NCBI GenBank assembly: GCA_003242035.1
Contig: QBMC01000007.1
Location: forward strand, 1 to 59,723
DNA length: 59,723 nucleotides
Direction of reading: 5' to 3'
Origin: Nodosilinea foveolarum
GTDB lineage: Bacteria > Cyanobacteriota > Cyanobacteriia > Phormidesmidales > Phormidesmidaceae
Position 1 is the stretch's first letter, and each line of letters opens with the position of its first letter. Shown here piece after piece: positions 1-59,723 of the stretch. A model generated the notes under the pieces. It did no database searches. It saw only the letters and a program-made list of their open reading frames with translations, and had not been told where the DNA came from. The translations under genes and the position numbers were made by a program.

Positions 1-144
1 ACAACAATGGCAACGCTCTGAACAATTGCCTAAGTGGGATATTACCATTGTTCCTATATAGTCGGTACTTTATTTGTTTGCGGCTCCCTTAGGGGCGGTA
101 TGACATGGTTATGCTCCATAAATGAAGTCTTAAGGATTCGTAAA

Positions 145-654
145 ATGCAAAGTCAGAATATAGAGTCGATCAAAACTATTTTTCAAAGTCGTCTAGCGAC
201 GCTTGAGCACCTTTTAAAGTCCGCTCAGACTCATTTTGGTGAGAGTGAGTCTTTCCTTCAGAAGCGAATTGCGGCTGATATGCTTCCCTTTGGCACACAG
301 GTTGCTTTTACCTGCAATCAACCACGCAACTTTGCTTTATGGTGCGACGGCAAACCAGTGGATAATCTAGATCCAGAAGTCACATCCCTTACTCAAGCAT
401 ATGAGCATGTAGCGAATACTAAGGGACTTGTTTCGAGTATTAACGTTGAAGACACAAAACTAGATGAGGTTATGCGCATGGACAGCGAGGGAACCTACAT
501 CGAGCTAACCGGTAGCCACTACGTCGCTGATTTTCTAATGCCAAACTTCTACTTTCATCTGGTCACGGCCTACGACATTCTTCGCATGGCGGGTGTACCT
601 ATTGGAAAACGAGACTACATGATGCGTTTGGTGCCTTTCATTAAACAGGCATGA
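145..654 (+). CDS. DUF1993 family protein
   Basis: About 169 aa. The middle (LQKRIAADMLPFGTQVAFTC) and the end (HYVADFLMPNFYFHLVTAYD followed by ILRMAGVPIGKRDYMMRL) match my recollection of the DUF1993 family, helical DinB-like proteins of unknown function found in bacteria and fungi. The open frame runs back to 34, but I choose the ATG at 145: it has a purine-rich AAGGA about 9 bases upstream, and the preceding 37 codons look unlike the family. The stop overlaps the ATG of a 37-codon ORF (ATGA), so the two may be translationally coupled. No catalytic role is assigned. The family call is fairly sure and the function unknown. Confidence 0.75.
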   Translation: MQSQNIESIKTIFQSRLATLEHLLKSAQTHFGESESFLQKRIAADMLPFGTQVAFTCNQPRNFALWCDGKPVDNLDPEVTSLTQAYEHVANTKGLVSSINVEDTKLDEVMRMDSEGTYIELTGSHYVADFLMPNFYFHLVTAYDILRMAGVPIGKRDYMMRLVPFIKQA

Positions 655-764
655 AGTCTGAGAGGTTTGTAGATCCGGATGTTGCAGAAATTTTTCGAGA
701 TTCCGCTTCTGTCAATGAGGTTTTGCGATCGCTAACAAAGATTGCTAAATCTACCGCCGCCTAG
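651..764 (+). CDS. Small overlapping ORF, 37 aa, unknown
   Basis: A 37-codon frame starts at the ATG of an ATGA overlap with the stop of the DUF1993 gene and ends at TAG 762-764. The predicted peptide begins MKSERFVDPDVAEIFRDSAS and ends in a basic, Ala-rich tail (LTKIAKSTAA). I see no signal peptide, membrane segment or known motif. The overlap geometry is typical of translational coupling, which favours a real gene, but the length gives no statistical support. It could also be a chance frame, or the remnant of a longer gene. Confidence 0.35.
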   Translation: MKSERFVDPDVAEIFRDSASVNEVLRSLTKIAKSTAA

Positions 765-804
765 TGAGTTGCTAGAACGGCGGTATGAGCTGAAAACGTT
801 CTCG

Positions 805-1596
805 TTATGTAGAAATAGTAGAAACCGAACCACCATCTACGCGCCAGTTAGAGCCAACGACATAGCTCGTATGCTCTGAACATAAGAAGGCAATGACGGC
901 GGCAACTTCTTCTACACGACCTCTGCGGCCAACTTCGATGCCTGGGCGGTTTTCGGCAAGGAAGCTTTTGACGGCTTCGTCCACTGAGATGTCTCTTTCT
1001 TCGGCGCGCGATCGCATCATCGCATCAGTCATCGCCGTTTTCACAAAGGCAGGCGACACCATATTAGTGAGTACGCCATCTTGGGCATAAGCCTTGGAAA
1101 GGTTTTTCGTCAGGTTTAGCGTGCCAGCCTTACAGCAGCAGTAGGGCATGTCCTCAATGTAGGGCTGTACGGCATCTTCGGAGCCAAGCAACACAATTCG
1201 ACCCCAGCCCGCTTTGCGCATCGCTGGAATAAAGGTACGACAAACGCGTACGGTGCCCATCAGGTTTACGTTGATGGTGTGCATCCAGCCTTCGTCGTCG
1301 ATTTCTAAAAAGTCTCCAACTGCGCCCGTAATGCCAGCGGAATGTACTAAAATTTCCGCTGGGCCGAAGTGTTCGGTAATTTTGTCGCGAGCGGCTTCTA
1401 CCTGGGCCAAGTCGGTGATGTCTGCTTTAACGGGAAACGGATCGCCAAAGGCTTTGAGATCGTCAATTTCGTCGAAGGAGCGGTTGAGGATGGCAACTTT
1501 AGCGCCTTCTTTTAGCAAGATCTCGGCGGTGGCTTTCCCAATGCCCGAATCTCCTCCGGTGACGACGGCTACTTTTCCTTTTATGCCTAAATCCAT
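805..1596 (-). CDS. SDR family NAD(P)-dependent oxidoreductase
   Basis: 263 aa classical short-chain dehydrogenase/reductase. The N-terminal nucleotide-binding motif TGGDSGIG lies at residues 13-20, an NAG-like segment reads HSAGITG, and the catalytic YxxxK is YCCCK in MPYCCCKAGTLNLTKNL. The C-terminus ends in the usual VGSNWRVDGG. The ATG at 1594-1596 (MDLGIKGKVAVVTGG) is preferred over the longer frame because SDRs normally begin a few residues before the first strand. It is divergent from queD with about 160 bp between starts. Substrate is not predictable; related SDRs reduce 3-oxoacyl or sugar substrates. Confidence 0.85.
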   Translation of the reverse strand: MDLGIKGKVAVVTGGDSGIGKATAEILLKEGAKVAILNRSFDEIDDLKAFGDPFPVKADITDLAQVEAARDKITEHFGPAEILVHSAGITGAVGDFLEIDDEGWMHTINVNLMGTVRVCRTFIPAMRKAGWGRIVLLGSEDAVQPYIEDMPYCCCKAGTLNLTKNLSKAYAQDGVLTNMVSPAFVKTAMTDAMMRSRAEERDISVDEAVKSFLAENRPGIEVGRRGRVEEVAAVIAFLCSEHTSYVVGSNWRVDGGSVSTIST

Positions 1597-1756
1597 GAAA
1601 GTATATTTCCTCTGATATTTCCTTTGGTGTCCTTTCAATCTAGAGCCTTGGCGAGTGTAACAACTCACTTGTGCAACAAAAGCTTAGACAACCGTCTAGA
1701 TTGATAGAAAATAGAGGCGCGATTCAAAAATACTTAAAAGCGAGTGGAAACGGTTT

Positions 1757-2146
1757 ATGCCCAAGTGGAAATTATCGACAGAGTTTACGTTTAGTGCGGC
1801 TCACTTTATCCGCGATTATGACGGCCCCTGCGGGCGAATGCACGGTCATACGTATCATGTGCGAGTGGAGGCAACGGCTGATCGGCTACAGGCGTCTGAG
1901 TTTTGTCCTCATCCAGCGATGGTGGCCGATTTTAGAACGCTGAAGTGGGCTAAGAAGGATGTAATGAAGGGGGGACTCGATCACTGTGTGCTGAATGATG
2001 TGATGCCGCCAGAATATGAGACCACCGCAGAGATGATTGCCCAATATATTCACGAAAAGACGTGCGATCGCCTCCCTAAAGCCGTCAAGCTCAAAGTCTC
2101 GGTGTCTGAAACGCCAAATTCTTGGGCGGAGTACGAGTCCGACTAG
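1757..2146 (+). CDS. queD: 6-carboxytetrahydropterin synthase QueD
   Basis: 129 aa, the usual size for the PTPS/QueD family. It converts dihydroneopterin triphosphate to 6-carboxy-5,6,7,8-tetrahydropterin, the first committed step towards 7-deazaguanine (preQ0, queuosine). The zinc-binding histidines are visible as H16 (FSAAHF) and H29/H31 in CGRMHGHTYHV, with catalytic C25 in the CxxxHGH arrangement. The C-terminal SVSETPNSWAEY carries the conserved Glu of the pterin pocket. queE and queC follow in order on the same strand, which settles the choice between QueD and a biopterin-type PTPS. I looked for a preQ1 riboswitch upstream and saw none. Confidence 0.92.
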   Translation: MPKWKLSTEFTFSAAHFIRDYDGPCGRMHGHTYHVRVEATADRLQASEFCPHPAMVADFRTLKWAKKDVMKGGLDHCVLNDVMPPEYETTAEMIAQYIHEKTCDRLPKAVKLKVSVSETPNSWAEYESD

Positions 2147-2228
2147 CGGCTCATTGTCAGCAAGCGCTGGCAGCGATTAGGATCTAAAAGGGTTCGTTTT
2201 AGATCCCATTTATTCAAAAACTAAATTT

Positions 2229-2870
2229 ATGGTGTTACTTTCTGCGCAGTCTCCCGTAGCCAAAATAGACTCCAAAACAGCGTTGCCTGTAGTAGAGACC
2301 TTCCATTCTGTGCAGGGTGAAGGATTTTGGACGGGTGTGAGTGCTTTTTTCATCCGTTTGGCAGGCTGTGATGTGGGGTGTTCCTGGTGCGACACGAAGC
2401 ATTCCTGGCCGATGCAGTCTCATCCTAAGCGCGAGATTTTGGCTTTGGTGGCAGAGGCGATCGCGGCCAACCCTTTCATGGTAGTCATCACAGGAGGCGA
2501 GCCTTTGATGCACGACCTAACCCGGCTGACGCAAGCGCTAAAAGCATCAGGACTGCGCGTTCATTTAGAAACATCGGGATCGCATCCGCTCAGCGGTGAA
2601 TTTGACTGGATTTCGCTCTCGCCGAAGCAATTTAAGCCGCCTTTAGCAGAAATTTATCCGCTGGCGAGTGAGCTAAAAGTGGTGATTGACGGAGAGAGTG
2701 ATTTGGCCTGGGCTAAGAAAAACGCAGAGAAGGTTTCTGCGCAAGTGGTGAAGCTGTTGCAGCCACAGTGGGAAAGTCCTGTCGGTCAGCAATTAGTGAT
2801 GGACTATGTGCTGACTCATTCAGAGTGGCGAGTGGGCTTGCAAACGCATAAGTTTTTGGGAGTGAGGTAG
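2229..2870 (+). CDS. queE: 7-carboxy-7-deazaguanine synthase QueE
   Basis: 213 aa radical SAM enzyme that rearranges 6-carboxytetrahydropterin to 7-carboxy-7-deazaguanine. The cluster-binding cysteines are C47, C51 and C54 in [16 protein letters not shown], a CX3CX2C motif. The SAM-contacting ITGGEPL follows, and the N-terminal substrate signature reads [16 protein letters not shown]. It lies 82 bp after queD and 2 bp before queC, so all three are probably one transcript. The N-terminal ~18 residues are not conserved-looking, and a later start is possible. Confidence 0.93.
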
Positions 2871-2872
2871 CG

Positions 2873-3544
2873 ATGATAAAAGCAGTGGTGCTACTGTCGG
2901 GCGGGTTAGATTCGGCTACCTGTGCGGCTCAGGCGATCGCCGATGGCTACCAGGTAACGGCCCTATCTTTTGACTATGGACAGCGACACGACAGAGAGCT
3001 AAAAGCCGCCGCCGATATTGTGGCGGCGTTAGGGATCGCAGAGCACCGAGTGATCAACGTAAATTTGGCGCAGTGGGGCGGATCTTCGCTGACTGATGAG
3101 AGCTGGAGCCTGCCGACAGACGGGGTAAAGACGGATGAGATTCCTTCTACCTATGTGCCGGGGCGCAATACGGTTTTTATTGCGATCGCCCTTTCCCTCG
3201 CCGAAGCCATCGAAGCAAAAGCCATCTACCTGGGAATCAATGCGGTTGATTATTCAGGCTATCCCGACTGTCGCCCCGCCTACTTATCGGCGTTTCAATC
3301 TTTGGCAGCGCTGTCTTCTAAGGCTGGCCTAGCGGGAGAAGCCCCTGCATTAGTTGCGCCTCTGGTGATGGATTCTAAGGTAGACATCGTGAAACGGGCG
3401 CTGCGACTAGGCGTTCCGATTGAAAAAACCTGGTCTTGCTATCAGGGCGATCCGCAACCCTGCGGCGTTTGCGATTCCTGCCGCATTCGAGATGACGCTT
3501 TAATCAAGGCAGGCCGCCAGGATTTAGCCACTAGAAGAAGCTGA
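2873..3544 (+). CDS. queC: 7-cyano-7-deazaguanine synthase QueC
   Basis: 223 aa ATP-dependent ligase that turns 7-carboxy-7-deazaguanine into preQ0 with ammonia. The PP-loop SGGLDS is at residues 9-14, followed by SFDYGQRH and the YVPGRNT and [15 protein letters not shown] signatures. The zinc site is C189, C197, C200 and C203 ([15 protein letters not shown]). It starts 2 bp after the queE stop, consistent with translational coupling. A tRNA-Thr gene faces it on the other strand just downstream. queF, tgt and queA are not in the window. Confidence 0.95.
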
Positions 3545-3570
3545 TCGTCAACAAAGTTCAATGATTGCGA

Positions 3571-3642
3571 AGCCGATGGTGGGATTCGAACCCACGGCCT
3601 GCTCATTACGAATGAGCTGCTCTACCCCTGAGCCACATCGGC
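3571..3642 (-). tRNA. tRNA-Thr (anticodon CGT)
   Basis: 72 nt on the minus strand fold as a cloverleaf: acceptor arm GCCGATG/CATCGGC, D arm GCTC/GAGC, anticodon stem GCTCA/TGAGC with loop TTCGTAA (anticodon CGT, reading ACG), and T arm GTGGG-TTCGAAT-CCCAC. The discriminator base is T and no CCA is encoded. Convergent with queC. Confidence 0.93.
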
Positions 3643-3752
3643 GTTATTCGACTTTGAATTATAGCAGCCTGTGGCGGGGATCTGTGGCACAATCTGGCAC
3701 AATCAAAGAGGTGGGCTAGTTGCCTGGGATTTTTAGTCGTAGATACAAGAAC

Positions 3753-4082
3753 ATGGCCAAGGCGAATGCGGAAGGAAAGAAAACTGCCAAGCAAGACAAA
3801 AAGGCTTGGAATACGCCGAATGCAAAACCGCCAAAGGGCATGAGCCAGGAACGGTACGACAGGCTAGTAGCAGAGTCGAAAGCGCCTTATAAAGGGTTTA
3901 GAAAGGTAATTTATGCCTCGGCGGGGGCTTCTGGCGCGATTGGTGGTTTCGTTTTCTTGACTAAGATTTTGGCGGGTCGCGATGTGGCTGAGTCTTTACC
4001 GAATTTGGCTTTACAGATCGGGGTTGTGGCGATCACAGTCTTCTTGTTCCGCTGGGAAGATCGTAAAAAGAAAGATAAGTAA
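3753..4082 (+). CDS. DUF3493 (LPA1/REP27-like) membrane protein
   Basis: 109 aa. A basic hydrophilic N-terminus precedes the core LVAESKAPYKGFRKVIYASA, then two membrane helices (about residues 51-67 and 82-99) and a charged tail RWEDRKKKDK. This fits the DUF3493 family of cyanobacteria and chloroplasts, which I recall as sharing the C-terminal region of the photosystem II assembly factors LPA1/REP27. A thylakoid assembly role is an inference from that family. The ATG at 3753 (MAKANAEGKK) is preferred to the frame opening at 3720. Confidence 0.7.
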   Translation: MAKANAEGKKTAKQDKKAWNTPNAKPPKGMSQERYDRLVAESKAPYKGFRKVIYASAGASGAIGGFVFLTKILAGRDVAESLPNLALQIGVVAITVFLFRWEDRKKKDK

Positions 4083-4158
4083 CGCTGATATATTTTCTTT
4101 CCCCGAACGCTTTAGTAAAGGGTCGTGAAATGGCCGCTTTCTCAACGACATATTCGGA

Positions 4159-4767
4159 ATGACTTTAGAAAGCAACGCGCTAGAAACGGGTCGCAACCCA
4201 GTTGTGTTAGTACATGGAATTTGGAACACGGCGGGCATATTTTCTGTTTTGCAGCGCTATCTGGAGGGCGCAGGTTGGCAGGTTTATGCGCTGAGTATGA
4301 CGCCTAACAATGGCGATGCCCCAATTTCTGTTTTGGCTGAGCAAGTAGCCGCGTTCGTGGCAGATCGCCTGGGGACGGAGCAGCCTTTCGACTTGGTGGG
4401 CTTTAGTATGGGCGGTTTGGTGAGTCGGTATTATTTGCAGCGGTTAGGCGGTCTGGCTCGGGTAAAACGATTTGTCAGCGTTTCTACACCGCACCAGGGC
4501 ACCGCGTTAGCGCTGTTTAGTCAGCGATTGGGGGTTAGCCAAATGCGACCGGGCAGTCCTTTCTTAAAGTCGCTCAACCAGGATATTCATGCCCTGGACG
4601 CCATTCGTTTCTTTTCACTTTGGACGCCATTCGATCTGTTGATCTTGCCGCCCTGGAGTTCGGATACGGGGCTGGGCCAAATTAAAATGCTGCCAGTGAG
4701 CGCTCACAATCGGATGATTCGCGATGAGGCTGGGCTAAGAGCGATCGCGAAGGCACTGGCCGCTTAA
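4159..4767 (+). CDS. Alpha/beta hydrolase, triacylglycerol lipase-like
   Basis: 202 aa alpha/beta hydrolase of the small bacterial lipase type. The oxyanion-hole segment is VLVHGIWNTAGIF, the nucleophile elbow is GFSMGG (Ser in FDLVGFSMGGLVSRYYLQRL), and VSTPHQGT follows the elbow as in LipA-like lipases. The catalytic His is probably in LPVSAHNRM near the C-terminus. There is no signal peptide, so it is probably cytosolic or membrane-peripheral and acts on acyl esters. It lies 76 bp after the DUF3493 gene and is convergent with the VOC gene, 6 bp from its stop. Confidence 0.8.
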   Translation: MTLESNALETGRNPVVLVHGIWNTAGIFSVLQRYLEGAGWQVYALSMTPNNGDAPISVLAEQVAAFVADRLGTEQPFDLVGFSMGGLVSRYYLQRLGGLARVKRFVSVSTPHQGTALALFSQRLGVSQMRPGSPFLKSLNQDIHALDAIRFFSLWTPFDLLILPPWSSDTGLGQIKMLPVSAHNRMIRDEAGLRAIAKALAA

Positions 4768-4773
4768 TGTGCT

Positions 4774-5202
4774 CTAATGCGCTTCGCCAACTTGAGAACA
4801 TTGCAGTTCGCCAAATACGGCGCTGGGGTGAACGTAATACTTAAACTCCAGCAGGTTTTGAAAGGGATCTTCTAAAAAGAACGTGCGGTGTTCTATGCGA
4901 TCGCCCTTGAAGCGATGCTTAGGCTTTTGGTAAAAGGTCATCTCTTTTTGCTGCGCAGTGAGTAAAAAATCTTCCCACTCTTTTTCTGTTTCAAACGTGA
5001 CGCCAAAATGCCGGGGGTATATGCCTTTTTGCTTTTGATCCGCAGCGGGAACGACATGGGCGACTAGCTGATGCCCGCCAAGGTTGAGAATAAGCGATCC
5101 CCGACCTTCTCGTCCGGCGGTACAGCCTAATCCTTCTACATAGAATTTTTTGGTGTCGGTAATGTTTTCTACAGGAAAAGAAAGATGAAATATCGTGCTC
5201 AT
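4774..5202 (-). CDS. VOC (glyoxalase/dioxygenase fold) family protein
   Basis: 142 aa, single vicinal-oxygen-chelate module. MSTIFHLSFPVENITDTKKF is the first beta-alpha unit and supplies the first metal-site His. HRTFFLEDPFQNLLEFKYY is the typical last strand pair with a terminal metal-binding Glu (LLEFK). The start at 5202 is chosen because the fold begins there. Enzyme function within this superfamily (glyoxalase, dioxygenase, resistance protein) cannot be told from sequence. Similar proteins are common in cyanobacteria. Confidence 0.8.
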   Translation of the reverse strand: MSTIFHLSFPVENITDTKKFYVEGLGCTAGREGRGSLILNLGGHQLVAHVVPAADQKQKGIYPRHFGVTFETEKEWEDFLLTAQQKEMTFYQKPKHRFKGDRIEHRTFFLEDPFQNLLEFKYYVHPSAVFGELQCSQVGEAH

Positions 5203-5627
5203 AGATTTTGGGTCGGTGAGTGTGTTTGACGATACATGAGGTTGTTTTATGGGCGTTGCGATCGCAAACAAGAGCCACTTTGTAATGTGTGCTACCGCCA
5301 TTGGCACTTACGACCGACTGCACCTTGAGTATGATTAAAAAGTAAGTAAAAAGCAAAGGGTCAGTAAAGCTGATAACGCTCTGCCTGCACCCATTCTGCT
5401 CTAGAATACTCACTTCAAAGACCGTTTGATCTCTCTGATTAACAACCTTTATACTTAGAGGAGCGATCGCACCCTTACCACTGTGCTAATGTGACTGATA
5501 AGTGATTCTCCTGTTATGATATCCAATCGGCAGAGATAGCCAGTCACAGCCGTGAGATGTATTCAAAGTACGTCTTGCTTGTGAAGTCTTGTAATCCATA
5601 CTCTAGAAACAGTCTAGAGACGCTTTT
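5203..5627. other. Intergenic region between divergent VOC and RRM genes
   Basis: 425 bp without a convincing gene. It has a HIP1 site near 5463-5470 and AT-rich stretches expected of two divergent promoters plus the 5' leader of the RNA-binding protein gene. Frames crossing the left part have no family resemblance. Nothing further can be supported. Confidence 0.5.
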
Positions 5628-5873
5628 ATGTCAATTTACGTTGGAAACCTGTCTTTTGATGCTACTCAAGATGACATCAATGAGGTCTTTAAGGAGTACG
5701 GTACGGTGAAGTCTGTAAAGCTGCCGACCGACCGCGAGACTGGCCGGGTTAGAGGATTTGCTTTTGTAGAAATGGGAAGTGAAGAAGAGGAGCAGGCTTC
5801 GATCGAAGCGCTAGACGGCGCTGAGTGGATGGGTCGCACGCTGAAGGTGAATAAGGCGCGTCCCCGCACTTAA
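5628..5873 (+). CDS. RRM-type RNA-binding protein
   Basis: 81 aa, a single RNA recognition motif. RNP2 is IYVGNL at residues 3-8 and RNP1 is RGFAFVEM, with the aromatic residues needed for RNA stacking. It ends right after the last strand ([10 protein letters not shown]) and lacks the glycine-rich tail found in many cyanobacterial Rbp proteins. The family includes cold-induced Rbp proteins and proteins involved in mRNA localisation near membranes; which subtype this is cannot be decided here. It is followed by a weak hairpin terminator. Confidence 0.92.
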
Positions 5874-5900
5874 TCCTCTGTTTGTTAATGATTGAATCAA

Positions 5901-5938
5901 CACACCCTTGAAGGCGCTGCTTTTAGGGGTGTGCTGTT
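5901..5938 (+). terminator. Hairpin after the RRM gene
   Basis: Arms CACACCC (5901-5907) and GGGTGTG (5927-5933) with a 19-nt loop, then CTGTTTG. The stem is perfect but the U-tract is poor, so termination may be partial. Confidence 0.5.
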
Positions 5939-6037
5939 TGAGGGTGACAAATGGAGATATATAGACATCCGAGCAGTAGTCGGACACTTTATCGCCAGCA
6001 ATAGCGTCTAGTCCTATATCTGGCGTAGACGGATTGC

Positions 6038-7600
6038 ATGGTTCCTTGTGATCTGTTGGTATTTCTTACCTATATCTCTTCAAGACCAATCGGGAATGCT
6101 GAGTATAAGCCGGAGTACTCTGAACGCTGGTTTTTATGGCCGTTTGTACTCTCTCTCTCACCTATCCAAAAATTGAAACTGACTTCTCGCCAAAAAGCGC
6201 AGCTTAGACGCCCTCGCCCTTTCTTGTTTTTGGCTATTCTGGCTATATTCGGACTGCCCTGGCTGCTGCTATTCAAAACGGGAGCGCAAGCTAGAACCCA
6301 GGCGACCCAAGTGGACGCAGCGGCAGATATTTTTCTCTCGCAGATTTCTCAGCAGTCCCAAAACGGTGCGGCTAAACAATTTGACCGATTGGCCGCCAAG
6401 CTCGGATTTATTCCAAACAGCGCAGATGCTTTACTGCAAGTAGACACCGACGCCGAGCAAGACTATAGAGCGATAGAAGCTTTACTCGATGCGTTTTTAG
6501 CCTCGCAATTGACTAAAACGACAGGTGCTTTAGCGACACCGCCGGTCGAACTGAGCCACTATTTAACTCAGTACGAGATCCCTTTAGCCGCGTTACAGGC
6601 GCATCTTTTAGAAAAGCCAGCCCCTCTTTGGGAAATAGACTTCGAGCGAATGAGTGAGATTGGTTACTCGCCGCCGGGGTTTATCAACGTGCTCAATACG
6701 CAAAAGCTGCTGCTGCTATCGGCGGCGAGTCATGCGCAAGCAGCCGACACAGATCAAATGCTACAGGCGATGGAAGCTTCTTGGAGATTAAATGAGGTCA
6801 TCTCCCAACAGCCCGATTTGGTGTCTCAAATGCTGGTATCTTTTACGGCTGAGCAGCAGTCCGGACTGTTGCGCCATATGGAAGGCATCCCGGTTGTTTG
6901 GCAAGAAAGATGGCGAAAGAGACTGAGCGATCGCAATCGCATCTCCGGTTTTATAGATGATTCTATAGACAAAGACACCTTTGAGACATCGAGCCGTCAG
7001 TCTCTAGAACGCTCTATTACGAGTGGACTACAGTTTGATGTTTGGCTGCAATACAAGATGTTGCAGCGATCGCTGCTCTCACCGACTGTCAGGCGTTCTG
7101 CTTACGGACGCTCTGATAGCCGACTTAGCGCAACCGTCTCCTACTGGTTTTCTCCGGTTTACTACTTCAGCCTCAACAACATTGATACCCAAGCAACTTC
7201 TCAGCGAGCAATAGAGATCTTGAGAACGCTAAATACTTGTAAAACAACGCAGGCTGAAGCTGAACAGCAAATTAGCGTGGAGAAAACGGCGGTTTGGAAT
7301 CGTAATCGTTTACCGGCTGAAACGTTCGCTCGGCGATGGAAAGCGGCGGGCGATCGCGCTTTGACCTTAGAACTCACGCAAAAAATACTGCAAGCTAAGC
7401 AGCTTGCCCACCAAAACGGAGAATGGCCTGCTGCACTGCCGGGTCTCGATTCTGATGTTTGTCCGGGTGAATTTTGGCTATACGAACGCACAGACGATGG
7501 CGCGATCGCCCTCTCTTTTAGCGCTGAGATAGACTCTCTAGCGAGGGTGCCCTTGCACTACCGCTCGCCCGATCTGTCGTCTAAACCAAAAGGGTTATAA
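6038..7600 (+). CDS. Hypothetical membrane-anchored protein, 520 aa
   Basis: I do not recognise this protein. After about 60 basic residues there is one membrane helix (FLFLAILAIFGLPWLLLF, about residues 62-79) and then about 440 mainly helical, soluble residues rich in Ala, Leu and Gln. That suggests an N-terminally anchored protein with most of its mass on one side of the membrane. The ATG at 6038 is the only early ATG. The first 45 residues may be artefactual, since a TTG near 6172 (reading LKLTSRQKAQ) would place the start just before the helix. No catalytic motif is seen. A hairpin overlaps the stop. Confidence 0.7.
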   Translation: MVPCDLLVFLTYISSRPIGNAEYKPEYSERWFLWPFVLSLSPIQKLKLTSRQKAQLRRPRPFLFLAILAIFGLPWLLLFKTGAQARTQATQVDAAADIFLSQISQQSQNGAAKQFDRLAAKLGFIPNSADALLQVDTDAEQDYRAIEALLDAFLASQLTKTTGALATPPVELSHYLTQYEIPLAALQAHLLEKPAPLWEIDFERMSEIGYSPPGFINVLNTQKLLLLSAASHAQAADTDQMLQAMEASWRLNEVISQQPDLVSQMLVSFTAEQQSGLLRHMEGIPVVWQERWRKRLSDRNRISGFIDDSIDKDTFETSSRQSLERSITSGLQFDVWLQYKMLQRSLLSPTVRRSAYGRSDSRLSATVSYWFSPVYYFSLNNIDTQATSQRAIEILRTLNTCKTTQAEAEQQISVEKTAVWNRNRLPAETFARRWKAAGDRALTLELTQKILQAKQLAHQNGEWPAALPGLDSDVCPGEFWLYERTDDGAIALSFSAEIDSLARVPLHYRSPDLSSKPKGL

Positions 7601-7626
7601 AACAATAGTTCTAGAACCCTTTCTAA
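7589..7626. terminator. Hairpin overlapping the stop of the 520-aa gene
   Basis: AAAGGGTT (7589-7596) pairs with AACCCTTT (7615-7622), followed by CTAA. It lies between two convergent genes and could end either transcript. The U-tract is weak on both sides. Confidence 0.4.
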
Positions 7627-7658
7627 CTAAACCAAACGGATCAGCCTAGGTGCTGGCG

Positions 7659-8381
7659 TTAGCTGGCTTTAACAGCTTTCTCTGAAACACTGTATGTACC
7701 GCCCCGGCCCCTATACCAGCTACCCTCACGCGCACCCGCCGAAAGAATGTTCGAAACGCGATTGCGCGCCGTTAAGAAGTGGTTTTTAGGCATATCTTCT
7801 TGAAAGACCGCATTCATCACATCGGCAATCTTAAAGACCGAACCGGGCTGCGCCTGCAAGACACCGCCAATCACATCAGGGAGCGGCGCTTGGCGATAGC
7901 TCTCTTGCACATAGCGCTGCCACTTGGCCGTTCTACCACTGCGCTTCCCCGTCATCTGCTTCTCGGTCGCCGCTGTGTCTGTGACGCTATCTATCTCTAG
8001 GGTATCTACTGAGGTATCTGTGGGCGCTGCGACTTTTACTTTAGCGGGACGACCGCGCTTGGCCTTGGTCGTCTTGCCTTCGGCCTTGGCGGTTGTCTTA
8101 GCCGCTCTAGCCGTTGCCGTTTTAGCCGTTGCCGTCTTAGTAGTTGTTTTTTTAGCGGTTTTAGGCGCGCTTTCATCTAAGAGATCGGACTTGCCCCTGC
8201 TGCCGGTTATGGCGGCAATGTCTCTCATATCGGGCGCGTTGCCAGATTCAAACATCGCAATAACAGTTTGAATGCCCTTGCGCTTCTCCTGTAGCTCAGT
8301 AAGCTGTGCTTCTAGTGCGGTTGCCTGCGCAGACAGCTCGGAATCTACTTCCAGTAGCTGTGGTAAAACAGAGGTAGACAT
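7659..8381 (-). CDS. AT-hook/histone H1-like DNA-binding candidate (paralogue A)
   Basis: 240 aa in three parts. Residues ~5-48 are a predicted coiled coil (LEAQLTELQEKRKGIQTVI). Residues ~70-150 form a Lys/Ala/Thr-rich, low-complexity linker resembling histone H1 tails, with one AT-hook-like RGRPAK. Residues ~155-240 are a compact domain containing FKIADVMNAVFQED and RNRVSNILSAGAREGSWYRG, perhaps winged-helix. Upstream on the coding strand is a strong AAGGAGG ribosome site. A paralogue with the same layout is encoded 1.7 kb away on the opposite strand. DNA binding is inferred from composition and hooks; I know no described function. Confidence 0.75.
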   Translation of the reverse strand: MSTSVLPQLLEVDSELSAQATALEAQLTELQEKRKGIQTVIAMFESGNAPDMRDIAAITGSRGKSDLLDESAPKTAKKTTTKTATAKTATARAAKTTAKAEGKTTKAKRGRPAKVKVAAPTDTSVDTLEIDSVTDTAATEKQMTGKRSGRTAKWQRYVQESYRQAPLPDVIGGVLQAQPGSVFKIADVMNAVFQEDMPKNHFLTARNRVSNILSAGAREGSWYRGRGGTYSVSEKAVKAS

Positions 8382-8864
8382 AGATTTTTCCTCCTTAATT
8401 TAGGCTTGTGTTTAGGGGTATTTGGATCTGTTTGAAAGTTTAGAAGGCTCCTTTTGCAAACCCTACAAATTCAGTCAGGCTTTTACCTATCCTTTTTGGG
8501 GGCGAGTTTTCATGAACGCGCTTTTATTTAAGCGCTTCATCAATTAGCAGGACTTTTTGTAGAAAAACCTGCTGTGGATTGCCTCGGACAATTTCGTAAT
8601 TGTGAATGTTTAAGAGTATCTTTTTTGAGAATAACACTATTTAAACGTTTTCTTCTTTTTGTCGAGACTTTTTTGTAGATTTTCAATCAATTCAAGCAAG
8701 ATTGCTAAATTACTGTCCTTTTCAAGCCGCTCGATTTCTGACTAAATCTCCTGGTTTTAAGCCCTGATATCATCTTTATGTTTCCTCTAAAAGATTGCCC
8801 AACCGGGCGTTTTGCTATCTCTTCATCTTATCTTTGGCCAATCTGCGATCTGACGAGGTCGCGC
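8382..8864. other. AT-rich intergenic region upstream of paralogue A
   Basis: About 480 bp with no supportable gene. It is clearly more AT-rich than its surroundings, with many short T-runs, and must carry the promoter and leader of the minus-strand AT-hook-like gene. No hairpin or operator stood out. Confidence 0.5.
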
Positions 8865-9509
8865 TTATTCGGACCTGTGAAAACCATATTTGACTGCTAG
8901 GAAGAGAGTCGTTAGCACCAGGAGTGCAACGGCTAACCCTAAGCGCATAGATTGAATCGGCCACAGGCAGAGTAACCCGGCTGTAATCGCATTGACAGTT
9001 AGAACAGCCTGACGATCTTGGATGCCGAGCGAGACAATGGGGACGGGTTTTGCGGGATGTAACTGAATGCTGGCGAGCAAGTTGAACCAGAACTGGCTCA
9101 AAACAATCATGACTGCGCCAACTGGGAGAGACGCAAACGTGAGATAGAAACCTGTTACTTCTAGTGCAATCGTACTAACAACAACTGTGCGAAAGCGGTT
9201 GAGCTGCTGTGACTGTTGAGGCTGTGCTGACGGCTCTGTCATTTTGGGCTGTGCTGTTGCAGCGGCTATCGTGGGCGAGCCTGTATCCACGGTCTCGCTT
9301 GATGTTTTAGCGATGGTTAGCAGCTCTATATTTTGAAGGTCTACCCAGGCCATGCGAGTTAGTTCTGGGCAGAAGAGGGCGAGGGCGAGGGCGAGTATCT
9401 TTTGTGCGGCTGAAGGCGCGATCGCAATTTCGAAGAGCAATCCCATTCCGGCAGGCAGGAAAAGAAAAGGCACCATTTTGCGAAGCGTTGGCGTATGAAC
9501 AGAAAGCAT
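8865..9509 (-). CDS. Hypothetical membrane protein
   Basis: About 214 aa from the ATG at 9507-9509 (MLSVHTPTLRKMVPFLFLPA); a longer frame reaches 9611 but adds a polar stretch without a membrane signal. Hydrophobic segments occur near residues 12-45, 110-150 and 175-205, separated by a Ser/Thr/Gln-rich loop (TAQPKMTEPSAQPQQSQQLN). That suggests a four-to-six-helix membrane protein with a central soluble loop. I do not recognise the family. It sits between the two AT-hook-like paralogues, which may or may not be meaningful. Confidence 0.6.
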   Translation of the reverse strand: MLSVHTPTLRKMVPFLFLPAGMGLLFEIAIAPSAAQKILALALALFCPELTRMAWVDLQNIELLTIAKTSSETVDTGSPTIAAATAQPKMTEPSAQPQQSQQLNRFRTVVVSTIALEVTGFYLTFASLPVGAVMIVLSQFWFNLLASIQLHPAKPVPIVSLGIQDRQAVLTVNAITAGLLCLWPIQSMRLGLAVALLVLTTLFLAVKYGFHRSE

Positions 9510-10043
9510 GTTTTGGGTATTGGGTTGGTCTGCAATATGTTGAAACGATATTAACTGAAGGGTGATCTCTAACCATGAAACGTTCAGAGGGTTGGTAGAG
9601 TGGCACCGCATGACAATAAAACAATCGTGTCTTGCTAATAGGCTGGGGGGATAGGCTGCGATGGCGATCGCCGTTACGGTGAGAGCCTTGGATGCTGGCT
9701 TTTATCGATAGTTGTGGTAGAAGATACTGTAGAAATGATGATTGCTTAATTCAGGTGATAGTTTAACCACTGTGTTTTTCCGTTACAAGATGTTGTTGGA
9801 CAAGTGAGCAGCGAACCGAGAAAGCGCTACACTCAATTTTGTACTTAAATTTGGGTACTCGATTTTCTGCGATCTCAACTGCTGTGCAGATGATTAGCAG
9901 CTTGCTCTTGCTTTCTTAAACTGTTTGCTCTGGTGCGGTCAGCTTTTGCCGTACGCACTTGCGGCGAGCCATCAGCGACCGATGCGGAAACGCTATCTTT
10001 CCCATAACAAAAACGTAAACTCCCATCCATAAGGAAATTAAAA
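9510..10043. other. Divergent intergenic region before paralogue B
   Basis: About 530 bp separating the minus-strand membrane protein gene from the plus-strand AT-hook-like gene. It contains a HIP1-like ATGGCGATCGCC near 9661-9672 and ends in ATAAGGAAATTAAAA, a plausible ribosome site for the gene at 10044. No tRNA, small-RNA terminator or clear operator is visible. Confidence 0.5.
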
Positions 10044-10676
10044 ATGAGCGATCCTGTCCTTTCTCAACTCGTTTCTGTTGAGTCTGATTTGGCTCAGCAG
10101 GTAGATAGTCTAGAATCTCAGCTCGCCCAAGTTCAGGCCCGACGCGAAGGTCTGCGTACCGTCATCAATATGTTTGAGGGCGGCAAAGCCGAGGCGTCTA
10201 ATCCTGAAGCGGCTTCTCCTGCGACGCCTGGTCGGCCTCCTGGTCGGCCTCCTGGTCGGCCTCCTGGCAGCAAAACAACGCGCAAGGCGACGGCTGCTAA
10301 GGCAACTGAAACAACCACTCAGAAAAAGCCTGGACGCAAGCCAAAGTCTTCCACTGCGAGTACTCAGCCAAAAGCGACCAAATCAACAGGGAAGAAAAAG
10401 GATGGTAGAGCCGCTGACTGGCAGAAATATGTGCAGCCAGAATTTAAGGAGAGTGCTTTGCCAGAAGCTGTCAGCAGCGTACTGCGTTCGGCTCCTTCTG
10501 AGGTGTTTAAGATTGCTGACGTGATGTCTTCTATTTTTATAGAGGACGTGCCTCGCAGCCAGTTTTTGAAGGCACGTAACCGGATTTCTAACATTTTGTC
10601 GGCAGGCGCACGCGATGGTAGCTGGTATAAAGGTCGCAATGGTCGATACTCTCAGTCGGAGAACGCGACTAAGTAG
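10044..10676 (+). CDS. AT-hook/histone H1-like DNA-binding candidate (paralogue B)
   Basis: 210 aa with the same three-part layout as the protein encoded at 7659-8381. An N-terminal coiled coil (LESQLAQVQARREGLRTVIN) leads into a basic linker and a C-terminal domain containing FKIADVMSSIFIEDVPRSQF and RNRISNILSAGARDGSWYKG. The linker has three tandem GRPP units plus KPGRKPK, more hook-like motifs than the paralogue. The C-terminal domains are clearly homologous while the linkers have diverged. It may bind the minor groove of AT-rich DNA (inference). The next gene starts 30 bp downstream. Confidence 0.75.
   Translation: MSDPVLSQLVSVESDLAQQVDSLESQLAQVQARREGLRTVINMFEGGKAEASNPEAASPATPGRPPGRPPGRPPGSKTTRKATAAKATETTTQKKPGRKPKSSTASTQPKATKSTGKKKDGRAADWQKYVQPEFKESALPEAVSSVLRSAPSEVFKIADVMSSIFIEDVPRSQFLKARNRISNILSAGARDGSWYKGRNGRYSQSENATK
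10227..10266 (+). repeat. 12-bp in-frame tandem repeat (GRPP units)
   Basis: CCTGGTCGGCCT is repeated perfectly at 10227, 10239 and 10251, followed by a partial copy at 10263. Each unit encodes PGRP, giving a tandem of AT-hook-like cores. Perfect identity at the DNA level implies recent slippage. Confidence 0.9.
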
Positions 10677-10706
10677 TGAAGTCCTTGTCTATTTCTTTGA
10701 GGCTTT

Positions 10707-11522
10707 ATGGCATCGAGTAACCTAATGCTGAACAATCTTTGGATTAGCAATCCCTGGTTAGTGGCGATCGCAATCAATACAGTATTAATGGCGATCGCCT
10801 TTGCCATTCCCAAAAAGCTGCTCACCCCGGCTGGCTACGCTAACGCTTGGCTACTAGGGGTGATTGTGTGGGGTGCTTTGGGTTGGCGCGGCTATGCAAC
10901 AACGCTGTTTTACTTTGTTGTTGGCTCAGCGATTACTAAGGTCGGTAGTGCTCAGAAAGAAGCTGAGGGCACCGCTGAAGCTAGAGGAGGAGTGCGCGGC
11001 CCCGGCAATGTTTGGGGGTCGGCGCTAACCGGCGCAGTCTGTGCGCTGGCCATTGTTGCTATCAGACTTGGCTCGGAAAGTGCGGTTGACGGTGGCCTGA
11101 CTGCCGAGAGATCTAGTGTGTGGCTATCGCTCTTGACATTAGGATTTGTCGCGTCTTTGAGTACGAAGCTGTCGGATACTACGGCCACTGAGATTGGCAA
11201 GGCTTACGGGCAGCGAACTTTTTTGATTACGACGCTGCAGCCGGTGCCTAGAGGGACAGAAGGGGCGGTGAGTTTGGAAGGTACTTTAGCGGGGGCGATC
11301 GCTTCGGTGGCTTTAGGGGCGATCGCCTGGTGCATTGGACTCATTCCTTTAATCGGGGTCGGCGTTTGTGCGGTAGCCGCTTTGGGGGCAACTACCGTCG
11401 AAAGCATCATCGGCGCAACGATAGAAGAAAAGCTAATGTGGCTCACTCATGACTTGGTGAATGTCATTAACACCACGATTGGAGCGCTGTTAGCCATTGG
11501 TATCGGCTGGTTTATTCTGTAA
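10707..11522 (+). CDS. DUF92 family phytyl-phosphate kinase (VTE6-like)
   Basis: 271 aa integral membrane protein of the DUF92 family with at least six hydrophobic segments. The conserved core is KLSDTTATEIGKAYGQRTFL followed by TLQPVPRGTEGAVSLEGTLAG. Plant VTE6 and its Synechocystis homologue phosphorylate phytyl phosphate to phytyl diphosphate, recycling phytol from chlorophyll for tocopherol and phylloquinone. That assignment is by family. The ATG at 10707 is 30 bp after the AT-hook-like gene. A hairpin with A and T flanks follows the stop. Confidence 0.85.
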   Translation: MASSNLMLNNLWISNPWLVAIAINTVLMAIAFAIPKKLLTPAGYANAWLLGVIVWGALGWRGYATTLFYFVVGSAITKVGSAQKEAEGTAEARGGVRGPGNVWGSALTGAVCALAIVAIRLGSESAVDGGLTAERSSVWLSLLTLGFVASLSTKLSDTTATEIGKAYGQRTFLITTLQPVPRGTEGAVSLEGTLAGAIASVALGAIAWCIGLIPLIGVGVCAVAALGATTVESIIGATIEEKLMWLTHDLVNVINTTIGALLAIGIGWFIL

Positions 11523-11548
11523 AAAACCTTAAATTTTCAGGTTTTGGC
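11523..11548 (+). terminator. Terminator after the DUF92 gene
   Basis: AAAACCT (11523-11529) pairs with AGGTTTT (11539-11545) directly after the TAA stop. The short stem is AT-rich and ends in its own T-run. Confidence 0.5.
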
Positions 11549-11752
11549 TTGACTTGAATATTCAAATCAGGTGTGAGGGAATCGACGAATTCTTTATAGA
11601 AAATTGCTGTAGCCTACGAAAAAGCGTATAAAATATAAATATCGAGAAGCCAAACTTAGAAGCCAAACTCAGCCTGAACGACGTACGGGTGTTATTCGTC
11701 TGGCTTTAAATCCAAGCCCCTTAAAACCACCATAAATACGAGACTCCCGTCT

Positions 11753-12145
11753 ATGATGACAACGGTTACTGAGGAAACCTTCACCCAAGAAGTTTTAGCC
11801 TCTTCAGTCTCAGTGTTAGTTCATTTTCAAGCCCCTTGGTGCGGTATCTGTCGGCTCATTACGCCGATTTTGAATCAGGCGATCGCCGACTGGCCAGTGT
11901 CCCTAAGGCTAATTAACGTCAACGCAGACGAAAACTTCAAGCTCGCTAATCAGTACAAGCTAAAAACGCTGCCTACGCTGCTTTATATAGAAGGCGGTCA
12001 GATTATTCATCGGATAGAAGGAATTGATAACTTCGACGACTTTCGCCGCTGCCTGGAAAGTATTTCTTGCCGATATGGGTTAGAAACCGCCTATTCTTCG
12101 CGATCAGCCGTCAGCGAATTGCATACTTCAATCGACGAGCTTTAG
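11753..12145 (+). CDS. Thioredoxin family protein with CGIC active site
   Basis: 130 aa. A thioredoxin fold is evident from VLVHFQAPWCGICRLITPIL (active-site C30 and C33), NVNADENFKLANQYKLKTLP with the cis-Pro of TLPT, and LLYIEGGQIIHRIEG. The active site is CGIC where canonical thioredoxins have CGPC, which should change redox potential and partner range. About 25 extra C-terminal residues follow the fold. The start may be the second ATG at 11756. It is probably a soluble disulfide reductase; the target is unknown. Confidence 0.88.
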   Translation: MMTTVTEETFTQEVLASSVSVLVHFQAPWCGICRLITPILNQAIADWPVSLRLINVNADENFKLANQYKLKTLPTLLYIEGGQIIHRIEGIDNFDDFRRCLESISCRYGLETAYSSRSAVSELHTSIDEL

Positions 12146-12179
12146 TCAGGTTTGTAAAGGCTGCTGCGTCGTAGGGGTC

Positions 12180-12204
12180 AATAGTCGTTTTGGGACTATT
12201 TTCT
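12180..12204. terminator. Hairpin between convergent thioredoxin and response-regulator genes
   Basis: AATAGTC (12180-12186) pairs with GACTATT (12194-12200), loop GTTTTGG, followed by TTCTG. Short but well placed after the thioredoxin stop. Confidence 0.45.
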
Positions 12205-12221
12205 GCTGAGTTTTGGTGGCT

Positions 12222-12896
12222 TTATTCTGCCTGTCGAAACCGATAGCCGACGCCGCGTACGCTCTCAATCCAGCGGCCTTGACCCTTGATGTCTATTTTT
12301 TTGCGAAGTCTTTGGATGCAAACATCTACTACGTTGGTGCTGGGGTTGAAGTCGTAACCCCAAACATGCTCTAGCATTTGCGTACGGGTAAAGACTCGGC
12401 CTGGCGATCGCATTAAATACTCCAGCAAATTAAACTCGCGAGTGGTTAGCTCCACCGATTGCTGATCGCAAATCACGGTGCGGGTAATTCGATCTAGCTT
12501 GAAGGGGCCAACGGTAACCAGGTTTTGTCGTTCGCCGACGCTGCGCCGGACGACTGCGTACATTCGGGCGACTAATTCTTCGACGAAAAAGGGCTTGGCG
12601 ATGTAGTCATCTGCGCCCAGATTGAGTCCCTGTAGCCGGTCGTCTAGCTCGTTGCGAGCGGTGAGTAAAATGACCGGCGTGTTGCGACCGGCCTGCCGCA
12701 GATGCTTCAAAATAAACAGCCCGTCTTTACCTGGCATCATAATGTCGAGCAAAATCACATCGTATTCGTTGGCGATCGCCTTCTCGTAAGCCGTATCGCC
12801 ATGATCGCAGTAGTCCACTACAAACCCTTGCTCATTAAGTCCTATCTGCACAAAGCTGGCAATTTTCGGCTCGTCTTCCACAAATAGAACATTCAT
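12222..12896 (-). CDS. OmpR/PhoB-type response regulator
   Basis: 224 aa. The receiver domain carries E7 and D8 of the acidic pocket, phospho-acceptor D51 (VILLDIMMPGKDG), T79 in LLTAR and K101 in AKPF. A winged-helix effector follows (ELTTREFNLLEYLMRSPGRV, then the terminal VRGVGYRFRQ). It is closest in style to cyanobacterial RppA/NrsR/ManR regulators, which respond to redox or metal cues; the exact orthologue is uncertain. The ATG at 12894-12896 (MNVLFVEDEP) is chosen at the start of the fold. There is no kinase beside it; a lone OmpR-partner-type kinase lies at 33933. Confidence 0.88.
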   Translation of the reverse strand: MNVLFVEDEPKIASFVQIGLNEQGFVVDYCDHGDTAYEKAIANEYDVILLDIMMPGKDGLFILKHLRQAGRNTPVILLTARNELDDRLQGLNLGADDYIAKPFFVEELVARMYAVVRRSVGERQNLVTVGPFKLDRITRTVICDQQSVELTTREFNLLEYLMRSPGRVFTRTQMLEHVWGYDFNPSTNVVDVCIQRLRKKIDIKGQGRWIESVRGVGYRFRQAE

Positions 12897-13138
12897 TTGT
12901 CTTGGCCCTTCCCAAAATTGCTTTCTTACTATGCTGACGGAATCAGAGCGACAACCGCAAATCACCGAATCATTACAACACCGTAATCGAAAGGGCCGAT
13001 AAATGTTAACTTTTTAGACGTTTAATAGAAGGCATGAGAGCGGGTTAACCTGACAGGCACGCAACGATAGTAAAGCGTGTTTGCGATAACGAGGATAAGC
13101 CCAGACTCCATAGCTCACCTAAATAGACAAAACAACCT

Positions 13139-13747
13139 ATGCGTTTTTCCCTTTCAAACAAGCCCTTCAGAAAACTAGCTGGCCTTTGTGCCGCTTTGCT
13201 CATTTTGCCAGTCGCTGTAGCCTGCGATAACCAGCCCACCGACACGGTTGTTGACACAACTGTTGACCCGACTGAAGCGGTGACTCCCGATGTCGCCACC
13301 GATCCTGCTGCGGCTGAGGGCGACACGATTGTTGATGTAGCGACTGCCAACGGCTCTTTCAACACGCTAGTTGCTGCTCTTCAGGCTGCTGATCTTGCAG
13401 AAACACTCAGCGGGCCAGGTCCTTACACAGTCTTTGCGCCGACTGACGAAGCGTTTGCCGCGCTACCCGAAGGTGTTCTCGATAAGCTTTTGCTGCCCGA
13501 AAACAAGGAAGTATTGACGCAAATCTTGACCTACCATGTGGTTGACGGCGCTGTGACGGCTGCTGATTTGGAAACCGGTATGGTTCCAACGCTCGAAGGG
13601 AACGACGTAGATGTCGTTGTCGATGCGGGCGCTGTTACTGTTAACGGCGCGACAGTTGTGCAGCCTGACGTTACCGCTAGTAACGGCGTTATTCATGTCA
13701 TTGATACTGTTTTGATTCCAGAAGGCGTTGATCCGGCTGCTCTGTAA
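13139..13747 (+). CDS. Fasciclin-domain lipoprotein
   Basis: 202 aa. A signal peptide (KLAGLCAALLILPVAVAC) with lipobox cysteine C29 is followed by an acidic Thr/Asp-rich spacer and one FAS1 domain. That domain shows FAPTDEAFAALPEG (H1 box), ILTYHVVDGAVTA and the terminal NGVIHVIDTVLIP (H2 box). It is probably attached to a membrane by its lipid and acts in adhesion or surface organisation, as bacterial fasciclin proteins do. A strong terminator follows. Confidence 0.9.
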   Translation: MRFSLSNKPFRKLAGLCAALLILPVAVACDNQPTDTVVDTTVDPTEAVTPDVATDPAAAEGDTIVDVATANGSFNTLVAALQAADLAETLSGPGPYTVFAPTDEAFAALPEGVLDKLLLPENKEVLTQILTYHVVDGAVTAADLETGMVPTLEGNDVDVVVDAGAVTVNGATVVQPDVTASNGVIHVIDTVLIPEGVDPAAL

Positions 13748-13769
13748 TTTACAGTTATTGCTTCATGCC

Positions 13770-13817
13770 AAAGCGCCCAGATGCATTCTTGAACTGCATC
13801 TGGGCGCTTTGTTTTTT
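13770..13817 (+). terminator. Strong intrinsic terminator after the fasciclin gene
   Basis: A perfect 16-bp stem, AAAGCGCCCAGATGCA (13770-13785) with TGCATCTGGGCGCTTT (13795-13810), 9-nt loop, then GTTTTTTAA. Confidence 0.92.
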
Positions 13818-14038
13818 AATTAAATTGTCATGGTGTAGCGACTGTCTGTCAGTAGGTCGGCGTACTCAGAGCTGGCGATGCCTTCACAGACTTCATCATG
13901 ATTTTCAACAATGTCATTAAAAAATACGATATCTGCTCATAATCACTGAGGCAGCTTATGGGTAGATGAGTCGTTGAGTTTGCGATCGCTCCTCACCTCA
14001 GTAGAATGGGTTTACTCTGCCGTCTAGCGAATCTTTTT

Positions 14039-15160
14039 ATGACGACCCTGCTGCGTACGCCGCTCTATGACCTTTGTATTAAACAAAATGCTCGGGTGAC
14101 TGCCTTTTCTGGTTGGGAAATGCCGGTGCAATTTGGCGGCATTCAACAAGAGCACCGAGCTGTGCGCGAAAACGCGGGTGCCTTTGATATCTCCCACATG
14201 GGCAAGTTCGTTTTAACCGGGTTGGCTGCGATCGCTGAGCTGCAAACGCTGGTGCCTTCCGATCTGGCTCGCTTGAGTGAGGGCAAGGCTCAGTACACGG
14301 TGCTGCTAAACGAAAAAGGCGGCATTATTGACGATTTGATTGTTTATCATCAGGGCCAAGCAGAGGGCCAAGAGCAGATTACGCTGATTGTGAATGCAGG
14401 TACTACCCAGAAAGATAAAGACTGGCTTTTGGCTCATTTGTCTGATCGGGTGCAGCTTCAAGATATCTCGCGAGAGCAGGCGTTGATTGCGGTGCAGGGG
14501 CCTAACGCGACCGAGCGGCTTCAGGCGCTTTGCCCTGAGGAAGATTTGCAGGCGATCGCTCGCTACCACCATTTGACGGGCCAAATATTAGGAGAGCCTG
14601 CCTTTTTTGCGCGAACGGGCTATACCGGCGAAGATGGCTTTGAGGTGATGGTGCCGGTGGCCGCTGCTGCAAAAGTGTGGCAGGCGCTGATGGAATTGGA
14701 CGTGGAGCCTTGCGGTCTTGGCGCGCGAGATACTTTGAGACTAGAGGCTTCTATGGCGCTCTACGGACAGGATATTAACGATGACATATCACCTTTAGAG
14801 GCGGGCCTGGGCTGGCTGGTTCATCTCGATAAGGAAGCAGATTTTATCGGGCGTAAAGTGCTAGAGCAGCAAAAGGCCAATGGGCTGGAGCGCAAGCTGG
14901 TAGGTTTGACCTTGGAGGGTCGTAATATTGCCCGCCATGACTATCCGGTGCTGCAAGGGAACGAATCTGTGGGCATTATTACCAGTGGTACGCTCTCTCC
15001 CACGCTGGGCTATCCGGTGGCGTTGGGCTATGTGCCGCCCGCGCTGGCTAAACCAGGGCAAACCGTAGACGTGGCGATTCGGCGCAAAATATTTCCGGCT
15101 ACGGTCGTGAAGCGTCCGTTTTATAAAGCAGCTCCGGCGGCAAAAGTGGCGAAAGCCTAG
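14039..15160 (+). CDS. gcvT: Glycine cleavage system aminomethyltransferase (T protein)
   Basis: 373 aa. It transfers the methylene of the H-protein-bound intermediate to tetrahydrofolate and releases ammonia. Signatures include RVTAFSGWEMPVQFGG, FDISHMGKF, FFARTGYTGEDGFEV (folate site) and the catalytic Asp in CGLGARDTLRLEA. The ATG at 14039 (MTTLLRTPLYD) is preferred to the frame from 14006. gcvH follows after 84 bp and gcvP after a further 449 bp. No glycine-riboswitch aptamer was recognisable upstream. Confidence 0.95.
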   Translation: MTTLLRTPLYDLCIKQNARVTAFSGWEMPVQFGGIQQEHRAVRENAGAFDISHMGKFVLTGLAAIAELQTLVPSDLARLSEGKAQYTVLLNEKGGIIDDLIVYHQGQAEGQEQITLIVNAGTTQKDKDWLLAHLSDRVQLQDISREQALIAVQGPNATERLQALCPEEDLQAIARYHHLTGQILGEPAFFARTGYTGEDGFEVMVPVAAAAKVWQALMELDVEPCGLGARDTLRLEASMALYGQDINDDISPLEAGLGWLVHLDKEADFIGRKVLEQQKANGLERKLVGLTLEGRNIARHDYPVLQGNESVGIITSGTLSPTLGYPVALGYVPPALAKPGQTVDVAIRRKIFPATVVKRPFYKAAPAAKVAKA

Positions 15161-15244
15161 CCGTAGGTTTTAGGCGCTCCTGCTAACTCCTGCAAAACTA
15201 TGAAATAATCTCTAATTATTCAGCGCTTCCACCCAGAATTTTTT

Positions 15245-15640
15245 ATGGCATTCGAATATCCCGAAAACCTGCAATATCAAGATACTCACGAATATATCCG
15301 TGTGGACGAAGACGATAAGATCGTGACGATTGGCATCACCTCGTTTGCGGTTGATCAAATGGGCGATGTGGTTTTTTTAGAGCTGCCTGAAATTGGCGAC
15401 ACGGTTGAGAAAGGCGAGAACTTTGGCACCATTGAGTCGGTAAAGGCGGTAGAAGACCTGAAGACGCCGGTAAACGGTGAGGTGATAGAGCGCAATGAGG
15501 CGCTAATTGAGTCGCCCGAACAAATCGCTGACGATCCGTATGGTGACGGTTGGCTGATTAAAGTAAAGGCCGATGACTTGGCTGAGCTAGACGATGCGAT
15601 GTCTGCTGAGGAATATAAAGATCAAGTAGAGGGCGATTAG
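15245..15640 (+). CDS. gcvH: Glycine cleavage system H protein
   Basis: 131 aa carrier protein. The lipoylated lysine is K67 in NFGTIESVKAVEDLKTPVNG, on the hairpin typical of the family, and the length is standard. It shuttles the aminomethyl group between P, T and L proteins in photorespiratory and one-carbon metabolism. Placed between gcvT and gcvP, with terminator-like hairpins before gcvP, so gcvP may have its own promoter. Confidence 0.96.
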   Translation: MAFEYPENLQYQDTHEYIRVDEDDKIVTIGITSFAVDQMGDVVFLELPEIGDTVEKGENFGTIESVKAVEDLKTPVNGEVIERNEALIESPEQIADDPYGDGWLIKVKADDLAELDDAMSAEEYKDQVEGD

Positions 15641-16089
15641 CTTCAGTTTGAGTTTAAATGACTCGTGAGAATGAAAAAGAACATCTGTTTGTATGAGCTA
15701 CCTGTGGGGGGCTTCGCAAGCAGGCGTTTGTTTTGTTTGAAGAATATAACTATAAGCAGTGTAGATACGAGTCGTTGAAAGTCCTCGATATATCCTAAAA
15801 GCGAGCGGCCTCAACCGGGTTTTTTGCACTTGCGGCGATGCTCTTAAAGTGCTGCAAGTGCTTTTGATAGTGAGGGGTACGGCGTTTTTGAGGGATGGGC
15901 GCGATCGCCAATTCATCCGTTTTTTTGTTAACCCACTTTTTTGAGTAAACGCGTCTAAGCGCAATGCTCAGCTTGCTAGCTCTAGCCGGTAAAGCGTCTT
16001 TTGTTACACAATGATAAGAACGTCTAAACGCTACGTTAGCTTCAAGTTTTCGTTCTTTTAAGTCTTAACTGTTTCAACCTCTATTATCT
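15641..16089. other. gcvH-gcvP intergenic region with a hairpin
   Basis: 449 bp without a credible gene. At 15826-15861, GCACTTGC pairs with GCAAGTGC and is followed by TTTTG, a plausible terminator for gcvTH. The remainder, including AAGAACG (near 16015) and CGTTCTT (near 16053) as a distant inverted pair, would hold the gcvP promoter and leader. I looked for the conserved core of glycine aptamers and did not find it. Confidence 0.5.
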
Positions 16090-19053
16090 ATGTCATACGA
16101 TCAAACGGCTACTGCTGAAGTGCTATCTGCTCCGACTAAAACTGTCGCTAGCGTGGCACTTTCTTCGAATAAAAAAGTTGACTGGATAGAGCAGCTTCCG
16201 TCTGAGAGGTTTGCCCAGCGCCATTTGGGGCCGACGGATAAAGACGTGGAGAAAATGCTGAGCGTTCTGGGCTTTGACTCGGTGGAAGGATTGATTTCGG
16301 CCGCTGTTCCGGCTGGCATTCGGTTGAATAAAGCGCTGAATGTGGATGCTGCGCTAAGTGAAACTGAGGCGTTAAAGAAGATTGCGGCGATCGCGTCAAA
16401 AAACCAAGTTTGCCGCAGCTATATTGGCCTGGGATACCATAGCTGCATTACGCCGCCGGTCATTCAGCGCAACATTTTAGAGAATCCGGGTTGGTATACG
16501 CAGTACACGCCCTATCAGCCGGAGATTTCGCAGGGGCGGCTAGAGGCGCTGCTGAACTATCAGACGATGGTGAGCGATTTGACGGGGCTAGAGATTGCGA
16601 ATGCTTCGCTGCTAGATGAGGGGACGGCGGCGGCTGAGGCGATGAGCATGAGCTTTGGCGTTTGTAAGAATAAGGACGCGAAGCAGGCGAAGAAGTTTTG
16701 GGTGTCGGCGGCTTGCCATCCGCAGACGATTGAGGTGATAAGGACGCGATCGCAACCCCTAAATATAGAAGTAGTCATCGGTAATCATCAAGACGCCGAC
16801 GCATTTGCTCAGCAAGGGCCTTTCTTTGGCGCACTGCTGCAATATCCGGCGACCGATGGCGCAATTTTTGACTACACAGATTTTGTTGAACAAGCCCATA
16901 CAACCGGCACAATTGTGACCGTTGCCGCCGATTTACTCAGCCTGACGCTGCTGAAGGCTCCCGGCGAGTTTGGCGCAGATATTGCCGTGGGTAACACGCA
17001 GCGATTCGGCGTACCACTAGGCTACGGTGGCCCCCATGCCGCTTATTTTGCGACTAAACAGGAGTACGCTCGCAAGCTGCCGGGTCGCTTGGTGGGCCTT
17101 TCTAAGGATGCAAAAGGTGCTCCGGCGCTGCGTTTGGCGCTTCAAACTAGAGAGCAGCATATTCGCCGTGATTCGGCGACGAGTAATATTTGTACGGCGC
17201 AGGTTTTGCTGGCGATCATTGCAAGTACGTATGCGGTGTATCACGGGCCGAGTGGGGTGAAGGCGATCGCGCATCGAGTCCATAGCTTAACGACGGCGCT
17301 AGCAGATGGGTTGAAAAAGCTGGGCTATACGCTGGGTGAGGCACCTGTGTTTGATACGCTGACGGTGCAGACTGGGGGGCGGACTGAGGAGATTTTAGGG
17401 CGATCGCTAACCCGTAAGGTAAATCTACGAATAGGCGAAGAGACCATTGGGATTTCGTTGAACGAGACGACCGGCATCGAACAGCTAGAAGAACTGCTAG
17501 AGATTTTTGCAGGCGATAAACCAGCGCCCAGCGTGGCCTCTCTTCGACCCCAGCCGCTGCCTGAACGCTTCAAGCGAACGTCAGATTATTTAACTCATCC
17601 TGTGTTCAATCAGTACCACAGCGAAACTGAGTTGCTGCGCTACTTGTATAGTTTGCAGAAGAAAGATCTCTCCCTGGCAGATGCGATGATTCCACTGGGG
17701 TCTTGCACGATGAAGCTGAACGCAACGGCTGAGATGGTGCCGATTACCTGGCCTGAGTTTGGCCAAATTCATCCGTTTGCGCCGATAGAACAGACACAGG
17801 GCTATCAGATTCTGTTTAAGCAGTTGGAAGATTGGCTGGCTGAGATTACGGGCTTCGCTGGGATTTCCCTTCAGCCCAACGCGGGTTCGCAGGGAGAATA
17901 TACGGGTCTGTTGGTGATTCGGGCCTATCACGAAGCGCGAGAAGAAACTCATCGAACCATTTGTTTGATTCCTCAGTCGGCGCATGGGACAAATCCGGCT
18001 AGCGCGGTGATGGCTGGGATGAAGGTAGTGGCGGTGAAGTGCGATGAGGCAGGCAATATTGATGTTGCAGATTTGAGCGCGAAGGCCCAGAAGCATTCAG
18101 AGAATCTGGCAGCTTTAATGGTGACTTATCCTTCTACGCACGGCGTGTTTGAGGAGAGTATTAAATCGGTTTGCGAGATTGTGCATACGCACGGCGGACA
18201 GGTGTATATGGACGGGGCGAACATGAATGCTCAGGTGGGGTTGTGTAGCCCTGGCGATATTGGGGCCGATGTTTGCCATCTGAATTTGCACAAGACTTTT
18301 TGCATTCCTCACGGTGGCGGTGGGCCTGGAGTGGGGCCGATTGGCGTAGCGGCTCACTTAGTGCCATTTTTGCCTGGGCATAGCCTGATTTCTTGTAATA
18401 AAAACGAACAGGCGATTGGCGCGGTGGCTTCTGCTCCCTGGGGCAGCGCTAGCATTTTGCCAATTTCCTGGATGTACATTCAGATGATGGGGGCGAAGGG
18501 GCTAAAGCAGGCGAGCGAACTTTCTATTTTGAGCGCGAACTATATTGCGAAGCGGTTGGAAGGCCATTACGACATTCTTTATAAGGGTGAGAATGGGCTG
18601 GTTGCGCATGAGTGCATTGTTGATTTGCGCGAGTTTAAGAAGACGGCGCAGGTGAATGTAGACGACGTGGCAAAGCGGCTAATTGACTATGGATTTCATC
18701 CGCCGACGATGTCTTGGCCGGTGGCTGGCACGATTATGGTGGAGCCAACCGAGAGTGAGGCGCTGCCAGAACTAGATCGTTTTTGCGAGGCGATGATTGC
18801 AATTCGTCAGGAGATTCAACAGATTGAGTCTGAAAAAATTACGGTGGAAGAGAGTCCTTTGCACTATGCGCCCCATACGGCGGCTGACTTAGTGGGTGAG
18901 TGGAGTCGGGCTTATTCGAGAGAGGCTGCGGTGTTCCCGACGCAGTGGACGCGCGATCGCAAATTCTGGCCTTCAGTAAACAGAATTGATCAGGCATATG
19001 GCGATCGCAATCTCATTTGCACCTGTCCTTCCATGGACGAATTCGACGAATAA
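16090..19053 (+). CDS. gcvP: Glycine dehydrogenase (decarboxylating), P protein
   Basis: 987 aa, a full-length single-chain P protein. It decarboxylates glycine and passes the aminomethyl group to lipoylated GcvH. The PLP lysine is K735 in [17 protein letters not shown]. Both homologous halves are present: the N-terminal one with [17 protein letters not shown] and [20 protein letters not shown], the C-terminal one with [13 protein letters not shown]. The N-terminus has a ~30-residue variable extension before the fold. Together with gcvT and gcvH this gives all specific subunits; the L protein is elsewhere. Confidence 0.97.
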
Positions 19054-19061
19054 TTGCGAGG

Positions 19062-19107
19062 AAAAGACGCCTTCGGTAGCTTAGCTAAACCCAAGGGCGG
19101 CTTTTTC
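19062..19107 (+). terminator. Terminator after gcvP
   Basis: AAAAGACGCC (19062-19071) pairs with GGCGGCTTTT (19096-19105) with one internal mismatch, followed by TC. It has the shape of an A-tract/stem/T-tract terminator with a large loop. Confidence 0.65.
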
Positions 19108-19159
19108 TTGCTAAAGTCATACCTGATCGACGTTCTCCACAAGCTCACAGCACATTCCT

Positions 19160-21535
19160 ATGACACCACCCGCTCAGGACACTTGGCAAACTCCCCCTGA
19201 GCCAATAGCCTCTATGCTGGAAGTCGAACAGCTTCCGGCTATAGGCTTTTCTCCAGATAATGAGTGGATTGTGGAATGCGGGCAAACGGAGCTGCCGCCG
19301 CTTTACGAACTGAGTGCGCCGCAGGTCGCGATCGCGGGTTTTCAGGTAAATCCTCGCGTTTGGGAACCGGCAAAGGCGGGCTACTTCATTAGTTTGGCGA
19401 TTCGGCGGCGCGATGAGACTACGGCGCGGCAGGTGTTGCTGCCTGAAAATCCGCGTATTCGAAATTTGAGCTGGTCGAGAGACAGTCGGTACATTAGCTT
19501 TACGCAGACGACGACCGATGTAGATGATGAGCGGAAGAATGGGGTGAGCCTTTGGGTGCTGGAGATGGAGACGGGGGAGGTGCGATCGCTCACTGGCCCC
19601 ATTCTCAACAGCACGTTTGGGAGTCCTAACCGCTGGTTGCCAGATAATACGCTGCTTTGTAAGGTGCGAACTGACGACGGCCCGCCGCCAGAGGCTCCCA
19701 TTCTGCCGATTGGCCCAATTATCGAGGAAAACTTAGGTCGAGTAGCCCCGGCCCAAACTTACACCAATCTTTTAGAAAGTCGCCACGATGAGGTGCTGCT
19801 GGAGTATTATCTCACCTCTAAAATTGTGCGCATTTCGCTAGATGGCGCACAAACTCCAGTGCTCGGGCCAGATTTGTTCAAAACGATTGCGCCCTCTCCA
19901 GACGGCCAGTGGCTGAAAATTACGATTGCGCACCGTCCGTTTTCCTATCAGGTGCCGATTTCTCGCTTTCCGGTTCGCGTTGAAGTCTTCGACGTATCGG
20001 GTAAACCTGCCTACACCGTGACTGATTTACCGCTAGCAGAAGAGATTCCGATTAACTTCGACTCTGTGCGAGAGGGCATTAGAAACACGGGATGGCGGGC
20101 AGATAAGCCTGCGACTCTTTATATGGTGGAAGCTCTAGACGGTGGCGATGCGGACAAGGAGAGTGACTATAGAGATCACGTCTTTACGTTGGACGCGCCT
20201 TTTACGAGCGAGCCAACAACGCTGTGGAAAACAACGCTGCGCTTTAATACGATTTTGTGGGGCAATGGCGATACGGCTATGGCCTATGAAGCAATGTACA
20301 ACACCCGGACTTTGAGGGTTTGGCAAATTGCGCCGGATTATTTAGAGCGCGAGCCAAAGCTGCTCGAAGAACGCAATTTTCAAGATGCCTACAGCAATCC
20401 GGGCAATCCGGTGAGCACGCCGGGTGAGTACGGTTGGCGGACGCTGTTGCTTTCGGAAGCGGGCGATGTGTATTTGGATGGGCGGGGAGCCTCGGCTGAA
20501 GGGGTACGGCCGTTTTTGGACAGGTTCAATTTGGCGACGGGAGAAAAAGAGAGACTGTGGCGATCGCCCCCCAATATCTTCTCTAGAGTGGACGAAGTCT
20601 TAGATACGAATGCAACTGAGCTGATTATCACCAAAGAGAGCAAAACAGAACCCGAGAACTACTACTTGTACAATCGGCTGCAAAAGACCGAAAAACCGCT
20701 AAGCCACTTTACCGATCCGCTGCCTTGGTATAGCAACCTTCACAAAGAGATTGTCCGCTATACTCGCGCCGATGGCTTAGAACTTTCTGGAACGCTCTAC
20801 TTGCCGCCGGGTCACGACTTAGAAAAGGACGGGCCTTTGCCGACGCTGCTGTGGGTCTATCCAGAAGAGCACAAGAGCCGGGAGACGGCTAGCCAGGTCA
20901 CTCGGGCCGAAAACACCTTTGCTAGGCCCAGTCAGACTTCTGTGATGTTTATGCTGACTCAGGGCTATGCTTTGCTCTCTGGCCCAAGTATGCCGATTAT
21001 CGGTGTGGGCGAGACAGAGCCGAATGATACTTATTTGGAACAGCTTTTAGATAGTGCGACGGCGGCGGTGGATTATTTAGTGGAAAGAGGGGTGAGCGAT
21101 CGCGATCAAATTGCCATTGGTGGACATTCCTACGGCGCATTTACCACGGCAAACTTGCTGGCCCACAGTCATCTCTTTTGTGCAGGCATTGCCCGCAGCG
21201 GCGCATATAATCGTAGCCTAACGCCGTTTGGCTTTCAGGGCGAACAGCGCAACTTCTGGGACGCCACCGACGCCTACATGAAAATGTCTCCCTTTGTATA
21301 TGCAAACAAAATTAGCCAGCCGCTGCTGCTGATTCATGGCGCAGCCGATAACAATACCGGGACTTATCCTATCCAATCAGATCGTTTGTACGAGGCGATG
21401 AAAGGACTAGGCGGCACCGTGCGATACGTAAGTTTGCCTTACGAGGAACATGGCTATCGTTCGAGGGAGGCGGTTAATCATGTGCTGTGGGAAATGGTGC
21501 GGTGGTTGGATACTTACGTTAAAGGTAGTTCTTGA
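19160..21535 (+). CDS. S9 family peptidase, glutamyl endopeptidase (CGEP)-like
   Basis: 791 aa. An N-terminal beta-propeller-like region (about residues 30-520) precedes an alpha/beta hydrolase domain. The catalytic Ser is S657 in GGHSYGAF, Asp is probably D730 in HGAADNNTG and His H764 in EEHGY. This layout matches prolyl-oligopeptidase-clan glutamyl endopeptidases, of which chloroplast CGEP is the studied plant member. There is no signal peptide, so it is probably cytosolic peptide turnover. Substrate preference is by family only. Confidence 0.88.
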   Translation: MTPPAQDTWQTPPEPIASMLEVEQLPAIGFSPDNEWIVECGQTELPPLYELSAPQVAIAGFQVNPRVWEPAKAGYFISLAIRRRDETTARQVLLPENPRIRNLSWSRDSRYISFTQTTTDVDDERKNGVSLWVLEMETGEVRSLTGPILNSTFGSPNRWLPDNTLLCKVRTDDGPPPEAPILPIGPIIEENLGRVAPAQTYTNLLESRHDEVLLEYYLTSKIVRISLDGAQTPVLGPDLFKTIAPSPDGQWLKITIAHRPFSYQVPISRFPVRVEVFDVSGKPAYTVTDLPLAEEIPINFDSVREGIRNTGWRADKPATLYMVEALDGGDADKESDYRDHVFTLDAPFTSEPTTLWKTTLRFNTILWGNGDTAMAYEAMYNTRTLRVWQIAPDYLEREPKLLEERNFQDAYSNPGNPVSTPGEYGWRTLLLSEAGDVYLDGRGASAEGVRPFLDRFNLATGEKERLWRSPPNIFSRVDEVLDTNATELIITKESKTEPENYYLYNRLQKTEKPLSHFTDPLPWYSNLHKEIVRYTRADGLELSGTLYLPPGHDLEKDGPLPTLLWVYPEEHKSRETASQVTRAENTFARPSQTSVMFMLTQGYALLSGPSMPIIGVGETEPNDTYLEQLLDSATAAVDYLVERGVSDRDQIAIGGHSYGAFTTANLLAHSHLFCAGIARSGAYNRSLTPFGFQGEQRNFWDATDAYMKMSPFVYANKISQPLLLIHGAADNNTGTYPIQSDRLYEAMKGLGGTVRYVSLPYEEHGYRSREAVNHVLWEMVRWLDTYVKGSS

Positions 21536-21596
21536 CGTTTTCTGTGGGGCTTATGTTTCACACTTATCTATAAATCTGACACGGGAGTGAACTATC

Positions 21597-22088
21597 TTGC
21601 AGAAAAAGTATAATAGTTGGCAATCGCCTAAAATCTTACTGCCAGCTTTATCAGTGTCGATAGCTGTGGTTATTCAATGTCTTTATATATACACGGCAAC
21701 TAAGCGAGAATTTACTAGTCTGGAGAACGCTTTAATTCAATCATTTTCACTGGTTGCAGGTTTGGGCGGCTCTTATGTGTTTGGGAAGCATTCGGCAAAA
21801 GATGCTGCTATGGATATGATGCGACCTCATGCTCGTTCAGCATTCCGGCGCTCTCTGGCGCTGTATTCCAGTCTATCTCGTGTAGCTGTGGAAATAGAGA
21901 AAGCGAGAAATCCTGAAGAGTTTCAAAGCGATGAGATAACTTTGGCAAAGCTCGAAGCCATTGTTATTGAGCAGATATCAACAGCAGGTGATGCACTAGA
22001 TGATTGGTCTGATCTTGTCCCAGAAGAGATAGAAGAGGTAAGAAATCAATTAGCTGCTAGAGGAAATGGAGAATCTATCAATGCATGA
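21597..22088 (+). CDS. Hypothetical protein with N-terminal membrane helices, TTG start
   Basis: 163 aa, not recognised. The likely start is TTG at 21597, because no ATG precedes the first hydrophobic segment. Two hydrophobic stretches (ILLPALSVSIAVVIQCLYIY and ALIQSFSLVAGLGGSYVFG) bracket a short charged loop. The rest is helical and charged, including RRSLALYSSLSRVAVEIEKA and WSDLVPEEIEEVRNQLA. It overlaps the next gene by 23 bp (8 bp if that starts at 22081), so the two form a unit. The DNA is more AT-rich and has fewer HIP1 sites than neighbours, hinting at acquisition. Confidence 0.65.
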   Translation: MQKKYNSWQSPKILLPALSVSIAVVIQCLYIYTATKREFTSLENALIQSFSLVAGLGGSYVFGKHSAKDAAMDMMRPHARSAFRRSLALYSSLSRVAVEIEKARNPEEFQSDEITLAKLEAIVIEQISTAGDALDDWSDLVPEEIEEVRNQLAARGNGESINA

Positions 22089-22530
22089 GCTTATAAAAGC
22101 AAAAGTAGCAAAAATACTCAGTTCTAGAGAGATTGTGATAACTGCTGGATCAAACCAGGGTGTATGCATAGGTATGCATTTTGATGTATTAGATCCAAAG
22201 GGCGAGGACATTACTGATCCCGACTCTGGAGAAATCCTTGGATCTATTCAAAGACCAAAGGTTCGTCTTAAGATTACACAAGTTCAAGAAGCGATTGCAG
22301 TAGCATCTACATATAAGAAAACGAAGATTAACATTGGGGGAACCGCTAGTTCCGCTTTTTCTACAGATTTTTCAGCTAGCTTAACTCGATCGTTAATGCC
22401 TCCAAAGTTCATAACTAAGTATGAAACCCTAAAAACGAATCAAGACACCTGGGATGACCTTGCAGAAGAAGAAAGTTTTGTGAAGACTGGAGACCCAGTT
22501 ATACAAGTAGCGAAAGAAGCTGTTGAGTAG
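22066..22530 (+). CDS. Hypothetical protein, beta-rich, unknown
   Basis: 154 aa from 22066, or 149 aa from the ATG at 22081. No signal peptide. Residues ~10-85 read as a small beta-barrel-like domain (KVAKILSSREIVITAGSNQG, FDVLDP, then VRLKITQVQEAIAVASTY), reminiscent of the FlgT C-terminal type of fold, but that is only a resemblance. The C-terminal part is polar. Probably co-translated with the membrane protein upstream, suggesting a two-component module of unknown purpose. Confidence 0.6.
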   Translation: MENLSMHELIKAKVAKILSSREIVITAGSNQGVCIGMHFDVLDPKGEDITDPDSGEILGSIQRPKVRLKITQVQEAIAVASTYKKTKINIGGTASSAFSTDFSASLTRSLMPPKFITKYETLKTNQDTWDDLAEEESFVKTGDPVIQVAKEAVE

Positions 22531-22854
22531 CAAAGCAGTTTTTGAGTAGAGGTGTTGCGATATAAGGAAAATAATGGCTGAAACCGTTGATATTAAAAGC
22601 ATCTAGCGCTTTCCTTTGAAAAATGGCTGAATGCGCTGATACATAAAGCTCTCGGCGGTTTTTTCTGCTTATTACGCAACAGGTCTAGTAAACCTTATTT
22701 TCATAGTAGTAGGTGCCGACCTAGTGATCTCTTCGTCTTAAATAGTCAGCATCGTTTAGGGCGAACTGCTTGTAGTGAGCGATGACGCAGGACTTGCATA
22801 AAAGTGATCGCGCAACCTGATAGCTCAGTATCACCAATGTAGATAAAGGAAATA
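22531..22854. other. Intergenic, no gene found
   Basis: 324 bp. AAAATGGCTGA occurs twice (near 22571 and 22619), but neither opens a frame of useful length. No hairpin terminator of quality is seen. It presumably carries the promoter of the secreted protein gene at 22855. Confidence 0.4.
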
Positions 22855-23451
22855 ATGCTGATGACTGTTCAATCTCGATCTAAACGTTTTTTGCTGTTTG
22901 CACTTATTCTGCTGGGGGGCTTGGCTGCGACTGCAAAATTGCCTGTGATCGCCCAAACTCAACCTGGTTCTCTGCGCTTAGTCGATATGGTTCGATTCTA
23001 TAGCGGGTTGCCGCATCAGGCGCGATCGCTCCAACTCCTACAGCAGCAAATCGACAACCGTGATCCTCAGCTACTTCAGGCGGATTCGATTGCGGCGAAT
23101 GTTTGGCGCAATTCAACCACATTGGTTGGACATACCGATATCTTCAATCAAATCTCAGCTAAGAATCGGACTGGCCCCGATCCGCTGACATTAGCGACTA
23201 ATGCTGCAAATGTTCGAGTGGGCGGGCCAGTTGATATTGAAGTGTTGCCAAGTCCGGGCGTGGAGTCACCTAGTCAGGTGATGGTGACTATCACGCAAGG
23301 TGGGATATTGGATGATTCTGTTGCTGGGGTGCGTAATCGCTTTGATATTCAACAACAAAACGGACAGTGGACAATTCAGCGAGCTGGTCGTCAAGTTCGT
23401 TGTCAGGCAGGGCGCGGTCATCAAGACTTTTCGGCTGAGATCTGTTCATAG
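22855..23451 (+). CDS. Hypothetical secreted protein
   Basis: 198 aa. A signal peptide ([25 protein letters not shown], cleavage probably after Ala-Gln near residue 34) precedes about 160 residues without a known motif. The C-terminal half is beta-rich ([40 protein letters not shown]) and has two Cys near the end that could form a disulfide outside the cytoplasm. ATGs at 22855 and 22861 are both possible. Its last 6 bp overlap the pyrD stop on the opposite strand. Confidence 0.65.
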
Positions 23452-24603
23452 ACGGTGTGCTGTGCCTACGGCTGCTGAAATATTTTCAAAGCCGTGGTCT
23501 TCTAGCTTGATCAATAGACCGCTGAGAATAGTTTTGACCATCGTTGGCCCCTCGTAAACCCATCCTGTATAGGTTTGTAGGAGTGATGCGCCTGCTGTGA
23601 TTTTGGCCCAGGCATCGTCAGCATTGAAGATACCGCCGACGCCGATGATCGGTAGCGTTCCTTGGGTGTGTTCGTAAATTAGCTTGATGACTTCGGTTGA
23701 GCGATCGCCCACAGGTACACCACTAATACCCCCGGCTTCTTCGGTTACGCTCAGTCCGGTTTCAATGATCGTTTTTGTTTTCAGTCGGGTTCGATCAACA
23801 GTTGTGTTGGTGGCGATGATGCCCGCCAGATTACACTGCTGGGCAAGTTCGACAATTTCGTAGATATCTTCGGTGGCTAAGTCGGGAGAGATCTTTACGA
23901 ATAGCGGTTTGTTCTCGGTGTTGGCGGTTTGTAGGGTTTCTAGAATGGGCGCGAGCTGTTCTTTGGCCTGGAGCGATCGCAACCCCGGCGTATTTGGCGA
24001 AGACACATTCACCACAAAATAACTACCCTGCGTTTTCAACAGCTCAAAGCTCTGGAGATAATCTGAGGCGGCTTCTGCTAAAGGCGTTATTTTTGACTTG
24101 CCTAAATTAATGCCAATCGGCACTGGATAGTTACCCTCGGGCCACAGTCGATGCAGCTTGTCGGAAAGGGCAGCGGCTCCAGCGTTGTTGAAGCCCATAC
24201 GGTTGAGTGCGGCTTGATCGCCCACTAAACGAAACATTCGCGGTTTGGGATTACCCGGCTGAGCGTGGTAAGTGACGGTGCCCAGTTCTGCAAAGCCAAA
24301 GCCGAGTAGGGGCCACGCGCGGGCGGCGGCTCCATCTTTGTCGAATCCGGCGGCAAGGCCAAAAGGATTTTCAAACTGAAGGTTCCAGAGTGATTGGGTA
24401 AGGCGGGGCGATCGCGCTTCAAAGCTGCCGGTCATCGCGGCTTGGGCGGCTAGTCGAGTCGGCTGATGTACCCTTGCGCCGGTGGCAGGATCGTCCGCTA
24501 ACCAGGCTAGGAAGTCGATGGTTTGCCGGTGCACTGTTTCTGGGTCGGCCTTGAAGACGCTAAACAAGAGCGGACGTAAGCCAAACCGATAGAGCTGCTG
24601 CAA
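23446..24603 (-). CDS. pyrD: Dihydroorotate dehydrogenase (quinone), class 2
   Basis: 385 aa. The N-terminal helix pair ([20 protein letters not shown]) is typical of membrane-associated class 2 enzymes. The FMN barrel follows: [34 protein letters not shown] and the active-site segment [34 protein letters not shown] is the phosphate-binding end. It oxidises dihydroorotate to orotate in pyrimidine synthesis, passing electrons to the quinone pool. Its 3' end overlaps the convergent secreted-protein gene by 6 bp. Confidence 0.95.
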
Positions 24604-24819
24604 GAAACCTTTCCCTTCAATAAAAAGACATTAGATGGCTATGGTTGCCAGTTCTTTAACTAACTCGGGGCGATCGCCGTTGAGTCAAGTAGCCGTAAAG
24701 GGCATTCTACGGACATCAAGAATCTATAAATATTCTATCGGCACGGGTGCTTTTACCGACCGCCTCATCTACAGCCGTTCACCGTTCACCTCGATCTCAG
24801 CTCAGAGCGTCTTTTTCTT

Positions 24820-27627
24820 ATGGTTAAGCACACAGTCCCTAGCTCCTCAAGATCTGCCGACAAATTGGCTCCACCAGCCGCCCTCCCTAATCGCCGCGCA
24901 GACCGTCGAGCCGGACAGTCGTTAACGAAGCAAGACTTAAGCCAGGTGCTACCCGCCATTTGGGAGGCCGAAACGCTCGACCGTTCAATCCAAGAAGCGC
25001 TTCAGGCTATCCGTGCAGAGTTTGGCTACTCTCTGCTGTGGATGGGACTTTATGACCGATTTACGCATCAACTAACGTCGCGTGGCGTCATTACCAGCGG
25101 GCCACGTCGCTTTACACAGCCGTCTCTGGCGCTAGAACCAGGCGATATTTTAGAGCAGGTAATTGTTCAGCAGCAGCCCAAGGTGGTGGCTGATATTCGA
25201 GAGGAGTCTAGAGCCAGTGCCTGGGGGCGCGTAGCCAAAAACTTTGAGCTGCAAGGCACCGTGATTTTGCCGATTCAGCGGCGCAGCATTTGCTTTGGCG
25301 TCATGATTCTATCTTCTCGGCGGTGGGGCGTAATCCCCGGCATTTTAGAGAACTCGACTCTGCTGGCTATTAATAACGCGCTCGCTGAGGCGATTCATCA
25401 AAATGCACTAGAAGTGCAGCGTCAGCAGACCAAGCAACCGGCCAAACCGCTGCTGACATTGCTAGATATGTTGGGCACAATGCCGAGCCTAGACGACCGG
25501 CTAAAAGTGGTGGCGGACGAAACGCAGAAGTTTGTGGAGACGCCTACAAGCGTTTACTGGCTAGAGCCGCGCGGTCTAGCCTTTTGGTGCCGGGTGGGAA
25601 GGCGCGCAGGTAAACCGAACGGTACGCTAGCGGTGGGTGAGGTGCAAAGCCTGTATCAGAAGCTGTGTGCGGGAGAGACGATTGTGCTGGGCGAAGCGGA
25701 AGGATCGCTCAAAGCTAGTGTGGCGAGTCGGCTAATGCAGCATTTGAAGGTTAAATCGGTGATGGCTGCGCCGATTTTGTATCAGGGCGATTTGCAAGGT
25801 TTTATAGTGACGGAAGGGGCGAATCCTCGAATTTGGAGCGAGGCTGAGAAGGACTATGTGAAAGGGGTAGCTCAGCTCGTGAGTCTGGCGATGCCGACGG
25901 CTGAAATGGATGCGGCGCTGAGTCAGATTAAGTCCGATCAGTTGATGAGCGCTGGGGTGACGCGGAGTATTCATAGCGATCGCGATTGGCAACATGTTTT
26001 GGGTCTATGCGTAGAACAGCTAGCGGTGCGGTTAGGAACCGATCAGCTACTGGTACTGAGCGCGAATTCTGAACGCGGTGGGTTTGACCTGTGTTACCGG
26101 ACGGGGCAGGCGATGCCGCAGGCTTTTGGACAGGCGGAGGTTTGGCACCCGTTGGATAGCGTGGATGAGCAGATGCTGAAGCGGGCGCATTCGCCAGTGA
26201 GCATTGAGAGCGTGGAGCGGGAGCTGAAGTTTGAACCCTGGCGATCGCACTTCCAATCTATGCGGGCAAAGTCGCTGCTGGTGAGCAACACCTCTCCAGG
26301 GCGCAAACCCGAAGGGCTAGTGGTGGTGACCGACAAAGTGGAACGTCGGTGGAATCAGGCTGATCGCGAGCTGCTGCAAGTATTGAGCAGTCAAATCGGC
26401 TTAATCTTGCATCAGTGGCAGCTTCAAAGACAGACCGATCAGCAGGCGCATTTGCACGAAACCTTTCAGTGGGGGATGCGCAGTCTGCAAAGACTTTCTA
26501 AAATTGAGGCGCTTGACCAGTCGGCGATGCGACATCTTTCTCAGCTCTTACATGCGCCGTTAGTGGGCATCGTTACCTGGGAGAACGGCAGTGCGTTTGC
26601 CAAAGTTAGCAGTACGCTGCTGCAAAACAACAGCTTTCAGCTAGACACTGAGCGGCTAATTTCGGTAGAAACGGACGCTATTTTGCACTGGGCGGTTTCG
26701 ACTGAAGGGCTGATGACGCTGCGCTTGGAAGATTTGCCCGCTGATGGCAAGCAGTGGATTCAGGGGCCTGCACAGTCTCAGGTGTTGGTGATGGCGCTGC
26801 GGACGGCTCCTGAGCATGAACCAAATGCAGTGGTTGTTTTAGCAGATAAGGCGAACCGTCGGTGGTCGGATGAGCAAACAACTTTGCTGGCGATTGTGGT
26901 GAATCAGCTTGCCTGGTGCCGTCGTCACATCAAGCTGATGGATAAGATGCTGACTCAGCAGCAGCAGCTAACGCAGCTAAACTGGTACAAGCAGCATCAA
27001 ATAGCGGCGCTCAGTCAGGGCTTTGAGGAGTGTCTGCAACAGGTGATGGCTCAGCCGATGAATTCTAAACAGCATTTGCTTTTGCAGAATATGAATGTAT
27101 TGGCGGAGCGATCGCAGCACGTAGTCAAACATGAAGGGTGGGCGCTGGCGTTTCGCGAGCAGACAACGCCGCTGGTTACGCTAATTAAGCGAGCGACGGC
27201 TAGAGCGAATCCGCAAATTCAAGATCGGCAGCTTTGGTCGAAGGTTCACTGTGAGAGTAATCTGACGATTTCGGGCGATATTGGCAAAATTGAGAATGTG
27301 CTGTACGAGCTGATTGCTGAAGCTTGTGAAAGATCTCCGGTGGGCGATCGCGTTGACATCTGGTGCCGACCGATCGATGAGCGCTGGCTAGAAGTGGCGA
27401 TTACGGATGAAGGTAGCGTGATGCCACAGATTTTGCAGGAGTTGGAGAACGGATTGCCGATTGATTTGCTGTCTCCTTCGACCTTGTACGAGCCGAAAAA
27501 CAGCCATCTGTGGGTGTGCCAGTCTTTGATGCAGCAGTTGGGCGGTGAGTTTACGCTCTTGCAAATGGAGGATGGGCGATCGCTCAGCCGAGTTATTTTG
27601 CCGCTGTCGTCGGAGGGCGCAAGCTAG
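24820..27627 (+). CDS. Multi-GAF sensor protein with degenerate kinase-like C-terminus
   Basis: 935 aa. Four GAF-like modules can be traced at about residues 60-200, 215-350, 375-540 and 550-700 (one begins around SLLWMGLYDRFTHQLTSRGV). About 150 residues of HATPase_c-like sequence end the protein. I find no HisKA box with a phospho-accepting His of the usual HE(L/I)RTPL form; the nearest is WYKQHQIAALSQGFEE. The ATP-site motifs are also weak (YELIAEACERSP for the N box, ITDEGSVMP for G1). It may be a degenerate kinase working by protein contact. No chromophore-binding Cys signature was identified. Confidence 0.75.
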   Translation: MVKHTVPSSSRSADKLAPPAALPNRRADRRAGQSLTKQDLSQVLPAIWEAETLDRSIQEALQAIRAEFGYSLLWMGLYDRFTHQLTSRGVITSGPRRFTQPSLALEPGDILEQVIVQQQPKVVADIREESRASAWGRVAKNFELQGTVILPIQRRSICFGVMILSSRRWGVIPGILENSTLLAINNALAEAIHQNALEVQRQQTKQPAKPLLTLLDMLGTMPSLDDRLKVVADETQKFVETPTSVYWLEPRGLAFWCRVGRRAGKPNGTLAVGEVQSLYQKLCAGETIVLGEAEGSLKASVASRLMQHLKVKSVMAAPILYQGDLQGFIVTEGANPRIWSEAEKDYVKGVAQLVSLAMPTAEMDAALSQIKSDQLMSAGVTRSIHSDRDWQHVLGLCVEQLAVRLGTDQLLVLSANSERGGFDLCYRTGQAMPQAFGQAEVWHPLDSVDEQMLKRAHSPVSIESVERELKFEPWRSHFQSMRAKSLLVSNTSPGRKPEGLVVVTDKVERRWNQADRELLQVLSSQIGLILHQWQLQRQTDQQAHLHETFQWGMRSLQRLSKIEALDQSAMRHLSQLLHAPLVGIVTWENGSAFAKVSSTLLQNNSFQLDTERLISVETDAILHWAVSTEGLMTLRLEDLPADGKQWIQGPAQSQVLVMALRTAPEHEPNAVVVLADKANRRWSDEQTTLLAIVVNQLAWCRRHIKLMDKMLTQQQQLTQLNWYKQHQIAALSQGFEECLQQVMAQPMNSKQHLLLQNMNVLAERSQHVVKHEGWALAFREQTTPLVTLIKRATARANPQIQDRQLWSKVHCESNLTISGDIGKIENVLYELIAEACERSPVGDRVDIWCRPIDERWLEVAITDEGSVMPQILQELENGLPIDLLSPSTLYEPKNSHLWVCQSLMQQLGGEFTLLQMEDGRSLSRVILPLSSEGAS

Positions 27628-27700
27628 CTAGAGCGTCTGCTTTGGGTAAGGGATAGGTTTAAAATGTGACGAATTAGTTGAACTATTTTCTGGTCGCAGC

Positions 27701-28900
27701 ATGTCTGATCCTTATGCCTGGATAGAACAGTCTTTGAATACGATTCATCAGGCTCGCTGGCATCGCCGCGTTTTGGCGATTGATGGGATGGCGGGGCCGG
27801 TGGTGCAGGTGAATGGCCGCAGACTGGTTAATTTTGCGAGTAATGATTACTTGGGGTTGGCGGGGCATCCGCAGATTGTGGAAGGGGCGATCGCGGCAAT
27901 CAGACTGTATGGAACCGGGTCAACGGGGTCGCGTTTATTGAGCGGGCATCGGGTTTTGCATTCTGAGCTAGAGGGAGCGATCGCCCGGTTAAAAAAGACA
28001 GAAGATGCGATTGTTTTTAGCAGCGGCTACCTGGCTAATATTGGAACGATTTCGGCTTTGGTGAATCACCGAGATCTGATTTTGGCGGACGAATACAATC
28101 ACGCTAGCTTGAAGAATGGCGCGACGCTGAGCGGGGCGACGGTTGTTGTTTATGCCCATGGAAATGTAGAGGAGTTGGCTAATCTACTGGCGGAACATCG
28201 GGAAAATTATCGCCGATGTTTGATTTTGACGGATGGTGTTTTTGGCATGGATGGGGACGTTTGCGCGCTGCCAGAAATACTGGATTTGGCCGACCAGCAG
28301 AGCGCCATGGTGATGATTGATGAGGCGCATAGTGTGGGCGTGTTGGGCAAAACGGGGGCGGGCTGTGCTGAGCATTTTGGCTGTAGCGGGCGATCGCTCG
28401 TGCAGATGGGGACGTTGAGCAAGGCGTTTGCTAGTTTGGGGGGCTATGTGGCGGGCAGTGCGGCGCTGATCGATTTTTTGCGCAATCGTGCGCCTAGCTG
28501 GATTTATACAACCGGGCTTTCTCCGGCCGATACCGCAGCGGCTTTGGCAGCGATCGCGATCCTACAACAAGAACCGCAACGCCTAAAGCAGCTCGATCAA
28601 AATGTTCACTATTTAAGCGAAAGACTAGACTACCTATTAGCCGATCTCTCTTTTAAGCAAGCTGCTAATTTTAAGCGTTTACCAACCGACTCTGCGATTG
28701 TTTGCGTTCAGGTAAAAGACGCGGCGACTGTTCTGGCACTGTCTAAAAAGCTGAAAGATCTCGGTGTTTTTGTTTCGGCTGTTCGTCCGCCGACGGTGCC
28801 AGTTAGCCGACTGCGAATGAGCGTAATGGCGACCCACACGAGCGCACATATAGATTATCTGATCGCTGCTTTAAAGGACTGTTTGCTAGATGATGCTTAG
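27701..28900 (+). CDS. bioF: 8-amino-7-oxononanoate synthase
   Basis: 399 aa alpha-oxoamine synthase. PLP-binding K241 is in GTLSKAFASLGGYVAG. Other signatures are FASNDYLGLAGHP, GTGSTGSRLLSGHRVLH and VMIDEAHSVGVLG. It condenses pimeloyl-ACP/CoA with alanine in biotin synthesis. Paralogues of this family with other acyl acceptors exist, so bioF is likely rather than certain. The stop codon TAG (28898-28900) lies in the CTTAG that immediately precedes a small inverted-repeat element. No other bio gene is in the window. Confidence 0.87.
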   Translation: MSDPYAWIEQSLNTIHQARWHRRVLAIDGMAGPVVQVNGRRLVNFASNDYLGLAGHPQIVEGAIAAIRLYGTGSTGSRLLSGHRVLHSELEGAIARLKKTEDAIVFSSGYLANIGTISALVNHRDLILADEYNHASLKNGATLSGATVVVYAHGNVEELANLLAEHRENYRRCLILTDGVFGMDGDVCALPEILDLADQQSAMVMIDEAHSVGVLGKTGAGCAEHFGCSGRSLVQMGTLSKAFASLGGYVAGSAALIDFLRNRAPSWIYTTGLSPADTAAALAAIAILQQEPQRLKQLDQNVHYLSERLDYLLADLSFKQAANFKRLPTDSAIVCVQVKDAATVLALSKKLKDLGVFVSAVRPPTVPVSRLRMSVMATHTSAHIDYLIAALKDCLLDDA

Positions 28901-29046
28901 GAACGAGGATTAAATAAGATCTATTTCTATAGATCGGTAGGTTTTGGCTTCGACTACGCTCAGCCAGCGTAGTCTGCTGATACCGAACCCTGAGCGTAGT
29001 CGAAGGGTGGCTGGAGAGAAATCGGTAATTTATTTAATCCTCGTTC
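28901..29046. mobile_element. MITE-like element, 18-19 bp terminal inverted repeats
   Basis: GGAACGAGGATTAAATAA (28900-28917) is perfectly inverted at 29030-29047; with one more base the match is 19 bp. Inside is a second inverted pair, CTTCGACTACGCTCAG (28948-28963) and CTGAGCGTAGTCGAAG (28990-29005), so the element can form a long hairpin. Flanks are CTTAG on the left (28896-28900) and CTTGG on the right (29047-29051), compatible with a 5-bp target duplication with one change. About 146 bp and no coding capacity. The same end sequence occurs at 59670 inside the CRISPR array. Confidence 0.85.
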
Positions 29047-29164
29047 CTTGGGAGCTATGTGGAATTTTACGGATTTTGCTGGCTTATGCCTATAGGTCGG
29101 TCTTTAGAACGGCTTTGTCACTTAAAATACAATAATTGTTAGTTCATCGTAATTCCGCCTTATC

Positions 29165-29398
29165 ATGCCAGAAGTTAACTGCGCTGTAGATTGTAAAGAC
29201 GGCTGTGTCCTCGGAGACCAGTGCCCGCACAAAGATTCTCAGCAAGAAGCCTCTCAGTTTATCGAAAACACCTCTTTAGATTCGATGCTGGAGATGGCGG
29301 CTGAGGCGGTGCGACGTAAACAAGACGAAAGAAAATCCCAGGCGGGCGAAGGGCCTAAATGGGTGTTTCCGGAAGAGGGGATTCAGCCGCCGCAGTAG
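29165..29398 (+). CDS. Small Cys-containing conserved-looking protein
   Basis: 77 aa, function unknown. The N-terminus is Cys-rich (CAVDCKDGCVLGDQC, four Cys within 15 residues, then PHKD), which could bind a metal or form disulfides. A helical stretch (SLDSMLEMAAEAVRRKQDER) and a tail containing PKWVFPEEG follow. ATG with plausible spacing from the upstream mobile element. The last 44 bp overlap the 3' end of the convergent MscS gene. I recall similar small proteins in cyanobacteria but no described role. Confidence 0.65.
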   Translation: MPEVNCAVDCKDGCVLGDQCPHKDSQQEASQFIENTSLDSMLEMAAEAVRRKQDERKSQAGEGPKWVFPEEGIQPPQ

Positions 29399-31172
29399 CA
29401 GGTTCTGGAGTTTGGCGATTTTCTAAGGTGGAGACTGTGCGATCGCTCAACCGAATCTCTACGCGCTCTTGAGGCATACCCATACCAATATCGGCAGCAT
29501 CGAATGCCCGCTTGATTCTTGCTCGGAGTTCTCTAGCGACGGGCCACTGCTGTAGTGGCTGAGTTTTCATAAATAGGCGAATGGCAATGCCGGTGTGATC
29601 TAGAGACTCTACGCCTAGAACGTCTGGTGGCTCTAAGATAGAGCGCTGCCATTGAGCGTCTTCGCTGAGAGTAATCGCCGTTTGTTGTACCAGAGTGATC
29701 GCTTTTGTCAAATCTGCGCTGGGGGCAACTCGAATAGAGAGATCTACCTGCGCCCAGTCTTTTGAAGCATTTTGAACGATGCTAATTTGACTGTTGGGAA
29801 TAGTGATTAATCGGCCTTCGCTATCGCGTAACTGAGTGATTCGCAGGTTTAGCGATTCTACGGCCCCAGAGAGATCGCCGACTGTAATTACATCGCCGAT
29901 GCCAAACTGGTCTTCGAACAGAATAAAAAAGCCGTTGATGAAGTCTTTGATTAGGCTTTGGGCGGCGAGCGAGATACCGACGCCGATGATACCTGCACCG
30001 GCTAGTAGTGGGCCTACTTCAACGCCCGCGATCGCCAACATCCTAAAAACGGCAATGCCAAAAATGATAGAACCCGCGAGACCTTTGGCGACCTGCGAAA
30101 AGGTAGAAAACCGCAGGCTGCGGCGTTTTGATTTTTCGGGTGCCCAGTGGGTGCCTTCTTGCAGCGTGAGGATAGTTTTGTCGATGGCAACGCTGCTTAA
30201 CCGTATGGCTGCGTAGGCAATGCCTAACGTGAGGAGAAGTCTACCTGGAACGCGCACCGACAGGAGAGATAGCGTGGTGAGCCAGCGGCTGTAGGGAAAT
30301 AGGGCCAGCAGCCACAGCAGCGCACCGACCCAAAGTGCTATCTGGGCAAAGACCATCAGGACTCGCAGTAGCTCATTTAACTTTCTTTTTTGGTGGTTGT
30401 CTAAGCGAGCTTTTACCTGGTCGAAAACGGTGTTGAAATTGCCAGATGAAAGGACTTCTACGAGTGGATTATAAGGTTGCGATCGCGGGTTTCCTATCTG
30501 GGTTTTGACATTGGCTAGCCTTTTTTGACGGCGCTTTATCCGTAGGCTAATCCGATTGATGACGAGCTGAAGCAGGATAGTGCCTAAAAGAATGACTGCG
30601 GCTATTTTGACTTGTCGTTGCCAAAAGTCTGGCTGTCTTTCGGTGAGATAGCTCCTTAGGGCAATTTGCAAGTCGGTGGCGATCACCTGGGCGCGATCGC
30701 TGGCACTGGCATAACCAGTAACCTGAGCGTCTAACTGGGTAACGGTAAGCAGTGTTTGGTCGCCAACTATAACGACAGGTAGATTGCTAGGCTTGTCTAT
30801 TTCTACCTGCGTATCGAGCGGTGCTGTCTGCGATTTGGCAATTTTGTAGAGTCGATCTTGAATTTCTTTCGCTCTTTTTTCGGCGGGCTGTTGGCCGTTT
30901 ACTTCGGGTGCGCTGACGTAGAAAAGGGTGCGTCCGTCTAGATAAATGGGAGAGATCGCCACTTCCTCCGCCGAAACCGAGAGCGGCCCTGGCAGCAGTC
31001 GATTGACCCCGGTATTTGGCCCAGAGAGTACAATGCCAGAGTCTGCCCCACCTCTGGGTGTATCTGCGGCATCACTCGATTGAGACCAGCTAGGTGATGC
31101 CAACAGACTCAAAAAAATCAGGCCCAGCGTTAGCCAAAGTCCCCGTTGTCCCCGTCGCCGTTGTTTATTCAT
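29355..31172 (-). CDS. Mechanosensitive ion channel family protein (MscS-like)
   Basis: 605 aa. A signal peptide (LWLTLGLIFLSLLASPSWSQ) precedes a periplasmic domain (~residues 30-185). Several membrane helices lead to the MscS pore helix and beta domain, seen in AGAGIIGVGISLAAQSLIKDF, FILFEDQFGIGDVI and the TIPNSQISIVQNASKDWAQ region. It is larger than E. coli MscS and resembles YnaI/plant-type members with N-terminal extensions. Likely roles are osmotic release or modulated ion flux. The start is 2 bp from a possible ribD start on the opposite strand. Confidence 0.88.
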   Translation of the reverse strand: MNKQRRRGQRGLWLTLGLIFLSLLASPSWSQSSDAADTPRGGADSGIVLSGPNTGVNRLLPGPLSVSAEEVAISPIYLDGRTLFYVSAPEVNGQQPAEKRAKEIQDRLYKIAKSQTAPLDTQVEIDKPSNLPVVIVGDQTLLTVTQLDAQVTGYASASDRAQVIATDLQIALRSYLTERQPDFWQRQVKIAAVILLGTILLQLVINRISLRIKRRQKRLANVKTQIGNPRSQPYNPLVEVLSSGNFNTVFDQVKARLDNHQKRKLNELLRVLMVFAQIALWVGALLWLLALFPYSRWLTTLSLLSVRVPGRLLLTLGIAYAAIRLSSVAIDKTILTLQEGTHWAPEKSKRRSLRFSTFSQVAKGLAGSIIFGIAVFRMLAIAGVEVGPLLAGAGIIGVGISLAAQSLIKDFINGFFILFEDQFGIGDVITVGDLSGAVESLNLRITQLRDSEGRLITIPNSQISIVQNASKDWAQVDLSIRVAPSADLTKAITLVQQTAITLSEDAQWQRSILEPPDVLGVESLDHTGIAIRLFMKTQPLQQWPVARELRARIKRAFDAADIGMGMPQERVEIRLSDRTVSTLENRQTPEPATAAAESPLPETPI

Positions 31173-31174
31173 AC

Positions 31175-32323
31175 ATGTCTAGATTTGACGAACTCCAGTC
31201 TACCGGTTCTGCCTTCGGTTCTGCCTTCGACAGAGCGATGATGCAGCGCTGCTGTGAGCTGGCTAGTAGGGCCGCTGGTCTAACGGCACCGAATCCTCTA
31301 GTTGGCTCGGTAATTGTTCAATCGAACGAGATTGTCGGAGAAGGCTACCATCCACAAGCGGGCGAGCCACATGCTGAGATTTTTGCACTGCGGGATGCTC
31401 AGAAACATGGAGAGAATACCGCGAAAGGGGCAACGCTATACGTCAACTTGGAACCCTGTAATCATTTTGGGCGAACGCCACCCTGTAGCGAAGCAGTGAT
31501 CGTGGCGGGGGTGCGGCGCGTGGTGATTGGAATGCGCGATCCGAATCCGCAGGCGAAGGGGGGCGTTGAGACGCTGAGATCCGCCGGTATAGAGGTAACG
31601 GTAGGCGTTGAGGAATCACAGTGTCGTCGGCTGAATGAGGCGTTTATCTATCGAGTGAAGCATCGTCAGCCGTTTGGCATTTTGAAGTATGCGATGACGT
31701 TAGATGGCAAAATTGCGACGACGACCGGCCACAGTGCCTGGATTAGCGGGCCAGCTTCGCGCCAGCAGGTGCATCGGCTACGCAGTCGCTGCGAGGCGGT
31801 GATTGTAGGGGGTAATACGGTGCGGCGGGATAATCCAAATTTGACGAGTCATGGAGAGAGTGAGCATAATCCGCTGCGGGTGGTGATGAGTCGCCGTCTT
31901 GATTTGCCAGTGGCTGCAAATTTGTGGAACACCGAGGTTGTGCAGACATTGGTATTTACTCAAACGGGTGCGGATTTATCAACTGCCCAAGCGCTTCGGC
32001 AGCAAGGCATAGAAGTGGTTGAGTTGGAATTGCTGACGCCAAAAGCCGTGATGAGTCGTCTTTACGACAGAGGCTGTATGAGCGTGTTGTGGGAGTGTGG
32101 GGGGACTTTGGCGGCGGCGGCGATCGCCGATGGCTCGGTACAAAAGCTATGGGCCTTTATTGCGCCCAAGCTGATTGGGGGAGCTGCTGCGCCTTCTCCT
32201 TTGGGCGATTTGGGGCTGGAGCAGATGAGTGAGGCGATCGCCCTAGAGAACCTGCAAATCACCCAAATAGAACAGGACTTTCTGCTTCAGGGATATTTGA
32301 AGGTAAGTCCTCCTGTTATCTAG
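31175..32323 (+). CDS. ribD: Bifunctional riboflavin deaminase/reductase RibD
   Basis: 382 aa. The N-terminal deaminase has the zinc motif HAEIFALRDA and PCNHFGRTPPC. The C-terminal reductase domain begins at FGILKYAMTLDGKIATTTGH. It performs the second and third steps of riboflavin synthesis from GTP. The ATG at 31175 is only 2 bp from the divergent mscS start. A later ATG at 31238 (MMQRCCELASRAAG) sits closer to where E. coli RibD begins and would leave 65 bp between the genes; either may be right. A short direct repeat GGTTCTGCCTTC lies between the two candidates. Confidence 0.93.
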   Translation: MSRFDELQSTGSAFGSAFDRAMMQRCCELASRAAGLTAPNPLVGSVIVQSNEIVGEGYHPQAGEPHAEIFALRDAQKHGENTAKGATLYVNLEPCNHFGRTPPCSEAVIVAGVRRVVIGMRDPNPQAKGGVETLRSAGIEVTVGVEESQCRRLNEAFIYRVKHRQPFGILKYAMTLDGKIATTTGHSAWISGPASRQQVHRLRSRCEAVIVGGNTVRRDNPNLTSHGESEHNPLRVVMSRRLDLPVAANLWNTEVVQTLVFTQTGADLSTAQALRQQGIEVVELELLTPKAVMSRLYDRGCMSVLWECGGTLAAAAIADGSVQKLWAFIAPKLIGGAAAPSPLGDLGLEQMSEAIALENLQITQIEQDFLLQGYLKVSPPVI

Positions 32324-32335
32324 CTGAAGACTGTA

Positions 32336-33073
32336 TTAGAGTGCTTGCTTGGTAGGCCGAACGATAATTTCGTTGATGTCTACGTCGTCTGGCTGTTCGA
32401 TGGCGAAGGTGATGGCGCGGGCGATCGCGTCGGCATCTATGGCTACTTCGTACATTTTACCGACGTTTTCAGCGGTGTCGTCGTGAGAGATGGTGTTAGT
32501 TAGCTCGGTCGCCACTGCGCCGGGTGAGATATTGGTAGAGCGAATTTCGCCATCGGCTTCTAGGCGAATGCCTTCGGAGATAGCCTTTACAGCAAACTTG
32601 GTTGCACAGTAAACTGCGCCAGCGGGAAAGACCTTATGCCCCGCGACCGAAGAGATATTGATGATGTGACCCGATTTTTGTTCCCTCATGATCGGCAACA
32701 CGGCGGCAATGTTGTACAACACGCCTTTGATGTTCACATCGATCATCTGATCCCACTCGTCGATTTTAGCTTCGTCCAAGGGAGAGAGCGGCATGAGTCC
32801 GGCATTGTTGACTAGGACATCTACACGACCGTAGGCCGCTTTTGTCGCTTCTGCCAGCGCGTCTACCTGATCTTTTTGGATGACGTCTGTGATTTGATAC
32901 TGAGCGGTGCCGCCCGCCTGCTCAATTTTAGCAACGAGTTCTTCTAGCCTGTCTTCTCTTCTGGCGGCGAGCATTAGCTTAGCCCCTCTCTCGGCGAGTC
33001 TTTGCGCGGTGGCTTCTCCCAGTCCGCTGCTAGCTCCCGTAATGATGACAACCTTGTTTTGAATTTCAGACAT
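32336..33073 (-). CDS. SDR family oxidoreductase (YdfG-like)
   Basis: 245 aa classical [11 protein letters not shown] at residues 12-19, [13 protein letters not shown], catalytic Ser in NISSVAGH and the YCATK motif ([16 protein letters not shown]). The C-terminal [18 protein letters not shown] matches the YdfG/serine-3-hydroxy-acid dehydrogenase group, which uses NADP+ on 3-hydroxy acids. Convergent with ribD, 12 bp between stops. Substrate inferred from the group. Confidence 0.87.
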
Positions 33074-33258
33074 ATTTTAGTTTTTGCGTTGTAGCGTTCA
33101 GAAACAGTGAATGGACTGGCTGAACTGATTAGACTATGAATCGTATAGAAGTCTTGACAATGCTGAATCTAGCCCCAGGTAGATAGGTTCGGCATGTATA
33201 TTGGGGTTCTAACGAATAATATGCCGAAGATTACTGCTTGGAGCAGGACACCGGATCT

Positions 33259-33879
33259 ATGACTGAAAACATTTTGACTTGGGTAACGAATGCCGTTACC
33301 GCGTTTGGCTACTGGGGCATTGCGTTCATGATGTTTTTAGAGAATCTGATTCCGCCGATTCCTTCTGAACTGGTGATGCCGCTGGCAGGCTATGCGGCTT
33401 CGCAGGGCGAGCTAAATGTGTGGAGTGCGATCGCCTTTGGTTCAGTTGGCTCGCTACTCGGTGCACTGCTTTGGTACTACATCGGTCTGTCTTTAGGTCT
33501 TAACCGCCTAAAAGTGCTGCTAGACCGCTATGGTCGCTGGGTGGGCCTTTCGAGCAAAGATCTAGACAATGCGCAGCGCTGGTTTCTTAAGCGCGGTACT
33601 TGGACGGTGGGTATCTGCCGGATGATTCCAGGAATTCGAACGTACGTTTCTATTCCAGCCGGAGTCACTCGTATGCCGCTCGCCCCCTTTTTTCTGTACT
33701 CCACAGCGGGCACCGTGTTATGGACGGCTTTTTTAACGCTGGCGGGCTACTTTTTAGGAAATGAATACGAGCGAATTGGGGTTTGGCTCGCTCCAGTGGC
33801 TAAGGTCGTAATTGTTGTTGTAGCGGTGACTGTCGTGGTTTGGTTGGCTCGACGAATCTCGAAAAAGGAGGAGGTCTAA
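33259..33879 (+). CDS. DedA family membrane protein
   Basis: 206 aa, about four to five membrane helices. DedA/VTT signatures are visible: FLENLIPPIPSELVMPLAGY near the N-terminus and RMIPGIRTYVSIPAGVTRMP in the middle, with the conserved Arg residues. DedA proteins are lipid or undecaprenyl-phosphate flippase-related and affect membrane homeostasis. The ATG at 33259 (MTENILTWV) is preferred to a TTG at 33238. The histidine kinase begins 53 bp downstream, so they may be cotranscribed. Confidence 0.9.
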   Translation: MTENILTWVTNAVTAFGYWGIAFMMFLENLIPPIPSELVMPLAGYAASQGELNVWSAIAFGSVGSLLGALLWYYIGLSLGLNRLKVLLDRYGRWVGLSSKDLDNAQRWFLKRGTWTVGICRMIPGIRTYVSIPAGVTRMPLAPFFLYSTAGTVLWTAFLTLAGYFLGNEYERIGVWLAPVAKVVIVVVAVTVVVWLARRISKKEEV

Positions 33880-33932
33880 TATGTATATAGGTTGAAAGGA
33901 ATTTTGAGACCTGGCTTTTACTAGAGAATCAA

Positions 33933-35345
33933 GTGCAGCTAAGATCTTTTAGGCTAAGAATTGCGTTGCTGTCGGTGGCTTTGGCCGGTGGGGCTTTGAT
34001 GAGCTTTGGCCTGATTGCTTGGCGGCTGATTTATTTTGAGAAAGTGAGTAGCCTAGACGCCAAGCTGAAGGGGCAAGTGCAGCAGATGACGCTGGCCCGA
34101 TCTCCTGAGTGGTGGGAGACGTTTGGCCAGGGGCTGCGGGATGAGCTGGGTACGCAGGGGAAGACGCCAATTACGCTGCTAGCGATGGATGACCAGGGGC
34201 GAACCATTTACTCGTTGAGTAAGGCGGAGTTGGGTAGCGCTAGCTTGGATATGAGTGCTTTACTAGGTGCCCCGATTGATTTGTCTGAAAATGATTCGAC
34301 AAGAGGGCTGACGCCGCCGTTTACGCGGAAGACGGCAACAGAAAGCTGGCGAATTGGAACGGTCAAGTCTAAGGCGGGTAAGGGAGCGATCGCGGTTAGC
34401 CTGAAAACCATCGATCAGGACATGGCGACTATCCGCAATATCTTTCTAGTCTCTATTCCAGGTACGTTGTTGTTGATTGCTGGCGGGGCCTGGGTGCTGG
34501 CTGGAAGTGCGCTACAGCCTGTTCGTAAGCTAACGAGCGTGATTCAGCAGGTGACGGCTAAGGGGCTAGACCAGCAGGTGCCGATTGGGAGCGCCGACGT
34601 AGAGTTTGTTGAACTGATTGAGGTGTTTAACCAAATGTTGGGGCGGCTGGAGCGTAGCTTTAAGCAGTCTTCTCGGTTTAGCGGCGATGCGGCGCATGAG
34701 CTAAAAACGCCGCTGGCGATTTTGCAGGGTGAATTAGAGCTAACGATTCAGCAGGCTGAGCCGGGGTCTGATTTGCAGCAGAGTTTAGGCATTTTGCTAG
34801 GTGAGGTATCGCGGCTAGGAGCCATTGTCCGTAAGCTGTTGTTGCTTTCTTTGGCCGATGCGGGGCAAATTAGCCTGCGGCAGGCGACGGTGGATTTGAA
34901 AGAAATTTTGGCGGTGCTGATAGAAGATATTGAGCTGTTAGCCCCTGAGTTGCCAGTGAAGCTGAAGCTAGATCAGGGTGATTTGAAGGTGAAGGGCGAT
35001 CGCGATTTATTAACCCAGGTTTTACAAAATCTCATTGATAATGCCATTAAATACAATCTGCAGCCGGGAAGTACTAGACAGTGGCTATCAATTGCTGGAG
35101 AGCGGCGAGGAAACGTGATGCAGGTAACGGTGGCAAATGCTTCTAGAGAGATTCCCTTGGGAGAGCGCGATCGCATTTTTGATCGATTCTATCGGGCGGA
35201 TCGCTCTCGCAATCGTAAGCGAGAAGGCTTTGGTTTGGGGTTAAGCTTATCGCGAGAAATTGCTCGGGCGCATCGAGGCGAGCTGTTGTTGGATGCAACG
35301 CAGAAAGGGGAGACATCGTTTACGTTAACGTTGCCTGTGGAGTAA
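33933..35345 (+). CDS. Membrane sensor histidine kinase
   Basis: 470 aa with a GTG start. Two membrane helices (~12-34 and 170-192) flank a ~135-residue sensor domain. A HAMP region follows, then HisKA with phospho-acceptor H255 in DAAHELKTPLAIL, and HATPase_c with NLIDNAIKYN (N box), an altered VANASREIP where G1 is expected, and FGLGLSLSREIARAH (G2). It is of the CusS/RppB group that normally partners an OmpR-type regulator, but none is adjacent. The orphan regulator at 12222-12896 is a candidate partner by elimination only. Confidence 0.9.
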   Translation: MQLRSFRLRIALLSVALAGGALMSFGLIAWRLIYFEKVSSLDAKLKGQVQQMTLARSPEWWETFGQGLRDELGTQGKTPITLLAMDDQGRTIYSLSKAELGSASLDMSALLGAPIDLSENDSTRGLTPPFTRKTATESWRIGTVKSKAGKGAIAVSLKTIDQDMATIRNIFLVSIPGTLLLIAGGAWVLAGSALQPVRKLTSVIQQVTAKGLDQQVPIGSADVEFVELIEVFNQMLGRLERSFKQSSRFSGDAAHELKTPLAILQGELELTIQQAEPGSDLQQSLGILLGEVSRLGAIVRKLLLLSLADAGQISLRQATVDLKEILAVLIEDIELLAPELPVKLKLDQGDLKVKGDRDLLTQVLQNLIDNAIKYNLQPGSTRQWLSIAGERRGNVMQVTVANASREIPLGERDRIFDRFYRADRSRNRKREGFGLGLSLSREIARAHRGELLLDATQKGETSFTLTLPVE

Positions 35346-35414
35346 AAGGGCGAGGAGAAGAACCAGAAAGAGAGAGATCTGTTACCTTTAAAGAACCTCT
35401 TTTGATGCTTTTTT

Positions 35415-36872
35415 ATGACTGTTGCTGCGCCGCTTAAATCCTCTATAGATAAAAGTCCTCAACCCTGGCACAAAACGTTCGAAGCACCCGCTCCAGAATT
35501 TGGCCCGGTGAATTTGGAGATTCTTTCAGGGCAAATTCCGGCAGGGCTGCAAGGCGCTTTTTATCAGAATGGGACGGGGCGGTTAGAGCGAGGTAGTCAG
35601 GCGGCGGGCCATTGGTTTGACGGTGATGGCGCAATTTTGCGGGTGGGATTTGCTGATGGCAAGGCAACGGGCACCTACCGCTATGTGCAAACTGAAGGCT
35701 ACAAAGCGGAGAGCGCAGCCGGTAAGTATTTGTACAGCAACTATGGAATGCGCTATCCGGGGCCGCTGTGGGAGCATGTTTGGGGCTTGCTAAAAGGCGG
35801 CAGCGTGAAGAATTCGGCTAATACTTCTGTGCTGGCTTTAGACCATAAGCTGTTGGCGCTGTGGGAGGCGGGAAATCCTCATAGCTTGGACTTGGAGACG
35901 TTAGAAACAATCGGCGAAGCGTCTTTGGGTTGGCTTAAGAAAAATCAGTCTTTTTCGGCCCATCCCCTTCGAGATCCGCTGAGCGGAGAGATTTATAGCA
36001 TTGGGGTAAATGCCCTTTGTCAGCTTTCTATTTACCGCTGCGATGCGGCTTGCAACCTGATTAAGCAGACGATGATTCCGCTGAAGTCTGTGCCGCTGGT
36101 GCATAGCTTTGTGATGGCGGGGCCGTATTTGGTGTTTGCGATCGCGCCGCTAAAAATGAACGCACTGCCGCTGTTGCTAAACCAAAAGTGCTATGCAGAC
36201 GCGATTCAATGGGACGAGGCCGGAGAGACCCGGCTAATTGTGGTCGATAGAGAAAGCCTAGAAGTAGTGAGCGAAGGCCGCGCGGAACCCTGGTTTCAGT
36301 GGCACTGCGGAAATGGCTGTGTAGAACCCGATGGCAGCGTTCGGCTAGACTTCGCTCGGTTTGATGATTTTATTGCGATTAACGAAGTGCTGCGAGAGGT
36401 GCCGTCTGGACGAATGGAATCGACGGCTTATGGTAGGCTGTGGTCGCTGCGACTAGATCCGAAAGCGGGCAAGGTGCTGAGCAATGAATGCGTGCTAGAT
36501 CGCGACTGTGAGTTTCCGCTAGTGCCTGCGGCAAAGGTCGGTCAGCCGTGGCAGCATACCTATGTGCTGATGCATCGGGACGGCGTGAAGACAGGTGAGG
36601 ACTGGTTCGGCGCGATTGGTCGGTTTGACTATGAGACGGGCGAGCTGAAGCAGGTGGATTTGGGTGCGGGCAACTATGGCTCTGAGGCTCTGCATGTGGC
36701 AGATACGCTAGATCCAGACCAGGGATGGCTGCTAGATGTGGTTTATCACTCGGTGGCTGAGCGCAGCGAACTGTGGGTGTTTGATGCGCTAACGATGGGT
36801 GAACCCGTTTGTCGGTTGGCGCTGCCGGGAACTGTTCCAATCGGGTTTCATGGCACCTGGCAGGCGGCCTAA
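35415..36872 (+). CDS. Carotenoid cleavage oxygenase
   Basis: 485 aa seven-bladed-propeller iron enzyme of the RPE65/CCD family. The four iron-ligand histidines are identifiable in context: FSAHPLRDP, VHSFVMAGPY, FQWHCGNGC and the C-terminal GFHGTW. Length and motifs resemble cyanobacterial apocarotenoid-15,15'-oxygenase (Diox1/ACO), which makes retinal from apocarotenals; other subtypes are possible. No signal peptide. It lies 70 bp after the kinase gene on the same strand, without obvious functional link. Confidence 0.9.
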   Translation: MTVAAPLKSSIDKSPQPWHKTFEAPAPEFGPVNLEILSGQIPAGLQGAFYQNGTGRLERGSQAAGHWFDGDGAILRVGFADGKATGTYRYVQTEGYKAESAAGKYLYSNYGMRYPGPLWEHVWGLLKGGSVKNSANTSVLALDHKLLALWEAGNPHSLDLETLETIGEASLGWLKKNQSFSAHPLRDPLSGEIYSIGVNALCQLSIYRCDAACNLIKQTMIPLKSVPLVHSFVMAGPYLVFAIAPLKMNALPLLLNQKCYADAIQWDEAGETRLIVVDRESLEVVSEGRAEPWFQWHCGNGCVEPDGSVRLDFARFDDFIAINEVLREVPSGRMESTAYGRLWSLRLDPKAGKVLSNECVLDRDCEFPLVPAAKVGQPWQHTYVLMHRDGVKTGEDWFGAIGRFDYETGELKQVDLGAGNYGSEALHVADTLDPDQGWLLDVVYHSVAERSELWVFDALTMGEPVCRLALPGTVPIGFHGTWQAA

Positions 36873-36911
36873 CTTTAAAAAAGTTTGGGATGTTTTAATA
36901 CCGTTTTCATA

Positions 36912-37181
36912 ATGTTCAATGCTGTGCGGTATTTTGAGCAGACCGTGCTAGCTCTTCTGCGGCGGCGGTGTGGTGTGCTTTTGGTGCGATCGCGCCATCA
37001 AGTCCATACGGTGCGCTTGGCGACGGGTGAATATTATGCGTTTGGGTTGGCGATCGCCCAAGTTGCCAAAAAGCACTCACCCATCATTGAAATCGCAGTG
37101 CTAGAAAGCCCAGGCTCTAGCCAAAACATGAGCAATGTGAACAACCACACTGTGGATATGGCATTGGGCAGCGATCGCTAG
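36912..37181 (+). CDS. Hypothetical protein, 89 aa
   Basis: Starts MFNAVRYFEQTVLALLRRRC at the ATG 36912; an upstream TTG at 36885 is less likely. The central part alternates strands and basic residues (VLLVRSRHQVHTVRLATGEY) and ends in a polar Asn/Ser-rich tail. No membrane helix, signal or known motif. I do not recognise the family. It is tail-to-tail with the Asr1405/Asl0597 gene, 40 bp between stops. Confidence 0.5.
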   Translation: MFNAVRYFEQTVLALLRRRCGVLLVRSRHQVHTVRLATGEYYAFGLAIAQVAKKHSPIIEIAVLESPGSSQNMSNVNNHTVDMALGSDR

Positions 37182-37220
37182 CTATATACCAGCTAAATAC
37201 CAGCTAAATGCATCGTAAAG

Positions 37221-37502
37221 CTAAACCAACGGTTTACCGCAAGGCTGTCTCCAGCTTCGATCCAATGTGTCTATAAGCATTTGTCTGGGCTGCGATACCC
37301 GCCTAATAATGCTCCATAGCTGTATTACTTCGTTAGCTGTTTTAATGTTTGCTTTTAAAGGTTGAAAGCCCCGACATTGACAAACAATATCCAGTTCTTG
37401 TAGGCGGTGATAGACTTGCCAGCGGTCTTCGCAATTAATGGTAAAGCTTGTAGAGGGTTGCTCCATGGGCTGTGAAGACGCTACAGAATTGGATAATGAC
37501 AC
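37221..37502 (-). CDS. Asr1405/Asl0597 family protein
   Basis: 93 aa. The core DRWQVYHRLQELDIVCQCRG followed by FQPLKANIKTANEVIQLWSI and LIDTLDRSW matches what I recall of the small cyanobacterial Asr1405/Asl0597 family, first named from Anabaena. Function unknown. It is soluble, with a disordered Ser/Gln-rich N-terminus. The family name is from memory and should be checked by search. Confidence 0.7.
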   Translation of the reverse strand: MSLSNSVASSQPMEQPSTSFTINCEDRWQVYHRLQELDIVCQCRGFQPLKANIKTANEVIQLWSIIRRVSQPRQMLIDTLDRSWRQPCGKPLV

Positions 37503-38011
37503 TTGAGATATCTCCGGCTGAGTAGAGGTTGAGAGAGTGATAAATAAAAGCTATTTTCAATTAGTTTTAGAAATAGGTGTTTTTTGATTTTGTATAGATG
37601 TGATGTCAATAGCGAAAGATGGACTATAGCTGGGCTGAGGCTGAGGGGATTGTCGGCGGGTAATGCTGTTAGTGAGAAAAACTTCTATTAGCATAGATAA
37701 GTAAAGCTGTAGACAATTGAATACAATGTTACCGGTTGCCAATATTGCTATAAGCGTTAGTAGAAGATACTTTCATTAGCAGTTTTGGAGAGTCAAAAAA
37801 AGAACGAATTGTGTCCTTCATCTTTCCTCTAGGTGCCGCTAGCTGACTAGCTTTGAAGGAATCTACTCAAACTTTTTTATTGAGAAATCATTTCAAATCA
37901 AAGCCAAAAAGCCTTTCCTGTCCGAAGATCCAAGATTCTCAATAAGGAACTATACTGTTATTCTGCGCGTCCAAGACAGGCGTTTGTAGACAAATAAAGA
38001 GGATCTAAATC
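37503..38011. other. Intergenic region upstream of dps
   Basis: 509 bp, AT-rich, between divergent genes. No frame with family resemblance. The last 20 bases carry AGAGGA, a good ribosome site for dps. No clear Fur or PerR box was found close to dps. Confidence 0.45.
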
Positions 38012-38548
38012 ATGGCTATCTCATCTGCTGTTATTACTCCATTCGGGCAAGTTGCTGATAATGCAATTCTGTTAGAAAAGTCGGTTACTGAACCCGTATG
38101 CGAAGGATTGAACATTGCGCTCGCTAGTTTTCAAGGCGTTTATGTGCAGTACCAAAAGCATCATTTTGTGGTTGAAGGGGCCGAGTTTTATCAACTTCAC
38201 CAGTTCTTTGAAGAAAGCTACGATGCGACTAAAGAGCACGTGCACGATATTGGCGAACGCCTGGATGGACTTGGCGGTGTACCCGTTGCCAATTTCGCAA
38301 CGCTCGCCGATTTGTGCTGCTTCGAGCAGGAACCTAACGGTACTTACGGCTGTCGCCAAATGGTAGAAAATGATTTGAAGGCTGAACAGGCACTTGTTCA
38401 GTTACTGCGTCGGAATGCGGCTCAAGCAGAAAGCTTGGGAGATAGAGCTACGCGCTATCTGTACGAAGGCATTTTGCTGAAGACGGAAGAACGCGCTTAC
38501 CACTTGAACCATTTCCTATTCTCCGATACGTTGGTGCAGTTGAATTAG
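38012..38548 (+). CDS. dps: Dps family DNA-binding/ferritin-like protein, His-type ferroxidase centre
   Basis: 178 aa four-helix-bundle Dps. It sequesters iron and removes peroxide. The ferroxidase ligands line up as H51 (QKHHFVVEG), H63 (QLHQFF), E67, H78 and E82 ([19 protein letters not shown]). Canonical Dps has Asp at positions equivalent to 67 and 78; the H78 replacement is as in Thermosynechococcus DpsA-Te, described with a zinc-binding three-His centre. The basic N-terminal DNA-binding tail of E. coli Dps is missing. A hairpin terminator follows. Context with futA and furA fits iron storage under stress. Confidence 0.88.
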
Positions 38549-38637
38549 TACAGTTGAATTAATGAAGTTGAACGAGAAGATAGCCGTCTAATGGCTTGAT
38601 TCAGTTGAGTTGGTAATCGTCAGGCAGATATTTATTG

Positions 38638-38669
38638 AGCGGTGGCCTTTGTGGGATACCGCTTTTTTA
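38638..38669 (+). terminator. Terminator after dps
   Basis: AGCGGT (38638-38643) and ACCGCT (38658-38663), then TTTTTTA. The stem lies 90 bp past the stop. Confidence 0.75.
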
Positions 38670-38849
38670 TTAACCTGATTTTTAATGGGAAACGATCTCA
38701 TTAATTCATTTATACCTTCAGTTGATAATCAATGTCAAGAAAGTTCAGGCAAAGTTATCGCAGTCGCTTGATTAGTATTAGATCCCTTATTAACCCTTTT
38801 TTAATACAATGGTTCTCAATAGTGCTTAATAACGACTGTGGGAAGAAGC

Positions 38850-39509
38850 ATGGCGTCAAAAATGGCTGATTTAGAGAGTTCCTTTTGTTTAGTGGGCCGT
38901 TTTATCGCTTTCGTACCGGGAGAGAAATCGCCTTATCAGATGATTTCTCTAGACGTTTCTTTAGGCGACTCTTCGGCTGAGGCAACTCATTATCGGATAG
39001 TGCTAGACAAACATCTGCGTCGGATGATGTATCGCTATTTAAACCCACAAGACTGGCTGAAGGTAGTGGGTCATCGGGCGATGAATTTGCGCAGTGGTCA
39101 ACTGGAGTGGAAAGCGGCTGAAATTTTTAAGCTGTCTGCCCATCAGGTTTCTGCCTATCGGGTGTCTGCCTATCAAACGTCTACTCATTCATTGCCAGCA
39201 GTTACTTTAGCTGCTAAAGCTTCGGCTCCTGTTCGCGTACTGATTTGTCAGGCGTCTGACTGTCGGCAGCGGGGCAGTGAGGCTGTGAGCCGAGCTTTAA
39301 AGGAGGCGATCGCACAAGCTAATAGCTCCCAAGCTAATAGCTCTCAAACTAATAGCTCTCAAACTAATAGCTCCCAAAAAATTATGGTTCAATCGACAGG
39401 CTGTATGAAACGCTGTAAGGAAGGGCCTAATGTAGTAACGGTGCCCGGTGGACAGCATTGCCAAGTGTCTTTAGAAGGGGCGATCACGCTACTTCAAACG
39501 CTCTTATAG
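38850..39509 (+). CDS. Two-domain protein with C-terminal thioredoxin-like [2Fe-2S] ferredoxin
   Basis: About 219 aa. The N-terminal ~95 residues form an unrecognised beta-rich domain (FCLVGRFIAFVPGEKSPYQM, WLKVVGHRAMNLRSGQLEWK). The C-terminal domain is a thioredoxin-fold ferredoxin: VLICQASDCRQRGSE supplies two Cys and STGCMKRCKEGPNVVTVPGG two more, together binding one [2Fe-2S] cluster. Two linkers are built of 5-residue repeats (SAHQV/SAYRV/SAYQT, and SSQAN/SSQTN inside the ferredoxin domain). The start is ATG 38850, or 38862. Redox partner unknown. A terminator shared with futA follows. Confidence 0.78.
   Translation: MASKMADLESSFCLVGRFIAFVPGEKSPYQMISLDVSLGDSSAEATHYRIVLDKHLRRMMYRYLNPQDWLKVVGHRAMNLRSGQLEWKAAEIFKLSAHQVSAYRVSAYQTSTHSLPAVTLAAKASAPVRVLICQASDCRQRGSEAVSRALKEAIAQANSSQANSSQTNSSQTNSSQKIMVQSTGCMKRCKEGPNVVTVPGGQHCQVSLEGAITLLQTLL
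39135..39179 (+). repeat. 15-bp tandem repeat, three units, in frame
   Basis: Units TCTGCCCATCAGGTT, TCTGCCTATCGGGTG and TCTGCCTATCAAACG at 39135, 39150 and 39165 encode the interdomain linker SAHQV-SAYRV-SAYQT of the [2Fe-2S] protein. Confidence 0.85.
39319..39378 (+). repeat. 15-bp tandem repeat, four units, in frame
   Basis: CTAATAGCTCCCAAG and three near-identical units (CTAATAGCTCTCAAA type) at 39319, 39334, 39349 and 39364 encode a NSSQ(A/T) tract inserted between the two cysteine pairs of the ferredoxin domain. Confidence 0.92.
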
Positions 39510-39550
39510 TTTTTGTCACTTGAAGCTGATCCTTTCAACAAACGCCAAGA

Positions 39551-39587
39551 AAAAGCGCCAACCTCTGCTGAAGTTAGGCGCTTTTGT
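39551..39587. terminator. Bidirectional terminator between the ferredoxin gene and futA
   Basis: AAAAGCGCC (39551-39559) pairs with GGCGCTTTT (39577-39585). A and T tracts on both sides suit termination of both convergent genes. Confidence 0.85.
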
Positions 39588-39628
39588 CAGAGAGGAACTA
39601 ATCAGTTAAACAAAGCTAAAAGAGAGAA

Positions 39629-40681
39629 CTAGGCCCAGCCTACTCTGTCCATCAGTGCGACAGCGGCGACCTGGTTTTCGCCATAGGTTGAGACATTTAT
39701 ACTGTCGTCTTTGAAGGTGCCAAAGCCAGCAACAGCCGGTGCCAGCGCCACCCCTTCTACCACCGGATATTCATTGTTGCCTTTGGCAAAGAATTCTTGG
39801 GCCTCTGTCCCGGCTAGATATTCTAAAAACTTTTGAGCGGCCTCAGCGTGGGGGGCTGTGGCGACAACGCCCGCACCGCTAATGTTGACATGCGCGCCTC
39901 GGTCAGACTGATTGGGGAAGAAAACGCCTAATTGCTCGAAAACGGCCCGCTTTTTGGGATTTTCATCTTCGAGGTATCTCGGTAGGTAGTAAGTATTGGC
40001 GATCGCCAGTTCTCCCAATCCAGCCGCAGCCGCCTCAATCTGTGCGCTGTCGTTGCCTTCGGGCGATCGCGCAAAGTTTTTCACAAAAGCGGCGGCCCAA
40101 GTCTCGGTGGATTTTAGTCCGTTAGCTTCAATTAGAGAAGCTACCAAAGACTGGTTGTAGATGTTGTCTGAAGATCGAATCAAAATTTTGCCGCGCCAGC
40201 GAGGATCGGCTAAATCTTCGTAGGTGGAGAGTTCGCTAGACTCGACCATCGCTTTGTTGTACATAATGACGCGAGCGCGTTTGGAGAATCCGAACCATTT
40301 GCCGTCGGGATGCCGCAAGTATTCTGGAATTTTCTCGGTGAGTACGGTAGAAGAGATCGGCGCAAAGACGCCTGCTTGGTCGGCTCTCCATAGCATGCCA
40401 GCATCTACAGTCATAAACACATCGGCAGGGCCGTTAGCGCCTTCATTTTTTATTCGCTCTAGCAGCTCATCTGCCTTGCCCTCTAGCAAGTTAACGCGAA
40501 TGCCGGTACGGTCGGTAAATGTGTTGTAGAGGGTGTCGTCGGTGTTGTAGTGGCGAGACGAATAAAGGTTGACTTCGCCGGTTTGAGCGATCGCACCTGA
40601 GGGTCGAAAGATTCGAGTAGCTGCTAACGCTGCCGTGGCTGTCGCGCTGTACTTCATCAGCGCTCGTCGTGAAATTTTCAT
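39629..40681 (-). CDS. futA: Fe(III) ABC transporter substrate-binding protein (FutA/IdiA-like)
   Basis: 350 aa. A twin-arginine signal (ISRRALMKYSATATAALAA) suggests Tat export of a folded protein. The mature part starts near QTGEVNLYSSRHYNTDD and has the ferric-binding Tyr pair region NTYYLPRYLEDENPKKRAVF, typical of the FutA/IdiA/FbpA family. It would deliver Fe(III) to a FutB-FutC importer, which is not in the window, or protect photosystem II as IdiA does. A Fur-box-like sequence lies 50-70 bp upstream, and furA is upstream in the same direction. Confidence 0.9.
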   Translation of the reverse strand: MKISRRALMKYSATATAALAATRIFRPSGAIAQTGEVNLYSSRHYNTDDTLYNTFTDRTGIRVNLLEGKADELLERIKNEGANGPADVFMTVDAGMLWRADQAGVFAPISSTVLTEKIPEYLRHPDGKWFGFSKRARVIMYNKAMVESSELSTYEDLADPRWRGKILIRSSDNIYNQSLVASLIEANGLKSTETWAAAFVKNFARSPEGNDSAQIEAAAAGLGELAIANTYYLPRYLEDENPKKRAVFEQLGVFFPNQSDRGAHVNISGAGVVATAPHAEAAQKFLEYLAGTEAQEFFAKGNNEYPVVEGVALAPAVAGFGTFKDDSINVSTYGENQVAAVALMDRVGWA

Positions 40682-40730
40682 AGAGAGTGTTCTCGCAGGA
40701 AATACTAATGGGATGAAATCACTCTACTCT

Positions 40731-40750
40731 AATGAGAGTAATTCTTATAT
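40731..40750. promoter_or_regulatory. Fur-box-like site upstream of futA
   Basis: AATGAGAGTAATTCTTATAT, an AT-rich imperfect dyad of the kind found in cyanobacterial Fur-regulated iron promoters, 50-69 bp before the futA start. Assigned by eye; moderate match only. Confidence 0.45.
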
Positions 40751-40911
40751 AGAAAATAAAAATCCTTTTCATAGACAGAGTTTTGGAATGGAAAAGGCTG
40801 GAAAAATCTATGTTTATTGATAATAAATCTCAACGATTTGAGCAGGCGATCGCAGCCTTGATCCTGATGGGTCTTTCGTGTTCTAGCTGCTAATTACCTA
40901 CTTACCAACGT

Positions 40912-41385
40912 CTATATCGAGTTTTTGGCGGTGCAGCTAGTGCAAATTCCATAGAGCGTAAGCTGACAATCTAAAACCTGATAGCCTGCGTTCTGAGCCG
41001 TTTTTTCGCCAATATCGGCAATGGAGCTTTCGCTAAACTCCAGCGTCTGATTGCAGTTTAGGCACACTAGATGATGGTGATCGCGCAGCGGGCGGTTGAG
41101 TTCGTAGTGCTTGTGACCTTCGGCTAGTTCAAGTTCTCGTAATAGCCCAATCGAAACCATGAGATGCAGCGTTCTATAAACCGTAGATAAGCTGATGTGA
41201 TTCTCGACAGAGGCAGTTTCGCCCAAATCGTTTTTAATCAGCGTTGCGTGCAACTCTTCAGCACTCAGGTGCTCGCCTTGAGGAAGTGACATAAACAGGC
41301 CGAGCACTTTTTGTCGCTGAGCGGTCGAGCGATAGCCCCGATTGTTTAATTTGTCTTTAAGCGCCTGATCCGAGAGAAAAGTCAT
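40912..41385 (-). CDS. furA: Ferric uptake regulator FurA
   Basis: About 157 aa. Winged-helix DNA-binding domain (GYRSTAQRQKVLGLFMSLPQ, SLSTVYRTLHLMVSIGLLRE), then LELAEGHKHYELNRPLRDHH and HHLVCLNC, which supply regulatory metal ligands and a CxxC. A second CxxC is CTSC at the end. GEHLSAEELHATL and the hinge closely resemble Anabaena FurA as I recall it, rather than Zur or PerR. A 10-residue insertion (NDLGETASVE) lies before the recognition helix. It represses iron acquisition genes with Fe(II). Start taken at ATG 41383-41385; an earlier ATG at 41397 is possible. Confidence 0.85.
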   Translation of the reverse strand: MTFLSDQALKDKLNNRGYRSTAQRQKVLGLFMSLPQGEHLSAEELHATLIKNDLGETASVENHISLSTVYRTLHLMVSIGLLRELELAEGHKHYELNRPLRDHHHLVCLNCNQTLEFSESSIADIGEKTAQNAGYQVLDCQLTLYGICTSCTAKNSI

Positions 41386-41799
41386 GGTGCATTGCATTCG
41401 TATTAGTAGTCATTCTTATCTAGAAGCGGCAAGCAGGTCAAGTAATCAGCAGTAGATGAGTATCTAGATGAGTGCCCGTTTCCTGTTGGATAGGGACTTG
41501 AGGGCTTTTGGTCGATGGGATAATTGAATCCGCTTGAGAAATATCTAGGAATATGTCTTAATAACAATCTATAGATAAATTCCAGACAAATCCCATACTC
41601 CGAGCTAAATCGACGCTGCCACTAGATTGACGTTAATGAGATCTTATTTCAACTGATGTCTTTATAGATTATCTCTAATGCTATCTATTAACTTTTGATA
41701 ATTGTTTAAATCCTCTAATGTCTGGGGTTCTTGGCTTGATTTTAATAGGCTGGCGCAGTAATATTGACGGGAGTGTTTCCCAACTAAGGATGACATCTG
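41386..41799. other. Divergent intergenic region between furA and the TonB-like gene pair
   Basis: 414 bp, AT-rich, no credible gene. The furA-proximal end carries a Fur-like site at 41402-41420. TGATAATTGTTTAAA near 41696 could be a weak second site for the genes at 41800, but the match is too poor to annotate. Confidence 0.45.
41402..41420. promoter_or_regulatory. Fur-box-like site upstream of furA (autoregulation candidate)
   Basis: Read on the minus strand the site begins GATAAGAATGACTACTAAT and matches the classical 19-bp Fur consensus at 11 positions by hand alignment. Located 17-35 bp before the furA start, where autorepression would act. Confidence 0.45.
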
Positions 41800-42063
41800 A
41801 TGGATAACGCCCATTTTGATCCTGCTCATTGGAGCCATTGGCTGCTGATAGCGTGTTTTTTAACCATATCGGCTTGGGGTCTAATGCTTTCTTGGCAATG
41901 GAGCGCCGTGAATAGAACGCGCCGCAAGTGGAATCAGCGGTTGCAAGCTGAGCGCAGGCGCACTGAGTTGGCTCGCCAGTTGGCTGTGGACTCACCAGCG
42001 GTGTTGCGATCGCTGCCAAAGGTGATGCAATTGTCGGCGGCTCGCGATGCTTTGCGCAAGTGA
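41800..42063 (+). CDS. Small single-helix membrane protein
   Basis: 87 aa. One membrane helix (WLLIACFLTISAWGLMLSWQW, ~14-34) is followed by a strongly basic helical tail (NRTRRKWNQRLQAERRRTELARQL), giving an anchored cytoplasmic coiled segment. No known family recognised. It precedes the TonB-like gene by 69 bp on the same strand, so the two may be one operon. Confidence 0.55.
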   Translation: MDNAHFDPAHWSHWLLIACFLTISAWGLMLSWQWSAVNRTRRKWNQRLQAERRRTELARQLAVDSPAVLRSLPKVMQLSAARDALRK

Positions 42064-42132
42064 GTGGGCGATCGCTTCAAGCCAATACCTATTCGACTAA
42101 TGCTCCCTTAAAAACAACTCTCTTTACAGCTA

Positions 42133-42900
42133 GTGCTACAAACCCAAAAAACCAGCCGATCATTTTGGGGACTTTTTCTGCTCTCTTCAGCGCTCCATAT
42201 TGTTGTTGTCGTTCTGCCGTGGCCTAACAAGGCTGTGCCACCTGCTAGCGAGCCAGCCAGTGAAGAATCTTTGAAGACCCATCAGTTAGCGGCAATCTCC
42301 ACCGTCAGCTTACCGACCGTCAGCCTACCAGCCGAAAGCCAGTCGGCTGACGAGCCTAATCAGCCAGCCGCGACTGTACAACAGACTCCCGCTATAGCCG
42401 CTCAGTCAACTCCGCCAGCTCAGACTGTTCAAATTCAGCCTCAGACAGTTCAAATTCAGCCTCAGACAGTTCAGCCCCAGACAGTTCAGCCTCAACCTGT
42501 CCAACAAGATTCTCCTAAAGAATCGCCTGCTCAGGCTGTTGATCGCTCGGCGATTGAGGTTGACCCAGCGCAGAGTACGGTAATGCTGCTGGGTAAAGAC
42601 TTTCCAGATTTAGAGGGCGCTCAGTCTGGTTGCTACGGTGTGGAGGGCTGTCGTCAGCTTAGCGGTAATTATCGCGATACGGCAGCGCAACTGGTCGTGC
42701 AACTGAAAGCACAGGGGTATCAGATCACTAAGCGAAATGATATTGACGACGCAGGACATCGGGTATTTGAGGCGATCGCGCCCGATAGCCCAGACAAAAC
42801 TTACTATCTCAACATTTTTGCGTCCGATGCGGGTAACGCTGTCTATGTAATGGCTATGGACATTTTAAGCTTGGCACAATTGCAACAGCTAAGCCGTTAG
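42133..42900 (+). CDS. TonB-like membrane-anchored protein with Pro/Gln-rich linker
   Basis: 255 aa from a GTG at 42133. A short N-terminus and one membrane helix (SFWGLFLLSSALHIVVVVLP) lead to a ~115-residue Pro/Gln/Thr-rich linker with PQTVQIQ repeats (DNA repeats about 42421-42505), then a compact C-terminal domain (FPDLEGAQSGCYGVEGCRQL to the end). This is the architecture of TonB proteins, which span the periplasm to energise outer-membrane receptors. The C-terminal domain is not clearly TonB_C, so this is an architectural call supported by the furA/futA/porin context. Confidence 0.55.
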   Translation: MLQTQKTSRSFWGLFLLSSALHIVVVVLPWPNKAVPPASEPASEESLKTHQLAAISTVSLPTVSLPAESQSADEPNQPAATVQQTPAIAAQSTPPAQTVQIQPQTVQIQPQTVQPQTVQPQPVQQDSPKESPAQAVDRSAIEVDPAQSTVMLLGKDFPDLEGAQSGCYGVEGCRQLSGNYRDTAAQLVVQLKAQGYQITKRNDIDDAGHRVFEAIAPDSPDKTYYLNIFASDAGNAVYVMAMDILSLAQLQQLSR

Positions 42901-42935
42901 TCTCTCTAATCACTTTGCTACAGCACTTATCGTCA

Positions 42936-42966
42936 AATGGGAGAGTTTCCTTTTTAAAAACTCTCC
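42936..42966. terminator. Bidirectional terminator between convergent genes
   Basis: TGGGAGAGTTT (42936-42946) pairs perfectly with AAACTCTCCCA (42956-42966) around a TTT-rich loop. Confidence 0.75.
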
Positions 42967-43020
42967 CACCCCATACTTCATCATCTATCGCTTTGGCCGA
43001 TTATCTGTAAAGCGTTGGCG

Positions 43021-43788
43021 TTACAACTTGCCCCACTCTTCGGGCATCATGTTGGCCTGTAGCGTAAATCCGCCGTTTCCGTCTGGTGTTAGTACATATG
43101 CCAGTCCTTGAGGATCAGGATAGATGCCGGTGGCCGCTTCAAAAATATCGTCGTGGCCAACCAGTACTGTATTGGCTCCGGCCTCAGGCACTTCTGTTAA
43201 AAATGGCGTAACGTTAGCTTTCATTTCTTCTACCTGCGCGTCAGTGTAGTCCTCAAACGGCAAGAAATTGAGCTGAGCATTTTTCTCGTAAGTGCCAAAA
43301 GCCAGATCTGCCGTTTGCCATGCCCGACAGTATTCGCTAGTAATGACCTTGCCTACTGGAATTGCCTTCGCCTTAAAAGATGCGCCGATTTCTTCAGCTT
43401 GTGCAAGTCCGGCTGTGCTCAGCTTGCGCTGAGTTTCGCAGTCATCCAAGTTCATGGCTGGGTCTGCTTGGTCGGCGTAATCTTTTTCAGTTTGAGCATG
43501 ACGAAAATAAATGATATGACCCCCATCCTTTAGGGCGCTAAGCAGCTCTGGCCCGCTTAGCTTGTCTTCAAAATCAGCGTTGGCTTGCTCGCCCGCGCTA
43601 TAGTCTGCGCCTTCACCGCCTTCGCCACCTTCACCGCCTTCTGCAACCTCGGCGGATTGCTCGGGTGTCGTGCCAGCATCAGTCGTGCCAGCATCGTAAG
43701 CTGTCTCGTTGGCTCCCCCACAGGCAGACACTCCGGCGGCTAGTCCAATGGCTAAAAACAGTTCTACGGCCTTTAATCGCTTAGTCAT
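43021..43788 (-). CDS. Lipoprotein histidine phosphatase, predicted Fur-regulated
   Basis: 255 aa. Signal peptide with lipobox VSAC (C23), then an acidic low-complexity spacer with GGEGGEGGEG. A branch-1 histidine phosphatase domain follows: IIYFRHAQTEKDYADQ (catalytic His in RH), VITSEYCRAWQTADLAFG and VLVGHDDIFEAATG (second His). It is therefore a lipid-anchored phosphatase outside the cytoplasm. The substrate is unknown; members hydrolyse phosphate esters including phytate and phosphosugars. The promoter region holds the best Fur box in the window at 43811-43835. Confidence 0.85.
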   Translation of the reverse strand: MTKRLKAVELFLAIGLAAGVSACGGANETAYDAGTTDAGTTPEQSAEVAEGGEGGEGGEGADYSAGEQANADFEDKLSGPELLSALKDGGHIIYFRHAQTEKDYADQADPAMNLDDCETQRKLSTAGLAQAEEIGASFKAKAIPVGKVITSEYCRAWQTADLAFGTYEKNAQLNFLPFEDYTDAQVEEMKANVTPFLTEVPEAGANTVLVGHDDIFEAATGIYPDPQGLAYVLTPDGNGGFTLQANMMPEEWGKL

Positions 43789-43810
43789 AATGAATCATCA
43801 CTTCGCTAAA

Positions 43811-43835
43811 TTAGTTGACAATCATTATCAACTAA
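43811..43835. promoter_or_regulatory. Fur box upstream of the lipoprotein phosphatase gene
   Basis: TTAGTTGA (43811-43818) and TCAACTAA (43828-43835) are perfect 8-bp arms. Within them GACAATCATTATC (43817-43829) matches the last 13 bases of the classical Fur consensus at 12 positions. It lies 23-47 bp upstream of the start codon, where it would overlap a promoter. Confidence 0.75.
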
Positions 43836-44045
43836 TATGACGTAGCCTACATTACTTTTGCTGTACTGCGATTAGCTTATTTCTGCTGCCGGTATCGTTT
43901 ATGAGCGCTCATTGACCGACACACAGACGCTTTGAAGCTTTTTTGAAATGCCATCTGTCTTGGTATTGAACAGGTATCGAACCCTTGGAAAGCGATCCTA
44001 AACAATAATAAAATCATTAGTGGTTATATTGTGGATGCCTTATCA

Positions 44046-44078
44046 GAATAAATCTCATTAATATGTAATTTAAATTAC
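44046..44078. promoter_or_regulatory. Palindromic operator candidate upstream of the porin
   Basis: GAATAAATCTCATTAAT (44046-44062) resembles cyanobacterial Fur boxes. Directly after it GTAATTTAAATTAC (44065-44078) is a perfect 14-bp palindrome about 72 bp before the porin ATG. The regulator is not provable from sequence. Confidence 0.4.
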
Positions 44079-44149
44079 TACCTACCCTGCGAGCAGAATT
44101 CTACAGTTCGAACGCTAAAGAATCTTCTTTATGGTGTGAGAAAAATAAG

Positions 44150-45676
44150 ATGACGAACTGGAAGCTGTTGATTGCTGTGCCGTCCGCGTTGGGCGCGGCG
44201 TTGGTTGTTTGTGCCGACGCCTTGGCTGCACCTGCCGAACTGAATATTGCCGCTGACGCCTCAGCTCAATCTGCCGCCGCAGACGCTAGTATTAGCCCTT
44301 CTGAGTCTATTCAACTGGCTCAAGTCACTAGCGTATCTGAGCTATCTGACGTGCAGCCTAGTGACTGGGCATACACCGCGCTTCAGCGTTTGGTGGAAGA
44401 GTACGGCTGCTTGGAAGGCTACCCCGACGGCACGTTTCGCGGCAACAAGGCGCTGACTCGCTATGAGTTTGCAGCGGGTTTGAACGCTTGTCTGGACGTG
44501 GTGGTTCAGCTAATTAGTCCTGGTGGTAATTCGGATGAGATTCGCCGATTGCAGGAAGAGTTTGCGGCGGAGCTGGCGACTGTTCGAGGGGATGTGGATG
44601 TGTTGCAGACCGATGTGGCTGAGCTAGAAGCCAATCAGTTTTCAACCACAACTAAGCTGCGGGGTGAGCTAGATGCCCACCTGGTTGTGCCTTTTGATGA
44701 TGCCGAGCTAGATTCTGGTGGTTTTATCTTTGAGAATGAAGATGATATTCCGGTTACGGGTGACGACGGTACGGTGGGCGGCGATGAAGCTGACGCGACT
44801 TTTGAGTATCGCGCTCGCCTGAATTTTGATACGAGCTTTACGGGTGAAGATAGGCTGCGGATTCGCTTGCAGGCTTCGGACGATGCGGGTGCTTTGGCGA
44901 ATACGGAGAGTGGATTGGCGAATCAAAGCGGTCGAATTGGCGATCTTGAAGACAATGTTGGCTTAGATGATGTTTATTATAGTTTTCCAATTGGCGATCG
45001 CATCAGCGCCATCATTGCCGCGAACAGCATTGTGACTGACGACTTTGTTTCTAGTACTATCGTGCCTTTTGATGGCCCTGCGGTCGCGGGTGCCAGTACG
45101 CCTGAGTTTTATGGTCTATATCCAGGGGGCGACTCTCTGGGTGCGGGTGTCAACGTTGCCTTTACTAAAAACTTGGTGCTCGACTTGGGCTATGCCAGCG
45201 ACTCCGGCAACGACAACACGCCTGATGGCGGTATTTTCAACAGTGGGAGCTACATCGCGCAGCTAAACCTGCTGACTGACGGCATCTTTAACGCTGCGGT
45301 TACTTATATCGGGGCTACGGATGCAGCGGATGGTGAGGCCGAAAGTTCGATTGCTGGCTTGCTCAATCTGGACTTTGGTCGGTTTCAAATCGGCGGACAT
45401 TATGCGGCTAACAGTGTGCAAGGCGGTGGCGATGCGGATTCGTATATGGGCGGTATCGCCATTTCTGATCTGTTTGGCGCGGGCAATCAGCTAGGAATCT
45501 ATGGGGGTATTTCGCCTTCAGTAGATCGTGACCCTTTACTAGTAGAGGCTTATTATCAAATTAGCGTGAATGAGTTTTTCACGTTTACGCCTGCTGTCAT
45601 CTACGCTGACAACGATTCCGGGACGGGGCAAGATGACAACTTCTATGGTGCACTCCGCGCTAGCTTTTCCTTCTAA
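44150..45676 (+). CDS. Iron uptake porin (SLH + OprB domains)
   Basis: 508 aa. The signal peptide ends near ALAAPAEL. An SLH domain follows (DVQPSDWAYTALQRLVEEYG, CLEGYPDGTFRGNKALTRYE), then a coiled coil (RRLQEEFAAELATVRGDVDV) and a beta-barrel of the OprB/carbohydrate-porin type ending in the terminal Phe (LRASFSF). This is the common cyanobacterial outer-membrane porin. Synechocystis homologues such as Slr1908 and Slr0042 are implicated in inorganic iron uptake. SLH anchors it to peptidoglycan. Divergent from the Fur-box phosphatase gene. Confidence 0.92.
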   Translation: MTNWKLLIAVPSALGAALVVCADALAAPAELNIAADASAQSAAADASISPSESIQLAQVTSVSELSDVQPSDWAYTALQRLVEEYGCLEGYPDGTFRGNKALTRYEFAAGLNACLDVVVQLISPGGNSDEIRRLQEEFAAELATVRGDVDVLQTDVAELEANQFSTTTKLRGELDAHLVVPFDDAELDSGGFIFENEDDIPVTGDDGTVGGDEADATFEYRARLNFDTSFTGEDRLRIRLQASDDAGALANTESGLANQSGRIGDLEDNVGLDDVYYSFPIGDRISAIIAANSIVTDDFVSSTIVPFDGPAVAGASTPEFYGLYPGGDSLGAGVNVAFTKNLVLDLGYASDSGNDNTPDGGIFNSGSYIAQLNLLTDGIFNAAVTYIGATDAADGEAESSIAGLLNLDFGRFQIGGHYAANSVQGGGDADSYMGGIAISDLFGAGNQLGIYGGISPSVDRDPLLVEAYYQISVNEFFTFTPAVIYADNDSGTGQDDNFYGALRASFSF

Positions 45677-45717
45677 GACAGTCGATTGAAACTAGATACT
45701 ACGATTAAGTGGGTGCA

Positions 45718-46860
45718 ATGAACTTCAAGTTTGGCATAGAACATGAGGTTGCTTTTTTGCGGCCTGACGGCTCGTTCGCTGACTTTGCGAACACTACTTT
45801 TTCGGAGTTTGATGCGATTGTGGCTCAGTTGCCCTACTACGAGGAGGACTACCCTCAGCTTCGGGTGGGCGATGCTGGCATTAAGCTGAAGCGGTGGTAT
45901 ATAGAGGGGTTCGAGCGCTTTTCGCAGACGGGTGAGGTGACGGACTGCCCGCCGAAGGGGATTGAGATTCGGACGACGGTGCAGGCCAGTATTGAGGGGG
46001 CGATCGCACAGCTAAAGGAGAGTTTCGACCAACTTTGCACCGAGGCCCAAAAAACAGGATTCTCACCTGCGCTTACCAGCTTCCACCCCTATCGCGATGA
46101 GTTTATTCTGGAGCCGCCGCTGAACCGTTTCGAGCAAACTCGCCGCCAAGAGTCGCCAGAAATGCAGACGGCGCATATTCCGATGTTGACTCAAGGGCCG
46201 GACTTAAACCTTTCGGCAGAAGGGCTTACGCCTGCGCAGCTAGTGGATGTCGGACGAAAGCTAACCTATTACAGCCCATTCATTATTCCGTTTAGCTATA
46301 GCTCTCCTTTTTATCTAGGAAAGCCCTGGCGTGGACTGTCTGCTCGCACCTTTTACCGGACGGGGCCAAGGCCAGCGGCGATGGTTTTTGTCGCAAACCA
46401 GGCGGACTTGATTGACTCAACGCCCTCTCTGACTCAAATGGCTAGAGTGCCTGCTGAGGTTGGACGAATTGAATTTAAGGCGTTTGATAGCTGCGGTGAC
46501 TTTAATCTATACAGCAGCTTATTCGCTCTGCTTAAAGGGCTGATATTAGATCAGACGCTTTCTGGGCGAGCGACCGTACCCGACGCGGCTCTGCACCAGC
46601 AGTCTGCGCGGCTAGGTTTTGCCAATGACTATATTTACTCGGAAGCTCAGCGCGTGCTTGAGGTGGTCTGCGCGGTGACGGCTGACAAACAAGACCTGAT
46701 TCGCTTGGAGAAGTTGCAGCTAAGGCTGAAAAATCGCTACAGTCCTGCGCAAGAGATGCTGGACGCTTACCGGCGAGGACAGTCTATCGCACAGGTTTTG
46801 GCTCAGGGATATTATTTGCAGTCTGAGCAGAAAGTGGCGATCGCTAAGTTCATTCGATAA
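45718..46860 (+). CDS. GCS2-family glutamate-cysteine ligase-like protein
   Basis: About 380 aa. MNFKFGIEHEVAFLRPDG, GIEIRTTVQASIEGAI and the RIEFKAFDSCGDFNLY block are reminiscent of the glutamate-cysteine ligase GCS2 fold (ATP-grasp-like carboxylate-amine ligase). It differs from the usual cyanobacterial GshA I remember, so it may act on another amino acid or amine. The ATG at 45718 is chosen over GTG 45709. It is 41 bp after the porin on the same strand and ends at a terminator shared with the peroxiredoxin gene. Confidence 0.65.
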   Translation: MNFKFGIEHEVAFLRPDGSFADFANTTFSEFDAIVAQLPYYEEDYPQLRVGDAGIKLKRWYIEGFERFSQTGEVTDCPPKGIEIRTTVQASIEGAIAQLKESFDQLCTEAQKTGFSPALTSFHPYRDEFILEPPLNRFEQTRRQESPEMQTAHIPMLTQGPDLNLSAEGLTPAQLVDVGRKLTYYSPFIIPFSYSSPFYLGKPWRGLSARTFYRTGPRPAAMVFVANQADLIDSTPSLTQMARVPAEVGRIEFKAFDSCGDFNLYSSLFALLKGLILDQTLSGRATVPDAALHQQSARLGFANDYIYSEAQRVLEVVCAVTADKQDLIRLEKLQLRLKNRYSPAQEMLDAYRRGQSIAQVLAQGYYLQSEQKVAIAKFIR

Positions 46861-46865
46861 CCCAT

Positions 46866-46910
46866 AAAAAAACAACGCGCTGTAAAACGGGTTCTACAGC
46901 GCGCTATTTC
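46866..46910. terminator. Bidirectional terminator
   Basis: CGCGCTGTA (46876-46884) pairs with TACAGCGCG (46895-46903), with AAAAAAAC before and CTATTTC after. It separates convergent ligase and peroxiredoxin genes, and the A-tract makes it strongest for the minus-strand gene. Confidence 0.85.
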
Positions 46911-46941
46911 TTAACGACTATTTCCTAAAGCTACCCATAAC

Positions 46942-47583
46942 CTACTTATTAGGCTGAGGCGTCATGCGCAGGTAAGGCTTAACCTCAGTCACTCCCTTAG
47001 GAAACTTCTTCTTCGCATCTTCGGTAGAGATGGAGGGCACGACTACGCAATCGCCGCCATCTTTCCAGTTACCGGGGGTGGCCACGCTGTGATCGTCGGT
47101 GAGCTGTAAAGAGTCGATGACGCGCAAAATTTCGTCGAAGTTGCGGCCAGTGCTGGCAGGATAGGTAATCGTCAGGCGGATCTTTTTGTTGGGATCGATG
47201 ACAAATACGGAGCGCACCGTGAGCGTATTACCCGTGCTGGACTCGGGGTGCAGCATCCCGTAGAGCGTCGCTACTTTTTTGTCGTCGTCAGCGAGTATTG
47301 GGTAGTTGACGTTGGTGTTTTGCGTTTCGTCGATGTCTTTGATCCAGCCTTTGTGCGAATCGGCATCGTCTACGCTGAGCGCGATGGTTTTAACGTTGCG
47401 CTTTTTGAACTCGTCTTGCAAGGAGGCGACTAAGCCTAGCTCGGTGGTGCAAACCGGGGTGTAGTCTGCGGGGTGAGAGAACAAAACGACCCAACTGTCG
47501 CCTGCCCAATCGTGAAATTTGATTTCGCCCATGGAGGAGTTCTGTGTGAAATCGGGGGCGATGTCGCCTAGTTGAAGTGACAT
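46942..47583 (-). CDS. 1-Cys peroxiredoxin (Prx6 group)
   Basis: 213 aa. The peroxidatic Cys is in FSHPADYTPVCTTELGLVAS, followed by a long C-terminal arm (KKKFPKGVTEVKPYLRMTPQ) typical of 1-Cys/Prx6 enzymes and IKDIDETQNTNVNYPILADD. No resolving Cys in the usual 2-Cys place; the only other Cys is in GGDCVVVP. It reduces peroxides with an external thiol donor. The ATG at 47581-47583 (MSLQLGDIAPDF) is chosen at the start of the fold. Confidence 0.92.
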   Translation of the reverse strand: MSLQLGDIAPDFTQNSSMGEIKFHDWAGDSWVVLFSHPADYTPVCTTELGLVASLQDEFKKRNVKTIALSVDDADSHKGWIKDIDETQNTNVNYPILADDDKKVATLYGMLHPESSTGNTLTVRSVFVIDPNKKIRLTITYPASTGRNFDEILRVIDSLQLTDDHSVATPGNWKDGGDCVVVPSISTEDAKKKFPKGVTEVKPYLRMTPQPNK

Positions 47584-47700
47584 ATTTTTGTGTACCTGTA
47601 TCAATTTACGGTTGTTTAGTTTGCGATCAGAGCTTACCGACTAGCGTACTGTCTAAGCTTAAAGCTGACAGAAAACTTCTCAGAAGATTTTGACATAATC

Positions 47701-47724
47701 CCCGGTATTCCGACCGGGTTTTAG
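47701..47724 (+). terminator. Terminator-like hairpin in the divergent prx-rre1 region
   Basis: CCCGGT (47701-47706) pairs with ACCGGG (47713-47718), then TTTTAG. It points along the plus strand, although no annotated plus-strand gene precedes it, so it may end a small RNA or attenuate the long leader of the gene at 47975. Confidence 0.4.
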
Positions 47725-47974
47725 ATGTTTTTTAACGAAGTGTCTAGTTTTGGCGATGTATTAGCACTAGAAAGATTGGGGCGATCGCCCCAAAAGCCAA
47801 ACATTGCCCGCTTTTACATACGTCTACCGGTAGGTTTATTTCTGCTTTTTGGCCTTAACCCTCGCGTCAGGCAAGCATAGCGGTATCATCTTAATGAGTC
47901 GCTGCGGTAACCCCGCTGTGCCTTCACTCTTTTCACGTTTACCCCTTTCTAAACCCTGGCTTTCTAGAGACATC

Positions 47975-48703
47975 ATGGCAGAGACGCAAACTAAGACAGC
48001 GCAACCCAAGACCAAAAGTAAGGTGTTGCTAGTAGATGATGAACCCGGTTTGCGCGAGTCGGTGCAGGCTTATTTAGAAGACAGCAATTTTGAAGTGCGC
48101 GTGGCGGGTAATGCGGCGGAAGGTTGGGATTTGCTTCAGCAGGAACTGCCTAACGTGCTGATTTCAGACATTATGATGCCGCAGGTAGATGGCTATCAGT
48201 TTTTGAAGCAGGTGCGCGAAGACGTGCGGTTTCAGGCGATGCCGGTAGTGTTTTTGACGGCTAGAGGAATGACGAGCGATCGCATTCAAGGCTACAAAGC
48301 AGGCGCAGACGCCTATTTAGCCAAGCCTTTCGACCCGGAAGAGCTAGTCGCGATTGTCACCAACCTGATTAACCGCAAAGCTGCCCAGGCTCCAGAAGCC
48401 GCAGGGACGCCAGATATGGCTACAATGGCCCGACAAATTGAAGAAATCAAGGCCCTGCTGACTCAGCGCGGCAGCATGATTAAGCAAAACAACAGCGGCA
48501 TCCGCATCGACTTTACGCCGCGCGAGCAAGACGTGCTCGACTTGGTGGCTGAAGGCTTGATGAATAAAGAGATTGCGGCGCGACTAGGAACAACGGTGCG
48601 CAACGTAGAGAAATATGTGAGCCGACTGTTTGGTAAAACCGGGACGAATAGCCGAACGGAGCTGGTGCGCTATGCCTTGGAGAATGGTCTGGTGACGACT
48701 TAA
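47975..48703 (+). CDS. rre1: LuxR/NarL-type response regulator, Rre1/Ycf29-like
   Basis: 242 aa. Receiver: acidic D21/D22, phospho-acceptor D65 (VLISDIMMPQVDG), T95 in FLTARG and K117 in AKPFDPEEL. An ~45-residue linker leads to a GerE/LuxR helix-turn-helix (FTPREQDVLDLVAEGLMNKE, IAARLGTTVRNVEKYVSRLF). Size and sequence are those of the conserved cyanobacterial Rre1 (plastid Ycf29), a stress regulator working with Hik34/Hik2-type kinases. The ATG at 47975 (MAETQTKTAQ) is preferred to the open frame from 47849. Orthology is from memory of the family. Confidence 0.82.
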   Translation: MAETQTKTAQPKTKSKVLLVDDEPGLRESVQAYLEDSNFEVRVAGNAAEGWDLLQQELPNVLISDIMMPQVDGYQFLKQVREDVRFQAMPVVFLTARGMTSDRIQGYKAGADAYLAKPFDPEELVAIVTNLINRKAAQAPEAAGTPDMATMARQIEEIKALLTQRGSMIKQNNSGIRIDFTPREQDVLDLVAEGLMNKEIAARLGTTVRNVEKYVSRLFGKTGTNSRTELVRYALENGLVTT

Positions 48704-48771
48704 GCTGTAGTTGCGACAGCATTAATCAAGATAAAACGATCTTAAGTCTGTAAGCTACGAGCGCCAACGTT

Positions 48772-49047
48772 ATGACAAGTCTGTTAGAGGCGCTAAAGTC
48801 GGCGCAGTTTGTCACTAATTCGCAGGGACAGCAGGTTGCGGTTCAGATTCAGCCCGCTGTTTGGAATGCGCTAGTAGCTTGGCTAGAGTCTACAAGTAGT
48901 GTGCCGACGCTAGAAGAAATTGATGTATCGCAGGCTGTGGGTAACGGGCAGGATGCAGTTCTCGTTCAAGCGGCTGCTAAACTTTCTGAACCTTCTTTTG
49001 CTAGTGTCTGGAACAATCCAGAGGACGATGTCTACAATGATCTGTAG
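48772..49047 (+). CDS. Type II antitoxin-like protein
   Basis: 91 aa. The C-terminus FASVWNNPEDDVYNDL is the tail seen in many cyanobacterial antitoxins encoded just before PemK/MazF-type toxins. The N-terminus (MTSLLEALKSAQFVTNSQGQ) may form the DNA-binding part. The next frame starts inside its last codons (ATG 49037, stop TAG 49045-49047), the usual overlap of such operons, but that toxin frame is broken. If still made, this would be an orphan antitoxin, or may neutralise a toxin encoded elsewhere. Confidence 0.65.
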   Translation: MTSLLEALKSAQFVTNSQGQQVAVQIQPAVWNALVAWLESTSSVPTLEEIDVSQAVGNGQDAVLVQAAAKLSEPSFASVWNNPEDDVYNDL

Positions 49048-49188
49048 CTTTGGTGATGTCCTCAAACCTTCTGTGATTAAGCCATTGTCATGACCTTGCA
49101 ATCTAGCTTGATTCTCAGACGGCTAGGTGCGTTAGTCGGTTCAGAACGGCGATCGCTAAAAGATTTGATTAATCAGATTACGGGTTGA
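49037..49188 (+). pseudogene. Remnant of a PemK/MazF-like toxin
   Basis: From ATG 49037 the frame reads MICSFGDV, the typical first residues of a PemK-like toxin, then jumps straight to LKPSVIKP, a segment normally about 80 residues later, and stops at TGA 49091-49093. The +1-shifted frame from 49090 continues TLQSSLILRRLGALVGSERR and SLKDLINQITG to TGA 49188, the expected toxin C-terminus. So an internal deletion of most of the gene plus a frameshift has destroyed it. Identification rests on remembered family consensus at both ends and on the antitoxin just upstream. Confidence 0.72.
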
Positions 49189-49355
49189 AGACGAGTCCAA
49201 TTGAGAGCATGGGATACAAAGCCTTTTTAACTTTTTATCATCCGGAAGAAATGCAGCCATTACTTTCGGCTTTAAGCACTATGGGACTGAGCGAGGACTA
49301 GGGCGATCGCTCATCACACCCAACCATTTAACTAAACGCTTTGCCCTTGCATCCG

Positions 49356-49586
49356 CATGAAATGGCGTTTTGCCTGCCTAAAACTAACTTTTGCTTTCAT
49401 GAAGCAGCGTTTTGTCCGCATGAAATAAGCTTTTAGCTTCGTGAAACGGCGTTTTGGCGCTATGAAACGGCGTTTTACCCTGCCAAAGCAACCTTTTAGA
49501 CTTACAAAACAGCGTTTTACTTCCGCGAAGTGAGCATTTACGTTCGTGAAATGGCGTTTTACATTTATGAAGTAGGTTTTGCCCAA
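49356..49586. repeat. Degenerate 21-bp tandem repeat, 11 units
   Basis: Units start exactly every 21 bp at 49356, 49377, 49398, 49419, 49440, 49461, 49482, 49503, 49524, 49545 and 49566. The common core is approximately YRTGAAAYGGCGTTTT followed by five variable bases. There are no indels, though units differ at several positions. On the minus strand the phase stays open and would encode a heptad-periodic basic peptide (VKRRFIA, PKRRFTK, LKAYFMR). Whether it acts as DNA, RNA or peptide is unknown. Confidence 0.88.
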
Positions 49587-49705
49587 TCTTAAGTCTACTG
49601 TCACGCTTTAAACGTAAGGTGGCCCCTCTGTGATGGCCGATAATGTCATACCCGGTTACTATGTGCCTATTAATATGCCCTTCTTTAAAGAGTTGAAGTG
49701 TAAAC

Positions 49706-51274
49706 ATGGTGCGATCGCTCCTCATATACCCGCTATTTCCTAAAACTTTCTGGTCTTACGAGAAAATTCTAGAGCTAGTTAACGTTAAGGTGCTGCTGCC
49801 GCCCTTAGGCTTAATAACGGTCGCTGCCATTTTGCCACAGGACTGGGAATTTAAGCTAGTAGACCGCAATATCCGAGAAGTCACCGAAGCAGAATGGGCC
49901 TGGGCAGAGGTCGTTATCCTCTCCGCCATGATTGTGCAAAAGCCGGACATGGTGGACTTGATTGAGGAAGCCAAACGCCGGGGCATTCCGGTCGCTGTCG
50001 GCGGGCCTTATCCGTCGGCCTTGCCGCAAGAAATGCGAGCGGCGGGCGCAGATTATTTAATTTTGGACGAAGGTGAAGTAACGCTGCCGATGTTTGTCGA
50101 AGCGTTAGAGCGCGGCGAGACTAGCGGCGAGTTTACTTCTGGCGGCGAGAAGCCCGATGTTACGGCTACGCCAATCCCTCGCTACGACCTGCTAGAGCGC
50201 AACGCTTACGATTCGATGTCGGTTCAGTTCTCGCGCGGGTGCCCTTTCCAGTGCGAATTTTGCGACATCATTGTGCTGTATGGTCGCAAAGCGCGGACTA
50301 AAGAACCCGAACAGCTCATCGCTGAGCTGCAAGCGCTTTACGATATTGGCTGGCGCGGCGGCGTGTTTATGGTCGATGACAACTTTATTGGCAACAAGCG
50401 CAACGTTAAACTGCTGCTGCAAGCGCTGAAAGTTTGGCAAGAAGAACATAATTATCCTTTCCGGTTTGATACCGAGGCTTCGTTAGATCTCGCCCAAGAG
50501 GATGATCTGATTGATCTGATGCTGGACTGCAACTTTGCGGCGGTCTTTATGGGGATTGAGACGCCGGATACGGAGAGTCTGAAGCTGACTCAGAAGTTTC
50601 AGAATATGCGATCGCCCCTACTCGAATCCATCGACAAAGTAACTAACGCTGGGCTGCGCGTAATCGCAGGCTTTATCATCGGGTTCGACGGCGAAAAACC
50701 CGGAGCCGGTCAGCGAATTGTAGAATTCGCCGAAGTCACAGGCATTCCCACCACTACGTTTGCCATGCTGCAAGCCCTACCCAACACAGCCCTTTGGCAT
50801 CGGCTAGAGCGCGAAGGCCGCCTGCGAGAAAAAGACGGCAACATCAACCAAACCACGCTGATGAACTTCGTCCCGACGCGCCCGGTGGACGAAATCGCCC
50901 AAGAATACATCGACGCTTTCGATCAGCTCTACGAACCTCACCAGTACCTTGATCGGGTCTATCGTTACTTCCTGAAGTTAGGCCCACCCAGAGTAAAGCC
51001 GCCGTTTAAGCTGCCCGAATGGGTCGCGGTGCGGGCGCTGACAACGGTGGTTTGGCGACAGGGCATCAAACGCTCAACCCGATGGAAGTTCTGGCATCAT
51101 CTGTTCAGCATGTTGCGGCGCAATCCTGCCGTCGCCGAGCAGTACCTAGTGCTTTGCGCCCACAACGAGCACTTCATGGAATATCGGGAGATTGTGCGCC
51201 AACAGATTGAAGCTCAGCTAGCCGAATATCATCGCCTAAATAGCGAAGAACCTGTCTACGAAAAAGTTGCCTAG
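49706..51274 (+). CDS. B12-binding radical SAM protein (DUF4070 type)
   Basis: 522 aa. The N-terminal cobalamin-binding Rossmann domain (~1-140; [35 protein letters not shown]) lacks an obvious DxHxxG. The radical SAM core has C179, C183 and C186 in [20 protein letters not shown], then [17 protein letters not shown] and a DUF4070-like C-terminal half. Members of this class methylate unactivated carbons; HpnP (hopanoid C-2 methylase) is one relative, but this protein belongs to a widespread cyanobacterial set whose substrate I cannot name. Its stop overlaps the DUF1824 stop by 4 bp. Confidence 0.82.
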
Positions 51275-51699
51275 TCAAATAGCGTCAGCGGAAAAGGGCC
51301 ATACGTTCCATTCACGTCATCTTCCTCTGGCTCAGAGGTGTGGTATGTCACCAAAACGCCTCTAGACTCGCCGCTGTAGCCATCCACATACCAAGCGTTC
51401 TTAAGCGTATTGAACTTAAGAAAAACTGCGCCAGCCTGTTCAGGAATATCTACTTGAATAGGCTGACTCAACGCCGCGACATAGCCTTTTAGCGCCGCCG
51501 TCGCCCCAGCCAGATCGTCTGCACAAATGCCAATCGTTTGATATTCGCTGTTTTTGTTAAGCCACAGCAGCGCTTCGCGAACAGATTCCCTTTGCGCTTC
51601 GTTCAAGTCAGCAGGCTGCGTCTGCAAACTTAACTTAACGAGTAGCTGGCGAATAGCCTTTAGCGCTTCGGCATCAAAAGATTCGGGTGACATAGACAA
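51271..51699 (-). CDS. DUF1824 family protein
   Basis: 142 aa. The block WLNKNSEYQTIGICADDLAG, FLKFNTLKNAWYVDGYSGES and RGVLVTYHTSEPEED with a terminal YGPFPLTLF matches my memory of DUF1824, a small soluble cyanobacterial/plastid family of unknown function. ATGs at residues 1 and 3 are both usable. Convergent with the radical SAM gene. Confidence 0.78.
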   Translation of the reverse strand: MSMSPESFDAEALKAIRQLLVKLSLQTQPADLNEAQRESVREALLWLNKNSEYQTIGICADDLAGATAALKGYVAALSQPIQVDIPEQAGAVFLKFNTLKNAWYVDGYSGESRGVLVTYHTSEPEEDDVNGTYGPFPLTLFD

Positions 51700-51816
51700 G
51701 GCTCATGCTTTTTCAACTCGTCTAGCTTACGATGCCCTGACCTCTGATAGACCTCGCAACTGAGTCAGTCTCTACCGTTTTGGGTTCACTGAAAAGGCCC
51801 TTCCTCTTGCCTTTTT

Positions 51817-52548
51817 ATGACCTACAGCCTGCGGGTTTGCGACATGCCCGCCACCGAAAGACCCCGCGAGCGGCTGCTAACGTACGGGGCTAAGCGACTG
51901 TCCGCAGCAGAGCTAGTGGCCATTTTGTTAGGAACCGGGCAAGGCCCAGGTGGACTCTCCGCAGTCGGGCTAGGTCAGCACCTTTTACAGCGACTAGGCC
52001 AGGAACAGCCCAATGGAGACGGGCTACCCATTTTGCGTGATGCCTCTGCGGAAGAACTGATGCAGGTCTCAGGCATTGGGCCAGCTAAAGCCGCGACTAT
52101 TTTAGCCGCGCTAGAGCTAGGCAAAAGAGTCTTACAGAGCCAGCCACCGAACCTGACAGTCGTAGACGATCCGGCGGTAGCGGCAGCCGCACTTGGTCAC
52201 GAACTCATGTGGCAATCTCAGGAACGCTTTGCCGTTTTACTCTTGGATGTAAAGCATCGAATCATTGGCTCTAAAGTCGTCAGCATTGGCACAGCCACCG
52301 AGACGTTAGCTCATCCCAGAGAAATTTTCCGCGAGGTGATTAAGCGGGGCGCAACTCGCGTCATCGTGGCTCACAATCACCCTTCTGGCAGCTTAGACCC
52401 GAGCACTGAGGATATTACGCTAACCCGACAGCTATTGAAGGGCGCACATTTGCTAGGTATTCCGCTGCTAGACCATCTAATTTTGGGCAACGGTGACTTC
52501 TCTAGCATTCGTCAAAGCAGTGATTTGTGGAACGAGTCTATGGAGTAA
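51817..52548 (+). CDS. radC: RadC-family JAB/MPN domain protein
   Basis: 243 aa. The N-terminal helix-hairpin-helix region includes [20 protein letters not shown] and [20 protein letters not shown]. The C-terminal JAMM metalloprotease-like domain has the HxH...SxxD motif [15 protein letters not shown]. Despite the name there is no established DNA-repair role for this family. It is a stand-alone gene upstream of tRNA-Val. Confidence 0.93.
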
Positions 52549-52601
52549 GGAAAAATCTTCTATTTTCTGACTTAGCCAATCGTGATAAGGTGGGTTCTCA
52601 C

Positions 52602-52673
52602 GGGCGATTAGCACAGTGGTAGCGCGCTTCATTCACACTGAAGAGGTCACTGGTTCAAATCCAGTATCGCCCA
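52602..52673 (+). tRNA. tRNA-Val (anticodon CAC)
   Basis: 72 nt cloverleaf: acceptor GGGCGAT/ATCGCCC, D arm GCAC/GCGC (one G-U or mismatch pair), anticodon stem CTTCA/TGAAG with loop TTCACAC (anticodon CAC, codon GTG), T arm ACTGG-TTCAAAT-CCAGT, discriminator A, no encoded CCA. Confidence 0.93.
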
Positions 52674-52764
52674 TAGATGAATTACTGTACTTTGTTTCTA
52701 GCTTGAGCATCCACCGATCGCCCATTCCCTATTAGGATGAAAGGGTTGAACGGTAAAGCGCACG

Positions 52765-53754
52765 ATGGATATCAAATCTGGATTTGTAGGCACGGTTGGC
52801 AATACGCCCCTGATTCGGCTAAATAGCTTTAGTGAGGAAACGGGCTGCGAGATTTTGGGGAAGGCCGAGTTTCTAAATCCCGGTGGATCGGTGAAAGACC
52901 GGGCGGCTTTGTTCATTATTGAGCAGGCGGAGAAGGACGGCAGACTAAAGCCGGGTGGCACGGTGGTAGAAGGGACAGCGGGCAATACGGGAATTGGGCT
53001 AACGCATATTTGTAATGCAAAGGGCTATAAGTGCGTGATTGTCATTCCAGAAACGCAGTCGCAGGAAAAGATTGACTTGCTGCGAACGCTGGGGGCTGAT
53101 GTGCGGACAGTGCCTGCGGTGCCTTATAAGGACGATGGCAACTATGTGAAGGTATCGGGGCGGTTGGCGGATGAGCTAGACAACGCGATTTGGGCCAATC
53201 AGTTTGAGAATTTGGCGAATCGAGAGGCGCATTACGAGACGACGGCGGCGGAGATTTGGGCGCAGACGGACGGGAAGGTAGACGGCTGGACGGCAGCAAC
53301 CGGGACAGGCGGAACTTACGCGGGCGTGTCGATGTTTTTGAAGGAGAAAAATCCTGACGTGCGTTGCGTGGTGGCCGACCCGATGGGCAGTGGTCTATAT
53401 AGCTATGTGAAAACGGGCGAGATTAAGCCGGAGGGTAATTCTATTACGGAGGGGATTGGGAATAGCCGGGTGACGGGAAATATGGAGGGCGCACCGATTG
53501 ATGATGCGATTCAGGTGGATGACCATGAGGCGCTGCGGGTGATTTATCAGCTCCTATATAAGGAGGGGCTATTTATGGGTGGCTCGGTAGGAATTAATGT
53601 GGGCGCGGCGGTGGCGCTGGCGAAGGAAATGGGGCCAGGTCATACGATTGTGACTATTTTGTGCGATGGGGGTTCGCGCTATCAGTCCAAAATCTTCAAC
53701 CGGGAGTGGCTGGAAGGTAAGGGGCTTTGGTCGAATGAGTTTTTGCCCCAGTAA
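52765..53754 (+). CDS. cysK: Cysteine synthase A
   Basis: 329 aa fold-type II PLP enzyme. The PLP lysine is K44 in LNPGGSVKDRAALFI. The phosphate-binding loop is in GTGGTYAGVSMF and the substrate loop in EGTAGNTGIGLTHI. It forms cysteine from O-acetylserine and sulfide. The distinctive VIPETQSQEKIDLLRTLGAD and the length fit the cyanobacterial CysK group; a cystathionine beta-synthase-like activity is the main alternative. It lies ~90 bp after tRNA-Val. Confidence 0.9.
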   Translation: MDIKSGFVGTVGNTPLIRLNSFSEETGCEILGKAEFLNPGGSVKDRAALFIIEQAEKDGRLKPGGTVVEGTAGNTGIGLTHICNAKGYKCVIVIPETQSQEKIDLLRTLGADVRTVPAVPYKDDGNYVKVSGRLADELDNAIWANQFENLANREAHYETTAAEIWAQTDGKVDGWTAATGTGGTYAGVSMFLKEKNPDVRCVVADPMGSGLYSYVKTGEIKPEGNSITEGIGNSRVTGNMEGAPIDDAIQVDDHEALRVIYQLLYKEGLFMGGSVGINVGAAVALAKEMGPGHTIVTILCDGGSRYQSKIFNREWLEGKGLWSNEFLPQ

Positions 53755-53817
53755 GCGGAGATGGGCGTTGGGCTTCGTGGTGATGATGTTTTTAGATGTG
53801 ACGTTGGGTTAGTGTGC

Positions 53818-54900
53818 ATGGCCGAGATTCAATACAATGCTTCAGCGCCAGTGCTGGTGACCGGAGCGACTGGCTATGTAGCGGGCTGGCTCGTTAAGCG
53901 GCTGTTAGACGGAGGGTTTACGGTTCATGCGGCAGTTCGAGATCCGGCTAAGACCGAAAAGCTGAAGTATTTGAATGCGATCGCCAAGCAGTCTCCCGGC
54001 AAAATCCAGTACTTCAAAGCCGAGCTTCTAGACGAGGGTTCGTACGCTGAGGCAATGCAGGGCTGCGAAATTGTTTTTCACACGGCCTCGCCCTTTACCC
54101 TAGCGGCAGACGATCCTCACAAAGAACTGATTGAACCCGCTCAACTAGGTACGCGCAACGTACTTGAGCAGGCAAACAAAACCGAGTCTGTAAAGCGAGT
54201 GGTCGTAACCAGTAGCTGCGCGGCTATTTACGGCGATAACGCAGATCTAGAAAATACTCAGAACGAGCAGTTCACTGAAGCCGACTGGAATACTTCTTCT
54301 TCATTGACTCATCAGCCCTATTCCTATTCCAAAACGCTAGCCGAGCAGGAAGCTTGGAAAATTGCCAAAGGGCAAAGCCGCTGGGACTTAGTGACGATTA
54401 ACCCTTCTCTGGTTTTAGGCCCTGGCATTAATCCATTTGCTACGTCGGCTTCGTTTTCACTGGTTCAACAGTTTGGCGATGGCACGATGAAATCAGGCAT
54501 GGTGGACTTGGGCATTGGGGCGGTCGATGTTCGCGATGTGGCCGAAGCGCATATGCAGGCTGGCTTTAACCCGGCGGCTCAGGGCCGCTATATTGTCTCT
54601 GGCCACAACACAAACTTCCCCGAGTTTGCCAGCATTCTGCAAAATCGGTTTGGCGAGGCTTATCCCTTTCCAACCAAGACTTTACCCAAGTGGTTAGTGT
54701 GGATAGTGGGGCCGTTTCTAGCGAAGAACACGACGAGAAAATACATTGCTCGCAACGTGGGGCTGCCCTTTGTTGCCGATAACAGCAAGGGCATTCGTGA
54801 TTTAGGGCTGACTTACCGACCGCTTGAAACATCGCTGAGCGATATGTTTCAACAGCTCATTGATAACAAACTGGTGACTCCCGAGGAGAAAGTAAGGTAG
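53818..54900 (+). CDS. Extended SDR: dihydroflavonol-4-reductase-like dehydrogenase
   Basis: 360 aa. NAD(P)-binding VLVTGATGYVAGWLVKRLLD, then FHTASPF, catalytic Ser in RVVVTSSCAAIYGDN and the YSKTLAEQEAWK (YxxxK) motif, as in DFR/cinnamoyl-CoA/aldehyde reductases. Reduces a carbonyl with NADPH; natural substrate unknown. The ATG at 53818 (MAEIQYNASAP) is preferred over 53761, which overlaps no family sequence. It follows cysK by 63 bp. Confidence 0.87.
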   Translation: MAEIQYNASAPVLVTGATGYVAGWLVKRLLDGGFTVHAAVRDPAKTEKLKYLNAIAKQSPGKIQYFKAELLDEGSYAEAMQGCEIVFHTASPFTLAADDPHKELIEPAQLGTRNVLEQANKTESVKRVVVTSSCAAIYGDNADLENTQNEQFTEADWNTSSSLTHQPYSYSKTLAEQEAWKIAKGQSRWDLVTINPSLVLGPGINPFATSASFSLVQQFGDGTMKSGMVDLGIGAVDVRDVAEAHMQAGFNPAAQGRYIVSGHNTNFPEFASILQNRFGEAYPFPTKTLPKWLVWIVGPFLAKNTTRKYIARNVGLPFVADNSKGIRDLGLTYRPLETSLSDMFQQLIDNKLVTPEEKVR

Positions 54901-55076
54901 CTCTATCTACAGAGTCGTGTGCTATCTATGTCTGGGGGCATATAATATTGCTTCGACTTGCTAAGGCGTACTCATTATGAGTATGATTTATATCGTAATT
55001 GAAATAAATATATTGGTACATAGCAAAGCTACTTAGCCCGCTATGAACGCCCTCATTTAAGGAGAAATCTCAATCA

Positions 55077-55835
55077 ATGGCATTAGAAAATAGAGAAGGC
55101 CAAAAAGTCCCTAGCACTACCTTTCGTACCCGTCAGAGTGACGAATGGGTTGATGTAACCAGCGACGAGCTATTTAAGGGAAAGACCGTGGTTGTCTTTT
55201 CTTTGCCAGGTGCGTTTACGCCTACTTGCTCGACGACTCATCTCCCTGGCTATAACGAATATACTCGTTTGCTGAAGGAAAATGGCGTTGATGACATTAT
55301 CTGTATGTCTGTTAACGATACGTTTGTGATGAATGCCTGGGCGCAGGATCAAGAAGCTGACAATGTTACGGTTATTCCAGATGGAAACGGCGAGTTCACT
55401 GAAGGCATGGGGATGCTGGTGGACAAAGAGGATTTGGGCTTTGGTAAGCGATCCTGGCGCTATTCGATGCTGGTGAAAGATGGCACCGTTGAGAAAATGT
55501 TTATCGAGCCAGAGAAACCAGGCGATCCGTTTGAGGTCTCTGACGCTGACACTATGTTGAACTACATCAACGACAAAGCGGGTAAGCCTAAGCGGGCGTT
55601 TATGATCAGCAAGCCGGGTTGTCCTTTCTGTGCAAAGGCGCGCGATTTGCTGGAGAAGCACAGCATTGACTACGAGCAGGTTGAGCTGGGTAGTGGTGTG
55701 ACAACTAAGTCTCTGTATGCTGTTTCGGGTTCGGGTACGACGCCTCAAGTGTTTATTGATGGCCGACTCATTGGTGGCTCTGACGATTTGGAAGCGCACT
55801 TCAATAAGCAGAACGATCCCCAGGCAGTTGCCTAA
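55077..55835 (+). CDS. Peroxiredoxin-glutaredoxin fusion protein
   Basis: 252 aa. The N-terminal Prx5-type domain has the peroxidatic Cys C51 in PGAFTPTCSTTHLPGY. From about residue 172 a glutaredoxin domain carries the CPFC active site (C182/C185) in SKPGCPFCAKARDLLEKHSI and the glutathione-binding GTTPQVFIDGRLIGGSDDLE. The fusion couples peroxide reduction directly to glutathione. ATG with AAGGAG upstream (55061-55066). The next gene is glutathione reductase, which would recycle the product. Confidence 0.94.
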   Translation: MALENREGQKVPSTTFRTRQSDEWVDVTSDELFKGKTVVVFSLPGAFTPTCSTTHLPGYNEYTRLLKENGVDDIICMSVNDTFVMNAWAQDQEADNVTVIPDGNGEFTEGMGMLVDKEDLGFGKRSWRYSMLVKDGTVEKMFIEPEKPGDPFEVSDADTMLNYINDKAGKPKRAFMISKPGCPFCAKARDLLEKHSIDYEQVELGSGVTTKSLYAVSGSGTTPQVFIDGRLIGGSDDLEAHFNKQNDPQAVA

Positions 55836-55850
55836 GGTCTGTTAGCTTAA

Positions 55851-55886
55851 GAGCGCCTAGAATTTCGAATTTCTGGCGCTTGATTT
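55851..55886 (+). terminator. Hairpin after the Prx-Grx gene
   Basis: AGCGCC (55852-55857) and GGCGCT (55875-55880) close a stem with further AT pairs (AGAATT/AATTTCT region), then TGATTTCC. The poor T-tract leaves readthrough to gor possible. Confidence 0.5.
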
Positions 55887-56117
55887 CCTTCTTCCTGAAT
55901 GCGATGTGTTGTCTCTTGTTTGACGCGATCGCCCGCATTCAGGCGGAAGGTTTTTGCTTTTAGGATCGTTTTGCCGTTTTTTATTTATGATCTAGAAGGC
56001 GGCTGAAAAAGCGCAGTGCTTGTGTTTCTAGAGCCTACATTTTCTAAGATCTATATTTTTTCTTATTCGAATTGACGATTGTTTTGATGATTTTTTTCAG
56101 CGGGAGCGAGACGACCT

Positions 56118-57470
56118 ATGGCGTACGATTTTGACCTTTTTGTGATTGGTGGCGGTTCGGGCGGGATCGCGACGGCTCGGCGGGCGGCTTCTCACGGTGC
56201 GAAGGTGGGCTTAGCAGAGGCGGATCGGCTAGGTGGCACCTGCGTGAACCGGGGCTGCGTACCGAAAAAGCTGATGGTGTACGCTTCGCACTTTCCGAAG
56301 TATGTATCGGAGGCAGCGGGCTATGGATGGGACATTAAGCCGGGCACGTTTGACTGGCACAAAATGATTACAGACGTGAATAACGAGGTCAAGCGGCTGA
56401 ATACCATCTATCAGCGCATGGTGGATAACGCAGAGGTGAAGCTTTATCGAACTCATGCTCGCCTGCTTGATGGGCATACGATAGAAGTGGGCGATGAAAA
56501 AGTGACGGCAGAGCGGATTTTGGTAGCGGTGGGCGGTAAGCCGGTTAAGCCTGATATTCCGGGGCTAGAGCACGCGATTACGTCTGACGGTATGTTTGAG
56601 CTGATGGAACAGCCCAAGCGGATGGTGGTGCTAGGCGGCGGCTATATTGGCTGCGAGTTTGCCAGCATTATGAACTTGCTGGGGACGGAAGTGACTCAGG
56701 TGATTCGTCAGGATCAAATTTTGGGCGGGTTTGACCAGGATTTGCGTAATGAGCTGCACGAGGCGCTGGTGAAGCAGGGGATTAATTTGATTACGAAGGC
56801 TCAACTGCTGAAGGTTGAGAATACTGACGATGGCGTGAACGTGACGATTGATAATGGTCAGAAGCATGTCGTTGTGGCGGATGTGGTGAATTTGGCGGCG
56901 ACTGGGCGCAAGCCGAAGCTGGAGAATTTGGGGCTGGAGAATACGGCAGTGGAGGTTTCAGATAAAGGGGCGATCGCGGCTGACATCTATGGCCAAACCG
57001 CAGAGCCAAGCATTTATGCGATTGGTGACTGTACCGACCGCATAAACCTGACGCCCGTGGCTATTAACGAGGGACGAATTCTTGCTGATACGCTGTACGG
57101 CGGGATGTCTCGCAAGATGAGCTACGAAGCGATCCCCTCGGCTATTTTCACGACGCCAGAGGCCGCAACGGTTGGCCTGACCGAAAAGGAAGCGATCTCT
57201 GAGCACGGTGAGGACAACGTTAAGGTGTTTCGCTCGCGCTTTCGTCCGATGTATTACACCTTGCCGAACAAAGACGAAAAGACACTGATGAAACTGGTTG
57301 TGCATAGTGAAACTGACAAGGTGCTGGGGGCGCATATGGTGGGCGATGGTGCGGCTGAGATTATTCAGGGCGTGGCGATCGCGCTGAAAATGGGCGCAAC
57401 TAAGGCCAACTTCGATGCCACAGTGGGCATTCACCCCAGTTCTGCTGAGGAGTTTGTGACGATGCGCTAG
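56118..57470 (+). CDS. gor: Glutathione-disulfide reductase
   Basis: 450 aa. FAD site FVIGGGSGGIATARRAASHG, redox-active C42/C47 in GGTCVNRGCVPKK, NAD(P)-binding GGGYIGCEFASIMNLLGTEV followed by an Arg (VIRQDQ), and the C-terminal dimer-interface His motif GIHPSSAEEFVT. It reduces GSSG with NADPH. The Prx-Grx fusion gene lies 282 bp upstream on the same strand, so the two form a peroxide-detoxification pair. A good terminator follows. Confidence 0.94.
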   Translation: MAYDFDLFVIGGGSGGIATARRAASHGAKVGLAEADRLGGTCVNRGCVPKKLMVYASHFPKYVSEAAGYGWDIKPGTFDWHKMITDVNNEVKRLNTIYQRMVDNAEVKLYRTHARLLDGHTIEVGDEKVTAERILVAVGGKPVKPDIPGLEHAITSDGMFELMEQPKRMVVLGGGYIGCEFASIMNLLGTEVTQVIRQDQILGGFDQDLRNELHEALVKQGINLITKAQLLKVENTDDGVNVTIDNGQKHVVVADVVNLAATGRKPKLENLGLENTAVEVSDKGAIAADIYGQTAEPSIYAIGDCTDRINLTPVAINEGRILADTLYGGMSRKMSYEAIPSAIFTTPEAATVGLTEKEAISEHGEDNVKVFRSRFRPMYYTLPNKDEKTLMKLVVHSETDKVLGAHMVGDGAAEIIQGVAIALKMGATKANFDATVGIHPSSAEEFVTMR

Positions 57471-57546
57471 ACTCAAGCGTTATTTCTGTCGCTGCTAACT
57501 AACACTATGCAAACAAGAGAGAAGACGGGTTTCTCTCTATAAATAG

Positions 57547-57580
57547 CTCTTCAGGCGCTTTGCTTGAAGAGTTGTTTTTT
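57547..57580 (+). terminator. Intrinsic terminator after gor
   Basis: CTCTTCA (57547-57553) pairs with TGAAGAG (57565-57571), followed by TTGTTTTTT. Confidence 0.85.
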
Positions 57581-58234
57581 GTGGGTCTGTTGCAAATTAT
57601 GTTGCCATTATGAGAGCCGAGGACCAGTAGGATTAAGCGATCGCTATGACAGTATTGGGGATCAGCAGAGAGACTCAATGAAGATCTGTGATTTGCGTTC
57701 TGTTTTTAGGGGATCGCACAGAGAATATATTGAATTTGCATAGTTGTTGCCAAAATGTTCTTTTCAAACACGCAAAGCAGATTTAGATGTCTATGATGGT
57801 TAGCGTCAAGTTAATACAAATGTTTCTATTACAGGGCGAATCTTCGTTTTAGCCCTTTTTTACCTGGTTTTTATATGGGTTTGAATCAAATCTGTTTGGA
57901 TGTATGTGCATTAGATTCATGCTAGCTGACGCTTTTGAAAGTGTGACAGTCCCCTGTAGCAGTCTTGTCGGTATTGGGTAGGCTGGTATCAGCTCAAACA
58001 GATCTCTCTAAAGGGCCTCTTGAAGACGGTATCTATCGCTACAAAAAAACAGGTTTTAAATGCTGTAGCGTTTTGCTTTATCAGGGATTGAAGCGATTGG
58101 GCAAAAGCTTCTTACGAGCTTCAACTGTCGCTTGCCTAAATTGATTAATTTGAGTTTGTGGGCGCTTTGTTGATAGCATCTGCCCTTTGCTCTTTTTTCA
58201 CTGAAAACTATTGAGTCAGAAAGACACTTTTGTC
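57581..58234. other. Long intergenic region, no gene found
   Basis: About 650 bp, AT-rich, with HIP1-like sites near its left end. GCTACA and TGTAGC around 58040-58070 form a short inverted pair with a large loop. No credible coding frame, tRNA or phage remnant was seen. The right end must carry the promoter of the gene at 58235. Confidence 0.45.
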
Positions 58235-58525
58235 ATGGACTATTCCCTTCCCAGAAATAAGAAATCTCTAGACGTTCTAAAGCCTGTAAAGCAGTGGCTA
58301 GAGCGCGTACCCGTAGAGAACCCCCGTACTGCGCATCGTATCGTTTCGATTATTCCGGCTGACTGTCCTTTCGAGCGCGACATCAATCTATTCGGCAAAA
58401 CGGTGGGTCATATTCCCCCGATGTGCAAGCTCAATCCGCTTTACGATCAGCTAGTGATGCTGCGCTTTAAGGCGATGTGCTATTTAGTGGATGAGTGCGG
58501 CGAAGATGGCAGTGCTTTTTCTTAA
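58235..58525 (+). CDS. Mo-dependent nitrogenase C-terminal domain protein
   Basis: 96 aa. RTAHRIVSIIPADCPFERDI, GHIPPMCKLNPLYDQLVMLR and FKAMCYLVDECGED match the small cyanobacterial 'Mo-dependent nitrogenase C-terminal' family as I recall it. Despite the name, members occur as stand-alone proteins in non-fixing strains and have no proven role. Three Cys are spread over the core. Start at ATG 58235 rather than TTG 58211. A terminator lies between it and the CRISPR leader. Confidence 0.8.
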   Translation: MDYSLPRNKKSLDVLKPVKQWLERVPVENPRTAHRIVSIIPADCPFERDINLFGKTVGHIPPMCKLNPLYDQLVMLRFKAMCYLVDECGEDGSAFS

Positions 58526-58647
58526 GCCGCTTACTTGCGCGAATGGATAGGTGTTTGGCTGGGCGATCGCGCTGGTGAGGCTAAGGATTCCTTTTGGCAA
58601 GGGTCTTGGGCGATCGCGCCAGATTCGGGATTCGCGCAGTAACGGGA

Positions 58648-58681
58648 GGCCGCAGTCTGACTGGACTTGCGGTCTTTTTGA
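58648..58681 (+). terminator. Terminator before the CRISPR leader
   Basis: GGCCGCAGTC (58648-58657) pairs with GACTTGCGGTC (58664-58674) with one bulge and a G-T pair, followed by TTTTTGATTTTT. Confidence 0.78.
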
Positions 58682-58783
58682 TTTTTGGGCGATCGCTATT
58701 ATGGAGACTAAAATGTTATTATTACTGAGGTTCGCGCATTCGCACTTTGAAAACCAAATACAGCAAGCCTTTCCAACGCGAGC
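58682..58783 (+). promoter_or_regulatory. Putative CRISPR leader
   Basis: About 100 AT-rich bases between the terminator and the first repeat. Orientation is deduced from the repeats: they end in GGGATTGAAAC, whose last eight bases ATTGAAAC are the usual 5' handle of mature crRNAs, so transcription should enter from the left. No promoter is proven. Confidence 0.55.
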
Positions 58784-59671
58784 GTCGCAAAACTAACCAA
58801 ACCCTCTTAGGGATTGAAACAGGCACCTCAACCGGCATACCCTTTTCCCAATGCGTCGCAAAACTAACCAAACCCTCTTAGGGATTGAAACAAAATTTTG
58901 ACTCCAATACAGTCACTGGCAGCGCCGTCGCAAAACTAACCAAACCCTCTTAGGGATTGAAACCAGATATACGTTCGTAGACGGCCCAACCTGTTCGTCG
59001 CAAAACTAACCAAACCCTCTTAGGGATTGAAACTAGCGGCTGGTATAGGTTGCGCGGTTGTCGGAGTCGCAAAACTAACCAAACCCTCTTAGGGATTGAA
59101 ACTTTCCTGCTGTAGGCGGCTTAACACTAGGTCGAGGTCGCAAAACTAACCAAACCCTCTTAGGGATTGAAACCCTGAACTCTTTGTGCTTATTGAGCCA
59201 ACGATAGGTCGCAAAACTAACCAAACCCTCTTAGGGATTGAAACAAAAGGTCTCTGAGTTTGTGTCTGCGCGCAGCGCGTCGCAAAACTAACCAAACCCT
59301 CTTAGGGATTGAAACGGTGTCGGCGTCGGCAAAGTTCTAGCGGCCATGTTCGTCGCAAAACTAACCAAACCCTCTTAGGGATTGAAACTGGCTTAAGGAC
59401 TATCGCTTAGAGATCTGGGCACGTCGCAAAACTAACCAAACCCTCTTAGGGATTGAAACGGAAAATTTGAGGCTTTTTCTGTGGAGTTTAAAGTGTCGCA
59501 AAACTAACCAAACCCTCTTAGGGATTGAAACGCAGTAGTTGCCGGTGAAATATTTGCCGTTGGCTTCGGCGGTCGCAAAACTAACCAAACCCTCTTAGGG
59601 ATTGAAACCCCCAAATCGGGTAAATCGGGTTTTTCGAGCAGGTGTCGCAAAACTAACCAAACCCTCTTAGG
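58784..59671 (+). CRISPR. CRISPR array, 37-bp repeats, 12 spacers in view
   Basis: Twelve identical full repeats begin GTCGCAAAACTAACC and end GGGATTGAAAC, with a CCCT-CTT-AGGG hairpin inside. They start at 58784, 58855, 58927, 58997, 59066, 59137, 59208, 59279, 59352, 59423, 59495 and 59572. Spacers are 34, 35, 33, 32, 34, 34, 34, 36, 34, 35, 40 and 35 bp, all different. A thirteenth repeat from 59644 is cut after CTTAG by a mobile-element end. No cas gene lies within the window. The repeat class resembles cyanobacterial arrays served by type I-D or type III systems (inference). Confidence 0.98.
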
Positions 59672-59723
59672 AACGAGGATTAAATAGTATACGATTTTAT
59701 GATTGCTGCGGGCGAGCTACATA
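59671..59723. mobile_element. Left end of a transposon inserted in a CRISPR repeat
   Basis: GGAACGAGGATTAAATA (59670-59686) is identical to the terminal inverted repeat of the small element at 28901-29046. It replaces the expected GGATTGAAAC end of the repeat. The following bases (GTATACGATTTTATG...) differ from the small element, so this is another, probably longer, member that runs past the window edge. Only the first 53 bp are visible. Confidence 0.82.

What the first reader, a model, noticed from the sequence alone, without database searches (positions are those of the whole stretch)
59644..59723. CRISPR repeat interrupted by a transposon that shares its end with the element behind bioF
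The thirteenth repeat follows the others exactly up to CTTAG, then continues GAACGAGGATTAAATA, the terminal inverted repeat found at both ends of the 28.9-kb element. The break falls in the 3' arm of the repeat's own hairpin. Insertion here would separate the leader from any spacers beyond it and remove the 5' handle for the next crRNA. It also dates transposition after array formation.
Basis: seen in the sequence. Interest (0 to 1): 0.72.

Follow-up and report, generated by a model that had tools for sequence, protein, structure and literature searches.

The report
Insertion sequences splitting a CRISPR array
In this cyanobacterial draft genome a jumping gene has landed inside one repeat of a CRISPR immune-memory array, and what is probably the cut-off older part of the array turns up on another contig behind a second, unrelated jumping gene; such breaks are a known way in which CRISPR arrays get split.

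Summary
Repeat 13 (59644-) follows the other 12 up to CTCTTA, then runs into GGAACGAGGATTAAATAG... to the contig's last base. In the same draft genome 7 contigs, this one included, end inside that sequence and 10 inside the matching opposite end; all 17 are flanked by TTA or TAA. Pieces of a transposase with the ISAzo13 Pfam domain lie inside. So a multi-copy insertion sequence (IS) interrupts the repeat, and the window stops where the assembly lost it. The element behind bioF is a 148-bp MITE with the same tips (4 copies seen), not the element in the array. A leader-distal continuation was found on contig C236: half a repeat, 7 spacers and a degenerate terminal repeat, capped by a different, ISAs1-like IS. 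In 4 of 6 congeneric genomes the end genes of this window lie beside those of C236, in matching order and orientation, without an array. Most likely one type I-D-like array of at least 19 spacers was split by two IS families. The middle is missing from the draft. IS and MITE insertions into CRISPR repeats are published (59 cases, PMC4852346).

The parts
58526..58783 (+). Leader side of the array; about 72 nt near its end resemble the leader of the array beside cas1d/cas2 on contig C42
   Evidence: Local alignment score 35 against at most 19 in 500 shuffles
58784..59643 (+). 12 intact 37-nt repeats GTCGCAAAACTAACCAAACCCTCTTAGGGATTGAAAC with 12 spacers of 32-40 nt
59644..59669 (+). 5' part of repeat 13, ending in TTA, the presumed target triplet
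   Evidence: 17 of 17 counted IS ends are flanked by TTA or TAA
59670..59723 (-). First 54 nt of the multi-copy IS with ISAzo13-type transposase sequence (3' end of the transposase gene, which reads on the minus strand); runs to the contig end
   Evidence: Identical over the first 49 nt in 7 contigs; the 108-nt copy on C20 encodes EFKQQMPIIFDDFLPNWNYVARPQQS-stop, like the C-terminus of the PF07592 protein of relative G005
28900..29047 (.). 148-bp MITE behind bioF with terminal repeats GGAACGAGGATTAAATAA; 4 copies seen in this genome
27701..28900 (+). bioF; its TAG stop is made of the TA of the target triplet and the first G of the MITE
58211..58525 (+). Mo-nitro_C domain gene, last gene before the array; synteny anchor

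Best explanation
A multi-copy insertion sequence with ISAzo13-type transposase sequence transposed into the TTA of the 13th repeat of a type I-D-like CRISPR array, with its transposase gene pointing back toward the leader. The array once ran on: its leader-distal part (half repeat, 7 spacers, degenerate terminal repeat) is at the end of contig C236, where a second, ISAs1-like IS abuts the half repeat. The cell therefore keeps a leader-proximal 12-spacer array that can still be transcribed and extended, and a leaderless distal fragment of at least 7 spacers that is probably silent or depends on outward transcription from an IS. Shown: the broken repeat, the IS ends, their TTA/TAA flanks, the second array fragment, synteny of both contig ends in relatives. 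Inferred: that both fragments were one array, target duplication at this copy, loss of distal expression. Unknown: what lies between the two IS.
For: Break and identity of the element. 7 contigs end in one IS end and 10 in the other; 17 of 17 are flanked by TTA/TAA, which make 2.75% of triplets in the window. Transposase: PF07592 on the 5' part on C170 (163 aa, 46.8 bits) and on the homologous 3' part in relative G005 (91.7 bits). Second fragment on C236. Synteny: in G001, G004, G005 and G006 (4 of 6 congeneric genomes) gor and Mo-nitro_C are followed, 88-313 bp after the Mo-nitro_C match, by the 289-aa gene, aroC and the 290-aa gene of C236, in the order and orientation that join C277 to C236 with repeats on one strand. 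No CRISPR-like direct repeats in the six stretches (only short tandem repeats in G005 and one two-copy repeat in G002). The smallest of the 39 contig lengths I saw, of 299, is 2,686, which would explain why IS bodies and a short middle piece are absent.
Against: No contig shows this IS followed by TTAGGGATTGAAAC, so the duplication at this site is not seen. Repeats on C236 differ from those on C277 by one base (position 11, C for T), while the terminal repeat has T again; this would also fit two neighbouring arrays. In 2 of 6 relatives (G002, G003) the C236 genes do not follow in the stretch fetched. No complete copy of this IS was recovered, so its two ends are paired by similar tips, equal flank rule, similar copy number and homology only.
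Confidence: 0.82

Rival explanations
1. Two separate neighbouring arrays with near-identical repeats lay in tandem, each with its own leader; each was hit by its own IS, and the second leader is in the missing stretch.
For: One-base difference between the repeats of C277 and the 6 non-terminal repeats of C236; several arrays with one repeat type lie close together in Microcystis (table in passages of PMC4428289).
Against: The C236 fragment has no leader and C277 no terminal repeat, so each lacks what the other has; a single array needs fewer parts.
Confidence: 0.18
2. A sub-case of the best explanation: both IS sit in the very same repeat, a few bases apart, so nothing is missing between the halves except the IS themselves.
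For: Neither a right half behind the ISAzo13-type end nor a left half before an ISAs1-like end was found elsewhere; both junctions are flush with the same TTA of the repeat.
Against: Short contigs seem to be absent from the draft (39 of 299 lengths seen), so a middle piece with several spacers would be lost as well.
Confidence: 0.35
3. Assembly artefact: the repeat/IS junction is a chimera at a contig end.
For: The junction is 54 bp from a contig end in a draft of 299 contigs, and many contigs end in this IS.
Against: The junction is flush with the IS tip and obeys the TTA/TAA rule of the other 16 ends; a random misjoin would rarely do both.
Confidence: 0.04

Closest known systems
IS and MITE insertions into CRISPR direct repeats (59 cases in PMC4852346, passages seen, incl. 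a MITE in a Microcystis aeruginosa repeat and arrays split by IS110 and IS1634)
   Same: A mobile element lies inside the repeat and splits a long array into shorter ones; more than one IS family in one array
   Different: Here the elements are ISAzo13-like and ISAs1-like; the target duplication and the middle are not readable in the draft
ISAzo13-type insertion sequences (Pfam DDE_Tnp_ISAZ013, PF07592)
   Same: Transposase domain on end fragments, inverted tips, multi-copy, constant TTA/TAA flanks
   Different: No complete copy recovered; the target rule published for the family was not found in the papers looked at
Cyanobacterial type I-D CRISPR arrays (repeat DR1 of Microcystis, PMC4428289, passages)
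   Same: By eye, the last 22 nt of the repeat differ from DR1 at one position; the leader resembles that of the array beside cas1d and cas2 on C42
   Different: No cas gene among the window and C236 proteins scanned; interference genes were not located
IS inactivation of cas genes (PMC10359306, passages)
   Same: IS blunts CRISPR immunity
   Different: There the cas genes are hit; here the array, so only distal spacers would be affected

Membership tests
ISAzo13-type IS | DDE transposase with PF07592 | tested here: met
   46.8 bits on the 5' end fragment of C170, 91.7 bits on the homologous 3' fragment of G005; the array copy itself holds only 54 nt and was not scored
ISAzo13-type IS | Terminal inverted repeats | tested here: met
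   GGAACGAGGATTAAATA and GGAACGAGGATTATATA at the two kinds of end
ISAzo13-type IS | Fixed short target | tested here: met
   TTA/TAA at 17 of 17 ends; duplication seen only at MITE copies, TTA on both sides in 3 of 4
ISAzo13-type IS | Complete element with both ends and one transposase | tested here: inconclusive
   11 PF07592 matches in the genome; none of the 6 loci read was this IS in full
MITE (element behind bioF) | Too short for a transposase, tips shared with an IS, several copies, target duplication | tested here: met
   148 bp, tips as in the IS, 4 copies of 148-151 bp with 142-149 identical positions pairwise; duplication at 3 of 4, this copy has TTA and TTG
ISAs1-like IS (C236 side) | Transposase and CAGGG... 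inverted ends | tested here: met
   C74 copy: 355-aa frame, a few residues masked, with PF13808 and PF01609; ends CAGGGCAAACGCATACTC inverted. That these mark ISAs1 is recalled
ISAs1-like IS (C236 side) | 8-10 bp target duplication (recalled) | tested here: not met
   By eye none at the C74 copy nor at the G002 copy in L121; C236 shows one side only
Type I-D CRISPR array | I-D type repeat and leader | tested here: inconclusive
   Leader shared with the array near cas1d (TIGR04093 over its cut-off); Rfam only below gathering scores, CRISPR-DR63 on + and CRISPR-DR60 on -
Type I-D CRISPR array | I-D effector genes (cas10d, csc1, csc2) | not tested
   Not searched for genome-wide

The most novel reading that the evidence does not exclude
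The identical TTA in every I-D-type repeat makes such arrays a recurrent landing strip for TTA-targeting IS, and here two unrelated IS converged on the same triplet, turning the older half of the memory into a leaderless fossil that can no longer be transcribed while the leader half goes on growing.
Probability: 0.15. Interest if true: 0.4.

Novelty: new member of a known kind. Interest (0 to 1): 0.2.

Why it matters
It is a clear case of how mobile elements cut a CRISPR memory in two, and it explains why the contig stops here. It also shows that array pieces on separate contigs of a draft (C277 and C236) can be one array, which matters for spacer counts and for reading the age order of spacers. 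The biology itself is already described in other genomes.

Tried and rejected
Exact search for the 25-nt IS tip in genome contigs: 0 hits. The 108-nt IS end in 38 genomes, the own one included: 5 with a match; of the copies read, those in G005 are decayed and those in G006 cut at contig ends. The idea that the GGAACG... end and the ...GTTTGCCCTG end are two ends of one element was dropped: the second belongs to an ISAs1-like IS with its own inverted ends and variable flanks. Protospacers: the array against 50,697 phage records gave one weak hit of 72.9% identity over 94 query bases (E 0.02), not counted. The 19 spacers against all loci held at that point, 1 to 6 mismatches: none; exact matches were set aside, so an exact match elsewhere would not show. 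Rfam: only sub-threshold CRISPR-DR hits. The repeat hairpin is not exceptional: 13 of 200 shuffles fold as well. PADLOC on 10 window and 10 C236 proteins: no Cas protein, one weak PDC-M43B hit; NCBIfam on 10 other window proteins: no Cas protein. Not every frame of the window or of C236 was scanned. Of the IS ends, C141 (25 nt of tip followed by unrelated sequence) and the two C17 ends (a variant IS) were left out of the 17 counted; they too have TTA/TAA flanks.

Full report
The observation. The window ends in a CRISPR array on the + strand: 12 identical 37-nt repeats (58784-59608) with 12 spacers of 32-40 nt, and a 13th repeat that keeps the first 26 bases, GTCGCAAAACTAACCAAACCCTCTTA, and then runs into GGAACGAGGATTAAATAGTATACG... 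to the last base, 59723. The 16-mer GGAACGAGGATTAAAT occurs at two other places of the window, as the two inverted ends of a 148-bp element at 28900-29047.

What the element is. The window is the whole of contig C277 (59,723 bases) of a draft genome of 299 contigs. Seven contigs, this one included, end 49-108 bases into the same sequence, identical over the 49 bases compared. Ten other contigs end inside a matching end, GGAACGAGGATTATATAAAATCC..., identical over 54 bases. All 17 ends are preceded by TTA or TAA; these make 2.75% of triplets in the window. Just inside the first kind of end lies the C-terminus of a transposase (C20: EFKQQMPIIFDDFLPNWNYVARPQQS-stop); inside the second, its N-terminus (C170, PF07592, 46.8 bits). 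A homologous C-terminus in relative G005 scores 91.7 bits with PF07592. So this is a multi-copy IS with ISAzo13-type transposase sequence, and the contig probably ends here because the copies could not be assembled. No complete copy was recovered: of 11 matches to PF07592 in the genome, none of the six loci read was this IS in full. That the two kinds of end belong to one IS rests on similar tips, the same flank rule, similar numbers and homology.

The element behind bioF. The gene at 27701-28900 is bioF (TIGR00858, above its cut-off). The 148-bp element has the IS tips and an internal inverted repeat, and folds far better than shuffles as single-stranded DNA (z -7.9). Three more copies of 151 bp lie on C6, C164 and C231, each with TTA on both sides; the bioF copy has TTA and TTG. 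It is a MITE, probably moved by the same transposase (inference). It is a relative by its tips, not the same element as the one in the array.

The other side of the break. TTAGGGATTGAAAC occurs 37 times in the genome, on C277 (12), C236 (7) and C42 (18) only. None was seen behind the ISAzo13-type end. But C236 ends with 55 bases of a second multi-copy element...GAGTATGCGTTTGCCCTG, directly followed by TTAGGGATTGAAAC, then 7 spacers, 6 repeats with C for T at position 11 (one of them with a further change) and a degenerate terminal repeat. This second element is ISAs1-like: the C74 copy has inverted CAGGGCAAACGCATACTC ends and a 355-aa frame, a few residues masked, with PF13808 and PF01609 (the family name is recalled). 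By eye no target duplication is seen at the two copies with both ends in view.

One array or two. Six congeneric genomes were read around the Mo-nitro_C gene that precedes the array. In four (G001, G004, G005, G006) gor and Mo-nitro_C are followed, 88-313 bases after the Mo-nitro_C match, by three genes from the end of C236 (289-aa gene, aroC, 290-aa gene), in the order and orientation that place C236 directly after C277 with repeats on the same strand. In two (G002, G003) they are not in the stretch fetched. None of the six stretches has CRISPR-like direct repeats (short tandem repeats in G005 and one two-copy repeat in G002 only). C277 has a leader but no terminal repeat, and C236 a terminal repeat but no leader. 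The simplest account is one array of at least 19 spacers, split by two IS. Two tandem arrays remain possible because of the one-base difference. Of the 39 contig lengths seen (of 299) the smallest is 2,686, so IS bodies and any short middle piece may have been left out of this draft.

Effect. The repeat is predicted to fold into a hairpin with stem CCCU/AGGG, though 13 of 200 shuffles fold as well; the break after TTA (repeat positions 24-26) falls after the first base of the 3' arm, and the interrupted sequence no longer predicts that hairpin. The leader of this array resembles that of a third array on C42 beside cas2 and a type I-D cas1 (TIGR04093), so this is probably a second array served by the same I-D system; the interference genes were not looked for. 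Spacers 1-12 stay behind their leader. Those on C236 are cut off; their silence is inferred, not shown. The transposition is younger than repeat 13, but the 12 repeats before it may be older or younger.

What is known. Passages of PMC4852346 report 59 CRISPRs with IS or MITE insertions in their repeats, including a 180-bp MITE in Microcystis aeruginosa and arrays broken several times by IS110 and IS1634. Passages of PMC10359306 treat IS insertions into cas genes and mention IS insertion into CRISPR loci. Passages of PMC4428289 give the Microcystis I-D repeat. The finding is a good new example of a known kind. I did not see an ISAzo13-type IS in a CRISPR repeat in the listings, which is not proof that none is published.

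Noticed in passing
window 28890-28912: The TAG stop of bioF is formed by the TA of the target triplet and the first G of the MITE.
   Followed up: partly
C236 (L149) repeats against C277 repeats: Repeat position 11 is T in all 13 leader-proximal repeats (the broken one included), C in the 6 distal ones, and T again in the degenerate terminal repeat.
   Followed up: partly
C42 (L150) 1-54 and 9469-12371: A third array of 18 repeats with a different 5' half lies beside cas2 and type I-D cas1; the other end of the same contig ends in the ISAzo13-type IS.
   Followed up: partly
C141 (L007) 1-190: 25 bases of the IS tip are followed by unrelated sequence up to the contig end: perhaps another non-autonomous derivative.
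   Followed up: no
window 28948-29005: The MITE carries an inner inverted repeat CTTCGACTACGCTCAG; similar palindromes are recalled from other cyanobacteria, not looked up.
   Followed up: no
C236 24739-25902: A 387-aa gene, HEAT-repeat-like by eye and without an NCBIfam match at the 1e-10 limit used, lies between the array and the 289-aa gene; no match over half its length was found in the stretches of the four syntenic relatives.
   Followed up: partly
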